NCBI RefSeq assembly: GCF_001618865.1
Contig: NZ_CP015136.1
Span: forward strand, 3,693,001-3,757,000
Reading direction: 5' to 3'
Length of the DNA: 64,000 nt
DNA from: Luteitalea pratensis
GTDB lineage: Bacteria > Acidobacteriota > Vicinamibacteria > Vicinamibacterales > Vicinamibacteraceae
A model generated the notes under the pieces. It worked only from the letters and a program-made list of their open reading frames with translations. It had not been told where the DNA came from and ran no database searches. A program made the position numbers and the translations under genes. Shown one piece after another: positions 1 through 64,000 of this stretch. How positions within the stretch are numbered: the stretch's first letter is position 1; each line of letters starts with the position of its first letter.

Positions 1-95
1 AGTGAACGCTGAACGCCGAACGCTGAACGCCGAACGGTTGTCGCGTCACGCCGAACGCTGGACACCTCACGTCGAACGTCGAACGTTGAACTCTC
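1..95. repeat. Intergenic heptamer tandem array (GAACGCY family)
   Basis: A run of 7-bp units GAACGCT and GAACGCC alternates from 4 to 36. A further GAACGCT lies at 53-59, and GAACGTC, GAACGTT, GAACTCT follow at 74-94. The 7-bp phase is exact inside each run. The same family recurs at 20284-20345. No ORF of substance crosses it, and it lies directly upstream of the first gene. Role unknown. Confidence 0.85.
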
Positions 96-156
96 GCCGT
101 CAGACACATCACACCGAGGCCCGGACATCCGCCGGCGAATGCCGATGGGCGGACAC

Positions 157-1314
157 ATGGTGATGCCCGACGTCGTGATCTCGGGCGGTGGCCCGGCCGG
201 CGCATTTGCCGCCATTCGTCTCGCCCGCGGCGGCGCGCGCGTGATCCTGCTCGATCGAGACAATTTTCCGCGACACAAGTTGTGCGGCGACACGCTCAAC
301 CCCGGCGGCGTGGCGCTGCTGCGATCGGCGGGGCTCGCAGGGCCGATCGAGGCGCAGGGCCTGCCGCTCGACGGCATGGTCGTCACCGGCGTGACAGGGG
401 TCTGCATCCGCGGCACGTACGGTCACGGCCTTGTCGGTCGCGCGTGGACCCGCCGGCACCTCGACACACAACTCCTCGAGGCGGCGGCCCGGGCCGGCGT
501 CGATGTCCGCACGCCGGTGCGCGTCCTGGCACCGCTGCGGGGAGATCATGGCCGTGTCGAGGGGGTTCGCGTCCGGCTGGCGAGCGGCCGCGACGAGCGC
601 ATGCCGGCACGGTGGACGATCGCCGCCGATGGACGGCGATCCCCACTGGCGCTCGCGCTGGGCCTCATCGCCCATCCCGTGCGTCCGCGGCGCTGGGCGA
701 TCGGGACGTACGCCGAGGGCGTCGATCGACTGGGGGCATTCGGCGAGATGCACGTGCGCGCCGGGCACTACATCGGCGTCGCACCCACGGTGGAGGGGCT
801 CGCCAACCTGTGCCTGGTCACCTCGTCGCGGGAACGAATGCCAGACCCGGGTGCGCGATTGTGGGACGTCGTGCGGCGCGACCCCCTCTTGCGGGACCGG
901 TGCATGCACGCGCGCCAGGTAGCCGGCGTGGTCACCCTGGGTCCCCTGGCCGTGGACGCGCGCGCCGTCGGGATGCCGGGGCTGTTGCTTGCCGGTGACG
1001 CCGCCGGCTTCGTCGATCCGATGACGGGTGACGGCATACACATTGCGCTCCGGGGCGGACTGCTGGCGGCAGAAGTCCTGCTCGAAGCCCTGGCGTGTGA
1101 CGACGCCGCGGTCGTGGCGCGACTGTCGCACGCCAGGCGCGTCGCGTTCGGCGCCAAGCTTCGCTTCAATCGCGTTCTGCGCACGCTGGTCGGATGGCCC
1201 ATGGGCGTCCGCCTGGGCGCGGTCGGCGCAAGTCTCGCGCCCGCGGTGCTTCGTCACGTCATCGCGACGGCGGGCGATGCCGTGCTCGACAGACGCGTGG
1301 CCTCGGCCGCGTGA
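157..1314 (+). CDS. FAD-dependent oxidoreductase, geranylgeranyl-reductase-like
   Basis: A 385-aa flavoprotein of the geranylgeranyl reductase/PHBH-type family. The N-terminus carries a Rossmann FAD motif (GGGPAGAFAA) ending in an acidic LLDRD. It is followed by the family-typical RHKLCGD patch, and a second FAD-contact motif LLAGDAAGFVDPMTGDG lies near residue 280. Members reduce prenyl chains or hydroxylate aromatic or quinone substrates; the substrate here is not determined. Possible ATG starts are at 139, 157 and 163; 157 and 163 place the Rossmann strand nearest the N-terminus, and no start has a convincing RBS. The stop overlaps the GTG of the next gene by four bases, so the two are translationally coupled. 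The pairing with an ICMT-type methyltransferase is typical of alkylresorcinol/alkylpyrone-type loci, which is inference. Confidence 0.88.
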   Translation: MVMPDVVISGGGPAGAFAAIRLARGGARVILLDRDNFPRHKLCGDTLNPGGVALLRSAGLAGPIEAQGLPLDGMVVTGVTGVCIRGTYGHGLVGRAWTRRHLDTQLLEAAARAGVDVRTPVRVLAPLRGDHGRVEGVRVRLASGRDERMPARWTIAADGRRSPLALALGLIAHPVRPRRWAIGTYAEGVDRLGAFGEMHVRAGHYIGVAPTVEGLANLCLVTSSRERMPDPGARLWDVVRRDPLLRDRCMHARQVAGVVTLGPLAVDARAVGMPGLLLAGDAAGFVDPMTGDGIHIALRGGLLAAEVLLEALACDDAAVVARLSHARRVAFGAKLRFNRVLRTLVGWPMGVRLGAVGASLAPAVLRHVIATAGDAVLDRRVASAA

Positions 1315-1838
1315 CCGACGGACCATTGCTCTGGCCACTGATCGCCACCGTCGTGGTCTTTGGCACGATGGCCGGTGAAGCCTCGCGTGCGTCGGTCAAC
1401 GAGCGGGTATTGCTGGCCCGCGGCGCGACGATCGTGCCAGACCCGAGCTTCCGCTGGATGCGCGTGGCCTATCCCACGGGCTTCCTCGCGGTCATCCTCG
1501 AGGGCTGGTGGCGCGGCGCGCACTGGCAAGGTTGGGCGGCGCTCGGACTGGCGATCTACCTGCTCGGCAAGGCCGTGAAGTACGCCGCCATCGCGACGCT
1601 CGGCACACGCTGGAGCTTCCGCGTCCTCGTCCTGCCGGCGGCGCCGCTCGTCTCACGAGGGATCTACGCGGTGCTCCGGCACCCCAACTACGTCGGCGTG
1701 GGCGGGGAGGTCGTCGGCATCGCCTTGTGGATGCAGGCGCCGATCACCGGTACCCTGTTCGCCGTGACCTTCGGCTTCATCCTCCTGTGGCGCATCCGGA
1801 TCGAGGAACGCGCGCTCGGGCTCGCGCCCCGCGCATGA
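1311..1838 (+). CDS. Isoprenylcysteine carboxyl methyltransferase (ICMT)-family membrane protein
   Basis: A 175-aa integral membrane protein starting at a GTG that overlaps the upstream stop (GTGA). About four to five hydrophobic segments are visible. The ICMT/PEMT-like signature VLRHPNYVGVGGE (RHPxY) lies around residue 125, with a C-terminal IRIEERAL, where ICMT enzymes have the E-E residues of the SAM pocket. Bacterial ICMT homologues methylate polyketide phenols or lipids rather than prenylated proteins, so an S-adenosylmethionine-dependent O-methyltransferase on a small lipid-like substrate is the best guess. Its stop overlaps the next ATG (ATGA). Confidence 0.85.
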   Translation: MTDGPLLWPLIATVVVFGTMAGEASRASVNERVLLARGATIVPDPSFRWMRVAYPTGFLAVILEGWWRGAHWQGWAALGLAIYLLGKAVKYAAIATLGTRWSFRVLVLPAAPLVSRGIYAVLRHPNYVGVGGEVVGIALWMQAPITGTLFAVTFGFILLWRIRIEERALGLAPRA

Positions 1839-3310
1839 CGGTCCTCGATCAGCCTGAAACGTCGGGACCCATCGTGCGCCCGCAATGGGTCCGATGGCTC
1901 GATACCGCCGTGACGACGAGTGTCGTGCTGCTCGGTTCAGCGATCCTGACCGGCGGGCCTCGCGTCCGCTTTGGCGATTTCCGGGTCACTGCCGAATCGC
2001 CGTGGAAACTCGCGCTGGTCCTGGGCGCGTTGCTCGGACTCCGGGCCGCATTCTGGCGTCGCGACACGTGGTGGCAGGTCGCGGCTGCTCGACTACGGCA
2101 GATCCGGGCGGACCGAGGGCTGCGGCACGCGCTTCCGTGGGTGCTGACCACCCGCTTGCTGATGGTCTACATCTCGTACCTCGGTGCCGTCGTGATCGGA
2201 TACCCGGAGAGCGGGCCCCCGTTCCGCATGTCGTCCAACGAGTTCCGCAACCTGTTCGGACGATGGGACGCGGGTTGGTACGTCGGCATCGCAGACAGGG
2301 GCTACAGCTACTGGGGCAACCTCTCGAGGCAGTCCAACGTCGCATTCTTTCCCGCGTACCCGCTTGCCCTGCGCGCGAGTGCCGCGTTGCTCGGCGCCCG
2401 CTGGGGATCACCCGAGTCGGCCGAGGACTCGTTCCAGGTCTTCACGGAGCGGCGGAACGTCCGCCTGCTGCACGCTGGGTGGCTGGTGTCGATGCTGGCG
2501 TTCACCTGGGGGCTCGTCTACCTGTTCCGTCTCGCCCGCGACATGACCGACTCGGAGGAGGCGGCGATCGGCGCCGTCGCTCTGGCCGCCACATACCCCT
2601 TCTCGTTCTTCTACGGGGCGGTCTATACCGAGGGCCTGTTCCTGCTCTGCGCGACCGCTGCGGTCTACCACTTTCATCGGCGGCGGTGGGCCTGGGCCGC
2701 GCTAGCGGGATTCGTGGCGGGGCTGTCGCGGCCCAACGGGTGCCTGCTGAGCGTGCCGCTGGGGCTCATGGCCCTCGACGCCTGGCGCCGTGACGACTAC
2801 CGGTGGCAGACGCTGGCGCTGGCGCTGCCGACCGCGGCGTGCGCGGGACTCGGGATGCTCGCGTTCACCGCCTGGCTCTATACGCAGACGGGGGAGTGGT
2901 TCCTGTGGATGAAGGCCCATGGGGCGTGGGGACGGCAGTTCACCGGCGTGAACGTCCTGGCGCAGCAGCGCTGGCGCGACCTGCAGGCGATGGGGGTCTA
3001 CGGGTACAGTGTGGAACACGCCGTCGAGTTGCTCAACATGGCGGCGACCCTCCTCGTCGTCGGGGTAAGCTGGCCCATCGGGCGACGCTTCGGCTGGGCC
3101 TGGGCGGCGTTCTTGCTGGTGACGGTGCTGCCGCCGTTGTTCATGGGCGGGTTCCTGTCGATGGGGCGCGTGACCGCGACGATGTTCCCGATGTTCATCT
3201 ACCTGGGCTGGCGGTTGCGCGGCATGGCGCTACAGCAGGTGCTGCTGGCCGGCTTCGGACTCCAGGTCGCCCTCGCCGTGCTGCATTTCACATGGCGGGA
3301 GGTGTATTGA
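1835..3310 (+). CDS. PIG-V-like mannosyltransferase (GT-C family)
   Basis: A 491-aa polytopic membrane protein. The first-loop sequence FGRWDAGWYVGIADRGY followed by FFPAYPL is the hallmark of bacterial PIG-V/GPI mannosyltransferase-2-like GT-C enzymes, where the Asp of the WDAGWY motif is thought to be catalytic. About ten hydrophobic stretches follow (for example TYPFSFFYGAVYTEGLFLL and AGFVAGLSRPNGCLL). It probably transfers mannose or another sugar from a polyprenyl-phosphate donor outside the inner membrane; acceptor unknown. The ATG overlaps the ICMT stop by four bases, so the three genes form one operon. A longer frame upstream (from 1508) is an out-of-frame read of the methyltransferase gene. 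Confidence 0.85.
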   Translation: MTVLDQPETSGPIVRPQWVRWLDTAVTTSVVLLGSAILTGGPRVRFGDFRVTAESPWKLALVLGALLGLRAAFWRRDTWWQVAAARLRQIRADRGLRHALPWVLTTRLLMVYISYLGAVVIGYPESGPPFRMSSNEFRNLFGRWDAGWYVGIADRGYSYWGNLSRQSNVAFFPAYPLALRASAALLGARWGSPESAEDSFQVFTERRNVRLLHAGWLVSMLAFTWGLVYLFRLARDMTDSEEAAIGAVALAATYPFSFFYGAVYTEGLFLLCATAAVYHFHRRRWAWAALAGFVAGLSRPNGCLLSVPLGLMALDAWRRDDYRWQTLALALPTAACAGLGMLAFTAWLYTQTGEWFLWMKAHGAWGRQFTGVNVLAQQRWRDLQAMGVYGYSVEHAVELLNMAATLLVVGVSWPIGRRFGWAWAAFLLVTVLPPLFMGGFLSMGRVTATMFPMFIYLGWRLRGMALQQVLLAGFGLQVALAVLHFTWREVY

Positions 3311-3481
3311 GCGTCAAGGCACCATCCGAACGGCGGTTCACTTCGTCCAACTGAGCGTGTCCCGCAGGCGCGTGGTGCGCGGTGCGGTCTCCGGATCGGG
3401 TGGGGACGTGTGCATATAATGCGGGCACAGGCGCAGATGTCGCAGTGGCGCGCCACGGGCGCATCCTCAGCCCGCCGTAAG

Positions 3482-6058
3482 ATGCGGTCCAGCTACTGCA
3501 TCGGACTCCTCGTCGCCGGGGTGTGCCTGCCCGTGGCCGTCTCGGCCGCGCAGAATCCGCCCTTCACGGTTCCCCGCATCATCACGCCAGTCGGCTCGGC
3601 ACAGCCCGAGCCGGGCGTGGCCACCGAGGTCGCACCGCCGTGGCAGTCGCCGCTCGTGGCCGGGAAGTTCGACGAGGCGCTCGCCAGGGCCGCCGACACA
3701 CCCTGGGCGCAGGCCTACGTGAACGGCCGCGCCGCCGAACGCCACGGCCGATACGAGGATGCCGAGCGCCTTTATCGCGAAGCGACCGCCGGCCAGCCGG
3801 GCGGGGAACCCGCCATTGCCCTTGCTGACCTGCTGACGCGCACGGGCCGACGCGAGGAAGCCTCGACCATCTGGCAGACGCTCCTCCGTACGGGGCAGGC
3901 CCAGCGGACCGGCGCGGCCCTGGCGCGCGCGGCACGCGCCGCGCAGGCGCTGGGCCAGGTGCGTCTGTCCAACTCGTATTTCCAGACCGCCGCCAACCTC
4001 GCGCCTGACGACCCGCAGGTCCACGCCCGGTGGGGCGATCTGTTTCTCGAGAAATTCAACGAAGCCGAAGCGCGGTCGTCCTACGAGACGGCGTTGAAGG
4101 CCGACGCGCAGTACGTGCCGGCCCTCGTCGGCATGGCGCGGGCGCTGGCCGACAGCAATCCGACTGCGGCCGAGGCCGCGGCCCGACAGGCGATCAGCAT
4201 CGATCCCGAGCAGCCCGACGCATGGGCGTTGCTGGCCTCGGAGGCGATGGACGCGAGCAAGCGCGCCGACGCCCGTGCCGCGCTCGAGAAGGTGCTGGCC
4301 GTCAATCCGCGGCACGTCGAGGCCCTCGCGCTGTCGGCGGCCCTGGCGCACATCGAGGATCGTCCAGCCGATGTCACGCGCTTCTCGCGGCAGGCGCTGG
4401 CGCTGCACGCCAACAACCCGGACGTGCCGCGCCTCATCGGCGAGCGCGTGGCCCGCATGTACCGGTTCGACGAGGCCGTCCGTTTCCTGCGCGAGGCCGT
4501 CACGCTCGATCCGGAGAACAGCCGCGCCCAGGCCTCACTCGGCCTGTCCCTGCTGCGGACCGGAGACGAGGCCGAGGCCCGCAAGGCGCTCGATACCGCG
4601 TTCGCGAAGGACTCGTTCGATACGGTCACCTACAACCTGTTGAGCCTGATGGACACACTCGACAAGTTCGTCACCGTGCCCGCCAAGAACCTGACCATTC
4701 GCTTCCACGAGCAGGAGGTGGCGGTGCTGCAGCCATACCTGGTGCCGCTGGCCGAACAGGCGCTCGCCGATCTCTCCGCGCGGTATCAGTTCACGCCAAA
4801 GGGCCCGATCCTCGTCGAGGTCTTCCCGCGTCACGACGACTTCGCGGTCCGCACCGCCGGCTTGCCCGGGATGATTGGCGCCCTCGGTGCCTGCTTCGGC
4901 CGCGTCGTCACGATGGATTCCCCGAAGGCGCGCCCGCCCGGCACGTTCAACTGGGCAGCGACGTTGTGGCACGAACTGGCGCACGTGATCACGCTGCAGA
5001 TGTCGGGCAACCGATTGCCGCGCTGGCTGAGCGAGGGCATTTCGACGTTCGAGGAGACCCGCGCACGCCAGGGCTGGGGTCGCGAGTCCGAGGTGCTCTT
5101 CGCCCAGGCCCATGCGGCCGGCCGCCTGCTTCCGTTGGCCGATCTCAATAGCGGGTTTGCCAAGGTCGAGACGATCAACCTGGCTTACCAGGAAGCCTCC
5201 GTGCTCGTCGCGTACCTCGTCGAGGCCCAGGGAGACGAGAAGCTGCGCGCCTTCGTGCGCAGCTTTGGCGAGGGCCTCGATGACGAGGCGGCGCTCACCC
5301 GCGCCTATGGGCTGACGTGGGCGACGTTGCAACCGGAGTTCGACGCCTACGTGAAGCAGAAGTACGACCCGGTCGCACCGGCGCTGACCGAGATCGACGA
5401 CACGCTACCGGGGCGTACCGCGACCGCCGCTGATTGGGCCGCCTTTGCCGACAAGCACGCCGGCAACTTCCGCATGCAGATGGTGTCGGCGGCGCCGTTG
5501 CTGCGCCTCGGCGATCTCGCCGCGGCCCGCCGCGTCCTGGATCGCGCGGCCACATTGGTGCCCTTCGCCACCGGAGACGCGAGCCCATGGCGGCTGCTCG
5601 TGACCACCGCGTTGCGTCAGGACGATGCCGTTGCGGCGCGACGGTACATGGAGAAGGTGCTCGATATCGACCACACCGCCGCCCAGCCTTTGCGGCAACT
5701 GGTCGCCCAGGCGAGGGCGCCCGAGGACAGCGCGCTGCGCCAGCGTGCCGCCGAGCGGCTGATCGAGATCGACCCGTTCGATGCCGCCGCGCACACCGCA
5801 CTCGGCGAGCTCGCCCTCGCGCGCCAGGACGTGCCCGTCGCGCTTCGTGAACTGCAAGCCGCGGTCGACGCCGGTCCGGCCAACCCGGCCGAGGCGCTCA
5901 CGTCGCTCGCCGAAGCGACGCTGCGCAGCGGTCAGCGTGACCAGGCCCGCCGGCACCTCATCAAGGCACTCGAAACCACGCCGCGTCACGAGCGGGCCCA
6001 GGAACTCCTGCTGCAGATCATCGAAGGCGGGACCAGCGGTGGAGGACAGGCGCGATGA
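3482..6058 (+). CDS. TPR protein with peptidase-MA-like HExxH domain
   Basis: An 858-aa exported protein. The start at 3482 gives a clean signal peptide (MRSSYCIGLLVAGVCLPVAVSA); an upstream ATG at 3410 would place 24 residues before it. Residues about 70-410 are degenerate TPR repeats. A zincin-like domain with H-E-L-A-H at residues 497-501 and a downstream glutamate in LSEGISTFEE follows, the pattern of the peptidase MA family. More TPRs fill residues 660-850. It is probably a periplasmic metalloprotease or scaffold. It overlaps the DUF4159 gene by four bases (ATGA) and so heads the MoxR/VWA operon. The 170 bp between it and 3310 holds nothing obvious. Confidence 0.85.
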   Translation: MRSSYCIGLLVAGVCLPVAVSAAQNPPFTVPRIITPVGSAQPEPGVATEVAPPWQSPLVAGKFDEALARAADTPWAQAYVNGRAAERHGRYEDAERLYREATAGQPGGEPAIALADLLTRTGRREEASTIWQTLLRTGQAQRTGAALARAARAAQALGQVRLSNSYFQTAANLAPDDPQVHARWGDLFLEKFNEAEARSSYETALKADAQYVPALVGMARALADSNPTAAEAAARQAISIDPEQPDAWALLASEAMDASKRADARAALEKVLAVNPRHVEALALSAALAHIEDRPADVTRFSRQALALHANNPDVPRLIGERVARMYRFDEAVRFLREAVTLDPENSRAQASLGLSLLRTGDEAEARKALDTAFAKDSFDTVTYNLLSLMDTLDKFVTVPAKNLTIRFHEQEVAVLQPYLVPLAEQALADLSARYQFTPKGPILVEVFPRHDDFAVRTAGLPGMIGALGACFGRVVTMDSPKARPPGTFNWAATLWHELAHVITLQMSGNRLPRWLSEGISTFEETRARQGWGRESEVLFAQAHAAGRLLPLADLNSGFAKVETINLAYQEASVLVAYLVEAQGDEKLRAFVRSFGEGLDDEAALTRAYGLTWATLQPEFDAYVKQKYDPVAPALTEIDDTLPGRTATAADWAAFADKHAGNFRMQMVSAAPLLRLGDLAAARRVLDRAATLVPFATGDASPWRLLVTTALRQDDAVAARRYMEKVLDIDHTAAQPLRQLVAQARAPEDSALRQRAAERLIEIDPFDAAAHTALGELALARQDVPVALRELQAAVDAGPANPAEALTSLAEATLRSGQRDQARRHLIKALETTPRHERAQELLLQIIEGGTSGGGQAR

Positions 6059-6870
6059 ACGTGCCGGTTCGCCGCTCACGACTCCGCGACTACGCGATCC
6101 TGGGTGTGGGTGTCGTGTCCCTCGCGCTACTCGCCACGACCGCGATCCCGGGCGTCTGGGCCCAGTTCGGCCAGGACGTCGACCCGCGCTTCGCGGGGTT
6201 GCGCTGGCAGTTCACGCGCATCCGCTACGACGCACACAACGCCGCCTCTTTCCGGGCCCGGTACTGGAGCGACTCGTGGGCCATCGACGGGCCGGCCGCC
6301 GAGCAGAATCTGTCGCGCCGCATCCGGTCGGTCACCGCCATCGACGTCGGCGAGCCCGTGGTCGTCCGCATCGAGGACCCGGAACTGTTCAACCATCCCT
6401 GGATTTATTTCGTCGAACCCGGGACGCTGCGCCTGAAGGAATCCGAGGTGCCCATCCTTCGCGAGTTCCTGCTCCGCGGCGGTACCGCGGTGATGGACGA
6501 CTTCCACGGCGACCTCGAGTGGGAGAACGTGATGACCGAGATGAAGCGCGTGTTTCCGGAGCGCAAGGTGATCACCCTGCCGGCGTCGCATCCGATCTTC
6601 TCGTGTTTCTACCAGATGGATGGCTTTCCCCAGGTGCCCGGGCTCGGCTCCTTCTTCGCCGGGCGCACGTGGGAGAAGGGTGGCATCAATGCCGAACTGC
6701 ACGCCATCGAGGACGACAACGGCCGGGCCATGGTGCTCCTGAACTGGAACACGGACATGGGGGATGGTTGGGAGTGGTCCAACGCCGAGCAGTACCCCGG
6801 GTACATACAACACACGGCGCAGGCGTACCGGATGATGATCAACGAGGTCATCTACACGTTGACGCACTAG
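6055..6870 (+). CDS. DUF4159 domain protein
   Basis: A 271-aa protein with an N-terminal signal anchor (about residues 14-36, ending VWAQ). The rest is a DUF4159 domain, recognised by FTRIRYDAHNA, then the E-P-G-T-L region, GGTAVMDDFHG and SHPIFSCFY. The family is proposed to have a glutamine-amidotransferase-like fold and is found repeatedly beside MoxR, DUF58 and VWA genes. No function is established. It is translationally coupled to the upstream TPR peptidase and separated from moxR by 133 bp that contain a REPIN-like element. Confidence 0.88.
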   Translation: MNVPVRRSRLRDYAILGVGVVSLALLATTAIPGVWAQFGQDVDPRFAGLRWQFTRIRYDAHNAASFRARYWSDSWAIDGPAAEQNLSRRIRSVTAIDVGEPVVVRIEDPELFNHPWIYFVEPGTLRLKESEVPILREFLLRGGTAVMDDFHGDLEWENVMTEMKRVFPERKVITLPASHPIFSCFYQMDGFPQVPGLGSFFAGRTWEKGGINAELHAIEDDNGRAMVLLNWNTDMGDGWEWSNAEQYPGYIQHTAQAYRMMINEVIYTLTH

Positions 6871-6875
6871 GTGCC

Positions 6876-6953
6876 GGTAGGGCCGGCTCTCCGAGCCGGC
6901 CGATCGCCTCGCCGACGACGAGTAGGCGGCCCGCTCGCAGAGCGGGCCCTACC
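6876..6953. repeat. REPIN-like element (REP family R, inverted pair)
   Basis: A 78-bp element made of two inverted REP units. The left unit begins GGTAGGGCC and contains a perfect 9-bp stem (GGCCGGCTC, loop TCC, GAGCCGGCC) at 6881-6901. The right unit contains a perfect 9-bp stem (GGCCCGCTC, loop GCA, GAGCGGGCC) at 6928-6948 and ends CCCTACC. The GTAG tetranucleotides lie at the outer ends, as in known REPINs. It sits inside an operon, between DUF4159 and moxR. Other family-R units are at 27101-27127, 27176-27202 and 33405-33431. Confidence 0.8.
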
Positions 6954-7003
6954 GGGCGCGTACGAGGCACGACGACCGACAAAGGCCAGGACACGAGGAT
7001 CGA

Positions 7004-8041
7004 GTGAACGAAATCGCGCAGCAGAAGTTGCAGCCCCTCGGCGCCGACGAAGCGCGGGCGCTCGTGGCTCGGGTGGCCGACAGCCGCAACCGCGTTCTTA
7101 CCGAATTGCGCAAAGTGGTCGTCGGCCAGGAGGCCTCGGTCGACCTCGTGCTGGCGGCCTTGTTCTCGGGCGGGCATTGCCTGCTGACCGGCGTACCCGG
7201 CCTCGCCAAGACGCTCCTCGTCCGGACGCTGGCGCAGATCCTGGACCTCGGCTTTCGCCGCATCCAGTTCACGCCCGACCTGATGCCGTCCGACATCACC
7301 GGCACCGAGGTCCTCGACGAGACCGACGGCATTCGCGCTTTGCGCTTCGTGCGCGGGCCTGTCTTCACCCAGTTGCTGCTCGCCGACGAGATCAACCGCA
7401 CGCCACCCAAGACCCAGGCCGCGCTGCTCGAAGCCATGCAGGAGGGGCACGTCACGGCGGCAGGCCGCAGCTATGCCCTCGAGCCGCCGTTCTTCGTGCT
7501 CGCCACGCAGAACCCGATCGAGCTCGAAGGCACGTACCCGCTGCCCGAAGCCCAGCTCGATCGCTTCCTCTTCAACATCGTCATGACCTACCTCCCGGAA
7601 GACGACGAGGTGAAGGTGGTGACGCAGACGACCGGGGTGCGGCACGAGACGCCGAACCGTGTCCTGTCTCGCGACGACATCCTGCAGATTCAGCAACTGG
7701 TGCGGCACGTCGTCGTCGCCGAGGACGTGGCGCGCTACGCGGTACGGTTGTCGGCCGCGACCCGGCCGACGCAGCCCGACGTGCCCGACTTCGTGAAGAA
7801 GTACGTGAAGTGGGGAGCAGGCCTGCGTGCCTCGCAGGCCCTCGTGCTCGGTGCCAAGGCCCGCGCGCTCACGCTGGGTCGGGCCTTCGTCACGCCTGAC
7901 GACATCCGCACCCTGGCCGCACCGGTCTTCCGTCACCGCGTCCTCATCAACTTCCAGGCCGAGTCGGAAGGCCTCACCACGGACGCCGTGGTCGCGCGGC
8001 TCCTCGAGCGCATCACGCCACCTTCGAGCGGGCTCGTCTGA
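7004..8041 (+). CDS. MoxR family AAA+ ATPase
   Basis: A 345-aa AAA+ ATPase. Walker A TGVPGLAKT lies at residues 62-70, Walker B LLLADE at 124-129, the sensor-1 segment LATQNPIE near 166-173, and the C-terminal lid contains the conserved RPTQPDVPDFV region. MoxR ATPases act as chaperones that insert cofactors or remodel partners carrying VWA domains. GTG start with GAGG six bases upstream. It is followed after two bases by DUF58 and then by several VWA proteins, so these are its likely clients. Confidence 0.95.
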   Translation: MNEIAQQKLQPLGADEARALVARVADSRNRVLTELRKVVVGQEASVDLVLAALFSGGHCLLTGVPGLAKTLLVRTLAQILDLGFRRIQFTPDLMPSDITGTEVLDETDGIRALRFVRGPVFTQLLLADEINRTPPKTQAALLEAMQEGHVTAAGRSYALEPPFFVLATQNPIELEGTYPLPEAQLDRFLFNIVMTYLPEDDEVKVVTQTTGVRHETPNRVLSRDDILQIQQLVRHVVVAEDVARYAVRLSAATRPTQPDVPDFVKKYVKWGAGLRASQALVLGAKARALTLGRAFVTPDDIRTLAAPVFRHRVLINFQAESEGLTTDAVVARLLERITPPSSGLV

Positions 8042-8043
8042 CG

Positions 8044-8952
8044 ATGGCCCAGACCGCGCCAGGCCCGTCGCGGTTCCTGTCGCCGGAGGTGGTGGCGGGC
8101 CTTGCCACGCTCGAACTCAAGGCCCGAACGATCGTCGAGGGGTTGCTGCTCGGGCTGCACCGCAGTCCCTTCCGCGGGTCGAGCGTCGAGTTCGCCGAAT
8201 ACCGCCAGTACATGCCGGGCGACGACCCGAGCACGGTGGACTGGAAGGTCTACGCGCGCAGCGATCGCCACTACGTCAAGAAGTTCGAGCACGACACGAA
8301 CGTCGAGGTGCAGCTGCTGGTCGACACGAGCGCCTCGATGGCCTACGGCAGCGGCACCGGCATGACCAAGCTGCAGTACGCCCAGTGCCTGACGGCGGCG
8401 CTTGCCTATTTGCTGACCGGCCAGCGTGATGCCGTGGGCCTCGGGCTGTACGACGACCAGTTGCGCGACTACGTGCCGTCCGCGGTCAAGGCCGGCCAGC
8501 TGACGCGCCTCCTGATCGCCCTGGATCACGCGACGCCGGGCGCGACATCGGACACGGCCAGGGCCTTGAAGCAGATCCACGACAGGCTGCGCCGCCGCGG
8601 CCTCATCGTCGTCTGCTCGGACCTGCTCGACGATGCGAGCCGCGTCGTCGACGGGCTGCGTTTGTTGCGGGCCCGCGGCATGGAAGTCGTCGTCTTCCAT
8701 GTCCTGGACGATGCGGAACTCACGTTTCCGTTCGAGCATGCCGGGACGTTCCGCGATGTCGAGACGGGTGAGGAGATCCTGACGCATGGTCCTTCCGCCC
8801 GCCAGTCGTACCTCGATGCCGTAGGCGCGTGGCGTAACGGCTACGTCGCCGACCTGCGCGGTGCCGGCATCGACTATCAGCTGGCGAACACGAGCGCGCC
8901 TCTGGACGCGACATTGCTCGGGTGGCTCGGCACCCGCGGGAGGACCTTGTAG
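8044..8952 (+). CDS. DUF58 protein with VWA-like domain
   Basis: A 302-aa cytoplasmic protein. The DUF58 signature runs from RGSSVEFAEYRQYMPGDD to VDWKVYARS (residues 44-73). A VWA-like fold with the metal-site motif DTSASM at 94-99 and a second acidic motif VVCSDLLDDA follows. DUF58 proteins are the usual partner of MoxR ATPases. It starts two bases after the moxR stop and ends two bases before the next gene, so the three are one transcription unit. Confidence 0.93.
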   Translation: MAQTAPGPSRFLSPEVVAGLATLELKARTIVEGLLLGLHRSPFRGSSVEFAEYRQYMPGDDPSTVDWKVYARSDRHYVKKFEHDTNVEVQLLVDTSASMAYGSGTGMTKLQYAQCLTAALAYLLTGQRDAVGLGLYDDQLRDYVPSAVKAGQLTRLLIALDHATPGATSDTARALKQIHDRLRRRGLIVVCSDLLDDASRVVDGLRLLRARGMEVVVFHVLDDAELTFPFEHAGTFRDVETGEEILTHGPSARQSYLDAVGAWRNGYVADLRGAGIDYQLANTSAPLDATLLGWLGTRGRTL

Positions 8953-8954
8953 CC

Positions 8955-10829
8955 ATGGGGTTCCTCGCGCCGATCTTCCTGGCAGGTCTGGCGGCCGTCG
9001 CCGTGCCGATCGTGCTGCACCTCTTCCGGCGCGAGATCGCGCCGCCGGTGCCATTCACGGCCGTGCGTTTCCTGCAGAAGCGCACCATCGAGCGTCAGGA
9101 GCGACGCAAGATCCAGGATCCGTGGCTGCTGTTGCTGCGGATCGCGGCGCTCGCGCTGCTGGCGTTGGCGTTCGCGCGGCCTTACCTGCGCGTCGAATCG
9201 AAGACCCAGCCACCGGTGGTGCTCGCCGTCGACGTGTCGTACAGCATGGGCGCGCCGGGGCGGCTCGAGGCGGCGCGCCAGGCGGCCACGCAGGCGCTCG
9301 CCGATCTCTCCGGTGACACCCCCGTGGGCCTCGTGAGCTTCGCCGATCGTGCCACCGTGCTCGCCGAGCCGACGACCGATCACGGCGCCGTGCGGGTGCA
9401 GCTGGCCGGGCTGCAGGCCGGGCCCGGCGCGACGCGCTACGCCGGCCCGCTCGAGGCCGCGCGCGGACTGTTCGACGGACGTCCGGGACGCGTCGTCCTC
9501 GTCACCGACCTGCAGGCGCGCGGATGGGCACGCGGGACGACGAGCCTTCCCGACAACGTCAGGCTCGACGTCCTCGGCGTTGGCGCGCGGGTGGACAACG
9601 TCCTCGTCCGCGATCTCGTGGTGACCCGCGAGCAGGCGCGGGTGGTCATCAGCAATGCCGGGCAAGTACCTGCGCGGGGCAGCGTCTCGCTGGTGCGTGA
9701 AGGCGGTGCGCCGGCAACGCAGGCGTTCGCGCTGGATGCCGGTGTCAGTCGCGATGTCGTGTTTCCGGGGCTGCACGCGGGTGGAGCGTATGTGGCACGC
9801 ATCGCCGACACCGTGGGATTTCCAGCCGATGACGAGCGGCATGCCGTGCTTCGCGATCAGGCCGCAACCACCGTGCAGGTGATCGTCGGCGACGACGTCG
9901 AGCGGTCGCGGGCGCTGTTTGTCGAGCGGGCGTTCGGGGCACTCGGCACTGAACCCGGCAGCTCGTACGCCGTGCGTATCGTATCGGGAACGGCGGCGCT
10001 GGCGCGGGAGTCGCTCCGCTCGGCGGACCTCGTCTTCTGGGTGTCGGCAACCGGAGTCGACCGTCGAGCGGTCGTGGCCCTCGAGCAGTTCGTGCGCGAC
10101 GGCGGGCGCGTGGTGGTGGCGTGCGGTCCGGCGCTCGACGCGCGCGTGGTGGACGTGGTGACGCGCCCCTTCGGCATCACGCTGGCGGGCGGCGACGCGC
10201 CGGTCTCATCGCCGGGAGGCCTGGTGGCGCAGGATCCGCGGCACCCGCTGCTCGCAGGCCTTGGCGAGGCGCGCCAGGATCTAGCCCGGACGACGATTTC
10301 GCAGGCGTGCGACATGACCGTCTCCGGGACGGCGTCGACGATTGCCCGGTTCCGCAACGGTCGCGCGGCCCTGGCGGAGGCGCGCGTCGGCAACGGCCAC
10401 CTCCTCGTGTTTGCCAGTGACCTCGGACGTCAGTGGAACAACCTGCCGGTCCAGGCCGCATTCGTGCCGCTCGTCGGCGAGCTGGCGCGGTACATGCTCG
10501 GCGATGGCGCCGGCGCGCGGGTGGCGTTGGCCAACGTCGAGGACCCACGGTACCAGCGACCGGGGGTCTGGCCCGTCGGTCCTCGCGGCCAGGCGGCCGC
10601 CGTCAACGTGGACGTGTCCGAGTCCGACCAATCGGTGATCACGACCGACGAGTTCCAGCAGGCCATCGCCCGTCCGCCCGCCGACGAGGCGCGTGTGGCG
10701 CGCGTGCAGGCCACGCGGCTCGAGCATGACCAGGGGTGGTGGCGCTACGGCATCGCGCTGCTCGGCGTGACGCTGGTGGTGGAGAGCCTGATCGCGCGGC
10801 GGACGCCCGCGACGGAGGTGGTGTCGTGA
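8955..10829 (+). CDS. BatA/VWA-domain membrane protein
   Basis: A 624-aa protein. Residues 1-80 form the BatA N-terminal module (a hydrophobic helix with VLHLFRRE, then FTAVRFLQKR, then a second helix ending AFARPYLRV). A VWA domain with MIDAS motif DVSYSMG starts at residue 93. The remainder is an extracytoplasmic region with a GATase-like segment (FVRDGGRVVVACG), closed by a transmembrane helix near residue 600. Such proteins are grouped with the Bacteroides aerotolerance Bat proteins. The GTG of the next gene overlaps this stop. Confidence 0.9.
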   Translation: MGFLAPIFLAGLAAVAVPIVLHLFRREIAPPVPFTAVRFLQKRTIERQERRKIQDPWLLLLRIAALALLALAFARPYLRVESKTQPPVVLAVDVSYSMGAPGRLEAARQAATQALADLSGDTPVGLVSFADRATVLAEPTTDHGAVRVQLAGLQAGPGATRYAGPLEAARGLFDGRPGRVVLVTDLQARGWARGTTSLPDNVRLDVLGVGARVDNVLVRDLVVTREQARVVISNAGQVPARGSVSLVREGGAPATQAFALDAGVSRDVVFPGLHAGGAYVARIADTVGFPADDERHAVLRDQAATTVQVIVGDDVERSRALFVERAFGALGTEPGSSYAVRIVSGTAALARESLRSADLVFWVSATGVDRRAVVALEQFVRDGGRVVVACGPALDARVVDVVTRPFGITLAGGDAPVSSPGGLVAQDPRHPLLAGLGEARQDLARTTISQACDMTVSGTASTIARFRNGRAALAEARVGNGHLLVFASDLGRQWNNLPVQAAFVPLVGELARYMLGDGAGARVALANVEDPRYQRPGVWPVGPRGQAAAVNVDVSESDQSVITTDEFQQAIARPPADEARVARVQATRLEHDQGWWRYGIALLGVTLVVESLIARRTPATEVVS

Positions 10830-13800
10830 GTCCTGTACTGGATCCGGTCCGGCAGTCGCTCGATGGCCTGGCACGTGCCTGGTGGCGCGTCCGCTGGACG
10901 CGCGTGATTGCGCGCACCGCCGGCGCCGTCGCGGGTGTGCTGGTGGCGTGGGCCGTCGTCGATCGCCTGCGTCCGCTCGGGCGCTGGCCGCTCCTGCTCT
11001 CAGGCGTCGCCGTGGCCGCCATCGTCGCGGCAGCGGCGTGGTGGGTACAGAAACGGGCGCATGCGCACCCGCCCGTCGACCGCATGGCGCGCCTGGTCGA
11101 AGAGCAGTGTCCCGAGTTGGAGGCGACACTACGCAGTGCGCTCGATCCAGCGGTCGAGTTCAGTCCGCTCGGTTCGATCGTGCAGGCCGATGCGGTCGAC
11201 GCCCTGGCGCGACTCGACGAGGCACGCGTGGTCGACCCCGATGACCGCCGCCGCGCCCTCTTGTGGGCGGGTGGTGCGTTGGCCGGCGTCCTGCTCGCCG
11301 CGAGCCTGGCGGCGCCGACGGCCGTACGTGCGGCCCGTACCGCGCGGTTCGTGGTGGCGCCGCCCGCGCTCATGCTGCGCGTGACGCCGGGCGATCGGCG
11401 TGTCGTCAAGGGCACGCCGCTGGCAATCACTGCCGTCATCGAGGGTGCTCCCGGCGATCTCGACGTGGCCGCCCCGCAACTCGTCGTCGAAGGTGAAGGC
11501 GCGCGTGCCGTCGGCGCCTTCACGCGGACACCAACTGGCAGCTATGAAGTCAGGATTCCGTCGGTCGATCGCAGCTTCGCGTACCGGGTTCGGGCGGGTG
11601 GGTTGCGATCGGCGTCGTATCACGTCGAGGCGCTCGACCGTCCCCGCATCGAGGGCATCGACCTCGCGTATGTCTATCCCTCGTTCTCGGGATTGAAGCC
11701 GCGCACCGAGACAGACACCGGCGACATCTACGCGCCGGCGGGCACTACGGTGACCGTCAAGGTGCGCTCGTCCAAGCCGCTCAAGGCGGCTGAACTGCGC
11801 GCGACCGACGGCGAGGGTGCGCGGGCGCTGCCGTTGCAGGTGGTGGGCGAGCGGCAAGGCGAAGTGGCGTTCACGGTGGCGCGCGACGGCGCGTACCGGA
11901 TCGCCCTCACGGATACGGACGCCGTCGGCAATGGCGAGGACACCGAGTACTTCGTGCGGGTCATGGACGACCGGCCGCCCGACGTGCGCATCATCCGTCC
12001 GGCCGGCGATCGCGGCGCGACGCGGCTCGAGGAGGTCACACTCGAAGCGCGCGCCGAGGACGACTACGGCGTGCAGTCGCTCGAACTCGTCTATGCAGTG
12101 CGCGGCGGTCCCGAGCGAGTGGTGCCGCTCGGCGGCAACGGTCAGACGACGGCGGTGAGCGGGCGGCACACCGTGTATCTCGAGGACCTCGACGTCAAGC
12201 CAGGCGACTTCGTGAGCTACTACGCCAGGGCGCGCGACATCGGTCGCGGCAAGCGTTCGACCGAGTCACGCAGCGACATTTTCTTCCTCGAGATCAAGCC
12301 GACGGCGCAGGAGTTCACCGCCGCGCAGAGCAGTGCCATGGCGGGAGCTGGTGGCGGCGGCGAGATGGACGATCTCGTCGCGGCGCAGAAGGATGTCGTG
12401 TCGGCGACGTGGAAGCTGGAGCGGCGCTCCGCCGGTGGGCGATCCGCTTCGGACATCCGGGCGGTGGGCCGCGCCCAGGCGGAGGTACGCGACAAGTTGA
12501 GGCAGTCGGCGGGTGGCGCGGGGGCGGCGCCGGCTCCGCGACGAAGACGAGGCATCGAAGCCGCGGACGCGGAGGCACCACCGGTGCCGTTGCAGGCTGC
12601 GGGCGAGGCGATGGATCGCGCCGTGACACAACTCGACAAGCTGGACACGCGTAGCGCGATCACCCACGAGATGGATGCGCTCAACCAGCTCCTGAAGGCC
12701 GAGGCGGAGATTCGCCGCCGGCAGCTCGCGCGCCAGCAATCAGGACAGGGCGGCGGCCGCGGGCGCAGCGGCAACGAGGACCTCTCGGCGCTGTTCGACC
12801 AGGAGTTGATGCGGCAGCAGACCAACTACCAGCAGCAGAACAGCGTCGAGTCCCGGCAGGAGTCGACCAAGGGCGCATCGGCACTCGACAAGATCCGCGA
12901 GCTTGCGCGCCGTCAGGACGACCTCGCCCGCGAGCAGCAGCAGTTGGCCCGGGAGCGATCGCAGATGAGCGTGGAAGAGGCCAAGCGTCGTCTCGATCGG
13001 TTGACCCGTGAGCAGCAGCGCCTGCAGCAGGAGGCGCAGCAACTGGCGCAGCAGATGCAGAACGGCCAGCAGCCGGGCCAGCAGTCGCAGCAGGGCCAGA
13101 AGGGCCAGCAGGGGGAAAAGGGGCAGCAGGGCCAGCAGGCGCAGGAAGGCCAGCAGGGTCAGCAGGGTCAGGCGGGCCAGTCCCAGGGTGGGCAGTCGCA
13201 GGGTGGCGGACAGTCGCAGGGTGGTGCGTCGGCCGCCTCACGCGATCGCCTCCGGGAAGCGGCCCAGCAGATGGGCGAGGCTTCGCAACTCCAGCAGCAG
13301 TCGCCCGACCAGGCGGCGCAGCGCGGGTCGCGGTCGGCCCAGACGTTGCGTGACGCGGAGCGTGCGCTGCAGGCCGGCACTCCCGGCGAGCGGCAGCGCG
13401 CCGCCGGCGACGTTCAGCTCGAAGCGCGCGAACTCGCCGAGGCGCAGCGACAACTGGCGGCCCAGGCGGGGGAACTCGCGCAGCCGCAGAGTGGGGCGTC
13501 GGCCAACGAGCGTCGTCGCCAGCTTGCGGGAGAACAGGGACGCATCGCCGATCGCGTGGCGTCACTCGAGCGGCAGGTCCGAGAGCTCGCTCGCGGTGCC
13601 GATCCGGTGCGCGATCCGCTCGGCCAGGCCGCGCGCGAACTTCAGCGAGGCAAGACGACCGAGCAGCTGCAGGGGGCGGCGCGGCAGTTGCGCGAGGGCG
13701 GCACGCCGCAGGGCACCGACATCGCGGCGCAGCAGCGCGACGCGGCCCGCGTGCTCGATCGCGTGTCGTCGCTCGCCGGGCAGGCCAGCGGGCGTGGCAG

Positions 13801-14455
13801 CGGCGAGGCGCAGGCGCTCTCCGAGCGGCTCTCGGACACGCGCGACCTTCGCGATCGGTTGAAGTCACTCGAGGATCGCATCGCGGCGTTGGCGCAGCAG
13901 GCCGAGCGCGACGCCCATGCGCCCGGCAGCGAGGGTGGACAGCAGGGCCAGGCGAGTGGCAAGGACGGCACGCGTGGACAGTCCTCGACCGCACAGCGTG
14001 GACAGCCTGGCGATCAGGGTGCCTCGCAGGCAGGCAGTCGTGGTTCCAGCCAGGGTCAGGGTGACGGACAGGGACGCGGCGACACGCTGGAGGAACTGCG
14101 GCAGCTGCAACAGGAATACGCGCGCGAACTCCAGGACGCGGCCCGCATGGTGCAGGGCAGCAACGCGGGCGGTGCCGATCGCGGCGGCCGGCTGGCGACG
14201 CCGGAAAGCCAGGAGTTCAGCCGATCGGCCCCCGGCACGGAGGCCTTCAAGCAGGACTTCGCCCGGTGGGACTCGCTGCGCAAGGGTATCGCCAATGCCA
14301 TGGATCGCTACGAGGCGACCCTCGCGCAGCGCCTGGCCGAGCGTGAGGCCGCCGAGCGCGTGCAGGCGCCGCTGCGCGACAAGGTACCGGACCGCTACAC
14401 CGAGTCCGTCGTCCGCTACTACCAGTCGCTGAGCCGACGGCCGGAGTCTCGCTGA
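10826..14455 (+). CDS. Giant DUF4175-like membrane protein with Gln-rich coiled coil
   Basis: A 1209-aa protein. GTG start overlapping the previous stop (GTGA). Three hydrophobic segments lie within the first 165 residues. A beta-rich domain follows (about 170-500) that contains the ATDGEG and ARAEDDYGVQSLELVY motifs typical of DUF4175-like proteins. The C-terminal half is predicted alpha-helical coiled coil rich in Q, R, E and A. It holds a low-complexity Gly-Gln tract at about 755-805 (GQQGQKGQQGEKGQQGQ and SQGGQSQGG). It probably spans the periplasm within the MoxR/VWA complex. Function unknown. Confidence 0.85.
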   Translation: MSPVLDPVRQSLDGLARAWWRVRWTRVIARTAGAVAGVLVAWAVVDRLRPLGRWPLLLSGVAVAAIVAAAAWWVQKRAHAHPPVDRMARLVEEQCPELEATLRSALDPAVEFSPLGSIVQADAVDALARLDEARVVDPDDRRRALLWAGGALAGVLLAASLAAPTAVRAARTARFVVAPPALMLRVTPGDRRVVKGTPLAITAVIEGAPGDLDVAAPQLVVEGEGARAVGAFTRTPTGSYEVRIPSVDRSFAYRVRAGGLRSASYHVEALDRPRIEGIDLAYVYPSFSGLKPRTETDTGDIYAPAGTTVTVKVRSSKPLKAAELRATDGEGARALPLQVVGERQGEVAFTVARDGAYRIALTDTDAVGNGEDTEYFVRVMDDRPPDVRIIRPAGDRGATRLEEVTLEARAEDDYGVQSLELVYAVRGGPERVVPLGGNGQTTAVSGRHTVYLEDLDVKPGDFVSYYARARDIGRGKRSTESRSDIFFLEIKPTAQEFTAAQSSAMAGAGGGGEMDDLVAAQKDVVSATWKLERRSAGGRSASDIRAVGRAQAEVRDKLRQSAGGAGAAPAPRRRRGIEAADAEAPPVPLQAAGEAMDRAVTQLDKLDTRSAITHEMDALNQLLKAEAEIRRRQLARQQSGQGGGRGRSGNEDLSALFDQELMRQQTNYQQQNSVESRQESTKGASALDKIRELARRQDDLAREQQQLARERSQMSVEEAKRRLDRLTREQQRLQQEAQQLAQQMQNGQQPGQQSQQGQKGQQGEKGQQGQQAQEGQQGQQGQAGQSQGGQSQGGGQSQGGASAASRDRLREAAQQMGEASQLQQQSPDQAAQRGSRSAQTLRDAERALQAGTPGERQRAAGDVQLEARELAEAQRQLAAQAGELAQPQSGASANERRRQLAGEQGRIADRVASLERQVRELARGADPVRDPLGQAARELQRGKTTEQLQGAARQLREGGTPQGTDIAAQQRDAARVLDRVSSLAGQASGRGSGEAQALSERLSDTRDLRDRLKSLEDRIAALAQQAERDAHAPGSEGGQQGQASGKDGTRGQSSTAQRGQPGDQGASQAGSRGSSQGQGDGQGRGDTLEELRQLQQEYARELQDAARMVQGSNAGGADRGGRLATPESQEFSRSAPGTEAFKQDFARWDSLRKGIANAMDRYEATLAQRLAEREAAERVQAPLRDKVPDRYTESVVRYYQSLSRRPESR

Positions 14456-14457
14456 CA

Positions 14458-16674
14458 TTGGACATCCGGTTCGCGTACGCACCACCCGCCTGGGCCTGGG
14501 CCCTGGGCGGGGTGGCCATCCTGTTGCTCGCGCTGGCGGTCTACCGATCGGCGCGGGCCAGGATATCCGCGCCGCGATGGGCGCTACTCGTCGCCCTCCG
14601 AGTCGTCACGCTCGTGGTCGTGGCGCTGATCCTGCTGCGCCCGGTCAGGTTGATCCCGGCCGCTGCTGCCACCGGGCGAGCCGTCGCCATCGTCGTCGAC
14701 GACTCGCGCAGCATGCAGTTGCCGGATGCGCAGGGCATCGAGACGCGGCTGCAGCGGGCGCGGCAGCTCGTGGCCGGGCGGCTGCGGCCGCTGCTGGAGG
14801 GAGACTTCGATCTCCGTGTCTTTGCGATCTCCGACACGCTGCGCGAGGTGCCCTCCGAGGACGCGCTCACCGGCAACGGCCGGGGGTCCGACCTCGGCGG
14901 CGCCGTCACCGCGATGACCGAGCGTGCCGCGGCGGGCGAGTTTGTCGGCATGGTGCTCGTCAGCGACGGCGCGGCATCGACGCCGGTGCCGGCAGTGCCG
15001 GGCGCGCTACCGGTGTTTGCGATTGGCGTCGGGGCGTCCGGTGGCGTGGTGGACCGCGAGGTGCGAGACGTGGCGGTCAGCGACGTCTCGGTCGTCGACT
15101 CCTTTGCCGAAGTCACCGCCAACCTGGTCTCACATGGCGCACGCGACACCGTCGACGTCCGCCTGCTCGAGAACGGGCGACCGCTCGACATCCGACAGGT
15201 GCGCCTGCCAGGCAACAGCCAACCGGTCCGTGAACGCTTTCGCGTGTCGCCGTCGCGTACGGCCGCGACCGTCTACACGGTGGAGATGGCGGAGGCCACC
15301 GCGGAACTGACGCCAGCCAACAACCGAGGGACCGTGTTCGTGCCGGCGCCGGGCCTGCCGCATCCGATCCTCATCGTCGAAGGCGCGCCAGGCTTCGAGC
15401 ACAGTTTCCTCACGCGCACGCTCAAGAACGATACCGGCCTCGACGTCGACGTCATCGTCCGCAAGGGACGCAGCGATCGCGGCGAGCCGACCTTCTACGT
15501 GCAAGGCGCCGCGTCGCGGACCGCCGCACTCGTGAACGGATTCCCGCGGACGCGTGAAGAACTCTTCCGGTATGCCGCCGTGGTCTTCGGCAACATCGAG
15601 GCCGATTTCCTGTCGCGTGACCAGGTCGCGATGCTCCTCTCGTTTGTCGAGCAGCGTGGCGGCGGGCTGGCGATCATCGGCGCGCGATCATTCGGCGAGC
15701 GCGGCGTCATCGGCACCGAACTCGGGCGCATCCTCGCCGTCGAGGCGCGTGGTGCTGGTGCCGTCAATGCAGCGGCCGCGGCCAGTTCACGCCAGGGAAC
15801 ACGAATCGAACTCACGTCCTCGGGACAGGATCATCCGGTGATGCAGCTGGCTCCCGGTCCGGATGCCGTGGCGTCGCCGTGGAACGCGTTGCCATCGCTG
15901 GCAGCCGCGGCCGCCGTGGGTCGCACGCGCCCAGGCGCCGAGGTCCTGGCCCTGGTGTCTGGGCCGGCCGGCGAGCCGCAGCCGCTGGTGGCCGTGCAGC
16001 GGGCCGGACGAGGCCGCACGCTGCTGTTCACCGGCGAAGGGGCCTGGCGGTGGCGGATGGGCCTGGCATCGGGCAATGTCGCCTACGAGACGTTCTGGCG
16101 CCAGGCGCTGCGGTGGGTCGCGGTGCAGGCGCCTGCTCCCGTGTCTGTCGAGGTCGAGGCACCACCGCTCGGGACTGTCGTGCCCATCGCGGTGCGCGTC
16201 GTCACGCCGGCATTCGAGCCGGTCAGCGACGCCGGCGTCCAGGTGCGGGTCGAGGAACCTGGTGGCGCGGCGCGTACCTTGACCGCGTCGCTCGACTCGA
16301 CCGAGCCGGGGCTCTATCGGGCGAGCCTGCTGACCCTTGCGCCGGGCGTACACCGGATCGACGTCGATGCCAGCCGCGGCGGACAGTCGCTCGGCAAGAC
16401 CAGCGCGCAGGTGCTCGCCGGCGGGAACGATCCCGAGTTCGTCGATCCGCGGCGCAACGATGCCGTCCTCCGCCGGCTCAGCGAGGCGACCGGCGGTGCC
16501 CTCCTCGAGACCAGCGCCCTCGCCGGGCTGTCCGATCGCATCCGCAAGGCGGCGGCGTCACCGACTGCACGCCTCGTCGAACGTGACGTCTGGCACAATG
16601 GGTGGAGTTTCATGATCATCTGCGCCCTGCTCGGCATCGAGTGGGCGCTGCGCCGACGATGGGGACTGCGATGA
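14458..16674 (+). CDS. Membrane VWA protein with glutamine-amidotransferase-like domain
   Basis: A 738-aa protein with an apparent TTG start two bases after the previous stop. Two N-terminal transmembrane helices (about 12-30 and 41-65) precede a VWA domain with motif DDSRSMQ near residue 81. A class-I glutamine-amidotransferase-like fold follows at about 290-560 (HPILIVEGAPGFEHSFLTR, then the GGGLAIIGA loop). A further beta domain and a C-terminal helix (WSFMIICALLGIEWAL) close it. No catalytic Cys-His-Glu triad is evident, so the GATase-like part is probably structural. Its stop overlaps the next ATG (ATGA). Confidence 0.85.
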   Translation: MDIRFAYAPPAWAWALGGVAILLLALAVYRSARARISAPRWALLVALRVVTLVVVALILLRPVRLIPAAAATGRAVAIVVDDSRSMQLPDAQGIETRLQRARQLVAGRLRPLLEGDFDLRVFAISDTLREVPSEDALTGNGRGSDLGGAVTAMTERAAAGEFVGMVLVSDGAASTPVPAVPGALPVFAIGVGASGGVVDREVRDVAVSDVSVVDSFAEVTANLVSHGARDTVDVRLLENGRPLDIRQVRLPGNSQPVRERFRVSPSRTAATVYTVEMAEATAELTPANNRGTVFVPAPGLPHPILIVEGAPGFEHSFLTRTLKNDTGLDVDVIVRKGRSDRGEPTFYVQGAASRTAALVNGFPRTREELFRYAAVVFGNIEADFLSRDQVAMLLSFVEQRGGGLAIIGARSFGERGVIGTELGRILAVEARGAGAVNAAAAASSRQGTRIELTSSGQDHPVMQLAPGPDAVASPWNALPSLAAAAAVGRTRPGAEVLALVSGPAGEPQPLVAVQRAGRGRTLLFTGEGAWRWRMGLASGNVAYETFWRQALRWVAVQAPAPVSVEVEAPPLGTVVPIAVRVVTPAFEPVSDAGVQVRVEEPGGAARTLTASLDSTEPGLYRASLLTLAPGVHRIDVDASRGGQSLGKTSAQVLAGGNDPEFVDPRRNDAVLRRLSEATGGALLETSALAGLSDRIRKAAASPTARLVERDVWHNGWSFMIICALLGIEWALRRRWGLR

Positions 16675-17672
16675 ACCCACGAGTCTGGACGACCGGAGCG
16701 CTGGTGATGGGCGTGCTGCTCGGCACCGCCCACCTCTGCGCGCAGGATGCCGTTCCTTCGCCGCCGCAGACCCGGGTGTTGATTGTCTCCGGCGCCGCCG
16801 GCAGTGACGAGTACGCCGAGCAGCAGAAGAAGTGGCGGGAGACCCTTGTAGGGCAACTGGCGACGCGCTTCACGGTACCTGCGTCGCGGACAGTGGTCCT
16901 TGCCGAGAAGGCCGACGATGGTCTGCAGGCCGCGACGGCGGTCAACGTGCGGCAGGCCCTTGCAGCGATCCGCGCCTCCCAGGGCACGGCCGACACGCTG
17001 CTGGTGGTGTTGTTCGGCCACGGCACGTTCGACGGCGTCGATGCCAAGTTCAACCTGGTCGGGCCCGACCTGACGTCGCGTGAATGGCGCGACGCGCTGG
17101 CGGGCATCCCCGGCCGCATCGTCTTCGTGCAGACCGCCTCGGCGAGTTTCCCCTTCCTCGCCGCGCTCGCCGCCCCGAACCGGGTCGTCATGACGGCGAC
17201 CGACTCGCCGCAGCAGAAGTACGACACCGTCTTCGGCGAGCACTTCGTCGCGGCATTCACGCCGGAGGCCGCGGAGGCGGATCTCGACAAGGACGGCCGA
17301 ATCTCGATGTGGGAAGCGTTTGCGTACGCCGCCGAGGCGTCCAAGCGGTACTACCAGCAGCGCGGGCAGTTGTCGGTCGAGCGGGCGCTGCTCGACGACT
17401 CGGGCGACGGTGTTGGACGCGACGTCCCAAAACCGGGCGAGGACGGCCTGCTCGCCAGTCGGCTCTTCCTCGATCCCGATCCCGCAACGGCTTCGGGCGA
17501 CCCGAGCGTCACCCTGCTGATCGGCCGGCGCAACACGCTCGAGACCGAACTCGACGAACTCCGTCGCAAGAAGGGCTTCATGCCGGCCGACGACTACGAA
17601 CGCGAGCTCGAGCGCGTGATCGTCGACATCGCACGGGTCTCGCGCGACATTCGCCGCCGCATCAAGAGCTGA
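16671..17672 (+). CDS. Secreted caspase-fold/C13-peptidase-like protein, catalytic Cys not seen
   Basis: A 333-aa protein with signal peptide (about residues 1-25, ending HLCAQ). The core resembles bacterial C13/caspase-fold peptidases: TRVLIVSG, an LLVVLFGHGTF strand with His117, then IVFVQTASASFPF where the catalytic Cys would be expected. No Cys is present there (157-159 read S-A-S). A canonical EF-hand loop DLDKDGRISMWE lies at 204-215, with a second acidic loop DDSGDG at 242-247. It is probably a calcium-binding pseudo-peptidase or binding module. It overlaps the upstream gene by four bases and belongs to the MoxR/VWA operon. Confidence 0.7.
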   Translation: MNPRVWTTGALVMGVLLGTAHLCAQDAVPSPPQTRVLIVSGAAGSDEYAEQQKKWRETLVGQLATRFTVPASRTVVLAEKADDGLQAATAVNVRQALAAIRASQGTADTLLVVLFGHGTFDGVDAKFNLVGPDLTSREWRDALAGIPGRIVFVQTASASFPFLAALAAPNRVVMTATDSPQQKYDTVFGEHFVAAFTPEAAEADLDKDGRISMWEAFAYAAEASKRYYQQRGQLSVERALLDDSGDGVGRDVPKPGEDGLLASRLFLDPDPATASGDPSVTLLIGRRNTLETELDELRRKKGFMPADDYERELERVIVDIARVSRDIRRRIKS

Positions 17673-17687
17673 GGGGGTACAGGCCCC

Positions 17688-19556
17688 ATGACAGCGAGGG
17701 TCTCCTGGCTCCGCCGCGCTGCATGCGCGGTGATTGCGCTGATCGCCGTGTCCGCTGGGCGCGCTCGCGCGCAGGAGCGGCCGAACATCCTGTGGCTCTC
17801 GAGCGAGGACAACGGCCCCCAACTCGGCGCGTACGGCGATCGCAACAGCACCGTGCCGGCGCTGGACGCGCTGGCCGCCCGCGGCATCCGCTTCACGCGT
17901 GTGTGGGCCGCGGCGCCGGTATGCGCGCCTTCCCGGACCGCGATCATCACCGGCGTCCTGCAGCAGTCCACTGGCGGCATGCACATGCGGAGCGAAGTGC
18001 CGCTCGGCGCACCTGTGCGGATGTTCCCGGCCCTGCTGCGCGAGGCCGGCTACTACACGACCAACAACGTGAAGGAGGACTACAACCACCCGACGCCCGC
18101 CGGAGTCTGGGACGAGTCGTCCCGCACCGCGCACTGGCGCACGCGGCGCCCCGGGCAGCCGTTCTTCGCCGTGTTCAACAGCGTGACGACCCACGAGAGC
18201 CAGATCAGGGTGCGCCCGCACACGCCGGTGCACGATCCGGCGTCGGTGCGCGTGCCGCCGTACCACCCGGACACACCCGAGGTACGAAGGGACTGGGCCC
18301 AGTACTACGACAAGCTCTCGGAAATGGACGCGGAAGTCGCGGCTCGCCTGCAGGAACTGGAGCAGGACGGACTTGCCGCGTCGACGATCGTCGTGTACTG
18401 GGGTGATCACGGCGTCGGGTTGCCGCGTGGCAAGCGATGGCTCTATCCCGCGGGCCTCGACGTGCCGCTCATCGTCTACGTGCCGGAGCGCTTCCGGGTG
18501 CTCGCACCGGAGGGATACGGGCCGGGCGTGGCCAGCGATCGCCTCGTGAGCCTGCTCGACCTCGCACCGACGATGCTGAGCGTCGCGGGCATCCGCCCGC
18601 CGGAGTGGATGCAGGGTCGCGCGTTCATGGGGCCTCACGCCGGCCCGCCGCGCGACTGGCTCGCTGCCGGCCGCGACCGCATGGACGAACGCGTGGACAT
18701 GTCGCGCGCGATCCGTGACGGTCGCCATCTCTACATCCGCAACTTCCACCCGGAACGGGCGCAGGGTGAGTACCTCGCGTACATGTTCGAGATGCCGACC
18801 ACGCAGGTGTGGAAGGCCCTGCACGATGCCGGGCGCCTCGATGCCGTACAGGAGGCCTTCTGGCAAGAGAAGTCGCCCGAGGAGTTGTACGACCTCGCCA
18901 CCGATCCGGATGCGGTGCGTAACCTGGCTGGGGATCCGGCTCACGCGTTGACGCTGGCGCGCTGCCGCGCCGCCCTGCGCGCCCATCTCCTGGGTACGCG
19001 CGACCTGGGCCTCCTGCCTGAGACCGACATGCACCGCCGGCGCGGTGAGCGAACTCCGTATGAACTCGCGATGGATACGGCGGCCCTTCCGCTCGAGCGG
19101 ATTCTCGACACTGCGGACATGGCGACTCGTCGCCGGTCCGGGGACGCCGCCCGCCTGCAGGCGGGCCTGGCCGACGCCGATCCGGCCGTCCGCTATTGGA
19201 GCGCGCTCGGGTTGCGCCTGATCGGTGCCGGCGCGGTGCGCGTGGCGGCGGCACCGCTACAGGCGCTGCTGGCCGACCGCGACCCAGGGCCGAGGGTGGC
19301 GGCGGCCGATGCGTTGGCTCGGTACGGTGACCCCGTGCAGCGTCGCGACTCGCTGGCGACGTTGCTCGCCACGGCGGACTACCGGCGCGACGGCAACCAC
19401 GCGGCGATGCTCGCCCTTGACGTCATCGTTGCGCTCGGGCCACTCGCCGACCCGATACGCGCAGAGGCGGCCGTCGTGGCCGAGCCGGGCAAGGATGTGC
19501 CGCTCCGGGAACAGGAGTATGTCGGTCGGCTGAAAAAGGCGGTCGCGAAGAAGTAG
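17688..19556 (+). CDS. Secreted sulfatase (formylglycine-dependent)
   Basis: A 622-aa exported sulfatase of the N-sulfoglucosamine-sulfohydrolase-like group. Signal peptide residues 1-29. The first metal-binding residues lie in ILWLSSEDNGP (E40, D41). The modification motif C79-A-P-S-R83 indicates that the Cys is converted to formylglycine, and the domain includes VVYWGDHGVGL. A C-terminal part (about 490-610) has alanine/arginine-rich HEAT-like helices, an addition to the usual catalytic domain. It starts 15 bp after the caspase-fold gene with GAGGGGG upstream, so it is likely the last gene of the operon. Substrate unknown. Confidence 0.9.
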   Translation: MTARVSWLRRAACAVIALIAVSAGRARAQERPNILWLSSEDNGPQLGAYGDRNSTVPALDALAARGIRFTRVWAAAPVCAPSRTAIITGVLQQSTGGMHMRSEVPLGAPVRMFPALLREAGYYTTNNVKEDYNHPTPAGVWDESSRTAHWRTRRPGQPFFAVFNSVTTHESQIRVRPHTPVHDPASVRVPPYHPDTPEVRRDWAQYYDKLSEMDAEVAARLQELEQDGLAASTIVVYWGDHGVGLPRGKRWLYPAGLDVPLIVYVPERFRVLAPEGYGPGVASDRLVSLLDLAPTMLSVAGIRPPEWMQGRAFMGPHAGPPRDWLAAGRDRMDERVDMSRAIRDGRHLYIRNFHPERAQGEYLAYMFEMPTTQVWKALHDAGRLDAVQEAFWQEKSPEELYDLATDPDAVRNLAGDPAHALTLARCRAALRAHLLGTRDLGLLPETDMHRRRGERTPYELAMDTAALPLERILDTADMATRRRSGDAARLQAGLADADPAVRYWSALGLRLIGAGAVRVAAAPLQALLADRDPGPRVAAADALARYGDPVQRRDSLATLLATADYRRDGNHAAMLALDVIVALGPLADPIRAEAAVVAEPGKDVPLREQEYVGRLKKAVAKK

Positions 19557-19570
19557 ACGACGGTACGTCC

Positions 19571-20239
19571 TTACCTGACGTTGGCCTGGTCCCACCACTC
19601 GACGCGCATGCGTTCGGGGCGGCGGAAGAGCAGGACCAGCACCGCACCCGCGGCGAAGCCGCCGGCGTGCGCCCAGAACGCCACACCGCCCATGTCTTCG
19701 GGCCGCACGACGGCGAGCGTGCCCAGGCCGCTGAGCAACTGCGTCGCGAACCAGAGGCCCAGCAGCAGGACGGCCGGGACTTCAACGAACACGACGAAGA
19801 CGAGCGTCAGCACGCGCGACTGCGGGAACAGCACCAGGTAGGCGCCGAGGACGCCGGCGATGGCGCCGCTGGCGCCGACCATCGGCACGCGTGAGCCGGC
19901 CTCGAAGAACAACTGCAGCAGGGCAGCCGCCAGGCCGCACAGCGCGTAGAACAGCACGTAGCGGCCGTGGCCCAGCCGATCCTCGACGTTGTCGCCGAAA
20001 ATCCACAGGAACAGCATGTTGCTGAAAAGATGGCCGAAGCCGGCGTGCACGAACATGGCGGTCGCGACCGACGACCATTGGAAGGAGGCCGGCGTGACAC
20101 CCCAGGTGAGGATGAACTGGTCGAACGACGCGCTGTCGCTGGCCGGCATCTGCAGGAACACCAGCACGTTCAGCACAATCAGACCGATCGTGACGTACGG
20201 CGTGGTCCGGGACGGAATCACGTCGCGGATCGGAATCAC
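19571..20239 (-). CDS. Rhomboid family intramembrane serine protease
   Basis: A 222-aa membrane protein with about six transmembrane helices. The catalytic serine motif VGASGAIAGVLGAY and the His motif AFWAHAGGFAAG are both present, as is the loop HAGFGHLFSNMLFLWIFG, where rhomboids have their conserved His/Asn. It cleaves transmembrane substrates within the membrane; the targets are unknown. It is convergent with the sulfatase gene (14 bp apart). The upstream side holds several repeats. Confidence 0.95.
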   Translation of the reverse strand: MIPIRDVIPSRTTPYVTIGLIVLNVLVFLQMPASDSASFDQFILTWGVTPASFQWSSVATAMFVHAGFGHLFSNMLFLWIFGDNVEDRLGHGRYVLFYALCGLAAALLQLFFEAGSRVPMVGASGAIAGVLGAYLVLFPQSRVLTLVFVVFVEVPAVLLLGLWFATQLLSGLGTLAVVRPEDMGGVAFWAHAGGFAAGAVLVLLFRRPERMRVEWWDQANVR

Positions 20240-20283
20240 CGGCTCATTGTAGACTCAGGGGTCGGGGCCGGTGGCCGACGTGG

Positions 20284-20345
20284 GAACGTCGAACGCCGAA
20301 CGCCGAACGCTGAAGGCCGAATCGCAACGCCGAACATTGAAGAAC
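20284..20345. repeat. Intergenic heptamer tandem array (GAACGCY family)
   Basis: Units GAACGTC, GAACGCC, GAACGCC, GAACGCT and GAAGGCC run in exact 7-bp phase from 20284, then degenerate units continue to GAACATT at about 20332-20338. This is the same family as the array at the left end of the window, which marks it as a dispersed repeat. It lies between the rhomboid gene and the zinc-ribbon gene. Confidence 0.85.
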
Positions 20346-20387
20346 GAGTTCCAAGGCCCAAGGCCGACGGCCCTGCCCATAGTGACC

Positions 20388-20411
20388 GTCGACCTGAAGG
20401 TCGACGGCTAC
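20388..20411 (-). repeat. REP unit, family H
   Basis: On the minus strand this reads GTAGCC followed by a perfect 7-bp stem, GTCGACC, loop TTCA, GGTCGAC. An identical 24-bp copy lies at 21171-21194, and diverged copies are at 36740-36761 and 36794-36817. The 5'-GTAG plus hairpin is the defining architecture of REP sequences. Confidence 0.75.
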
Positions 20412-20447
20412 TGCTGTGAAGTCGGCACCAGCAGGTAACCCGATTAG

Positions 20448-20520
20448 CGGTGCCCGGTACCCGGCACCGGCATGCAACGCTGATTCTCAGAACCCGGTAC
20501 CCGGCACCCGGTGCCCGACG
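20448..20520. repeat. Two heptamer clusters (CCCGGTR family)
   Basis: Units CGGTGCC, CGGTACC, CGGCACC occupy 20448-20468, and CCCGGTA, CCCGGCA, CCCGGTG, CCCGACG occupy 20493-20520, separated by 24 bp of unrelated sequence. The 7-bp phase is exact. The units GGTGCC and GGCACC are reverse complements and GGTACC is palindromic, so the tract can fold back on itself. It lies just upstream of the zinc-ribbon gene at 20534. Confidence 0.8.
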
Positions 20521-20533
20521 TGATATCCGATCG

Positions 20534-20827
20534 ATGATCTGCTCCAACTGTGGGACCGAGATCGCCGACAAGGCGCTCATCTGCTATCGCTGCGGCCAGG
20601 CGACCTTCGAGGCCAGGCGCGCCCCCGCGCCGCCGCCCGCGAAGGGCCGGCAGATCATCCTCGTCGTCGCGATGATCATCCTGATCCTGTCGGCATTCTT
20701 CCTCGGCCAGGTCCAGACCAACACCGTCCCGGAATGGGTGCGCTACACCGTGATGACGCTGGCCATCGTCGTCCTCGCGTGGCGCCTCCTGCAGCGGCGT
20801 CGTGGCCGCGGGCGCATCCGACAGTGA
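20534..20827 (+). CDS. Zinc-ribbon membrane protein
   Basis: A 97-aa protein with an N-terminal zinc ribbon ([10 protein letters not shown], then ICYRCGQ: two CxxC knuckles) and a proline-rich linker. Two hydrophobic helices follow (about 38-58 and 66-86) before a basic C-terminus. The type is common in bacteria but without defined function. ATG start 13 bp after a heptamer array. Its stop overlaps the GTG of the next gene. Confidence 0.85.
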
Positions 20828-21150
20828 CCCAGCGCCGCGCCCGGCTCGTCGCCTACGGCATCTGCCTGTTCACCGCGTTCCTGGTGTGGAACGGCATCTT
20901 CGGCCTGCTCGTGAGCCGCGGCGAGAAGCAGTACCTGCTCGACCAGGCACGTCATGAACTGCACCTCGGCCCCGAGGCATCCTTGCCCGACCGGATGCGG
21001 ATGACGGTGCGCGGCGGCGTGATCGAAGCGACACGATGGGCGGTGGTGGTGTTCGTGCTCGGCGCCGGCGCGGTGTGGCTCGCCGGACGCAGGGGTGGCG
21101 GCGACACGCATGACGGCCCGGTCGACCGGAGCGGGTTGCTGGACGACTGA
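20824..21150 (+). CDS. Small two-helix membrane protein of unknown function
   Basis: A 108-aa protein starting at a GTG that overlaps the upstream stop (GTGA). One hydrophobic helix near residues 8-28 and another near 72-90 flank a hydrophilic middle region. No family is recognised. Coupling to the zinc-ribbon gene suggests that the two act together at the membrane. Confidence 0.75.
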
Positions 21151-21170
21151 GAGTGGTGATCGAGCATTCC

Positions 21171-21194
21171 GTCGACCTGAAGGTCGACGGCTAC
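21171..21194 (-). repeat. REP unit, family H
   Basis: Exact copy of the unit at 20388-20411: minus-strand GTAGCC plus stem GTCGACC/GGTCGAC with loop TTCA. It lies in the 100-bp gap between two convergent gene ends (the small membrane protein and citrate synthase), a typical location for REP elements. Confidence 0.75.
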
Positions 21195-21250
21195 AGTCGT
21201 CGGCGGAGCCGTCGGGTCATCGCCAACGCGTCGCAGCTGACCGGGCGCGA

Positions 21251-22534
<1,284 letters not shown>

Positions 22535-22557
22535 CGCGTCGCATCAGGGGGAGGCGC

Positions 22558-22749
22558 CTACAGGTCGGTCGCCTCGGGGTCGTCCGGATCCATGTCGGGC
22601 GGCGTGTCATCCGCCGGACCCTCGACGCGGTAGTCGCCGTCGAGCCAGTGGGAGAGGTCCAGCCACTGGCAACGTTCACTGCAGAACGGCTGCCAGCGCG
22701 GATCCACGGGCTGTTGGCGACAGTATACACAGAGCATCGCGTCCGGCAC
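22558..22749 (-). CDS. yacG: DNA gyrase inhibitor YacG (zinc-binding)
   Basis: A 63-aa protein with the YacG zinc site: CVYCRQQ, then PFCSERCQWLDL (Cys-x2-Cys and Cys-x3-Cys), then WLDGDYRVEG, followed by an acidic tail rich in D and P. In E. coli YacG binds GyrB and inhibits gyrase. The length matches the family. It lies between phoU and gltA, all on the minus strand. Confidence 0.9.
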   Translation of the reverse strand: MPDAMLCVYCRQQPVDPRWQPFCSERCQWLDLSHWLDGDYRVEGPADDTPPDMDPDDPEATDL

Positions 22750-22787
22750 GGCTCGATCCTAGCAGGCTGCCGGTGTCCCCGCCGTGG

Positions 22788-23468
22788 CTATCCAGGCGGT
22801 CCGTGGTGGCGGACGTCGCGGGCCGAGACCATGAAGATCACGTCCTCGGCGATGTTGGTGGCGTGGTCGGCAATGCGCTCGAGGTGCCGGGCGATGAGGA
22901 TCAGGTCCAGGGACGGCTCGATCGTCTCCGGTGCGCCCTTCATCACCGGGACGAGATCGATCGAGACCTGGGACTTCAAGGCATCCACGATGTCGTCCGT
23001 GTCGAGCACATTCTGGGCAAGGGCCACCTCGCGACGCACGTAGGCGTCGAGCGCGTCGCGCAGCATGCGCTGCGCCAGGTCGGCCATTCTGGGGATGTGA
23101 TCGAGAGGCCGTAGTGGCGTGTGGTGCAGGTAGCGCTGGACCGCCTCGGCGACGTTGACGGCCAGGTCGCCGACCCGCTCCAGATCGGTGTTGATCTTGA
23201 CGGCGGCGACGACGGCACGCAGGTCCACCGCGACCGGTTGATGCAGGGCGAGCAGCTTCACGCAGCGCTGGTCGATCTCGATGTGCAGGCCGTTGATCCG
23301 CTGGTCGCCCGACTGCACGCGGCTCGCGAGCGCCGCATCGCGATCGACGAGCGCGGCGGTCACCAGCCGGACCTGCTCTTCGGCGAGCCCGCCCATGACC
23401 AGGAGTCGCTCCTTGAGTGCGTCGAGGTGCTCCTGTACCTGCGGCACCATCCTCGAGATGGGCTCCAT
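22788..23468 (-). CDS. phoU: Phosphate signalling regulator PhoU
   Basis: A 226-aa, all-helical protein. Two PhoU domains are visible, each with the metal-binding E/D-xxx-D motif: INTDLERVGDLAVNVAE in the first half and ARHLERIADHATNIAEDV near the C-terminus. PhoU links the Pst transporter to the PhoR/PhoB signalling system and limits phosphate uptake. It is encoded 10 bp after pstB, the usual end of a pst operon. Confidence 0.97.
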   Translation of the reverse strand: MEPISRMVPQVQEHLDALKERLLVMGGLAEEQVRLVTAALVDRDAALASRVQSGDQRINGLHIEIDQRCVKLLALHQPVAVDLRAVVAAVKINTDLERVGDLAVNVAEAVQRYLHHTPLRPLDHIPRMADLAQRMLRDALDAYVRREVALAQNVLDTDDIVDALKSQVSIDLVPVMKGAPETIEPSLDLILIARHLERIADHATNIAEDVIFMVSARDVRHHGPPG

Positions 23469-23478
23469 CGCCGCCAGC

Positions 23479-24291
23479 TTACCCGAACCGCCCCGTCACG
23501 TAGTCCTCGGTCAGCCGCTCACGTGGCGCCGTGAACACGTCTTCGGTGCGGCCGCATTCGACCAGTTGTCCCATCCAGAAGAACGCCGTGACATCGGAGA
23601 TCCGCGCCGCCTGCTGCATGTTGTGGGTCACGATGACGATCGTGTACGACTTCTTGAGCGCGTGAATGAGTTCCTCGATACGCTGGGTGGCGATGGGGTC
23701 GAGCGCCGACGCCGGTTCGTCCATCAGCAGGACTTCCGGCTGGATCGCCAGTGCGCGCGCGATGCACAGGCGCTGCTGCTGGCCGCCCGAGAGCGTCAGC
23801 GCCGGCGCGTGCAGCCGGTCCTGCACCTCGCTCCAGATGGCTGCAGCCCGCAGGCTCTCCTCGACGCGCTCGACGATCTCGCGTCGATCGCGGACGCCGT
23901 TGATGCGCAGCCCATAGGCCACGTTTTCGAAGACCGACCCCGGAAAGGGGTTCGACTTCTGGAACACCATGCCGACGCGCCGGCGCACGGCGACGACGTC
24001 GGTACCGGGGGCATAGATCGACTGGCTGTCGAGGAGCACGTCTCCCTCGACACGGGCACCGGCGACGATGTCGTTCATCCGGTTCAGCGTGCGCAGCAAC
24101 GTGCTCTTGCCGCAGCCGGAGGGGCCGATCAGCGCCGTTACCCGGTGGGCGTGCATCGGCAGCGACACCCGCCGCAGGGCCGCTGTCTCGCCGTAGTACA
24201 CGCTGACGTCACGCAACTGGATCTTCGGCGGCCCCGGTGTGTCCGTGGCGCTGGCCATCTCGCCGCCGCGTGCCGGATGCTGTGGACCCAT
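23479..24291 (-). CDS. pstB: Phosphate ABC transporter ATP-binding protein
   Basis: A 270-aa ABC ATPase. Walker A is GPSGCGKST, the signature motif LSGGQQQR, Walker B VLLMDEP, with the PstB-typical [15 protein letters not shown] and SALDPIATQ. It energises PstCA-mediated phosphate import. The first ATG (24291) overlaps the pstA stop as TGATG; an alternative ATG at 24258 would remove 11 residues. A longer frame extending to 25050 is a read of pstA in the wrong frame. Confidence 0.97.
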
Positions 24292-25139
24292 CAGGCCGGC
24301 CTCCGCCGTGAGGACCGGTCGCGCAGCCAGATCGCCAGGCTGTTGGTCACGAGCAGGACCGCAAGCAGGACCAGGATGGCGGCCGCCGCGTTGGCGCGGA
24401 AGCCGGTGCCCGGACGCGACGTCCATGCGTAGATCTGGATCGGCAGGGCCGTGAACGGCGACAACGGCCCGTCGGGCACGAAGGGCACATACGTGAGCGC
24501 CCCGATGACGATGAGCGGCGCGGCTTCGCCAATGACGCGCGACACAGCAAGGATCAGCCCGGTGAGCAGTCCCGGCAGCGCCGCCGGCAGGACGTGGTGC
24601 CACACCGTCTGCCACTTGGTCGCGCCGAGGGCGAGCGACGCTTCGCGCAACGACAGGGGCACGGCACGCAACGCTTCCCGGGCGGTCAGGATCACCAGCG
24701 GCAGCATCAGCAGGGCGAGCGTGGCGGCACCGGCCAGCAGCGTCCGCTCGAGGCGCAGCGCACGCACGAACAGGCCGAGGCCGAGCAGGCCGTAGATGAT
24801 CGACGGCACGCCGGCCAGGTTCGCGATGTTGATCTCGATGAGGCGCGCCCATCGTCCGCGGCCGCCGTACTCCTCGAGCGCAATCGCGGCCCCGACGCCG
24901 ATGGGCATGGCGAGCAGGGCCGCCAGGCCGACGAGCCAGACGCTGCCGGCCAGGGCGGGAAGCAGGCCCGCGTTCGACGCGCGACGCGACGGATACCCGG
25001 TCACGAACGCCCATGAGAGCCGGCCTGCACCGTCCGCTACGACGTCCCACAGCAAGACGCCGAGCGCCGCCAGGGCCGCCAGCAGCACGGCCAGCCCGAG
25101 CGCGTGGAAGGCGCGATCACGCCCGCGAGCGTCGATCAT
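24291..25139 (-). CDS. pstA: Phosphate ABC transporter permease PstA
   Basis: A 282-aa inner-membrane permease with six hydrophobic helices. The EAA loop region reads [15 protein letters not shown], followed by [20 protein letters not shown], characteristic of PstA. It pairs with PstC to form the phosphate channel. It overlaps pstC by four bases upstream and pstB by one base downstream, indicating tight coupling. Confidence 0.96.
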
Positions 25140-26026
25140 CGTGGCGCTCCAGCCATCCGCCGGCGCAACCAGTCACTGCACAGGTTGAGTGCGAGGGTGG
25201 CACCAAACAGCAGCATACCGACGGCGAAGATGGTCCTGTACTCGCGCGTGCCCGTCGGCACGTCGCCGAGACTGACCTGGACGATGTAGGCGGTCATTGT
25301 TTCGATCGGCACGAGCGGGTTGGCGGTGAAGCGCGGTTGCTGACCGGCGGCGATGGCCACGATCATCGTCTCGCCGATGGCGCGCGAGATCGCGAGGATG
25401 ACCGCCGCCGAGACACCGGACATGGCTGCGGGCAGCACCACACCGGTGGCCGCCTGCAGTCGTGTCGCGCCGAGCGCGAAGGCGCCCTCGCGCAGACCCT
25501 GCGGCACGGCCGAGAACGCGTCGTCACAGAGCGACGAGACCAGCGGCAGAATCATCAGGCCCATCACCAGGCCGGGCCCGAGCGCATTGAAGCCGGCCAG
25601 GCCGGGGATCCACGTGCGGAGCCAGGGCGTGACGAAGAGCAGCGCGAAGTAGCCGTAGACCACCGTGGGCACACCGGCGAGGACCTCGAGCGCCGGTTTC
25701 GCCATGCGACGAACTCGCGGTGGTGCGTACTCACTCAGGTACAGCGCGCTCACGAGTCCGGCGGGGACGGCGACGAGCATCGCGATCGCCATCACCAGCA
25801 CGGTGCCGGCGACGATTGGCAGGACGCCGAACGACTGGGTCCGGAACAGCGGCGTCCACGTGCGCCCGGTCAGGAACGCGACCGGCGAGACGTCCCGGAA
25901 GAACGCCGCCGCGTCCCAGGCGAGGACGCCGACGATACCGACCGTGACCAGCACGGAGAGGGCCGCGCATGCCCACAGGGCACGCTCGATCATCGCCTCG
26001 ACGAACCGCCGACCGACGATGGCCAA
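25136..26026 (-). CDS. pstC: Phosphate ABC transporter permease PstC
   Basis: A 296-aa permease. Helices are clear at the N-terminus and throughout. The EAA loop reads [16 protein letters not shown], followed by [21 protein letters not shown], and the PstC-like segment [18 protein letters not shown] is present. It starts two bases after the pstS stop. Confidence 0.96.
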
Positions 26027-26028
26027 CG

Positions 26029-27036
26029 TTACTCCACGCCCAGCCTGGCGGCGAGGGTCCGTGTCTGCACGCCCGCGTCGCCCGCAAACAGCGAGCCGGT
26101 GCGACGCGCCTCGAGCCGTGCCCGGACCGCGGCCTGCACGCGCGCTTCGAGCGGCACGTAGCCGACGTCGTTGGCCACCTCGGTGACGTGCGTCGTGTAG
26201 TAGTCGACGAAGCGACGGACGTCGTCGCGATCCAGCGAGTGCGCGTTGACGTAGACGAATACGGGACGGGCCAATGGACGGTAGGCTCCCGAGCGGATCG
26301 TGTCGCGGGTCGGCAGGACCGCATCCGAGTTCGCGTCGGCGCGAATGGCGACGGCGCGGACGTACTCGTCGTGCGTCTCGTAGTACGCAAAGCCGAAGTA
26401 TCCCAGCGCGTTCGGATCACCCGCCACGCCCTGGACGAGGGTGTTGTCGTCTTCGCTCGACGTGTAGTCGCCGCGACTGTCGCGCGGGGCCCCGGTGATC
26501 GCCCCGGTGAAGTAGTCGAAGGTTCCCGACTCGACGCCCGCGCCGAACAGGTGGACCTCGCGATCCGGGTAGGTCGGGCGCAATTGCGACCAGCGGAGGA
26601 GCGTCCCCTCGGCCTCGTGCCGCCAGAGCCGCCGCAGGTCATCGACCGTCAGGCTCTCCACCCAGGTGTTGGACGGGTGCACCGCCACCGTGATGCCGTC
26701 GAAAGCGACAGGCAACTCGACAAAGGCGATACCCGCCGCGGCACACGACGCAGCCTCGGCCGCGACGATCGGTCGCGACGCGGCTGCCATGTCGAGGACG
26801 CCGCGGCAGAGCCGGCGCAAACCACCGCTCGTGCCCGCCACGCCGATCGTGACGTGCGAGGTCGGAGAGACACGCTGGAAGTCCTCGGCGATCGCCTCGG
26901 TGAGCGGGTAGACGGTACTGGACCCATCGACGGTGATCACGGCCCGCGCCGAGCGAGGCGTGTGCCGGCACGCCGCCAGCGGCATGGCCGACATCACGGC
27001 CACGGTGCAGGCGATCGAGAGGAGGCGCACGCGCAT
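26029..27036 (-). CDS. pstS: Phosphate-binding lipoprotein PstS
   Basis: A 335-aa periplasmic phosphate-binding protein. Starting at 27036 gives a lipoprotein signal (hydrophobic stretch ending PLAAC, lipobox Cys about residue 22). Phosphate-contact motifs [11 protein letters not shown] and AGTSGGLRR are all present, as in E. coli PstS. First gene of pstSCAB-phoU. The upstream region to the divergent CHAD gene carries an 11-bp-spaced GTTTC repeat and two REP units. Confidence 0.95.
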
Positions 27037-27059
27037 CCGGGGCAGACTACCCGTTGCGC

Positions 27060-27080
27060 GTTTCACGCCTGTTTCGAATG
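27060..27080. promoter_or_regulatory. Possible PHO box (11-bp direct repeat) upstream of pstS
   Basis: GTTTC occurs at 27060-27064 and again at 27071-27075, an exact 11-bp period, 24-39 bp upstream of the pstS start. PhoB/PhoP-type regulators bind direct repeats with 11-bp spacing. The sequence does not match the E. coli consensus, so this is a weak call that rests on spacing, location and the two similar cases at 34871 and 37635. Confidence 0.3.
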
Positions 27081-27100
27081 ACGACGTCGTAAGTACACCA

Positions 27101-27202
27101 GGCCGGGCTCGGAGAGCCGTCCCTACCAACGACAATCGCCGGGCGCCTCGTCATCCCGGGGCTGAATGTTTCGACGGTAGGGCCGGTTCTCCGAACGCGG
27201 CC
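27101..27202. repeat. Two REP units, family R, GTAGs facing inward
   Basis: Unit 27101-27127 has stem GGCTC, loop GGA, GAGCC and ends CCCTACC (GTAG on the minus strand). Unit 27176-27202 begins GGTAGGGCC with stem GGTTC, loop TCC, GAAC. The two are in the opposite relative arrangement to a REPIN, 48 bp apart. They lie in the divergent pstS/CHAD intergenic region. Confidence 0.7.
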
Positions 27203-27247
27203 GAAGGCGTGGGATCGTGGAACTGGCGAGTGCTAGAGTGTGGCCGA

Positions 27248-28168
27248 ATGCCTCCCACGCGTCCCGTTCAGGATCTTGCGACCCTTGTCACGGGTCGCCA
27301 CGACGCGTTGCGCGAACAGGCGGACGACGCCCACGACGCCAAGGTCGATGCGGTGCACCAGGCGCGAGTGGCCTCGCGGCGCTTGCGGGAGGTGGTTCCC
27401 GTGCTCGGCCGTGGCCTCGATGACATCCGTCTCAAGCCGTTGCGCCGCAACCTGCGGGATCTCACCCGAGCCCTTGGGCCGGTCCGCGAACTCGACGTCG
27501 CGCTCGGGATGGTCGAGGAGTTGCCGATCGAGGGACCGGATGCCGATCGCCTGGCGGACGCCTGGCGCGAGCACCTCGAGCATCGACGCCGCGCGCCGGT
27601 GCGTGCCCTGCGCAAGGCGCTCGGGCCCGGTCCGCGGCGGGAGCTCGATCGTGCCCTCGAGGCGTTCGCCGCTGCTCGCACCGTGTCCCGCGATGAATCC
27701 TGGCGGGAGGGTCTGACCCGGCGTCTGATCGCACGCGCGCAGGACCTGCGCGACCACATCGAGCGCACCGGTACGACCTATCACCCCGAGCCGTTGCACG
27801 AGGTCCGTATCGCCATCAAGAAGCTGCGTTACGTGCTGGAGATCACGGGCGAGGCCGGGCTCGCGCGCGTGCTGCGGCCCCTGCGGACGTTGAAGGCCGC
27901 CCAGGAGTCACTCGGCCACCTGCACGATCTCGACGTCCTCATGACGTCGCTGCAATCGGTGCCCGACACTGCGCCCGGCAAGGACCTTCAGCACGCGGCA
28001 GCGGCAGCCGTGGCGACGATCGAAGCCGCGTCCCGGCTGCTGCATCGACGCTACCTTCGCTCCCGTGCCGGGCTCATTGGCGTCACCGATACCACTCTCC
28101 AGACTGTCGTCCCCGGGGTACGAACGGTGAACGTGGTGCGTCATCGAAAGGCAACCCGTGGCCACTGA
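27248..28168 (+). CDS. CHAD domain protein
   Basis: A 306-aa all-helical CHAD protein. Conserved histidines and arginines sit in two pseudo-repeats: VDAVHQARVASRRLREVV near residue 37 and LHEVRIAIKKLRYVLEI near residue 183, with HLHDLDVL. CHAD domains bind inorganic polyphosphate through these basic residues. It is divergent from pstS and overlaps the SixA-like gene by 11 bases. With the Pst system next door, a role in polyphosphate handling is likely but inferred. Confidence 0.93.
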   Translation: MPPTRPVQDLATLVTGRHDALREQADDAHDAKVDAVHQARVASRRLREVVPVLGRGLDDIRLKPLRRNLRDLTRALGPVRELDVALGMVEELPIEGPDADRLADAWREHLEHRRRAPVRALRKALGPGPRRELDRALEAFAAARTVSRDESWREGLTRRLIARAQDLRDHIERTGTTYHPEPLHEVRIAIKKLRYVLEITGEAGLARVLRPLRTLKAAQESLGHLHDLDVLMTSLQSVPDTAPGKDLQHAAAAAVATIEAASRLLHRRYLRSRAGLIGVTDTTLQTVVPGVRTVNVVRHRKATRGH

Positions 28169-28670
28169 ACTGCAGCTGCTGCTGGTACGCCATGCGATTG
28201 CCGAGGAACGCGGCGCCGCATGGCCAGACGATGAACAACGGCCGTTGAGCCATGACGGGGCCCGCAAGTGGAAGCGGGCGGCCCGCGGCCTGGCCCGGGT
28301 GGTTCCGGTCGTGGACCATCTGCTGACCAGCCCGCTGACGCGGACGTTCCAGACGGCCGAGATCCTGGCCAAGGCGCTGTCGCCGTCGCCGAAGGTGCAA
28401 CTGCTCGACGCGCTACGCCCCGCCACGCGTCCTGGCGCCCTGGTGACGGCGCTGCGGGCACGATCGCCGAAGGGCACCGTCGCCCTGGTGGGGCATGAAC
28501 CCATGCTGTCGGAACTGGCGGCGCTGCTGCTGCACCTGCAGGGGCCGTTGGAGTTCCGTAAGGGGGCGGCGATGCTGCTCATCACCAGCGGCTTCGGTAC
28601 ACGCGGGCCGGCCCGCCTCGAATGGTTCCTGACGCCCCGTGTCCTCCGCGAGGTGGCCGGGAAGGACTGA
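28158..28670 (+). CDS. SixA-like histidine phosphatase
   Basis: A 170-aa histidine phosphatase of the SixA branch. The phosphate-binding motif LLLVRHAIAE is at the N-terminus, a conserved Arg lies in SPLTRTFQTAEIL, and the second catalytic His in LVGHEPMLSEL. SixA dephosphorylates phosphohistidine on phosphotransfer proteins; other members act on small phosphates. The GTG start at 28158 lies inside the CHAD gene, so translation is probably coupled. Confidence 0.9.
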   Translation: MATELQLLLVRHAIAEERGAAWPDDEQRPLSHDGARKWKRAARGLARVVPVVDHLLTSPLTRTFQTAEILAKALSPSPKVQLLDALRPATRPGALVTALRARSPKGTVALVGHEPMLSELAALLLHLQGPLEFRKGAAMLLITSGFGTRGPARLEWFLTPRVLREVAGKD

Positions 28671-28680
28671 CCGGGCATCA

Positions 28681-28761
28681 GTCATTCGTCATTCGTCATT
28701 CGTCATTGGTCATGGGTAATATGGGTAATGACCAATGAGTAATGACCAATGACCAATGATC
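28681..28761. repeat. Heptamer array with inverted halves (GTCATTC / AATGACC)
   Basis: Units GTCATTC x3, GTCATTG, GTCATGG run from 28681 in 7-bp phase. The second half consists of AATGAGT, AATGACC, AATGACC, AATGATC (28734-28761), the reverse complement of the first family. A perfect 10-bp inverted repeat CATTGGTCAT (28705-28714) / ATGACCAATG (28728-28737) joins the two halves. The array ends at the stop codon of the minus-strand regulator gene and separates two convergent genes, so it may act as a terminator-like hairpin. Confidence 0.85.
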
Positions 28762-31051
28762 ACGGCAACGGCACCGCCCAGATGTTGCCCGAGAAGGTCG
28801 CGAATTCGTAGACGAGGCGATCGCCGGTGGGCGACCATTCCGGGTTGCGCACGTAGTGATGCTCGTCGCCGTAGTCGGTCAACTGGCGCAGGTCGGTGCC
28901 GTCCCGGCGCACCGACCACACGTTCCATCGGCCGTCCGTCGCGCCGGCAAACGCGAGGCGGGTGCCATCGGGCGACCAGCTTCGGACCCACGCCTGATCC
29001 ACCTCGCGCGATACCTGCGTGATGACGCCGCTTGCCAGATCCGCCACGTACACCTGTGCATGGCCATCACGCCACACGTCAACGGCCACCGCCTGACCGT
29101 CGGGCGACCAGGCTGGAAACGCCACTCCATCGCCGAGGCGCGCGACGCGGGTATCGGTACCGTCGGCGAGCGCACGGACCCAGACCTCGAGCTGTCCCTC
29201 CGAGGAGCGCGTGTAGGCGAGGCGGGTGCCGTCGGGTGAGACCCGGGGCCGCAACAGCGTGTGCGCGCCGTCGGCCAGGCGCGCGACGATCTCCGTGCCG
29301 CCGTCCTGCACGCGCATCGCCTGCAGGACCACGTCGGTATCCTCGCCCGTCTCGAAGTACACCCGGGTGCCGTCACGGCTCCATGCCGGATCGCGCGCGT
29401 CGGTGAGACCCACGGCCAGCGCCCGGACCGAGCCTTGCGCCAGGTCGAGCAGCCACAGGCCAGGCGGCCCCCCGGCCACCTGTCGCTCGAACGCGACATG
29501 ACGGGCGTCCGGACTGAACGAGGGGCGTCGCGCTCGCCGCACGGCGTCCTCCGCGATACGCACGGACGGACCCGCGGGGATCCCGTCCCTGCGAAGCGGC
29601 AGGCTGCGCAGGCCGGCGACCGTCGCCATCCCGACGTAGGCCAACTGGTTGCCATGCGGGTGCATCGCGACGTGTCGGATGTCGAGTTCGCCCGGCGGCA
29701 AGGCCAGTTCCGGCGCGGCAGCGGCCGTGCCGTCCTCGCGGAGCGGCAGCTTCCACAAGTCGAAGTGATCGCCCATGCGGACGTAGTACACGGCGCGACC
29801 GTCCGGCGTCAGCGTGGCGTCGACGGCCCGGGCGCGAGCCTCGAGGACGCGGGTCAACGCACCAGACGCGAGATCGACGGTCCACAAGTCGGTCGTGTCG
29901 AGCCGTTGACTTGCAAAAAACAACCGCTGCCCATCGGGGAACCATGTGGGGCGCACGTGACTGCCTTCCGGTCGCCAGCCTCTCGTCGCCATGCGCGGTT
30001 CGGAACCGTCAACGGTGACGACCCACAGGCTCGACGGGCCGAACGTCTCGAACGCCGCGGCGCCCGGCTCGGTGTATGGCGCGCCCTGGAAGGCCACGCG
30101 GGTGCCATCCGGCGACCACGACGGTCGTGACCCAAAACGGCTGATCTGGAACGGCGTCCCACCCGAGCGTGCGATGACCCAGATGCCGCCGCGGCCCGAC
30201 GAGTGGTAGGCGAGCCGTGAGCCGTCGGGCGACCAGGCCGGTTGCACGTTGTGCTGGCGATCGGCAGTCAGCGCGATGCGATCGCCGCCGGCCGTCATGT
30301 CACGGATGAAGATCTCGAAGCGGCCGCCGCGGTCGCTCGCGTACGCCAGCGTGCGGCCATCGGGCGACCAGGCCGGGAACGCGTCCAGTACAGCCGACGA
30401 CGTGATCTGCGTGCGGGTGCCGACGCGCAGCCCCGCCGACTCACGCGAGGACGTCGTTTGCGATCGCCAGGCGAGCAGAATCGCCATCAGTGCCACCAGC
30501 GCCAGGCCTGCGGCCCAGAGCGGGTGCCCGGCCTGCCGCGCCGAAACCTGAAGGGCGTAAGCAGGGTTGCGCGTGTCGTCCGGTTGCGCGGCCGCCGCAG
30601 ACGTGGCTGCCCGCACCTGCGGAGCGCCGGTTGAGCCGGGGCCGGGGCCGCCCTGCCCAGCAATGGCCCCGGTGGCTGCGGCCGGCACGAGTGTTGCCGG
30701 CGAGGCAGACGAGGTAGCGGCGAACCTGAGCGTCACGGGCACGATGAAGCGGTAGCCCCGGGTGGGCACCGTCTCTATGTACCGCGAGGCCCTGGCCGAG
30801 TCGCCGAGCACACGACGGACCTGGGCGATTACGCGGGCGACCGCATTGTCGGTCACGTACACGCCGGCCCAGACGCGGTCGAGGACCTCCTGCCGGGTGA
30901 CGAGTTCACCGCTCCGGGACGCGAGCAGGACGAGCAGATCGTAGGCTTTCGGCTCGAGCGGCGTCGCCGTGCCGGCGCGCAGCACGCGCCCCGCACGCAA
31001 GTCGATCACCACGTCATCGAACTGATAAGAAAGGACTTCCCGGCTCATCAT
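28760..31051 (-). CDS. CadC-like regulator: winged-helix domain, TM helix, TolB/WD40 propeller
   Basis: A 763-aa one-component regulator type abundant in Acidobacteria. Residues 1-110 form an OmpR-type winged helix (LEPKAYDLLVLLASRSGELV, DNAVARVIAQVRRVLGD, ETVPTRGYRFIV). A proline/alanine-rich linker leads to a transmembrane helix at about 180-197 (LWAAGLALVALMAILLAW). The rest is a TolB/WD40-like propeller with repeated P-A-W-S-P-D-G motifs, probably periplasmic and sensing. A second ATG follows the first directly. It is divergent from the SulP-carbonic anhydrase gene with only 72 bp between, so that gene is a plausible target (inference). Confidence 0.9.
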   Translation of the reverse strand: MMSREVLSYQFDDVVIDLRAGRVLRAGTATPLEPKAYDLLVLLASRSGELVTRQEVLDRVWAGVYVTDNAVARVIAQVRRVLGDSARASRYIETVPTRGYRFIVPVTLRFAATSSASPATLVPAAATGAIAGQGGPGPGSTGAPQVRAATSAAAAQPDDTRNPAYALQVSARQAGHPLWAAGLALVALMAILLAWRSQTTSSRESAGLRVGTRTQITSSAVLDAFPAWSPDGRTLAYASDRGGRFEIFIRDMTAGGDRIALTADRQHNVQPAWSPDGSRLAYHSSGRGGIWVIARSGGTPFQISRFGSRPSWSPDGTRVAFQGAPYTEPGAAAFETFGPSSLWVVTVDGSEPRMATRGWRPEGSHVRPTWFPDGQRLFFASQRLDTTDLWTVDLASGALTRVLEARARAVDATLTPDGRAVYYVRMGDHFDLWKLPLREDGTAAAAPELALPPGELDIRHVAMHPHGNQLAYVGMATVAGLRSLPLRRDGIPAGPSVRIAEDAVRRARRPSFSPDARHVAFERQVAGGPPGLWLLDLAQGSVRALAVGLTDARDPAWSRDGTRVYFETGEDTDVVLQAMRVQDGGTEIVARLADGAHTLLRPRVSPDGTRLAYTRSSEGQLEVWVRALADGTDTRVARLGDGVAFPAWSPDGQAVAVDVWRDGHAQVYVADLASGVITQVSREVDQAWVRSWSPDGTRLAFAGATDGRWNVWSVRRDGTDLRQLTDYGDEHHYVRNPEWSPTGDRLVYEFATFSGNIWAVPLP

Positions 31052-31123
31052 CGAAACATCATGTCAATCCGATCAGATCCGTCATGCCGGAATGCTGGCC
31101 GGCAGGCATAGTGGCGTCGTCTC

Positions 31124-33391
31124 ATGCCCATGCCAAACGCTTCACCCACCGCTCCGCATGCAGTCCGCCCGGGCCTCTTCTCAGCGCCGCGGCAGGACGT
31201 GCTTGCCTCACTCGTTGTCTTCCTCATTGCCATTCCCCTGTCGCTCGGCATCGCGCTGGCGTCAGGCGCCCCCATCATGGCCGGACTCATCGCCGGCATT
31301 GTCGGTGGCCTGGTCACGGGCCTGGTCGCCGGAGCGCCCCTTCAGGTTACAGGGCCCGCGGCCGGCTTGACCGCGATCGTCTTCGGCATGGTCGAGCAAT
31401 TCGCCGACTGGCGGCTGGTTGCCTCCGCGGTCGTGCTCGGCGGGGTCATCCAGATCGCGCTGGGCGCCTCGCGCATCGCCCGCCTCTGCCTGGCCGTCTC
31501 GCCCGCGGTCGTGCACGGCATGCTTGCGGGCATCGGCATCACCATCGCCCTCGCGCAGCTGCACATCATCCTCGGCGGCGCGCCTGAGAGCCAGGCCCTC
31601 AAGAATCTCCTCGCGCTGCCGGCGCAGGTGATGGACCTGCATGCACCCGCGGCCTTCCTGGGACTCGCGACGATTGCGCTCCTGCTGGCCTGGCAATGGG
31701 TGCCGCGGCCGCTGTCGGCAGTCCCCGCGTCCCTCGTGGCGGTAATGACGGCGACGGGCGCCTCGGTGTTGCTCGGCCTCGACGTCGAACGGATCGACCT
31801 CAAGGGCGGCTTCGGCAGCGGGCTGCAGTTCGCGGCATGGCCGGGCGCCGAGCACTGGATGGCGGTGGTGATGGGCGGCATCACGATTGCGGCAGTCGCC
31901 AGCGTCGAGTCTTTGCTCTGTGCCGTCGCCACCGACAAGCTGCACACCGGCCCTCGCGCGAATCTCGATCGCGAGCTCGTCGGTCAGGGCCTGTCGAACA
32001 CGCTGTCCGGCGTCCTCGGCGGTCTGCCGGTCACGGGCGTGATCGTGCGGTCGTCGGCCAACATCCAGGCCGGCGCCCAGACGCAGCTCTCGGCGATCCT
32101 CCATAGCGTCTGGATCCTGCTCTTCGTCGTGTTCCTCGGCGTCGGGATCGAGATGATCCCGCTGTGCGTGCTGGCGGGCCTGCTCGTCCATGTCGGCATC
32201 CGCCTGGTCGATGCCCACCACATCCGGCGGCTGGTCACCTTCGGCGAGGCGATCGTCTACCTGGTCACCGTGACCGGGGTGGTCGTGCTCGGATTGCTGC
32301 CTGGCATCGGCCTCGGCGTGTCGCTTGCGCTCGTGCTCCTGCTGCGGCGGTTGTCGCACACCAACGTGCAGGTCGAGGGCGCCGACGGCAGGTACCACGT
32401 CCGAATCGGCGGGTCGATGACGTTTGTCGGCATCCCCAAGCTGACGGCGGCGCTCGAGCGCATCCCGCCACGGACCCACGTCGACATCGACCTGATGGTG
32501 GACTTCATGGATCATGCCGCGTTCGAGACGCTGCACGACTGGCGACTCAGCCATGAGCGGCTGGGCGGCCGTGTCGACATCGATGAATTGCACGAGGCCT
32601 GGTACGCCAACGCCGCGAAAGGGACGCCGCAGTTTGCCAAGTCGCGGCTCGACGGCCTGCTCGGCGCCCTTCGACGGCGCACCCGCAAGGAGACGTCGAT
32701 GTCCACGACGGCGTCGTCCAGCGAGCCGCTCCTGCAAGGCGCGGCGGCGTTCAACGCCACGACGTCGCGCGAGGTGAAGCCGTTGCTGAACCACCTCGCA
32801 GACGTCGGCCAGACGCCACAGGCGCTGTTCATCACCTGCGCGGACTCACGCATCGTGCCGGCCGACCTAGTCAACGCCGATCCGGGCGACATCTTCGTGC
32901 TTCGCAACATCGGCAACATCGTGCCGACATGGACGGGCGTTGCCGGCAGTGACGACTCGGTCGGCTCGGGAATCGAGTTCGCCGTCGACGTGCTCAAGGT
33001 GCACACCATCGTCGTCTGCGGCCATTCGGAATGCGGGGCGATGAAGGCCCTGCTCGGTGGGCACGAGGCGTTGGGAGGGTCGCTGAGCCGCTGGCTTGCA
33101 CACGGCACGTCGGCCCTGGATCGGCATGCGCAGGCCCCGGTCGCGGCGCAGCCACCGCCCACCACGCCGCACAACGCGCTGGCCCGTACCAACGTCGTCG
33201 AGCAGGTCGAGCGCCTGCAGACGTATCCATCCGTGCAGCGCGCGATCGCGGCAGGCGAACTGCGCCTCTATGGCTGGTTCTTCGACCTGAAGCGCGCCAA
33301 GGTCACGGTGTGGAATCAGGCGACCGGCACCTTCGTCGACGCCGGCGAGGACGTGAAGACGCTCGAGCCACCGATGCGCGTGCCGGCCTGA
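31124..33391 (+). CDS. SulP-family anion transporter fused to beta-carbonic anhydrase
   Basis: A 755-aa fusion. Residues about 20-420 are a SulP transporter (IPLSLGIALASGAPIMAGL, VTGPAAGLTAIVFG, about ten or more helices). Residues 430-540 are a STAS-like domain (FVGIPKLTAALERI). Residues 555-750 are a beta-carbonic anhydrase with zinc ligands and catalytic dyad C572-A-D574-S-R576, H634 and C637. Natural SulP-CA fusions are proposed to import bicarbonate and interconvert it with CO2. An internal ATG before the anhydrase (STAS-CA junction) could allow separate translation. Confidence 0.95.
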   Translation: MPMPNASPTAPHAVRPGLFSAPRQDVLASLVVFLIAIPLSLGIALASGAPIMAGLIAGIVGGLVTGLVAGAPLQVTGPAAGLTAIVFGMVEQFADWRLVASAVVLGGVIQIALGASRIARLCLAVSPAVVHGMLAGIGITIALAQLHIILGGAPESQALKNLLALPAQVMDLHAPAAFLGLATIALLLAWQWVPRPLSAVPASLVAVMTATGASVLLGLDVERIDLKGGFGSGLQFAAWPGAEHWMAVVMGGITIAAVASVESLLCAVATDKLHTGPRANLDRELVGQGLSNTLSGVLGGLPVTGVIVRSSANIQAGAQTQLSAILHSVWILLFVVFLGVGIEMIPLCVLAGLLVHVGIRLVDAHHIRRLVTFGEAIVYLVTVTGVVVLGLLPGIGLGVSLALVLLLRRLSHTNVQVEGADGRYHVRIGGSMTFVGIPKLTAALERIPPRTHVDIDLMVDFMDHAAFETLHDWRLSHERLGGRVDIDELHEAWYANAAKGTPQFAKSRLDGLLGALRRRTRKETSMSTTASSSEPLLQGAAAFNATTSREVKPLLNHLADVGQTPQALFITCADSRIVPADLVNADPGDIFVLRNIGNIVPTWTGVAGSDDSVGSGIEFAVDVLKVHTIVVCGHSECGAMKALLGGHEALGGSLSRWLAHGTSALDRHAQAPVAAQPPPTTPHNALARTNVVEQVERLQTYPSVQRAIAAGELRLYGWFFDLKRAKVTVWNQATGTFVDAGEDVKTLEPPMRVPA

Positions 33392-33404
33392 GGGAGTCAC
33401 GCTG

Positions 33405-33431
33405 GGCCGCGCTCGGAGAGCGGGCCCTACC
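33405..33431 (-). repeat. REP unit, family R
   Basis: Single unit with stem CGCTC, loop GGA, GAGCG and the terminal GGGCCCTACC, that is GTAG on the minus strand. It lies 13 bp after the SulP-carbonic anhydrase stop and before the terminator-like hairpin. Confidence 0.7.
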
Positions 33432-33464
33432 TCCGTGTGTTTTCGGTTCCGGCAAGTGGAACCA

Positions 33465-33502
33465 ACGGCCTCGTGTTCCGGGAGAGCACGGGGCCGTTTC
33501 TT
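33465..33502 (+). terminator. Rho-independent terminator after SulP-CA
   Basis: An 11-bp stem (ACGGCCTCGTG at 33465-33475, CACGGGGCCGT at 33487-33497, one mismatch) with an 11-nt loop is followed by TTTCTT. It points rightward, away from the SulP-CA gene, and lies just before the convergent glgC stop. A smaller GGTTCC/GGAACC hairpin precedes it at 33445-33463. Confidence 0.6.
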
Positions 33503-33510
33503 GTCCGGTG

Positions 33511-34776
33511 CTACACGATCGTGCCGGGGGCGATAGTGGCGCCCTTGGGCACGATGATGAGGCCTTCGCGAATGAAGTAGCCGTTGCCCTCGGCTTCCTG
33601 CACTCCCGCGGCATTCACCAGTCGGGCGCCGTCGCCCACGCGCGCGTTCTTGTCCACGATCACCCGATCGAGCACGACGTCCTTGCCGATGCCGAGGGGC
33701 ACGCCTGCGTCGTCGATGTCGCGGCTGTAGAAATCCGCGCCGAGCAGCACGGAGTTGGTAATCGTCGCGCCGGGGCGGACCTGCGTGCGGATGCCGACGA
33801 CCGCCCGATCGATGGAGCATTGCTCGAGCACGCAGCCCTCGGCGACGACGGCGCGGTTGATGCGGGCGTCCTGCATGGTCGAGCCCGCGAGGAAGCGCGG
33901 GTGCGTGTAGATCGGGCTGGCGGCGTCATGGAACGTGAAGGCCGGCTTCGGGTCGGTCAGCTTCAGGTTGGCTTCGAAGAAGGAGCCCATGGTGCCGACG
34001 TCCTCCCAGTAGCCACGATAGAGGAAGGCGCGGACACGGTGGGTCTGGATGACGGCGGGGATGATCTCCTTGCCGAAGTCGACCGCGTCTCCATATTGCT
34101 CGAGGGCATCCAGCAGCACGTGCTTGGAGAACACGTAGATGCCCATTGACGCGATGAACGGTCGTTGGGGCGAGATCCAGGAGGCGACGCGGCTGTCTTT
34201 CGGGACGCTCTGGCCGATCTGGCCGAGGCGCTCGAGGTTGGGCTTCTCCTCGAAGCCGGAGATGCGCCCGGCACCGTCGAACAGGAAGATGCCCATCTGC
34301 GTCGAGGTCTCCGGGTCGCACGGTTGCGCGGCGATCGTCACCTCGGCATCCTGCTCGATGTGATCGGTGATCAGCTCGGCGAGATTCATCCGGTACAGGT
34401 GATCGCCCGCAAGGATGAGGATGTGGTCGGCCTGCATCGAGTGGAAGTGGCGCCAGGCCTGGCGGACCGCGTCGGCCGTGCCCTGGAACCACGACGTGCT
34501 GTCGGGGGTCTGCTCCGCGGCGAGGATGTCGACGAACCCGGGAGAGAAGTGGTCCAGCCGGTAGCTCTGCGCCACGTGACGATTGAGCGAGGCGGAGTTG
34601 AACTGCGTCAGCACGAAGATCTGCCGCAGGTTCGCATGCAGGCAGTTGCTGACCGGCACGTCGATGAGGCGGTACTTGCCACCGATCGGGACGGCGGGCT
34701 TGGAACGCGTCCACGTGAGCGGGAAGAGGCGGTTCCCGCGGCCACCGCCCAGGATCAGGGTCAGCACCGAATGCAT
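33511..34776 (-). CDS. glgC: Glucose-1-phosphate adenylyltransferase
   Basis: A 421-aa ADP-glucose pyrophosphorylase, first committed step of glycogen synthesis. The nucleotide-binding loop LILGGGRGNRLFPLTWTRSK and the substrate region KPAVPIGGKYRLIDVPVSNC are intact. FEEKPN and the C-terminal left-handed beta-helix repeats (MQDARINRAVVAEGC) follow. No other glycogen genes are adjacent in this window. Confidence 0.97.
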   Translation of the reverse strand: MHSVLTLILGGGRGNRLFPLTWTRSKPAVPIGGKYRLIDVPVSNCLHANLRQIFVLTQFNSASLNRHVAQSYRLDHFSPGFVDILAAEQTPDSTSWFQGTADAVRQAWRHFHSMQADHILILAGDHLYRMNLAELITDHIEQDAEVTIAAQPCDPETSTQMGIFLFDGAGRISGFEEKPNLERLGQIGQSVPKDSRVASWISPQRPFIASMGIYVFSKHVLLDALEQYGDAVDFGKEIIPAVIQTHRVRAFLYRGYWEDVGTMGSFFEANLKLTDPKPAFTFHDAASPIYTHPRFLAGSTMQDARINRAVVAEGCVLEQCSIDRAVVGIRTQVRPGATITNSVLLGADFYSRDIDDAGVPLGIGKDVVLDRVIVDKNARVGDGARLVNAAGVQEAEGNGYFIREGLIIVPKGATIAPGTIV

Positions 34777-34870
34777 GGTGTCCTCAACTTAGCCGGGCGG
34801 CCGGAGGTTGGCAAGCCCGCCAAGGGCCAATCTCCCGGGAACGAGGGACTTGCGGGCGCGTGCCCGATTG

Positions 34871-34889
34871 TTTACGTGGAATTTACAGG
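34871..34889 (+). promoter_or_regulatory. Possible PHO box (11-bp direct repeat) upstream of DUF47-pit
   Basis: TTTAC occurs at 34871-34875 and again at 34882-34886, exactly 11 bp apart, about 160 bp before the DUF47 gene. The spacing matches PhoB-type operators. The motif differs from the E. coli consensus, and it is listed because the pst and response-regulator genes have comparable repeats. Confidence 0.3.
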
Positions 34890-35047
34890 CCGCCCCACAA
34901 CCTCAGGGATATGATGACAGTCCCTTCGCTCTGCGCGGAGGCCCTGCGCGACGATCCTCGTCCATGCGTCCATCTCACACGCTCAGCGCGCAACCCACGC
35001 CATCGCGGCGGATGGACCAGGTTCGTCGGCTCGTCTAGGAGACTGGT

Positions 35048-35668
35048 GTGGCTCGATTCAGCCTGATCCCGAAAGATGGTCGTTTCTTCGACGACTTCAT
35101 CCAACTCGCGCAGGAGATCCGCAAGGCGGCGGTCGTCCTCGTCGACATGCTCGCGGGCGACGTGCCCCGCTGGGCCGCGGCCGACGAACTCAAGGCGCTC
35201 GAACACGAGTGCGACCAGATCGCGCACGACGCCCTCCATCGGCTGAACAAGACGTTCGTCACGCCGCTGGATCGCGAAGACATCCACACGCTCATCCTGT
35301 ATCTCGACAACGTGATGGACATGATGGACGCGGCCGGTGGCTGCATCCGTCTGTACCGGGTGCAGAACCTGCGCTACGGCGCCCGCGAACTCGCCGACGT
35401 CATCCTCCGGTCTGCCGAGCAGATCCTGCTGGCCACTCAGAAGCTGGAGCAACGGCGCGGCGTCGACGAGCACGTCGTCGAAATCAACCGCCTCGAGAAC
35501 GAGGCCGACCAGATTCATCGTGAGGCGATCGGCCGGCTCTTCTCGGAAGAGCAGAACGCCATCGAGGTCATCAAGTGGAAGGAAATCCTCGACCTGCTCG
35601 AGCGCGCCACGGACGAATGCGAGGACGTGGCCAACGAGATCGAGGGCGTGGTCGTCAAGTACACCTAG
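35048..35668 (+). CDS. DUF47/PhoU-like protein, Pit accessory
   Basis: A 206-aa all-helical DUF47 (PhoU_div) protein. Motifs include ALEHECDQIAHDALHRLNKTF and ITPLDREDIH-like TPLDREDIHTL near residue 75. A second helix pair ENEADQIHREAI and ATDECEDVANEIEGV closes it. Such proteins are encoded with Pit transporters and modulate them. GTG start preceded by TAGGAGAC, a good RBS. It ends 15 bp before pit. Confidence 0.93.
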   Translation: MARFSLIPKDGRFFDDFIQLAQEIRKAAVVLVDMLAGDVPRWAAADELKALEHECDQIAHDALHRLNKTFVTPLDREDIHTLILYLDNVMDMMDAAGGCIRLYRVQNLRYGARELADVILRSAEQILLATQKLEQRRGVDEHVVEINRLENEADQIHREAIGRLFSEEQNAIEVIKWKEILDLLERATDECEDVANEIEGVVVKYT

Positions 35669-35683
35669 GTACGACCTGACCTC

Positions 35684-36685
35684 ATGGATTCAGCCCTGCT
35701 GGTCGTCACCGCGCTCGTCATCCTCGCGCTGGCGTTCGATTACATCAACGGATTTCACGACGCGGCGAATTCCATCGCCACCGTGGTCTCCACACGTGTC
35801 CTGACCCCCGGTCAAGCAGTCATCTGGGCGGCCTTCTTCAACTTCGTCGCCGCCTTCACCTTCGGAACCGCCGTCGCCAAGACCGTCGGCTCCGGCATGG
35901 TCGACCTCAAGGTCGTCACCTTTGCCGTGATCGGGGCCGGCCTCACCGGCGCCATCGTCTGGAACCTGATCACCTGGTACTTCGGCCTGCCCACCAGTTC
36001 GTCGCATGCGCTCTTTGGCGGATACGGTGGAGCGGCAGTGGCCAAGGCGGGCCTGCCGGCGATCCTCTGGTCGGGCTGGACGAAGACGCTCGTGTTCATC
36101 GTCGTCGCCCCGCTGGTCGGCATGTTCGTCGGCCTGGCCACGATGACCGCCACTTTCTGGATCTTCAGGCGGACCTCGCCGGCACGGGTCGATCAGCTCT
36201 TTCGAAAGCTCCAGCTGTTGTCGGCGGCGTTGTTCAGCCTGATGCACGGTGCCAACGACGCACAGAAGACGATGGGGATCATCACCGGTGTGCTCTTCAC
36301 GGCCGGCTATATCTCCACCTTCGACGTGCCGATTTGGGTGGTGCTCGCGGCGCACCTGGCCATCGGCCTGGGCACGCTCTCTGGCGGCTGGCGCATCGTC
36401 CGGACGATGGGCACGAAGATCACGAAGCTGGCGCCAGTCGGCGGGTTCGCCGCGGAGACGGGTGCGGCGGTGGCCATCCTCATCGCCACGGTGATGGGCA
36501 TCGGCATCAGCACGACGCACACGATCACCGGGTCCATTGTCGGCGTCGGGGCGACGCGGCGACTGTCGGCGGTGCGGTGGGGAGTGGCGGGCCGGATCGT
36601 CTGGGCGTGGGTCCTGACGATCCCGGCGGCAGCGTTTGTCGGTGCCTCGACCTACTGGGTGCTCTCGGTGTTCGGCGCCAGATAG
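35684..36685 (+). CDS. pit: Low-affinity inorganic phosphate transporter
   Basis: A 333-aa PiT-family permease. The two signature motifs of inverted repeats are visible: FDYINGFHDAANSIATVVSTR at the N-terminus and SLMHGANDAQKTMGI in the second half, plus PTSSSHALFGG and STTHTITGSIVGVG. It transports metal-phosphate with protons. It forms an operon with DUF47 and gives the cell a second phosphate-import route besides Pst. Confidence 0.97.
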   Translation: MDSALLVVTALVILALAFDYINGFHDAANSIATVVSTRVLTPGQAVIWAAFFNFVAAFTFGTAVAKTVGSGMVDLKVVTFAVIGAGLTGAIVWNLITWYFGLPTSSSHALFGGYGGAAVAKAGLPAILWSGWTKTLVFIVVAPLVGMFVGLATMTATFWIFRRTSPARVDQLFRKLQLLSAALFSLMHGANDAQKTMGIITGVLFTAGYISTFDVPIWVVLAAHLAIGLGTLSGGWRIVRTMGTKITKLAPVGGFAAETGAAVAILIATVMGIGISTTHTITGSIVGVGATRRLSAVRWGVAGRIVWAWVLTIPAAAFVGASTYWVLSVFGAR

Positions 36686-36710
36686 CGCCGGGCCGCTCGC
36701 AGGCGTTGGG

Positions 36711-36853
36711 CCTTCAGGCGTCCACGAAGCGGTTTCCACGTAGCCGTCGCCCTTGGTCGACGGGCAGCACCACGATGCGGTCCCCAGACGTCAGCGTCGA
36801 GCAAGCTCGACGCCTACAGTTTCGGTCATGAGCCTTCAGGCGTCCACGAAGCG
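36711..36853. repeat. 22-bp direct repeat flanking a REPIN-like element (family H)
   Basis: CCTTCAGGCGTCCACGAAGC recurs at 36711 and 36834. The second copy is the true 3' end of the response-regulator gene (minus strand ...RFVDA stop) and the first is a detached duplicate of it. Between them lies a 78-bp inverted pair of family-H REP units, 36740-36761 (starts GTAGCC) and 36794-36817 (ends CCTAC, with a stem GCGTCGAG/CTCGACGC). The layout looks like an element insertion with local duplication. Confidence 0.7.
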
Positions 36854-37591
36854 ATAGCCGAGTCCGACGACCGTCTCGATCTGATCGCCCGCGGTTCCCA
36901 GCTTGGCCCGCAGCCGGCCGATGTGCACGTCCACCGATCGGGTCTCGATCGAACGGTCGTAGCCCCACACACGCTCCAGCAGCCGATCGCGCGAGAGCAC
37001 GCGACTCCTGTTCTCCACCAGGCACTGCAGCAACTCGAACTCCCGCCGCGTCAGCTTGACCGCCTGGCCGGCGACGTGAATGGCCACCGCATCGAAGTCG
37101 GCGGTCAGGTGCGTGCCGCGGTACACGGTCGCAGCCGGACCCTGTGCGGGCGAGATCTGCGGCCGCCGCAGCACCGCGCGGACGCGCGCCGCGAGTTCAC
37201 GCAGGCTGAACGGCTTGGTGACGTAGTCGTCGGCGCCGAGGTCGAGGCCGGACACGCGATCGACCTCGGTCGTCCGCGCCGTCAGCATGATGATCGGCAC
37301 CTGCTTGGTCGTCGGCCGCGAGCGCAGGATCCGGCACACCTCGAATCCCGAGAGGACCGGCAGGTTCAGGTCGAGGACGATCAGGTGTGGCTGCTGCTCG
37401 GCCACGGCCTTGAGCGCCGCGTCGCCGCTGTTGACCATCGTCACGACGGTATCCGGCTCGCGTTCGAGCGTGTGCTTGATCAGGCCGGCGATGTCTTGTT
37501 CGTCCTCGACGACGAGGATGCGGGTCGTGGTCGTCGTGAGGCCTGGGACGGACCAGGTCGGGGGGGTGGTGCCTTGCGAATGAGCCAGCGT
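36836..37591 (-). CDS. PhoB/OmpR-family response regulator (no adjacent kinase)
   Basis: A 251-aa regulator. The receiver domain has the acidic pair VVEDEQD, phospho-acceptor Asp in LIVLDLNLP, Thr in MLTART and Lys in VTKPFS. The C-terminal winged helix includes LTRREFELLQCLVENRSRVLSRD and SVDVHIGRLRAKLG. A GTG start at 37591 is chosen because AGGAG sits six bases upstream; earlier in-frame starts lack an RBS. Location beside DUF47-pit suggests phosphate control, but no PhoR-type kinase is adjacent. Confidence 0.93.
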   Translation of the reverse strand, partial: TLAHSQGTTPPTWSVPGLTTTTTRILVVEDEQDIAGLIKHTLEREPDTVVTMVNSGDAALKAVAEQQPHLIVLDLNLPVLSGFEVCRILRSRPTTKQVPIIMLTARTTEVDRVSGLDLGADDYVTKPFSLRELAARVRAVLRRPQISPAQGPAATVYRGTHLTADFDAVAIHVAGQAVKLTRREFELLQCLVENRSRVLSRDRLLERVWGYDRSIETRSVDVHIGRLRAKLGTAGDQIETVVGLGYRFVDA

Positions 37592-37634
37592 CACGCAGTT
37601 CTCCTGGAAGCAGGCAACGGCACGCGACCTTCTG

Positions 37635-37652
37635 GTCACGTTCCTGTCACGC
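37635..37652. promoter_or_regulatory. Possible PHO box (11-bp direct repeat) upstream of response regulator
   Basis: GTCACG occurs at 37635-37640 and 37646-37651, exactly 11 bp apart, about 45 bp upstream of the regulator start. The GTCAC core resembles the TGTCA of the E. coli PHO box. The remaining sequence to 38103 shows no convincing gene; a short remnant of a family-H REP (CTCGACGCTTA) lies near 37753-37763. Confidence 0.35.
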
Positions 37653-38103
37653 TACGTCGTGGTCGTTTCCCTGCTGTGTCGCATGCGTTAAATGTGGGTT
37701 ACAAGCGTGGCCGCTGTCGGAAACGTGTCCCCTGCCGGCCCGAAACCACAAGCTCGACGCTTAGGACACGGGGATCGTGCCCACGCAGTCCTCCTGCAGA
37801 CAGCGAGCGCCCTGACGTCCGGTGAGGGCACTTGCAAACGGACTGCAGAATGACGGAGCGTCCAATCAATGTGTGTGCAAACGAGATCGAGCGTGGTCAC
37901 CGGCTGGTTAGCCCATGACGCTGTCCATGCGGTGCGGTACGTCCGCGCAAGGAGCGGAATATTCCTCACTTCGGTTCGCGGCGTTCGGGCGCGCACATCC
38001 GGCACCACGCGGATGGCCGGGCACGGAAACTGCGTTCCCGATCCACGGCGGATGTCGCGATCGACAGAGGAGGTTGGCCGTGGGGGCATCGGGGCTTCGA
38101 CAG

Positions 38104-38787
38104 ATGACACGCCTGGGGATGCTGGGCGGCATGGCGGCGGTGTCGGCGTACCTCGCGTACGCAGGAGTGACCTGGCTCCGATACGGGCGTCCTCGTCCGG
38201 CCGGGCCTCACGAGCGCGATGAGTTCCTCGATCGTTTCATGCCGCTCTACGACGTGGTGGAGCGGCAGCACATGGCCGTCGACGCGCCGGCAGCAGTGAC
38301 GCTGGACGTCGCTCGTATGCTCGCACTGGACACCATCCCGTTGGCGCGCGCCATCTTCCGGGCGCGTGACCTTCTCCTCGGCAGCGAGCCACGGCGCAAT
38401 GACCTGCCGGCCGGTCTCATCGATGAAATGCGCGCACTCGGGTGGGGCGTGCTCGCCGAAGAGCCAGGATCGGAAATCGTCCTGGGCGCGGTCACCCGAC
38501 CGTGGGAGTCGAACCCCACGTTCCATGCGGTTGATCCCCGGCACTTCGCACAGTTTGCTGCGCCAGGCCTCGTCAAGATCGTGTGGACGCTGCGTGCCGA
38601 TCCCGTCGCGCCGTGCGCGTCGATCTTCCGGACCGAGACACGTGCGATGCCAACTGATCACGACGCCAGTGCCAGGTTCCGTACCTACTGGGCATTCCTC
38701 TCGCCCGGGATCCGCCTGATCCGCCGCGCAACTCTCGGGCCGATCAAGCACACGGCGGAACGCCGGTTCGCGGCGAGCGCGGGATGA
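38104..38787 (+). CDS. Uncharacterised protein, SRPBCC-like
   Basis: A 227-aa protein with an N-terminal hydrophobic helix (about residues 4-22). The rest resembles uncharacterised polyketide-cyclase/SRPBCC-type proteins: VVERQHMAVDAPAAVTLDVA at the start of the fold, GWGVLAEEPGSEIVLGAVTRPW in the middle, and a C-terminal FRTYWAFLSPGIRLIRR. Probably binds a hydrophobic ligand; no substrate can be given. ATG at 38104 is preferred because upstream residues (frame open from 37915) are low-complexity and Arg-rich. Confidence 0.7.
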   Translation: MTRLGMLGGMAAVSAYLAYAGVTWLRYGRPRPAGPHERDEFLDRFMPLYDVVERQHMAVDAPAAVTLDVARMLALDTIPLARAIFRARDLLLGSEPRRNDLPAGLIDEMRALGWGVLAEEPGSEIVLGAVTRPWESNPTFHAVDPRHFAQFAAPGLVKIVWTLRADPVAPCASIFRTETRAMPTDHDASARFRTYWAFLSPGIRLIRRATLGPIKHTAERRFAASAG

Positions 38788-38852
38788 CGACGTCCAGCAG
38801 CCACCGCACCGGAGGGGCTCACCAGAGTCTAACGGCCGCCCCGCGGCTTCGG

Positions 38853-39098
38853 CTAGTCACGGAAGCGGGCCAGGGGCACGAAGTGGATCAGATCCTCCGA
38901 CAGCCACGCATCCACCGCGCGGTCATGCGCCAGCAATCGGGCCCCCTCCATCGCCCGGCTGCGGCGCTCGTACCGCAGATGTGGACACTCCGGCACGATC
39001 GCGACGCTGTACTGCCCGGTGGCACACGTGCGGGCGACGAGGACGTCACCGTCCTGCGGCAAGCTGTGCGGCGAGTCTGAATCGACGTGGAACTCCAT
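38853..39098 (-). CDS. Small hypothetical protein
   Basis: An 81-aa ORF beginning MEFHVDSDSPHSLPQDGDVLV. The composition looks protein-like (balanced acidic and basic residues, predicted beta then alpha), unlike the Arg/Pro-rich shadows nearby. No family is recognised. The following 315 bp (39099-39413) contains nothing else I can support. Confidence 0.45.
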   Translation of the reverse strand: MEFHVDSDSPHSLPQDGDVLVARTCATGQYSVAIVPECPHLRYERRSRAMEGARLLAHDRAVDAWLSEDLIHFVPLARFRD

Positions 39099-39413
39099 GA
39101 CTGCTCCGGCGGCCCGCGTGCCAGCCGACGTGTGTGCGACGTCGATGGAAGCCGGCACGCCAGTACGCCCTCGACCCCGAAGCGTGCACGCCGCATGCCC
39201 GCGTCGTGAGCTGGAGGTCTGCAGGCTCATGCCCACTACGTGAGGACGCATCATGCAGCCGGTGGGTAAACATCGGCGCCAGTACGCAAAATTCCCCGCG
39301 CTGCGATGTCCGCCGGACGTGCCTGCGTGGCTCCCGAAGGCCTGGCCCCATTCCAGGTCGGCATCGTCCTTGCTGACTCTACAGTCGGCAAGGAATCACG
39401 AAGGGAGCCACAT

Positions 39414-40523
39414 GTGAGCGCCATGAAGGCAGTTGTCTTTGGTGGCACCAATCAACTGCGCATCGAAGAGCGTCCGATTCCGGTTCCGGGGACGGGCGAG
39501 GCGGTCATCCGCATCACGACGACGACGATCTGCGGGACAGACGTCCACATCGTGCGAGGCGAGTATCCGGTGCGTCCCGGGCTGATCCTCGGGCACGAAC
39601 CCGTCGGCGTGATCGCGGCACTCGGTGACGGGCTGGAGCCCGAATACCGCATCGGTCAACGTGTCATCGTCGGGGCCATCACGCCGTGCGGGCAGTGCTT
39701 CAGCTGTCTCGGCGGTTCGCACGCACAGTGCGGAGGTCCGCTGGGCGGATGGCGCTTCGGCAACACCATCGACGGCGCATGGGCCGAGTACCTGCGCGTG
39801 CCGGATGCGCGGGCCAACCTCGCGGTGATACCGGACAGCTTGAGTGACGAGCAGGTCGTCCTGCTGCCAGACATCTTCTCGACCGGACTCAGCGGCGCCG
39901 AGAGCGGCAATGTGCGCGTGGGTGACGCGGTCGCCGTATTCGCTCAGGGTCCAATCGGCCTGTGCGCGACCTTGGGTGCCAAACTTCGCGGCGCCGCGCT
40001 CATTGTCGGTGTCGATGCGGTCCCTGAGCGCCTCGAGATGGCACGCCGCTTCGGTGCGACGCATGTGGTCAATGTGCGCGAGCAGGACCCAGTAGCGGAG
40101 ATTCGCCGCTTGACGGGCGGCCGCGGCGTCGACGTCGCCATCGAGGCGCTGGGCCGGCAGGAAACGTTCGAGAATGCTTTGCGTTCTACCCGGCCTGGGG
40201 GGACGGTCTCGAGCCTCGGTGTGTACTCGGGAAAGCTGGTCGCCCCGTACGAGGCCATTCACGCCGGATTGGGAGACCAGCGGATCGTGATGACGCTGTG
40301 CCCGGGTGGCAAGGAGCGCATGCGCCGGTTGCTCGAACTGGTGGCCCACGACCGCGTGGATCTGACGCCGCTGGTGACGCACCATTTCGCGTTCGACGAC
40401 ATTCACGAGGCCTTCGAGATGTTCAGCAGTCAGAGGGCTGGTGTGATGAAAATCGCATTGACACCGCAGGCCGTAGGTGAACTGGTAGCCCAGCGCGTGA
40501 CTGCTCGTGCGTTCAGGCAGTAG
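39414..40523 (+). CDS. Zinc-dependent alcohol dehydrogenase family protein
   Basis: A 369-aa medium-chain dehydrogenase. Catalytic zinc ligands lie in TICGTDVHIV and GLILGHEPVG. The structural zinc lobe is CGQCFSCLGGSHAQC, and the NAD(P) fold contains VFAQGPIGLCA with acidic VGVDAV at the end of the second strand, suggesting NAD. GTG at 39414 is chosen since GGGAG lies eight bases before it; an ATG at 39423 is too far. It oxidises or reduces small alcohols; the sequence resembles isopropanol/threonine-type enzymes. Confidence 0.9.
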   Translation: MSAMKAVVFGGTNQLRIEERPIPVPGTGEAVIRITTTTICGTDVHIVRGEYPVRPGLILGHEPVGVIAALGDGLEPEYRIGQRVIVGAITPCGQCFSCLGGSHAQCGGPLGGWRFGNTIDGAWAEYLRVPDARANLAVIPDSLSDEQVVLLPDIFSTGLSGAESGNVRVGDAVAVFAQGPIGLCATLGAKLRGAALIVGVDAVPERLEMARRFGATHVVNVREQDPVAEIRRLTGGRGVDVAIEALGRQETFENALRSTRPGGTVSSLGVYSGKLVAPYEAIHAGLGDQRIVMTLCPGGKERMRRLLELVAHDRVDLTPLVTHHFAFDDIHEAFEMFSSQRAGVMKIALTPQAVGELVAQRVTARAFRQ

Positions 40524-40592
40524 AACGGCAGACACTCGGACACGGCGCCGAGGTGTTCTGCCTGGGCGCCGGTTTGCGACCCGGGAGGCACC

Positions 40593-41795
40593 ATGCGCGC
40601 CGTGGCAGCTCATGTCGTAGATGGACACGTCAGTCGTGGCTTCGAGGCGGTCCGCGACGCGTTCGAGGCGAACTTCGATCGACACGGAGAGGTGGGCGGC
40701 GCGTGCTGCGCCTACTACCGTGGCGAGAAAGTCGTAGACCTATGGGGCGGTGTCCGGAACCAGGTGACCGATACGCCCTGGGAGCGGGACACGATGGTGG
40801 TGGTCCACTCGGCCACCAAGGGCCTGGCCGCGATGACCCTGGCGATCGCCCACTCGCGCGGGTGGCTGGACTACGAGGAGCGGGTGGCGACCTACTGGCC
40901 GGAATTCGCGCAGCAGGGCAAGCAGACGATCACCGTACGTCAACTGCTCGCGCACCAGGCCGGGCTGTTCGCCTTCGATGAGCCGGTCGACCGCGACGTC
41001 GTCGCGGACCTCGACCGGCTTGCCGGCGTGATGGCTCGCCAGAAGCCGGCATGGGAACCCGGGATGCGGCAGGCATATCACGCACTTACCCTCGGGTTCT
41101 ACGAGGGGGAGCTGATGCGCCGCATCGATCCCAGGCACCGCTCCCTGGGACAATTCTTCCACGACGAGGTTGCCGCGGCGCTCGGCGAGGACGTCCATAT
41201 CGGTCTGCCGCAGGACATTCCGAATTCTCGGCTCGCCGTCCTGGCCCCGCCCGGGCGCCTTGCCCTGCTCTGGGGGTTCCCGCTTCGGCTCACCCTCGAG
41301 GCCTTGAACCCGCGCTCAAACATTCATCGCGCCCTGATGGTGAATCCGGGCGCGGCAGTGTATCTCGACGAGCCGCGTGTCTATGCGCGCGACCTCGAAG
41401 TGCCGTCCGGCAACGCGGTGGGTAGCGCGCGCGGCATCGCGCGCGCCTACGGCGTGTTCGCCAGCGGCGGCCGCGAGCTGGGACTTCGGCAGGAAACGCT
41501 CGACCTGCTGGCGGCCCGGGCAGTTCCGCCCGGTCGCGGGTTCCATGACGAGTGCATGAAGGCCGAGGGCCTCGAGTTCTCGCTGGGCTTCATGAAGTCG
41601 TGCCCGGCCTTCCCGTTCGGCAGCGCCAGTGCCTATGGGGCGCCAGGCGCAGGCGGCGCGATGGGCTTTGCCGATCCCGAGACGGGCATCGGTTACGGCT
41701 ACGTGACCAGCCAGATGGGAACGACACTGACTGGCGACCCGAGAGACGTCGCGCTCCGTGATGCACTCTGCGCCTCGCTCCGGAAGCAGTGCTGA
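40593..41795 (+). CDS. Serine hydrolase of the beta-lactamase/esterase EstB family
   Basis: A 400-aa class-C beta-lactamase-fold protein. The catalytic S-x-x-K is in VVHSATKGLAAM near residue 72, and the Tyr motif appears as QAYHALTLGF. A C-terminal GAPGAGGAMGFADPETG matches the HxG-like glycine-rich strand of EstB-type esterases. No signal peptide, so it is probably a cytoplasmic esterase rather than a beta-lactamase. The 250 bp after it hold no gene I can support. Confidence 0.9.
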   Translation: MRAVAAHVVDGHVSRGFEAVRDAFEANFDRHGEVGGACCAYYRGEKVVDLWGGVRNQVTDTPWERDTMVVVHSATKGLAAMTLAIAHSRGWLDYEERVATYWPEFAQQGKQTITVRQLLAHQAGLFAFDEPVDRDVVADLDRLAGVMARQKPAWEPGMRQAYHALTLGFYEGELMRRIDPRHRSLGQFFHDEVAAALGEDVHIGLPQDIPNSRLAVLAPPGRLALLWGFPLRLTLEALNPRSNIHRALMVNPGAAVYLDEPRVYARDLEVPSGNAVGSARGIARAYGVFASGGRELGLRQETLDLLAARAVPPGRGFHDECMKAEGLEFSLGFMKSCPAFPFGSASAYGAPGAGGAMGFADPETGIGYGYVTSQMGTTLTGDPRDVALRDALCASLRKQC

Positions 41796-42048
41796 GGCGC
41801 TAATGCGCGCGGCCACTCGTCGCCTCAACGTGTGTCCTGCCAGCAGAGCCGTGTCCAACGGTGGTAGCTCGCGATGCCAATAGCGATTTGACGGCGCTTC
41901 CGGGAAGCCTCGCACTTGCATCTGCTCCGATTGCCAGAACCGCGACCTCCCGGGCCGCAAAAAATTTGTGTTGTCTGCAGCAGCGTGCGCCCGGACGATA
42001 TGAGGCATGGCGCCGGAACCCCCGCGAGCCCGGCCTGAGGAAAGAACG

Positions 42049-43668
42049 ATGACAGGATCTTCGCGCGCACGGCGCCTGGCCATCGGCGCCCTGCTGTCGG
42101 CGTCGCTTGGCGCGGCCTGCGGCGGACAGGAGGCCACGCCTTCCGCGCCCGCAACGTCTCCCGCTGCTGCTGCCACCACGTCGGCGGCCCCGGCACCACC
42201 AGCCAATCCCGTCCCGGCTCCGACTGCGGACCCGGCCCTGGCCGCCACGGTGCCTGCCGATGCACCCATCCCTCCCACCGCGTCTCCCTACGACGCGCTT
42301 CCGGAGGGAGTACGGCGCCTGATCGACCGGCCGTCCTCAGGCGACCTCGACGAGATGGTGAAGCGGCGGTCGATCCGCGTCGGTGTCACGTTCAACCGCA
42401 CCCACTACTTCATCGATCGTGGCCAGGAGCACGGGCTCACCTATGAGGCGCTGAAGTCGTTCGAAAAGGACCTCAACGAACGTCTCAAGACCGGCAACCT
42501 CAAGGTCCACGTGGTCATCGTGCCGATGTCACGCGATCAACTGCATGCGGCCCTGGCGGGCGGAACCATCGACATGGTCGCGGCCATGGTCACCGTCCGG
42601 CCGGAGTTGGAAAAGGTCGCCGCCTTCTCGGTGCCGACACGCACCAACGTGAACCAGGTGGTGGTGACCGGACCGGGTGCACCGCCGCTCGCGACGCTCG
42701 ACGACCTCGCGGGACGGGAGGTGTTCGTTCGCAAGGCGAGCGCATATTACGGTTCGCTGACCCAGCTCAGCACGCAGCTGACCGGCCGCGGCAAGCCGGC
42801 CATCGTCATCCATGAGGCGCCGGACGTGCTCGAGGACGATGACATCCTCGAGATGGTCAACGCCGGCCTGATGCCGATCACCATTGTCGACGACTACCTG
42901 GCGCAGTTCTGGCAGCAGGTGTTCACCGACATCAAGGTGCATCCGGATCTCGCCGTCCGGACCGGCGGAACGCTGGCCATCGCCTTCCGCAAGGAGAATC
43001 CGAAGCTGCGTGCCGTGGTGGACGAGTGGGTCCTCAAGCACGGTCGAGGCGACACGTTGCGTGCGGTGCTCGAGCAGCGCTACCTGAAGAACGTGAAGTT
43101 TGCCAAGAACGCCACGACGGATGCCGAGCGGCGCAAGTTCAGGGAGGTGATCGAGCTGTTCAGGAAGTACGGGGGCCAGTACGACATGGATTACCTGTTG
43201 ATGGCGGCGCAGGGATACCAGGAATCGACGCTGGACAACAACGTGAAGAGCCCCGTCGGCGCGGTGGGCGTGATGCAGGTGATGCCACCGACGGGCAAGC
43301 AGCTCAATGTCGGGGACATCCACAAGCTGGAGCCCAACATCCATGCCGGCGTCAAGTACATGCGGTTCATGATGGACCAGTACTTCAAGGACGAATCGAT
43401 CGACCCGTTGAACAAGGGGCTCATGACGTTTGCCGCCTACAACGCCGGGCCGGGTCGACTGCGGCAACTGCGGCGGGAGGCAGCGGAGCGCGGGCTCAAC
43501 CCCAACGTCTGGTTCGGCAATGTCGAGCGCGTCGCATCCGAGCGGATCGGCCGCGAGACGGTCACCTACGTCAGCAACATCTACAAGTACTACCTCGCAT
43601 ACACGCTCTTGAGCGCGCAGCACGACAGGCGGGTCGACGCAAAGGCGCAAATAAGAAAGTCGCAGTGA
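42049..43668 (+). CDS. MltF-like lytic murein transglycosylase lipoprotein
   Basis: A 539-aa lipoprotein. Signal with lipobox ending GAAC (Cys about 24), then a Pro/Ala-rich linker to about residue 85. A solute-binding-type domain (IRVGVTFNRTHYFIDRGQE) fills 105-345. A C-terminal SLT domain has the catalytic Glu in AAQGYQESTLDNN and GAVGVMQVMPPTG, with FAAYNAGPGRL. This is the domain order of MltF, which cleaves peptidoglycan from the outer membrane. AGGAAAG precedes the ATG. Confidence 0.93.
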   Translation: MTGSSRARRLAIGALLSASLGAACGGQEATPSAPATSPAAAATTSAAPAPPANPVPAPTADPALAATVPADAPIPPTASPYDALPEGVRRLIDRPSSGDLDEMVKRRSIRVGVTFNRTHYFIDRGQEHGLTYEALKSFEKDLNERLKTGNLKVHVVIVPMSRDQLHAALAGGTIDMVAAMVTVRPELEKVAAFSVPTRTNVNQVVVTGPGAPPLATLDDLAGREVFVRKASAYYGSLTQLSTQLTGRGKPAIVIHEAPDVLEDDDILEMVNAGLMPITIVDDYLAQFWQQVFTDIKVHPDLAVRTGGTLAIAFRKENPKLRAVVDEWVLKHGRGDTLRAVLEQRYLKNVKFAKNATTDAERRKFREVIELFRKYGGQYDMDYLLMAAQGYQESTLDNNVKSPVGAVGVMQVMPPTGKQLNVGDIHKLEPNIHAGVKYMRFMMDQYFKDESIDPLNKGLMTFAAYNAGPGRLRQLRREAAERGLNPNVWFGNVERVASERIGRETVTYVSNIYKYYLAYTLLSAQHDRRVDAKAQIRKSQ

Positions 43669-43693
43669 CGCTGTGAGGGGCAAAGCGGACGGG

Positions 43694-43756
43694 CTCCAGC
43701 CTCCAGCCTCCAGCCTCCAGCCTACGCGTTACGGCTTACGGCGTATGGCTTACGCC
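43694..43756. repeat. Heptamer tandem array of nine units
   Basis: Nine consecutive 7-bp units: CTCCAGC x4, CTACGCG, TTACGGC x2, GTATGGC, TTACGCC. The phase never slips over 63 bp, although the unit sequence changes midway. The array ends immediately before the stop codon of the minus-strand sialidase-like gene, in the gap between two convergent genes. Confidence 0.85.
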
Positions 43757-45067
43757 TCAAGGCAGGCGCATCAAGCCGGCGCGAACCTGCGAGTCGTCGC
43801 CACCTGTCGTCCAGGCGGTGAACACGCCTGCAGACGACGACGCCAGCACGGGATGGCTGGCGTTGCCCTGGGAGGGCAGTCGCACGACCTCGCCGAACGC
43901 GGGCGCTGCGTCGGCCTTGACGGTGAGCCGGCGCAGGGCGGCAACCCGGCGGCCATCGATCAGTTCGTCCCACGCCACCACGAGGGTCCCGTCGGCTGCG
44001 AGCGCGATCTGGGGATGCATCGGTTTGGGGCTGCCCAGCGTCGGGATGCGCACACGCGGCGTGAATCGCTGGCCGTCCCGCGAGGACGCGTAGAACAGGG
44101 CCCCGACCGGTTCGTCGCCGCCAATGACGGTGGGCCAGACGATGTGCGTGACGCCGCCGGCGTCCACCACCAGCGCGGGCCCGTCGTCAGGGCAGCCGTT
44201 GATGGCCCAGCCGTCCTCGCTGACCCGTGAGGGTGCGGAGAACGACCGGCCACCGTCCCGCGAGATCGCGAAGGCGATGTCTCGCAGGTCGCCCGGATAC
44301 ACGTGACGCCACGCCGCGACGAGCATGCGTCCTCGGCCAGCGGCGAGGGCGGTCTTGCAGCAGTAGCACACGCCTGCGGTGATTTCACGTTCCTTCACGG
44401 CCCCGGTGCCCGACGACGCGTAGAACAATGACGACCCTTGCGCCATCACCGATGAATCGCCATTGGCAGGCGCGCCGTGGCCATGGCGTGCGGTCTTCGC
44501 CGTCTCGCCCTGGGCGGCACGACGCGCGGCGAGTCCGCGGTGATCGAGCCATACGGCATGCGCGTCGCCACGATCGTCGACCGCCAGTGCGGGCCAGCCG
44601 CGGTCCCCGATCGCGCCGTCCGACTGCAGGTCGATCGGCGCCGTGAACGTCAGGCCTCCATCCGTCGATCGCGCCACCTTGATGCCAGTGGCCGCGCCGC
44701 GCGCATTCCACAGCACGGTGACCGTCGGCACCGCCTGGCCGGCGACCTTGTGGAGGGCGACGCGTGGCGGCAGTTCTCCGCCCAGACGACCCTCACCCGG
44801 GGTACGGTTTACCTGCACGGGAGCGCCAAACGCGCGCCCGCCATCCCGGCTCGTGGCGACGAACACGTCGGCCTTGCCGTCGGCGCTGGCGCCCCACGCG
44901 ACCGCCACGAACGCTTGTTCGGCCGCCACGGAGGGCGTGGCGTCGGCGCGGCCGGGGACATCGAATGCCACGACGCCGCCGTCGGGAAGGGGCGCGGCGG
45001 CCGGCCAGGTCGCCAGCCCCGCGGCGATGGCGGCAACGAGGAGCACCTTCAGGTATCTGCGTGACAT
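43757..45067 (-). CDS. Secreted sialidase-like (BNR repeat) propeller protein
   Basis: A 436-aa exported protein with signal peptide at residues 1-24. Asp-box/BNR motifs such as TSRDGGRAF, RSTDGGLTF, SRDGGRSFSAP and SSRDGQRF are spaced through the chain, predicting a six-bladed propeller like that of sialidases. No complete sialidase Arg triad can be assigned. An unusual Cys cluster GVCYCCKTALA lies near residue 225, with another Cys in INGCPDDGP, perhaps a metal site or disulfides. Start at 45067 gives the signal peptide. Confidence 0.8.
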   Translation of the reverse strand: MSRRYLKVLLVAAIAAGLATWPAAAPLPDGGVVAFDVPGRADATPSVAAEQAFVAVAWGASADGKADVFVATSRDGGRAFGAPVQVNRTPGEGRLGGELPPRVALHKVAGQAVPTVTVLWNARGAATGIKVARSTDGGLTFTAPIDLQSDGAIGDRGWPALAVDDRGDAHAVWLDHRGLAARRAAQGETAKTARHGHGAPANGDSSVMAQGSSLFYASSGTGAVKEREITAGVCYCCKTALAAGRGRMLVAAWRHVYPGDLRDIAFAISRDGGRSFSAPSRVSEDGWAINGCPDDGPALVVDAGGVTHIVWPTVIGGDEPVGALFYASSRDGQRFTPRVRIPTLGSPKPMHPQIALAADGTLVVAWDELIDGRRVAALRRLTVKADAAPAFGEVVRLPSQGNASHPVLASSSAGVFTAWTTGGDDSQVRAGLMRLP

Positions 45068-45117
45068 GCCATTGTCAGGGTAGCTGAGCGGTCGCGGGCA
45101 GGAAAACGGGCGTGGCC

Positions 45118-46248
45118 TCACAGGGGGACGACCTGCACCGTCGCATCCGGAACGGCCCGCAGGAAGCGGTCGAGTGTCGACCCCTTCCATAGCAGTTCGA
45201 TGGCCGACCTGGCGGTCTGGCCAAAGATGACGTGCGTCACGCCTTCGCGTTGCGCAAACGCGATCAGCCCGTCCGCCGCCTTCCCGGCCTTGACGTTCAC
45301 AACCGTGGCGCCGAGCGATTCCGCGAGCCGGATGTTCTGCTGCAGCGCCTCGGCGTCACCCGCCTTGATGTGGGCCGGTGTTTCGGCCGGCGTTTCCACG
45401 TAGACGGCGTACCAGCGCGAGCCGAGCCGCCCGGCAATGCGCGCGCCGGTGCGGATCACGCGCGGCGCCTCCGGGTTCGAACTCATGCAGACCATCACGC
45501 GCTCCGGGATCAGCGGCGGGTCCAGGCCCTCGCGCGCACGATAACCGGCCGCCTTGTCGCCGACATCGTCGGCAACCACGCGCAGCGCGAGTTCGCGCAA
45601 CGTCGAGAGGTTGCCCTTGCGGAAGAAGTTCGTCAGCGCGTGCTCGATCTTCTCGGGACGGTAGATGCGGCCCTCGCGCATGCGCGTGCGGAGTTCCTCG
45701 ACGGTGACATCGACGTTCACCACTTCGTCAGCGCGGTCGAGCAACGTGTCGGGGACCGTCTCGCGGACCCGTACGCCGGTGGCCCTGGCAACGGCGTCAT
45801 TCAGCGTCTCGAGGTGCTGGATGTTCACCGCCGTCAACACACCGATGCCGGCGTCGAGTAGCGCGATCACGTCCTGGTAGCGTCTGGCCCGCAGGCTGCC
45901 GGGCGCGTTGGTGTGGGCGAGTTCGTCGACGACACACATCTGCGGATGGCGGGCGACGACGGCATCGACGTCGAGCTCCTCCAGCGTCACGCCGCGATAG
46001 GGCACCCGCCGACGTGGCACCACTTCGAGGCTGCCGACCTGGACCTCCGTGTCGGCTCGCCCGTACGTCTCGACGATACCGATGACCACGTCGAGGCCCT
46101 TGGCCTTCATGGCGTGCGCGTCCTGCAGCATCGAGTACGTCTTGCCGACGCCCGGCGCCGCGCCGATGTACACGCGCAGCCGCGCTCGCGAGCCTTCCTG
46201 CAATTCACTCAGGATGGCGTCGGCTGATCGCCGAGGCTGGTGCGTCAT
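45118..46248 (-). CDS. kdpD: Short KdpD: N-terminal KdpD and USP domains only
   Basis: A 376-aa protein. The KdpD domain with Walker A GAAPGVGKT (29-37), DELAHTNAPGSL and VNIQHLE occupies 1-230, and a universal-stress domain (VMVCMSSNP, HVIFGQTARS) follows. The four transmembrane helices and histidine kinase of full-length KdpD (about 890 aa) are absent, and the stop falls at the natural end of the USP domain, so this is a short form rather than a frameshift. It follows kdpB by 13 bp. It may bind nucleotides such as c-di-AMP, as shown for other KdpD USP domains. Confidence 0.9.
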   Translation of the reverse strand: MTHQPRRSADAILSELQEGSRARLRVYIGAAPGVGKTYSMLQDAHAMKAKGLDVVIGIVETYGRADTEVQVGSLEVVPRRRVPYRGVTLEELDVDAVVARHPQMCVVDELAHTNAPGSLRARRYQDVIALLDAGIGVLTAVNIQHLETLNDAVARATGVRVRETVPDTLLDRADEVVNVDVTVEELRTRMREGRIYRPEKIEHALTNFFRKGNLSTLRELALRVVADDVGDKAAGYRAREGLDPPLIPERVMVCMSSNPEAPRVIRTGARIAGRLGSRWYAVYVETPAETPAHIKAGDAEALQQNIRLAESLGATVVNVKAGKAADGLIAFAQREGVTHVIFGQTARSAIELLWKGSTLDRFLRAVPDATVQVVPL

Positions 46249-46261
46249 CGGCACGCCCTCG

Positions 46262-48296
<2,035 letters not shown>

Positions 48297-48304
<8 letters not shown>

Positions 48305-48902
48305 GAGTCGAGTCCTGTCGAGTATCGGCGCGGCGCGGCACGTCCGCATCCAGCGCCAAATTCAGTTGCAGCACGTTCACGCGGGACCGTCCAAGGACGC
48401 CAAACGTGGGAGGCTCGGTGTGTGCCGCGACGATCTGGCGCACGACGTCGACGCTGACGCCGCGAGCCCTCGCGACGCGGGCGACCTGCACGTCGACGGC
48501 GGCCGGCGAGAGGTGCGGATCGAGTCCCGCGCCGCTGGCCGTCACCAGGTCGGCCGGGATGGCGCCGCTCGTGAACATCTCCCGCTGGCGGACGGCCGCG
48601 ACGCGGTCGCCAACGGCCTTCAGGTGATCAGGATTGGTGGGGCCGAAGTTGGTCCCGCCCGTGGACGCGGCGTTGTAGTCGACGGCTGACGGCCGCGGGT
48701 GGACGTACGCCTCGCCCTCGAAAGGCTGCGCGATCAACGTCGAGCCGATGATCGAGCCATCGGCTCGCATGACGAGCGAGCCCTGCGCCTGGTGGCGGAA
48801 GGCCGTTTGCGCCAGGCCCCAGACCGCGAAGGGGTAGGCACCGCCAAAGAGCAACATCGTCGCCATCGCGAAGCGGACACCGCGAACCAGGTCCATGGTC
48901 AT
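48297..48902 (-). CDS. kdpC: Potassium-transporting ATPase, KdpC subunit
   Basis: A 201-aa subunit with one N-terminal transmembrane helix (about 10-28). The conserved [21 protein letters not shown] region follows, then [13 protein letters not shown] and [10 protein letters not shown] overlaps the kdpA stop (ATGA). KdpC stabilises the KdpFABC complex. Confidence 0.97.
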
Positions 48903-50614
48903 CGCATGACTCCTTGCGAGAGGTGCTCCGCCATGGGCCCGAGCACGGCCACCGGAAGGAACATCAGGAGACCGATGATGATCGTGACGCCCCAGAGCAT
49001 CGTCCCGAAGGTCACCGAGTCGGCGCGCAGCGAACCGGCGCTCGCTTCGGTGGCCGGCTTTGTCGCCAGCGACGCGACCAACGCGACGGGTGCGATGATC
49101 GGGATGTAGCGCGACAGCAGCATCACCAGGCCGGTCGCGACGTTCCAGAACGGCGTGTTGTCGCCAAGCCCCTCGAATCCCGATCCGTTGTTGGCCGCCG
49201 CCGAGGTGAACTCGTAGAGCATCTCCGAGAATCCGTGCGGCCCCGGGTTCTTCAGCCAGCCGAGCGCCGTACCCGGATCGGTCGCCTGCACCCACACGAC
49301 GCAGGCGATCGCCGTCATCACGAGGATGACGAGGGGGTGCCACAGCAGCGCCAGGCTCGCCAGCTTCATCTCGTGAGCTTCGACTTTCTTGCCCAGGAAC
49401 TCAGGTGTCCGGCCGACCATCATGCCGGCCACGAATACCGTCACGATCAGGTAGAGCACCATGTTGATCAAACCGACGCCGACGCCGCCGAAGACGTTGT
49501 TCAGCCACATGCCGGCCAGTAGCATGAGGCCGCCGAGCGGTGTCATCGAGTCGTGCATCGCATTGACCGACCCGTTGGAGGTGACCGTCGTCGTGACCGC
49601 CCACAGCGCCGACAGTCCAGAGCCGAATCGCACTTCCTTTCCCTCGAGGGACCCCGCAGTGTGGTCGACGCCAATGGCGGTCAGCGGCAAGCTTCCGGCG
49701 CGCTCCCACACCGTGGCGCCGACGACCATCGGCACGTAGATGGCCAGCATGGTGGCAAACACCACCACAGCGAGCCGCCGGCGACCGACGAAGTGCCCGA
49801 GCGTCCACACCATCGCCATCGGGATGGCGGCGATCGACCAGGTCTCGACGAAATTCGACAGCGGCGTCGGGTTCTCGAACGGATGGGCGGAGTTCGGCCC
49901 GAAATAGCCGCCGCCATTGGTGCCGAGCTGCTTGATGGCGACTTCGGGCGCGACCATGCCGCGTGCGATCGACTGTGCCCTTCCTTCCACCGTGGTCGCC
50001 GCAGACGCGCCGCCGTAGGTCACCGGCACGCCCTGCCACACCAGCAGGACGGCCACCACCATCGCCAGCGGCAGCAACACGCGCACGCTGGCGCGTGCGC
50101 AGTCGCGGTAGAAGTTGCCGAGCGTCGCGAGACGGTTGCCGGCAAGCCCGCGAAACACGGCGATACACGCGGCGATGCCCGTGGCGGCGGTCACAAATTG
50201 CAGCCAGACGATCACGAACAGCTGCGAGAACGTGGACAGACCCGTCTCGCCGCTGTAGTGCTGCAGGTTCGTGTTGGTGGTGAAGCTCGACGCCGTGTTG
50301 AAGGCCAGCGTGGGATCCATGCCACCGATGCGGTCAGGGTTGAGCGGCAGCCGTGCCTGCACGGTCAGCACCCCGAAGGCGACCACCCACATCACGACGT
50401 TGGATGCGAGCAGGCTGACGACGTATGCCCGCCAGTCCTGCTCCTCGATGGACACGCCCGTGGCTCGCAGCACCAGGCGCTCGATGGGTTCGAAGACGGT
50501 GTCGAGCCAGGTGCGCTGGTCGGTGAAGACTTTCCAGATGTATCGCCCGAGCGGCAGGCTCGTGGCGACGACGATCGCGATGATCGCGAGGTTGATGACG
50601 ATGTCGCTCCCCAT
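48899..50614 (-). CDS. kdpA: Potassium-transporting ATPase, KdpA subunit
   Basis: A 571-aa K+ channel-like subunit with about ten transmembrane helices. Selectivity-filter loops such as NTASSFTTNTNLQHYSGE, GTNGGGYFGPNSAHPFENP and FTSAAANNGSGFEGL are conserved. ATG at 50614, five bases after the kdpF stop. Confidence 0.98.
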   Translation of the reverse strand: MGSDIVINLAIIAIVVATSLPLGRYIWKVFTDQRTWLDTVFEPIERLVLRATGVSIEEQDWRAYVVSLLASNVVMWVVAFGVLTVQARLPLNPDRIGGMDPTLAFNTASSFTTNTNLQHYSGETGLSTFSQLFVIVWLQFVTAATGIAACIAVFRGLAGNRLATLGNFYRDCARASVRVLLPLAMVVAVLLVWQGVPVTYGGASAATTVEGRAQSIARGMVAPEVAIKQLGTNGGGYFGPNSAHPFENPTPLSNFVETWSIAAIPMAMVWTLGHFVGRRRLAVVVFATMLAIYVPMVVGATVWERAGSLPLTAIGVDHTAGSLEGKEVRFGSGLSALWAVTTTVTSNGSVNAMHDSMTPLGGLMLLAGMWLNNVFGGVGVGLINMVLYLIVTVFVAGMMVGRTPEFLGKKVEAHEMKLASLALLWHPLVILVMTAIACVVWVQATDPGTALGWLKNPGPHGFSEMLYEFTSAAANNGSGFEGLGDNTPFWNVATGLVMLLSRYIPIIAPVALVASLATKPATEASAGSLRADSVTFGTMLWGVTIIIGLLMFLPVAVLGPMAEHLSQGVMR

Positions 50615-50619
50615 GGCGA

Positions 50620-50700
50620 TCAGAAGCGCTCCGGACGCAGCATGGCGTAGACCAGGTAAACGAAGGCGAGCAGGACGAGACACAGGGCGACGAGAGTCAT
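50620..50700 (-). CDS. kdpF: KdpF small membrane subunit
   Basis: A 26-aa single-helix peptide, MTLVALCLVLLAFVYLVYAM followed by LRPERF, immediately upstream of kdpA. Length, hydrophobic helix and the Y-x-x-L-x-P-E-x-F ending match KdpF, which stabilises KdpABC. The 139 bp up to nhaA hold no further gene, and no riboswitch was recognised. Confidence 0.88.
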   Translation of the reverse strand: MTLVALCLVLLAFVYLVYAMLRPERF

Positions 50701-50839
50701 GGCGTCGTTACAGACAGTAGGGAGGTTGCCCTGAAGGCGGGACAAGGAGTGCCTCAAGAAGTCCTGAGGAGCGCGGTCGTCGACGACGCTCGGTGCTCGA
50801 GGCATCGGCACCAGAGAGCCACCGCGGCGACGGCGACTC

Positions 50840-52048
50840 TCAGTGCGCCTGGCGGGCGAACCTGCCGACGCCGAGCAGCATTGCTGCAGCCACTGCCAGC
50901 GGTGCGCCGGCAAGGCTCAGGAGCACGCCCATGCTCAGTTCCGATCGCAGCTGTCCCGGCGGCAGGATCGCGGCAGAGAAGAACAAGCCGACACTCAGGC
51001 CCATCGCGGCGAGCAGTCCGGCGACGATCAACTCGCGCCATCCGACACGCTGCGGCAGATGGAAGCCGAGGGCCAGCGCCAGCCCGGTTCCCGCCAGCAG
51101 GCCCACGGGGCGGCCGAAGACGACCGCCAGGGGCAGTGCCCATGTGCCGGCTTCGAGCGCGCCCATCGGCACGCCCGCATTGACGAGGCCGAAGAAGAAC
51201 AGCGCGACCTGTGCCGGATAGCGCCACCACACCTCGAACTGGCTGAGCGTGTCCTTGGCGTCCGGTTTCGCGTCGACGAAGAAACCGGGATCGCGCTTGG
51301 CGTGCGGGAGGAACGGCACGATCGGCACCAACGCCAACGCCGGGTGCAGGCCGCTCCAGTAGAGGCCGAACCACGACAGGCCACCGGCGCCGATCAGGTA
51401 GGGCCAGAAGCTCCGGACGCGCAGTCTCCGAAGGCCAGCGGCGATGGCGAGCGCGCTGCCGACAAACAGCGCGCCGACCGTAAGGTGTGGATTGCCGGTC
51501 GGGTTGAACAGCGTCAACGCCACGAACCCCAGCGCGTCGGAGGAGATGCCCAGCAGCAGGAAGAGCGGCACGATCGGGTGCGGCTTGAAGATCAGCCGCG
51601 CGACGAAGTATCCGATCGCCAGATCGGTCGCCAGCGTGGCTGGCCAGCCGGCCGCCAGCATCGGATCGTCGAAGACGTCGACGAGGCGTAGATGCACGAG
51701 CGCCGGCACCGCGGTGGCGCCCAGCGACGCCACCACCGGCAGCATGGCGCGCCGCCAAGGGTGGAGCACCCCTCCCGGCGCCGTGGCCTCGACGACCTCC
51801 TTGGTGATCAGCCCGAAGAACAGCGCGATGGCGACGTCGTTGACGGCAAACGCGATCGCGAAGGTGAAGCGGTAGTAGCTTTCGGGCTCGATGTTGACCC
51901 ACGCCAGCGCCGCCAGCACGCCGGCCGGCAGCAGCAGGAGGTGCTCGACGGCAAAGCGCGACAGGCGCGGCACGCTGGCGCGCACGCGGCGACGCAACTT
52001 GCGTCGTCGTGGCTCACCGCCGCTCGGTCGTGGCGTTTCATCCGTCAT
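50840..52048 (-). CDS. nhaA: NhaA-type Na+/H+ antiporter
   Basis: A 402-aa NhaA-family protein with about twelve helices. FAVNDVAIALFFGLITKE and AGWPATLATDLAIGY (D142, equivalent to E. coli D133) are conserved. The ion-site pair, Asp163-Asp164 in E. coli, reads S170-D171 here (LLGISSDALGF), so one of the two aspartates is replaced. Transport may therefore differ in proton coupling. It lies upstream of kdpF on the same strand, pairing Na+ export with K+ import. Confidence 0.9.
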   Translation of the reverse strand: MTDETPRPSGGEPRRRKLRRRVRASVPRLSRFAVEHLLLLPAGVLAALAWVNIEPESYYRFTFAIAFAVNDVAIALFFGLITKEVVEATAPGGVLHPWRRAMLPVVASLGATAVPALVHLRLVDVFDDPMLAAGWPATLATDLAIGYFVARLIFKPHPIVPLFLLLGISSDALGFVALTLFNPTGNPHLTVGALFVGSALAIAAGLRRLRVRSFWPYLIGAGGLSWFGLYWSGLHPALALVPIVPFLPHAKRDPGFFVDAKPDAKDTLSQFEVWWRYPAQVALFFFGLVNAGVPMGALEAGTWALPLAVVFGRPVGLLAGTGLALALGFHLPQRVGWRELIVAGLLAAMGLSVGLFFSAAILPPGQLRSELSMGVLLSLAGAPLAVAAAMLLGVGRFARQAH

Positions 52049-52078
52049 GCCATGCCTCGTCCGTGTCTGCCGCGTCTC

Positions 52079-52933
52079 TTAGCGCTGCCGGCTAATCCGG
52101 CCGGAATCCACCGTGTTGCCGGTGCGGGAGATCACCTGGAAATACATCTCTGCGCCGGCGACCTCCACCAGCATGAAGCTCTGGTCCTGATCGAAGGACG
52201 CGGCCGTCTGGTCCGTCGGGTTCATGTTCCCGGCTCGCAACTGACCGGCGGCGCCGGACACAAAATAGTAGATGCCCTTCTGCGGCTTGAGCCGTTCGTA
52301 CACGTGGTCGTGACCGGAGAACACCACGTTGACGCCGTGCTTGACGAAGATGGGTTCGAGCAGGACCCGTAAGTCGACCGACGAGCCATGGCGATCCGCA
52401 TTCGAATAGAGCGGATGGTGGAAGTAGCAGATCTTCCACTCCTCGGTCGCCTGCTGCAGGGCGTTGTCGATCCACGCCACCTGCCTGGCGTCCATATAGG
52501 TGCTGTCGAGCGCGAAGAACCTGACGTTCCCGCGGGCGTAGCTGTAGTACCGCTGGCCGTTCATGTTGAACGGCTTGTACGACACGTTCTCGGGCCGATC
52601 ATGGTTGCCGAGCGACGCCTGGAACTTCACCCCCGCCCGCAGCAGCGGCGCATACGGCGCCTCGAACTTCTTCACGAAGTCGGCCGGCTTCTGGCCGCCG
52701 TACATGTTGTCGCCCAGCATGATGACGAGATCGAATGGAAAGGTCCCGTGCAGACGGGCCATCTGCGCGCCGACTTCGTACTGCGGCGGGTCGCCGGTGC
52801 CATTGTCGCCGATGGCGGCAAACTTGAGGGATCCCGATCGGTTGGGAAGTGGCGCCGGGGTCTGGCCACCAATGACGGCGGATGCCGCGGCAACGGCAAG
52901 GGCGAGGACCAGCCCTCGGACCCGGGCGTTCAC
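52079..52933 (-). CDS. Exported metallophosphoesterase (purple-acid-phosphatase-like)
   Basis: A 284-aa calcineurin-like phosphoesterase. Metal motifs in order: AAIGDNGTG (D..), VIMLGDNMYG (GD), SLGNHD (GNHD), YFHHPLYS and VVFSGHDHVYER (GHDH). The presumed signal peptide ends AVIGGQ, consistent with periplasmic location. A GTG at 52933 is preferred for this signal although AGGAG is only two bases away; a GTG at 52969 adds 12 residues. The gene is divergent from the TonB receptor. Confidence 0.85.
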   Translation of the reverse strand: MNARVRGLVLALAVAAASAVIGGQTPAPLPNRSGSLKFAAIGDNGTGDPPQYEVGAQMARLHGTFPFDLVIMLGDNMYGGQKPADFVKKFEAPYAPLLRAGVKFQASLGNHDRPENVSYKPFNMNGQRYYSYARGNVRFFALDSTYMDARQVAWIDNALQQATEEWKICYFHHPLYSNADRHGSSVDLRVLLEPIFVKHGVNVVFSGHDHVYERLKPQKGIYYFVSGAAGQLRAGNMNPTDQTAASFDQDQSFMLVEVAGAEMYFQVISRTGNTVDSGRISRQR

Positions 52934-53097
52934 GACTCCTTCCAATCGGCCAGGCCGTCTGGGGCGCACGTCCGCTATTATTCTGCGTTCTGCATGAACG
53001 GCAAATGACGCCGGGATCCGGTCATACTCGGTTCATCACGTCCGCGGTAACCTGCCGGTGCCCCCCCGGCCAAGCTCGCGTCTCATCATGAGGTCGC

Positions 53098-55617
53098 GTG
53101 GTGTCAACGGTGCTCACGATTCTCGCCACGTTCTGTGCCTGCACGCTGAACGTCGTCCCGGTCACGTCGCTGGGACTGGTACCGCCGCCGCCCTGGCGGA
53201 TGCAGGACGTCGCATCACAGTCACCGCTCGCTCAGCCGCCGTCGTCGGACGCCGGCCGGGTCGTCGTGACCATCGCGCTGGAAGGCGTACGCATTCCCGG
53301 CGTGTCGACGTCGCTTCGCAGCGTCGACGCACGCGTCGCGGTGGCGCAAACGGTCAGCGACTCGGTCGGCCAGGTGACGTTTCCGGACGTGGCTGCGGGC
53401 CGGTACGTCGTCGCCACTTCGCGCGAGGGATTCGCCACCGGCGAGTCGGCGCCGTTCACGGTGCACGGTGGTGCGACGAAACAGGTACTCGTCGAGATGC
53501 GGCTCACGTTCGTCCGCGAAAGCGTGGAGGTGGTGGTGCCTGCCAATTCGCCGACCGAGAGCCTGCAACCGGTGGCCGTCAGCGACGTGTTGAGCGGTGC
53601 CAAGATGGACGTCCAGCCGCTGGCGGGCGACGACTTCCAGTCGCTACTGACGGTGCTCCCGAGCGTCATCCGGGGGCCGGAAGGCCGGCTGGGCATCAAG
53701 GGCGGCGGTCCGACCACGGGCGCCCTGCAACTCAGTAGCGCCAGCCTCAACGATCCGTCCACCGGTGACTTCGACCTGGAACTGCCGGGAGGCGCTGTGG
53801 AGTCGGTCGAGGTGCTGTCGAACCCTTTCGCGGCCGAATACGGCCGGTTCTCGACGAGCGTGACGCAAGTCCGCACCAAGCGCGGCACCAACGACTGGGT
53901 CGTCAAGCCCGACAACCTCATGCCCGGATTCGGCAAGGGCTTCGGGTTCGTCAACAAGTTCGAACCGCGGCTGTCCATTTCGGGCCCGATCAAGAAGGAT
54001 CGCCTGCTGTTGGGCCAGTACCTGCAGTACCGGTTCGCCCGAACGCCGGTCAGGAGCCTGCCCGGCGAGCCGCAGATCGGTGTGGACAGCTTCGACTCCT
54101 TCACACGGCTCGACGCGGTGCTGTCGTCACGTCATTCGCTGACCGGCGGCGTCATCTACTTTCCGCGCAAGATCACCAACGCCACGCTCTCGACGTTCCG
54201 TCCCGAGGAGACGACGCCGAAGTTCACGCAGGAGGGATTCTCCGCCGGGGCGGTCGACCGCCTGATTCTCTCGGCGCACGCCGTCCTCGAGTCGACGCTC
54301 GCCCTGCGTACCTTCGAGGTGGATCAGAAGACACAGGGCGAGTTGCCGATGACCTATGCCCCCCAGGGGCAGAGCGGGAACTTCTTCAACCGCCAGGAGC
54401 GCGATGTCCGCAGCACGCAGCTCGTCGAAGCGCTGACATTCTCGAAGAACGGATGGCTCGGCCAGCATGTGTTCAAGGTCGGCCTCGACCTGCAGCACAC
54501 CCGCTTCGATGGCATCAACTTCAGCCAGCAGCTCGACGTCGTCCGTCTCGACGGCTCGCTCGCCGAGCGCACGCGCTATTCGCCTCCCTCGACCGACCCC
54601 GAGGTCAGCGGCACCGAGGTCGCCGTCTTCGCGCAGGACCGCTGGCGGGTGAACGATCGCCTGAACCTCGAGCTGGGCTTTCGGACCGACCGGGACGCGG
54701 TTGTCGACGTCGTCAACTACTCGCCCCGCATCGGCGTGTCGATCAGCGTGCTGCCGGAGGGGCGCGGCATTCTCCGCGGTGGGTTCGGCAAGTTCGCCGA
54801 GCGGACGCCGCTGAACGTCGGCGCGTTCACGAAGTACGACATGCAGACCGTGACCAGGTTCGCACCCGACGGCACGCCGCTCGCTGTCCCGATCACGTTT
54901 GCGCACGTCATCGACGGCGCCCTGACGACGCCCGAGAGCATCGTCCAGACAGTCGCCTGGGATCAACGCTTCGGCCGGCGGGTGTTCGTCAAGGCCGCCT
55001 ACCTGCATCGCAACGGATCGCACGCGTACAGGATCGACCCGGATCCGGCCCGCGGCGTGCTCACACTCGCCTCGGCCGGCGCGTCCAGGTACTGGGAGGT
55101 GGAGACCACTGGTCGATACCTCGCCAGCGAACACTCAGACGTGACCGTCTCGTATGTCCGATCCCGCAGCACCAGGGATCTGAACGACTACGACCAGTTC
55201 TTCGGCAACTTCAGGAACCCGATCATCCGTTCGAACGAGAACGGGCCCAGCCCGACCGACGTGCCCAACCGGCTGCTCGTTCGCGGCACCCTCGGCCTGC
55301 CGGGGCGGTGGGTGCTGTCGCCCCTCTACGAATGGCGCACGGGTTTTCCGTGGTCAGCGGTGAACGAGTTCCAGGACTTCGTCGGAGAGCGCAACCGATC
55401 GGGCCGCCTGCCGACCGTCTCGTCGTTCGACTTCACGCTCACGCGTCCGTGGCACTTCGGAAAGTACCGCTTCACGGGAGGCATCAAGGTGTACAACCTG
55501 CTGGACTCCGGCAACGAGCGCGACGTGCAGGCCAACATCACGGCGCCAGACTATGGCCGGTTCTACAATCCGATCCAGCGCTCGATTGGATTCGTCCTGG
55601 GTACGACGCGACCATGA
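53098..55617 (+). CDS. TonB-dependent receptor with carboxypeptidase-regulatory-like N-domain
   Basis: An 839-aa outer-membrane protein. Signal-like N-terminus, then a carboxypeptidase-regulatory-like beta-sandwich (about 55-140, VTFPDVAAGRYVVATSREGF). A plug domain follows (VEVVVPANSPTESLQP, then VEVLSNPFAAEYGRFS), and a large beta-barrel ends FVLGTTRP. Probably imports a large substrate with TonB energy. GTG start at 53098; an adjacent GTG at 53101 is equally possible. Confidence 0.88.
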   Translation: MVSTVLTILATFCACTLNVVPVTSLGLVPPPPWRMQDVASQSPLAQPPSSDAGRVVVTIALEGVRIPGVSTSLRSVDARVAVAQTVSDSVGQVTFPDVAAGRYVVATSREGFATGESAPFTVHGGATKQVLVEMRLTFVRESVEVVVPANSPTESLQPVAVSDVLSGAKMDVQPLAGDDFQSLLTVLPSVIRGPEGRLGIKGGGPTTGALQLSSASLNDPSTGDFDLELPGGAVESVEVLSNPFAAEYGRFSTSVTQVRTKRGTNDWVVKPDNLMPGFGKGFGFVNKFEPRLSISGPIKKDRLLLGQYLQYRFARTPVRSLPGEPQIGVDSFDSFTRLDAVLSSRHSLTGGVIYFPRKITNATLSTFRPEETTPKFTQEGFSAGAVDRLILSAHAVLESTLALRTFEVDQKTQGELPMTYAPQGQSGNFFNRQERDVRSTQLVEALTFSKNGWLGQHVFKVGLDLQHTRFDGINFSQQLDVVRLDGSLAERTRYSPPSTDPEVSGTEVAVFAQDRWRVNDRLNLELGFRTDRDAVVDVVNYSPRIGVSISVLPEGRGILRGGFGKFAERTPLNVGAFTKYDMQTVTRFAPDGTPLAVPITFAHVIDGALTTPESIVQTVAWDQRFGRRVFVKAAYLHRNGSHAYRIDPDPARGVLTLASAGASRYWEVETTGRYLASEHSDVTVSYVRSRSTRDLNDYDQFFGNFRNPIIRSNENGPSPTDVPNRLLVRGTLGLPGRWVLSPLYEWRTGFPWSAVNEFQDFVGERNRSGRLPTVSSFDFTLTRPWHFGKYRFTGGIKVYNLLDSGNERDVQANITAPDYGRFYNPIQRSIGFVLGTTRP

Positions 55618-55649
55618 ACCGGGCAGTCGCTCGCGTCGCGGTGGCCACG

Positions 55650-57656
55650 TGTCGCAGGCAGGCACCGCGAGGGGCTTCAGCCACGGCCTGACGATGATCT
55701 CACCCAACCTGCTGAACGAAGTCCGCATCGGCGATACACGACGGGCCGTCGAGCGGAGCGCGGTGACGTTGCCGTCGGCTGCGGCACGGCGCTGAACATT
55801 CCGGGCATCCCATCGAATGCGCAGTTTCCGAACACGATGCCGACTTTCGCGCCGAACGGCTACCAGCAGCTCGGATCCCCGAACAACACGGCCTCAGACT
55901 TCAGCACCAGCGTCACCCAGATCGCCGATGCGCTGACGTGGCTGAAGGGTCGCCACACCCTGAAGATGGGGCTCGACTGGCGATGGGAGCGGCTCAACGT
56001 GGTCCAACCACCGTGGCCGACGGGACAGTTTGACTTCAGCACCGTCGGCAGCGATCTCCCCGGCGTCCCGAATACCGGCAACGCGTTCGCGAGTTTCCTG
56101 CTGGGACAGGTGCAGACCTTTTGCCATCGACCTGCAGCAGACCGATATCCAGGAACGCGCGCACATCCAGGAGTACTTCATCCAGGACGACTGGAAGGTG
56201 GCCGATCGCCTCACCATCAATGCGGGTCTGCGATATACGCTCAATCTTCCGTCAACCGAGATCAACGGCCAGACCGCGGTGTTCAACCTGGAAACACGTC
56301 AGCTCGAATACCCGGGCGCGGAGCCGGTGCGGCCGCTCAAGAAGGACAACTTCGATCCTCGGATTGGGGCCGTCTATCGGCTGACGGACAGGACCATCCT
56401 CAGTTCGGGCTACGCGAAGGTCTGGATCGAGATGGCGGGGATCACCACGCCGTTCACGACGCCGAACTTTCCGTTCCTGCAGGACGTGTCACAGCGCACG
56501 CTCGACAACATCGCCCCGGCCTTCGTGCTGGCGAAGGGCCCGACGGTCACGCCGGTCAGCCCGACGCCGACCGCCGGCCTCGGACAGGGGGTGTTCACCG
56601 TTGACAGGACACTCGGGTCGGGCTACGTGCAGCAGTGGAACGTGTCGATCCAGCGCGAGTTGACACCGAATACGGTCGTCGAAGTGTCCTACCTCGGATC
56701 GAAAATCACGAACATCGGGATCCCGGACAGCAACATCAATCAGCTGACCGAGGAACAGCTGACACTGGGCCCCACGCTGCTCGAGCGCGTGGCCAATCCG
56801 TTCTTCGGCATCGTGCCACGCTCATCGTCGATCGGAGATCCGACCATCACGCGGGCGCAGCTCATGAAACCTTATCCGGACTACACCGCCGTCAGCTTCT
56901 ATCGGAACAACGTCGGCACGACGAACTACCAGGGTCTCGGGGTCAGCATTCGTCAGCGACTGTCACACGGCCTGCTCTATTCAGCCGCCTATACCCGTTC
57001 GAAGTTGACCGACATCGCCTCGTCGGTCTTCGACGCGTCGATTCTGACCGGGCCGTTGACGAACGCCGCCGTCGCCGACAGCCACAACCTGGAGCGCGAA
57101 CGCGACTACTCGACCGGAGACATCCCGCACTATTTCGCGGTGTCGGTCGTGTCGGATCTGCCGTTCGGCAAGGGTCGGGCCACGCACCTCGGTGGCGTGG
57201 TCGGCGCACTCGTGAACGATTGGACCGTGGCGAGCTTCATGACGCTACAGTCCGGGGTGCCCGTCGCGGTGACGCAGGCGCACGCGCTCGGGTATGCCGG
57301 CTTCACGACCCAGCGTCCGAATCTCGTGGGCGATCCGACCATCCCCGCCGACGAGCGCACGCCCGCGCGCTGGTTCAACACAGCGGCGTTCGCGACCGCC
57401 AATCAGTTCACCATCGGTTCCGCCTCGCGCAATCCGGTGCGGGGGGCGTCCTACCGCGATGTCGATCTCGCGCTGATGCGTGGCATCGGCGTCGGAGGCG
57501 GGCGCGAGTTCGAGCTGCGGGTAAGAGGTCTTCAACCTGCTGAACACCGCCAATGTCGGCGCGCCGGCGGCGCAGGTCGGACCGGCGAGCTTCGGGACGA
57601 TCACGTCGGCGCTCGATCCACGCGTGGTGCAATTCGCGGCGAAGTTCTGGTTCTGA
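55650..57656 (+). pseudogene. Frameshifted, 5'-truncated Oar-like TonB-dependent receptor
   Basis: Remnant of a classic Acidobacterial TonB receptor lacking its N-terminal half. Homologous sequence runs through three frames: ISPNLLNEVRIGDTRRAVER (about 55690-55760), then a shift to LNIPGIPSNAQFPNTMPTF. A second shift occurs in a T run at 56119-56122, leading to QDDWKVADRLTINAGLRY and onward to WFNTAAFATANQFT. A third, apparently an extra A at 57523-57524, leads to EVFNLLNTANVG and the barrel-terminal KFWF stop at 57656. It starts right after an intact receptor of a different subtype. Confidence 0.85.
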
Positions 57657-57659
57657 ACT

Positions 57660-58136
57660 CTAAGACGCCGCGTGAGCCGCAGACGCCTGCCGCGCCCGCT
57701 CCCGCGCGCCAGCATCTCCGTCGCGCGCCATCCACAGCACCGTAAGGTTCACGATCGTGAAGCCCAGCGCCACCACCAGGTTGGGCGTGACGATACTGCC
57801 CGTGATGCGCGGGTCGGCGTTGGCGGCGCCGGCCCAGGATGTCGAGCCTGGCAGCACGGACGTGATGTAGAACAGCGGCGTCCAGAACGCGAGCGAGAGC
57901 AGGGCCGCCATGCGGACCGCGACCTGGGGTTCGCGCGACAGACGCCACATCGACCACAGGCTGGTGGCTGCCACTCCCGTGAGCATGAAGAGCAGCAGCG
58001 CGCCGTGGAACTTCGCGTGCGGGTGCCAGAGTGGATTCAGCAAGTGGTTCTGGCTCCAGTCGAGCCGGAACGAGAGCGCCGCGCCTGCCACCTGCACGAT
58101 GGTCATCGTGGTCCGTCCGAGCGAGAGGCGAGTCAT
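57660..58136 (-). CDS. Four-helix membrane protein of unknown function
   Basis: A 158-aa protein with four hydrophobic segments (about 8-24, 44-62, 76-95, 112-134). Short motifs NPLWHPHAKFHGALL and a preceding LSFRLDWSQNH suggest conserved His and Asp residues at a membrane face, seen in uncharacterised families. No function can be given. Its stop lies four bases beyond the end of the convergent TonB remnant. Confidence 0.8.
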   Translation of the reverse strand: MTRLSLGRTTMTIVQVAGAALSFRLDWSQNHLLNPLWHPHAKFHGALLLFMLTGVAATSLWSMWRLSREPQVAVRMAALLSLAFWTPLFYITSVLPGSTSWAGAANADPRITGSIVTPNLVVALGFTIVNLTVLWMARDGDAGARERARQASAAHAAS

Positions 58137-58248
58137 TCCCCCGTATACGAACGCCCCGCTGGCAAGGTTCGGCCTGTGCCGGCGCCACGGACGTGCGTGC
58201 GATTCACGACCGCATCGACGACGAGCGGCAACCCACGCCGCCGCGAGG

Positions 58249-59313
58249 TCAGTTGCTGCTGGCGCGTCCTGCGGGGTCGCGGGTAAACGCCAGCATCAAC
58301 CCGCCCTTGATGGGGACCGGGGTCAACGCGTACGTCGATCGGCCGTGCCTGCCGACCACCGTCCATCCACTCGCGACGCCGAGGCCCGCACCGAAGATCA
58401 CGTCGCTGAGGTAGTGCCGATTGTCGTGCAGGCGCGACATGGCCACGTATGACGCCACCAGGAAGGTCGGAAAGGCGCGATAGCCGAAATGCCGCTCCAG
58501 CACTGCGGCGGTGGCAAAACTCGCCGAGGCATGGCCGGAGGGGAACGCACAACACTCGCCGGTGGGGCGATCGCGCTGGACCGTCACCTTGATGACCTGC
58601 GTCAACGTCTGCGAGACCGCAAGCGCGCGCAGCATGTCGAACCCGAGGTGCGAGACCTTGTTCGTCTTTGGCGTGCCGTCCTCGGCGTGGGGAACGACGT
58701 AGCGACCAATGACGTACAGGCCGACGGCGACGCCTGCCTGCACGTAGACGGCGCCGATCCACTTGCCTGGTGCGAAGAAATTTGCCGCTGCGTCGGAGCC
58801 GCCGAGCTTGGCGTTTACGTCATCGTCCAGCGGGTGGGCTGCCGCCGCTGCGCCGCCCGTAACGGCCAGAATCACCCATGTCGACTTTCGTCGGGGAAAT
58901 GCCTTGAAGTCGCGCCACGTTTCACGGAAGACGGCCTTGATCCCGGTCGAGGGGGGAGTGGGTGGCTTTTGCGGGTCCTGCTCCGACAACTGCGGCAAGA
59001 AGGCCAGCACGCCAGCGCCGACTGGCACTGCGTCCTCGTTCGACTCTTGCCACTGCGGATCCTCAGGCAGCGGAGTGCGCTGGTCTGGCTGAATGAACAG
59101 ATTGCGAAAGAGGGCCGGGTCCGGCGCCACCGGCGGCGGCGAGTCGGTGACGACGTTCGCGGCGAAGCTGACGGGGAGCGGCGCGGTGGGCAGTTCCTGC
59201 GCGGAGGTGATCGTCCCGGTCACAAGGAGCGCGGCGACGCACGGCGCCACCCAGGACGCCTTGATCCACCCACGACGCGGCCAATTGCCCGAATTCGGCA
59301 ACGCGGAAAGCAT
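58249..59313 (-). CDS. PAP2-family phosphatase with N-terminal extension
   Basis: A 354-aa PAP2 phosphatase. The signature is complete: KVTVQRDRP, CCAFPSGHASASF and SRLHDNRHYLSDVIFG. A signal-anchor (about 23-40, ending ITSAQ) and a 110-residue Pro-rich periplasmic stretch precede it. It probably removes phosphate from a lipid such as undecaprenyl-PP or lipid A in the periplasm. ATG at 59313 is preferred for the signal; 59334 is also possible. It lies downstream of the two-component pair. Confidence 0.85.
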   Translation of the reverse strand: MLSALPNSGNWPRRGWIKASWVAPCVAALLVTGTITSAQELPTAPLPVSFAANVVTDSPPPVAPDPALFRNLFIQPDQRTPLPEDPQWQESNEDAVPVGAGVLAFLPQLSEQDPQKPPTPPSTGIKAVFRETWRDFKAFPRRKSTWVILAVTGGAAAAAHPLDDDVNAKLGGSDAAANFFAPGKWIGAVYVQAGVAVGLYVIGRYVVPHAEDGTPKTNKVSHLGFDMLRALAVSQTLTQVIKVTVQRDRPTGECCAFPSGHASASFATAAVLERHFGYRAFPTFLVASYVAMSRLHDNRHYLSDVIFGAGLGVASGWTVVGRHGRSTYALTPVPIKGGLMLAFTRDPAGRASSN

Positions 59314-59404
59314 CCGGCAACGATGACATGGCATTGATGACACGACGATGACATCCAGGGGGGCGGGTTCCAGATCCGCCGAGCAACGGCCTGGGAGGTC
59401 GGTG

Positions 59405-60790
59405 TCACCCAACGGGCGGCGAAGGCACGGGCAGTGTGGCCAGGAACCAGGTGCCGTCCGGGCTGGTGGGGCCCAGGACGAGCGTGCCGCCATGTGCCTC
59501 GGCAATCCATCGTGCAATCGGCAACCCCAGCCCGCCGCCGCCTTCAGATCCGGGCGCGGCGAGGCGCACGAACCGATCGAAGATGCGATCGACGTCAGCC
59601 GCGGGGATGCCCGGGCCGGTGTCGGACACCTGCAGCTGGTACGAGCCGTTCACACGATGAAGCGACACGCCGACAGAGCCACCGCCGGGCGTGTGCCGGA
59701 GGGCATTGTCGACGAGGTTCATGAGCATCTGCCGCAACAGGTGCTCGTCGCCGGCGAACGGTGCGTCGCCGTCCGAATCGGACCTGATCGCGACATGACA
59801 CGACGCGGCCAGGACGCGGTAGTCGTCGACGACGTCGTCCACGAGTTCGTCGAGATAGAGGTGACTGACCTGGAGGGGACGGGCCGAGGCGTCAGCCAGG
59901 GCGAGCACGAACATGTCGTCGACCATCCGCGTGAGCCGTCGCGCCTGGCGTCCGATGACGTCGAAGCTTTCACGGTACTCGCCCTCGCTGCGTGTCGGCT
60001 GATCGAGGGTCACCTCGGCGGTCGTGCGAATCACCGAGACGGGAGTGCGCAATTGGTGGGACGCTTCGGCCATGAAGGCCCGCTGCTGACGCACGGACGC
60101 CGACAGGCGCTCGAGGACCCCGTTGAACGACGCCGCCACGCTGGCCAGTTCGTCGTCCCGTTGGTGCAGCGTGAGCCGAGAGGTGAGGTCCCGACCATCG
60201 ATGGCACCGGCCTGTGACGCGAGATCCGACAACGACGCAAGAGTCCTGCGTCCGACGCCCAACCCGCCGATGATCGACAGCACCACTGCGATGGGGATGC
60301 CGAGCAACATCGCGAGGGCCAGCCTTTGCCGCTCGGTCGCAATCGGACCGAGCGAAGCCCACGAGACGATCCGCAGCGACGCGGTGGTCGTCGGAAACGG
60401 TGCCGACAGCAGACGGACGTGATCCTGCCCAGCTCCGGCGTCCACGGTTGACGGCCGCGTGATCCCGGCGCGGAGAGTCTCGTCGGCGAGGCGCGGAGAC
60501 GTCGCGGCTTTCGCGCCGATCACCGCACCGTCGGCCGCAACGATGGCAAAGCTCTCACGCGCCAGCGTCAACTCCGACATGGTGTCGCGCACGGCGCCAT
60601 CGAGGGGCAAGCCCTCGTCGAGTTCGTGCCGCAGGACGCCGGCCACGGCGACCGTTGCGGCACCGAGGCGTTCGTCGATCTGGGCGAGGGCGAGACGACC
60701 GTGCAGCCAGAGAACCGCCGCGCCGGTGCTCACCAGGCACACGAAGGTGATGAGGCCGGACCAGATGGCAAGGCGGGTGCGGATTCTCAT
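59405..60790 (-). CDS. Sensor histidine kinase
   Basis: A 461-aa membrane kinase. Transmembrane helices at about 8-30 and 165-187 flank a periplasmic domain. A HAMP segment (GRRTLASLSDLA) follows, then the H-box AEASHQLRTPVSVIR (phosphorylated His). The ATPase domain has N-box MLMNLVDNALRH, G1 VSDTGPGIP and G2 GGGGLGLPIA. The start overlaps the response-regulator stop (ATGA), so the pair is cotranscribed. Confidence 0.95.
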   Translation of the reverse strand: MRIRTRLAIWSGLITFVCLVSTGAAVLWLHGRLALAQIDERLGAATVAVAGVLRHELDEGLPLDGAVRDTMSELTLARESFAIVAADGAVIGAKAATSPRLADETLRAGITRPSTVDAGAGQDHVRLLSAPFPTTTASLRIVSWASLGPIATERQRLALAMLLGIPIAVVLSIIGGLGVGRRTLASLSDLASQAGAIDGRDLTSRLTLHQRDDELASVAASFNGVLERLSASVRQQRAFMAEASHQLRTPVSVIRTTAEVTLDQPTRSEGEYRESFDVIGRQARRLTRMVDDMFVLALADASARPLQVSHLYLDELVDDVVDDYRVLAASCHVAIRSDSDGDAPFAGDEHLLRQMLMNLVDNALRHTPGGGSVGVSLHRVNGSYQLQVSDTGPGIPAADVDRIFDRFVRLAAPGSEGGGGLGLPIARWIAEAHGGTLVLGPTSPDGTWFLATLPVPSPPVG

Positions 60791-61467
60791 GTCGGTTCGG
60801 CGATCAGCGAGTAGCCCTCGCCGCGTCGCGTGCGAATGAGCGATGGTTGGCCAATGGTGTCGATCTTGCGCCGCAGGCGCTGGACGTAGACGTCGATCAC
60901 GTTTGACATCGGGTCGTAGCCCTCGTCCCACACATGCTCGGCAATCTCGGCTCGTCCGACGACCTGCCCGACACGCCGGGCCAGGAACTCGAGCAGCGCG
61001 TATTCCCGCGTGGTCAGCGGCAGGACGTGCTCGGCCTTGCACACCTGGCGTGAGCGCGTACTCAGTTCGAGCGGGCCAACGCGCAGAACCTCGGGAAGGG
61101 GTGCCCGCGCCCCGCGGCGAATCAGGGCCCGGAGCCGGGCGAGCAGTTCGCCGAAGTCGAAAGGCTTCGTGAGGTAGTCGTCGGCGCCGCTGTCGAGGCC
61201 GGCGATGCGCGCCTCGACCGCATCCCTGGCCGTCAACATGAGAATCGGCACCGCCAATCCCACGGCCCGCGCCTCCCGGGCCACCGAGAGCCCACTGCGC
61301 CGTGGCAGCGTCACGTCGAGAATCACCGCGTCGTAGTCCGTCGTCGCGAGCCGGAAGGACGCATCGTCGCCGTCGCCGGAGACGTCGACCGCGTAGGCGT
61401 GTTCGCGCAGCCCCTTGGCGAGGATCAGCGCCGCGGCCGGCTCGTCCTCGACCAATAACACCCGCAT
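60787..61467 (-). CDS. OmpR-family response regulator
   Basis: A 226-aa regulator. Receiver domain: acidic pair LLVEDEPA, Asp in VILDVTLPR, Thr in MLTARD, Lys in LTKPFD. Winged helix: LTTREYALLEFLARR and SNVIDVYVQRLRRKID. It starts four bases after the PAP2 remnant upstream and overlaps the kinase gene downstream. Likely targets are the flanking PAP2 phosphatases (inference). Confidence 0.96.
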   Translation of the reverse strand: MRVLLVEDEPAAALILAKGLREHAYAVDVSGDGDDASFRLATTDYDAVILDVTLPRRSGLSVAREARAVGLAVPILMLTARDAVEARIAGLDSGADDYLTKPFDFGELLARLRALIRRGARAPLPEVLRVGPLELSTRSRQVCKAEHVLPLTTREYALLEFLARRVGQVVGRAEIAEHVWDEGYDPMSNVIDVYVQRLRRKIDTIGQPSLIRTRRGEGYSLIAEPT

Positions 61468-61471
61468 GCCC

Positions 61472-62296
61472 CTATTGTGCGCCGACCAGCGTGAGGCCGA
61501 TGCCTGCGCCCTTCGGGCCGGCGATGGGCGTCAGGGCGAACGTAGATGCTCCGTGGCCGACCGTGACCGCACGGCCGGCGACGATACCCAGGGCCGCGCC
61601 GAACAGCACATCGCTCATGTAGTGCTTGTTTTCCGAGAGGCGCGACGCGGCGACGTAGGCGGCGAGGCCGTACGCCGGTACGCCGGCTTTCCATCCGTAA
61701 TGGCGCTGCAGCACGGACGCCGTCGCAAAGGTCGCAGACGAGTGCCCGGAGGGGAACGAGTAGCGGCTGCCATCAGGGCGGGTCCTGCCGACGGTGAGCT
61801 TGATTCCCTGCGTGAACGCCGTCGTGATCAGCTGCGCGCGAATCAGGTCCGACCCGAGCACGGCCACGTGCGTATCGTGAGTCGCCCGTCCGATCAGGTA
61901 CGTCGCCAACGCCGCGCCGCCCTGGACCATGCCACTGCCGACAAGCGCGCCGGCGTCGAATGTCTCGTCGATCGCCGGCACGGACGAGGCGCGCCGGGTG
62001 ACGTCGGTCCTCCTCCAGCGCCGCGAGACTGGCGGCGCCAGCCACTCCGACGATCAGGGCGTTCTCGCGCGTCGGCAGGTGACGGAGTCCTGACCGAGGT
62101 CGGTGAACAGCGAGGCGAACGACGGCATCGGCACGGGCGACGTTCGCGGCGCGGCGAATGCGTCTGGCCCGAGCTGGCCGCCATCGGTCAGCGGCACTGG
62201 CTGGATTGGTGGTGCGGAAGCCGGCGCGGCCTGTTGGGCCAGGGCGGGCGAAGTCAGGAGCAGGGAGGCGAGCAATCCAGCGGCGAATCTGGTCAT
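61472..62296 (-). pseudogene. PAP2-family phosphatase with two compensating frameshifts
   Basis: The gene begins at 62296 with a clear signal peptide (MTRFAAGLLASLLLTSPALA) but meets TGA at 62054-62056. The homologous sequence continues in another frame (HLPTRENALIVGVAGAASLA, about 62000-62070), then returns to the original frame for the C-terminal 169 codons. Those codons hold all PAP2 motifs: KLTVGRTRP, YSFPSGHSSATF, SRLSENKHYMSDVLFG. The catalytic part might still be made from the ATG at 61981. Paralogue of the gene at 58249-59313, with the two-component genes between them. Sequencing error cannot be excluded. Confidence 0.7.
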
Positions 62297-62455
62297 GGGC
62301 AATGTATTCGGGTACTCAAGGAGGCATCTGGCATGTTCGAGGCTGCCATCGCTCGGATGAACAGCCGATGACACCCGAGTTGGCACCCTGCTACGCCGGC
62401 GGAACGCCGGCGGCCATTCACCGCCGATTCATGTGGCCGGACCTACCGTGTCTAC

Positions 62456-63345
62456 GTGCCGCCGCAGGTCGTCGCCGTCGCTCCTCTGTCTCCCTATGTC
62501 GTGCGGTACTGCCAACGCGCCCGCATCGTCACGCGAGTCCTGGCGATGCAACTGGCGGCCTCGTGTGTCTTGCGGCAGGTGCTGGTGATGACCTTCGCCG
62601 GCACCACCGTCCCCGGCGTGGTACGAGCGGCCGTGCTCATGGCCGGTACCGCGATCGACCTCCTGGCGGGCCTGACAGCGGCGCTGCCGTGGCTGTTGCT
62701 GCTTTCCCTGTTCCGTGTGCGATGGATGCAGCGGCCGCAGGTGCAACACGCGATCGTGGCGGCGGCCGGTGCGGTGCTGGCCTTCGAGGCGTGCGTCCAG
62801 TACTTCTTCTTCGAGGGATACAGCGGGCGGTACAACCACCTCGCCCTCGACTACCTCCTGTATCCCGACGAGGTGTTGGGCAACATCTTTGCGAGCTACG
62901 ACGTGCCGCTGTTTGTCGGGCTCGCGATTGTGGCCGGAATGGCCCTGGCCCTGGTGACCGCATCGTGGCCGCGCGCCGTCGTCGACGAGTGGGACTTGCG
63001 AGATCGCCTGAAAGGGCTTGCCCTCACCGGCGGCCTCGCGGTCATCGCCTGCAGTGCCTGGCTGATCGTGCCCGACAGCGTCGTTGGCGGCCGGGTGGCC
63101 AATGAACTCGCCATCAACGGCTGGGCCCAACGGGTGCGGGCGTACCTGACCGCCCACCTGGATTACGAGGCGTACTACGCCATGCTTCGTGCCGATGACG
63201 CGGCGGCCCACCTGCGCCGGTTGGTCTCACAGCCGAGCGTCTCGGGCGGGCTCCTCCGCCATTTCGAGCCGCAGCGCCACGGGAGTGATGGCCCGCTGGA
63301 TGTCGTCGTCATCATCGAGGAGAGCTTCGGGTCTGGCAACGGTAT
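62456..63345 (+). pseudogene. Truncated LTA-synthase/sulfatase-type membrane protein
   Basis: About 295 codons. Several transmembrane helices fill the first 200 residues, with FFFEGYSGRYNHLALDYLLY and DEVLGNIFASYDVPL, typical of the membrane part of LTA-synthase-like phosphoglycerol transferases. The chain then enters the catalytic sulfatase-fold domain at LDVVVIIEESFGSG, whose E is a metal ligand, but homology stops there, just before the next gene. The frame ends by reading through the following gene's start to 63490. The remaining 300 or so residues are missing. Start (GTG 62456 or ATG 62546) uncertain. Confidence 0.65.
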
Positions 63346-63363
63346 AGTGCTGGCCAATCCGCC

Positions 63364-64000
63364 ATGCCTACTCGTCGCACCTTCGCCCGCCAATGTGGTT
63401 CGCTCGTCCTTGGTTCCGCCGGGACCCTTGGGGCCGGGGCCTTGCGTGCGTCTCCGGTCGCGCAGCAGGAGGGCAGCGCCGGATCGCTGACCGATGTGCC
63501 CGGCGTCCGTGTCGGTCACGCCACCGATACGCGCCGCCCCACCGGGTGCACGGCCATCCTGTTCGATCAGGCCGTCACGGCTGGTGCCGACTACGACGGC
63601 TCGGCTCCCGGCGAGATGCTCGGCGTGATGCTGCAACCGGTGAGTCCCCTCGAGCGCATTCACGGCATCCTCCTGACTGGTGGAGGGCCCATGGGCCTCG
63701 AAGCCGTGTCCGGCGCCGTCCGGTACCTGGAGGCGACACAGGTCGGCTACGACTGGGGCGTGCCGAACGTGCGGATCCCCATTGTCGTAGGCGCGGTGAT
63801 CGACGACCTGTCGCTCGGTGATGGCCGCATCCGGCCGGACGCCGACCTTGCACGACGCGCGTGCGAGGCCGCCACGACGGCCCCGGTGGCTGAAGGCAGT
63901 TTCGGTGTAGGCGCCGGCGCCACCGTCGGCAAGATGTTCCGGTCGCGCGGCATGGGCGGCATGAAGGGTGGGCTCGGCACAGTGGCGATGCGATCGGGGG
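63364..64000 (+). CDS. P1-family peptidase (DmpA/S58-like), 5' part
   Basis: At least 212 codons, cut by the window end. The N-terminus has RRTF followed by a hydrophobic stretch, suggesting Tat export. The family signature is clear: SLTDVPGVRVGHATD, RPTGCTAILFDQ, GILLTGGGPMGLEAVSG and GAGATVGKMF. These enzymes self-cleave to expose a nucleophile Ser and act as aminopeptidases or esterases; that site would lie beyond the window. A possible -10 (TATAGT) lies at 63342-63347, inside the end of the truncated gene before it. Confidence 0.88.
   Translation, partial: MPTRRTFARQCGSLVLGSAGTLGAGALRASPVAQQEGSAGSLTDVPGVRVGHATDTRRPTGCTAILFDQAVTAGADYDGSAPGEMLGVMLQPVSPLERIHGILLTGGGPMGLEAVSGAVRYLEATQVGYDWGVPNVRIPIVVGAVIDDLSLGDGRIRPDADLARRACEAATTAPVAEGSFGVGAGATVGKMFRSRGMGGMKGGLGTVAMRSG

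Follow-up and report, generated by a model that had tools for sequence, protein, structure and literature searches.

A tandem array in the window (the whole 64-kb stretch of DNA analysed here, which lies in a chromosome of 7,480,314 bp) occupies the space between two convergent genes and changes its repeat word along its length while retaining a 7-bp unit. The locus raises the question of whether the 7-bp phase is kept through the change of word and, if so, what kind of process would preserve the period and the place of an array and not its word. The genes were called by our own codon-score caller, which is not a validated gene finder.

42355–43668, plus strand: upstream convergent gene, 437 residues as called, with an open frame that extends back to 42007
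43694–43756, no strand assigned: featured nine-unit heptamer array, filling 63 bp of the 88-bp convergent gap
43757–45067, minus strand: downstream convergent gene, 436 residues as called, with a stop codon that adjoins the array

The featured array consists of four copies of CTCCAGC followed by CTACGCG, two copies of TTACGGC, GTATGGC and TTACGCC, and its neighbouring units match at 7, 7, 7, 3, 4, 7, 5 and 4 of their seven positions. Over the whole array, 44 of 56 positions match at lag 7 (mean 15.9 and maximum 31 in 100,000 shuffles), and the nine-unit period-7 array of the preliminary description is therefore real. That description also held that phase is kept through the change of unit. The last five units on their own (20 of 28 matches at lag 7; shuffle maximum 16) and the intermediates in sister arrays are consistent with this claim, but the hand-over itself (units 4–6) yields just 7 of 14 matches (P 0.039), so that the featured copy alone argues only weakly for phase keeping at this point.

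The array ends exactly at the stop of the minus-strand gene, as had been described: its final base is 43756, and the TGA occupies 43757–43759. On the other side, the stop codon of the plus-strand gene ends at 43668 and is separated from the array by 25 bp. The product of the plus-strand gene, which we take to be a putative protein of the solute-binding plus lytic-transglycosylase type, has a C-terminal segment with weak matches in many relatives. The 88-bp gap between the genes is predicted to be unstructured (z +0.49), without the stable hairpin of an intrinsic terminator, and contains no GTAG-headed palindrome of the REP/RAYT kind among the matches listed. CTCCAGC and TTACGGC differ from the Xanthomonas word (GGGAATC or GGGANTN), and GGGAATC-like words compose only part of the vocabulary described below. 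Neither featured word contains the run of three G or C on which a G-quadruplex depends. The array does exhibit tandem direct repetition of a 7-bp unit, as in heptameric STRRs or SSRs.

Four further arrays had been named in the window.

1–95, no strand assigned: drifting heptamer array of GAACGCT/GAACGCC
20276–20345 (earlier given as 20284–20345), no strand assigned: heptamer array of GAACGCC, with a CCAAGGC stretch next to it at 20351–20373
20448–20520, no strand assigned: interrupted heptamer array of ACCCGGT/GCCCGGT
28681–28761, no strand assigned: inverted array pair GTCATTC ... AATGACC, filling a convergent gap

Each of the four exceeds all of its 20,000 shuffles at lag 7 and thus shares the period of 7, although the array at 20448–20520 does so barely (36 against a maximum of 35) and lies below the threshold of the genome-wide counts. 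The four unit families proposed for the window are roughly right once the arrays at 1–95 and 20284–20345 are combined into one family (GAACGCY), which leaves ACCCGGT, the inverted pair GTCATTC/AATGACC and CTCCAGC/TTACGGC as the others. A tandem repeat of another kind, with 9/27-bp units (CAGCAGGGC), is located at 13070–13224 inside the long called gene 10904–14455 and by arithmetic reads Gln-Gln-Gly in frame.

Period-7 arrays are abundant outside the window. The window and 40 spaced 20-kb stretches of the same genome (G000) compose a sample of 864 kb, in which a region was counted at period p when 21 or more of 28 bases were identical to those p positions away; this threshold was used in most counts and was replaced by 16/21 for pairs of neighbouring arrays and by 15/21 for the comparison of gaps between two species. 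Period 7 is represented by 99 intergenic, 13 mixed and 4 coding regions, a raw density of 134 per Mb that extrapolates to ∼1,000 in the chromosome. Period 8 accounts for 22 regions, all intergenic. Other periods are rare or absent: none at 5 and 13, one at 4, nine at 6 (all coding), two intergenic and eight coding at 9, five at 10, four intergenic at 11, and one intergenic and six coding at 12. Twenty shuffles of the intergenic segments contain zero regions at period 7 or 8. The autocorrelation of the sampled non-coding DNA peaks at lags 7, 14 and 21, and masking of the arrays lowers the lag-7 value from 0.301 to 0.277 (median 0.273). The preliminary description was to be given up if the enrichment were not genome-wide or if arrays lay equally in coding sequence; in the sample, the enrichment is genome-wide and the arrays are nearly all non-coding. 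The arrays also display the dispersal at many, mainly intergenic loci that is characteristic of heptameric STRRs. The period-8 arrays (stretches L010, L011, L019, L026 and others) use their own, often A+T-rich words (AAATTCTG, AATTCTGC, AACTTCTG, AATGCCGG).

Each relative is represented by a single stretch or a few, some picked via a protein-search match and others being contig beginnings. The congener G001 contains 32 intergenic, 4 mixed and 3 coding period-7 regions in 480 kb, and G002 contains 14, 0 and 0 in 80 kb. In 60 kb each, the corresponding counts are 1, 0 and 1 in G004 and 4, 1 and 0 in G005, and G006 has none at this threshold and three at the looser threshold of 16/21. When 19 genomes of the order are pooled, period 7 leads (12, 3 and 2), followed by its multiple 14 and then by period 9 (1, 0 and 6), and the samples of 10 of these 19 genomes are devoid of period-7 arrays. 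Other classes of the phylum (19 stretches; 325 kb) contribute 20 raw period-7 regions, which come from 6 of the 19 stretches, together with six regions at period 12, four each at 8 and 9, three at 6 and none at 4, 5, 10, 11 and 13; the length includes stretches without any G or C, of which there are 2 among 20 phylum stretches. No period-7 region was found in the single stretch from another order of the same class or in 50 kb of Escherichia coli.

Arrays are preferentially placed behind stop codons. In G000, arrays are present in 26 of the 76 convergent gaps, in 50 of the 263 co-directional gaps and in 8 of the 88 divergent gaps, and 47 of the 66 arrays in co-directional gaps are nearer to the 3′ end of a gene, with 18 nearer to a 5′ end. 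Of the 107 array sides that face the 3′ end of a gene, 40 are no more than 12 bp from it (11.1 expected), and of the 81 that face a 5′ end, 10 are that close (7.6 expected). The same arrangement is observed in G001 (8 of 37 convergent, 22 of 144 co-directional and 5 of 50 divergent gaps; 16 arrays nearer the 3′ end and 7 nearer the 5′ end of 23), where 14 of 34 sides lie within 12 bp of a 3′ end (4.9 expected) and 6 of 32 within 12 bp of a 5′ end (4.1 expected). The sense-strand G/C skew of the co-directional arrays exhibits no clear bias in G000 (29 positive and 33 negative of 66), and the small sample from G001 gives 13 positive and 6 negative of 23. A Rho/rut or other strand-specific RNA signal was rejected because the skew is not clear and the common words occur in both orientations. 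No polarity of array growth from the gene side is detected (16 versus 19 of 40). Period-8 arrays in co-directional gaps lack a 3′-end preference (7 versus 9 of 16).

Within arrays, the nearest units are the most alike. In the 94 chains of at least five units from G000, unit similarity declines from 0.856 between neighbours to 0.696 six units apart; it is flat at ∼0.777 when the unit order is shuffled and is likewise flat in a star simulation. The fall is weaker in the 30 chains of G001 (0.853 to 0.744 at four units, level afterwards). In 17 of 108 G000 arrays, words that differ by three or more substitutions coexist. Runs of at least two CTCCAGC units were located at 15 loci, the window and 14 others, these 14 being among 17 other places examined, of which 3 are without such a run. 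An in-phase one-substitution variant flanks the pure run at 17 of the 30 run edges, and a match of at least 5 of 7 is found at 20 of 30 (chance 0.021 per edge). The intermediates between CTCCAGC and CTACGGC that are missing from the featured copy are present at two loci. The array near 1422304 reads CTCCAGC, CTCCGGC, CTACGGC, CTACGGC, TTGCGTC, TCACGTC, TCATGTC, TCAAGCC and TGAGACC, and that near 1467.5 kb reads CTAACGC, four copies of CTCCAGC, CTGCGGG, CTACGGC and CTGCGGC. A mobile element that carries the array was rejected, as BLAST of the window against the other CTCCAGC loci matches inside the array only. The idea that hairpin-prone units drive expansion was also rejected: the tandem energies of 40 common units have a rank of 0.62 against permuted units, where chance gives 0.5. 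At 12341–12780 of stretch L015 (G000, 2.33 Mb), there are two copies of a composite array (GAACGCY, then GGGAGTC) at a distance of ∼330 bp; a shorter GAACGCY array lies between them, and palindromes are nearby.

The vocabulary of words is large, and the same words recur. In G000, 151 word-by-locus occurrences fall into 63 classes (∼135 expected), and the commonest word occurs 13 times (at most 5 in simulation). The tandem dimer of CTCCAGC is found 41 times in G000 and not in four congeners and two other family members; it is present in 5 of 33 other genomes, one of which, from the same order, has 7. The dimer of GGGYACC is found 319 times in G000, whereas none of 118 other genomes of the phylum has more than two copies, about the frequency of its reversed control there; no congener is among these 118, and GGGCACC arrays do occur in the congeners G001 and G002. 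The reversed patterns of the two dimers are found 0 times in G000. G001 has 24 word classes, of which 12 recur in the G000 set of 63. The recurrence of words within a genome may reflect copying between loci or a biased process. A seven-position consensus obtained by EM has 4.91 bits in G000 (permuted, 4.16 ± 0.19), 5.16 in G001 (4.76 ± 0.26) and 4.60 elsewhere (4.14 ± 0.20), a suggestive result that was set aside because the word classes of one genome are related to one another by mutation. Words of the alternating purine-pyrimidine pattern RRYRYRY are absent from 149 classes of G000, G001 and other genomes (16.2 expected from G+C-matched natural intergenic heptamers), a deficit picked out post hoc from ten purine-pyrimidine patterns.

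The place of an array is partly kept between two species while its word is replaced. Comparison of 240 kb from each of the chromosomes of G000 and a congener, whose orthologous proteins are on average 80–86% identical, matched 77 orthologous gaps. Arrays are present in both species in 16 of these gaps, in G000 only in 11, in the congener only in 9 and in neither in 41. Given gap class and length, 11.0 ± 1.8 gaps occupied in both species are expected (P 0.007), a value that does not come from fresh data because the compared regions were enlarged from, and include, the two stretches in which shared gaps were first seen. Fifteen of the 16 are co-directional and one is divergent; none of six convergent gaps is occupied in both. 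No unit class is common to the two species in 15 of the 16, and the unit distance is no smaller at orthologous gaps (1.81) than at random gaps (1.64), so that homology of individual units between the species is not claimed.

Heptameric intergenic repeats are known from other bacteria; we have not found many drifting words with one period described. The preliminary description likened the arrays to STRRs of cyanobacteria, a comparison that holds for period and dispersal but has to be widened to the GGGAATC repeats of Xanthomonas, which are also a nearest described relative (PMC4692102). That paper describes the Xanthomonas repeats as 89–93% intergenic, very near the stop codon of the gene before them, rare in divergent gaps, present on both strands with frequent inverted pairs, and in the same gene context in a related species for 83%. 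The arrays analysed here share with them the period of 7, dispersal, intergenic location behind stop codons, scarcity in divergent gaps, occurrence on both strands and inverted pairs, although the excess of inverted pairs is slight in G000. In contrast to the one G-rich word of Xanthomonas (GGGAATC/GGGANTN), dozens of words are used here, most arrays are not G4-capable, and the words drift in phase inside arrays and are replaced between two species at shared gaps. Cyanobacterial heptameric STRRs (Calothrix and Nostoc/Anabaena) likewise occur as tandem heptamers at many loci. Three different heptamers are reported for Calothrix; unlike here, such genomes are described as using few words each, and Nostoc as having only few inverted pairs (PMC4692102). 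The TAACTGA direct repeats of marine Beggiatoaceae are intergenic heptamers whose spread is described as unexplained, but they represent a single word, which in the BOGUAY genome mostly precedes start codons at close range, whereas many words, mostly behind stops, are found here (PMC4679880). GTAG-tagged REPs are similarly dispersed and often downstream of genes but are 20–40 bp palindromes and not tandem heptamers; they are reported from Proteobacteria, Cyanobacteria, Chloroflexi and PVC, and the main text names Acidobacteria once, in connection with transposases (PMC3733652). A 2007 report of heptamer over-representation in many bacteria is cited in PMC4692102, which states that no detailed literature on heptameric repeats existed as of 2015. 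A repeat census of 2025 finds enriched 6–9 bp units in prokaryotic phyla, and the word Acidobacteriota does not appear in its main text (PMC12699852). Our literature search, which covered few subscription papers, retrieved no description of heptameric repeats in Acidobacteria, in agreement with the preliminary description.

The featured array is probably one of many dispersed heptamer arrays of the STRR/Xanthomonas type, grown unit by unit through 7-bp copying and point mutation in permissive 3′ flanks. Several observations outline this reading: the step is 7 bp with a minor 8-bp class, the sites are non-coding and behind stops, nearest neighbours are most alike, in-phase one-substitution variants often flank pure runs, and places are partly common to two species whereas the units there have been replaced. 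The skew, the tandem-unit hairpins and the fold of the featured gap give no indication of a signal that depends on strand or folding. We infer growth by a 7-bp copying step. Arrays would lengthen and shorten by local copying of one unit, through replication slippage or a similar 7-nt misalignment, and a point mutation may enter a copied unit and then spread. Because units would be copied one at a time, the phase would be kept automatically while the word walks, in the featured case possibly from CTCCAGC through CTCCGGC/CTACGGC-like words to TTACGGC. Arrays would persist where a change of length is harmless, as in 3′ flanks and convergent gaps, and would be purged from coding and promoter DNA. 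Local slippage alone leaves unexplained the recurrence of the same words at many loci, the choice of 7 over 5 or 6, and the absence of RRYRYRY (0 of 149). The weaker fall of similarity in G001 also counts against it, as does the co-occupancy of gaps in two species, which could also mean selection.

Selection is central to an unlikely alternative that nevertheless carries some weight, in which the arrays are selected 3′-end elements (bidirectional terminators, transcript-end stabilisers or insulators) and inverted pairs are the arms of long hairpins that change together. The location behind stop codons agrees with it, as does the report that G4-capable Xanthomonas repeats lie at the starts or stops of transcripts at a higher frequency than control repeats do (PMC4692102). 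Among neighbouring arrays 60–500 bp apart, pooled over all genomes, 14 pairs are inverted, 3 same-strand, 4 both and 16 unrelated. A strong partner in the same gap is inverted for 43 and direct for 14 of 158 arrays (pairs counted from both ends), with 28 inverted and 3 direct of 66 in the other genome sets. At one orthologous gap with conserved flanks, inverted pairs are present in both species but are built from different words, and the gap 28671–28759 of the window folds as a long hairpin (z −4.82). However, the inverted excess is slight in G000 itself (15 versus 11 of 92), where the direct match is more often the better one (33 versus 27). It is also small in pairs 0–60 bp apart (12 inverted, 9 same-strand, 2 both and 15 unrelated) and 500–2000 bp apart (7, 5, 2 and 30). 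Moreover, array gaps are not consistently more structured than others: the mean z is −1.66 for 54 array gaps and −1.02 for the first 90 array-free gaps in G000 but −1.27 for 27 and −1.58 for 90 in G001, and the featured array is single and unstructured.

The recurring vocabulary, including the CTCCAGC dimers of G000 that four congeners lack, would be accounted for if array pieces were copied between loci by ectopic gene conversion, template switching or a REP/RAYT-linked process, each genome homogenising its own vocabulary as eukaryotic satellites do. We regard this as rather improbable as the main explanation. Heterogeneous 24-mers are shared by distant loci in 37 of 11,175 pairs within G000 and 7 of 1,891 within G001 against 2 of 9,300 between them, 15 times more commonly within than between species, although the pairs are not independent. 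A similar order of hand-over recurs at three loci with unrelated flanks, and arrays and GTAG-headed palindromes share gaps in G000 (21 versus 13.3 expected; P 0.006). The latter association is not significant in G001 (6 versus 3.7; P 0.12), no flank homology marks a mobile unit, and the vocabulary is only partly private, given the classes shared with G001 and the seven CTCCAGC dimers of another genome. A small connected vocabulary could also recreate words independently, since 97% of word classes lie one substitution away from another class (82% in permuted sets). G-quadruplex elements, an explanation put forward for the heptamers of Xanthomonas and Nostoc, are very improbable here. Although 49 of 150 arrays in G000, 26 of 62 in G001 and 10 of 58 in other genomes are G3-capable, two thirds of G000 arrays are incapable; the word list refutes a general explanation of this kind, which might hold for the GGG subset. 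The weak hand-over of the single featured copy would fit a chance or low-complexity artefact of a G+C-rich genome, but this explanation is already refuted by the array-free shuffles, the reversed patterns (0 versus 41 and 319) and the agreement of pooled samples from other genomes.

Beyond unit-by-unit growth at single loci, a wider proposal is possible, which we advance tentatively and would not call probable: Acidobacteriota may possess a period-locked, sequence-indifferent process that makes heptamer and, less often, octamer arrays in 3′ flanks, with positions that partly outlive sequences and a drifting vocabulary that is homogenised across loci. Such a process would parallel, in bacteria, the concerted evolution of satellite DNA. 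What stays constant would then be the 7-bp step and the place and not the word, so that explanations by a bound motif or a G-quadruplex could not be general and a 7-nt step intrinsic to a polymerase or to recombination would be called for. Dozens of words with one period separate period from sequence, which a one-word Xanthomonas genome cannot do, and a many-word genome makes the question of why seven testable by mutation accumulation.

REP-type palindromes with a GTAG head (for example, GTAGGCGTCGAGCTTGCTCGACGC and GTAGCCGTCGACCTTCAGGTCGACGG), some of which adjoin arrays, are located in the window at 6877–6952, 20386–20411, 21169–21194 and 36740–36817 and in many other G000 stretches, with 117 in the 864 kb, of which 97 are intergenic. 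The whole genome has only four Y1_Tnp matches, two of which are adjacent pieces of one interrupted frame. In G001, two co-directional gaps (L094, 1266–1393; L099, 5210–5336) consist nearly entirely of GAAATTT-type arms around palindromic cores, and the arms of the two gaps are similar while the cores differ.
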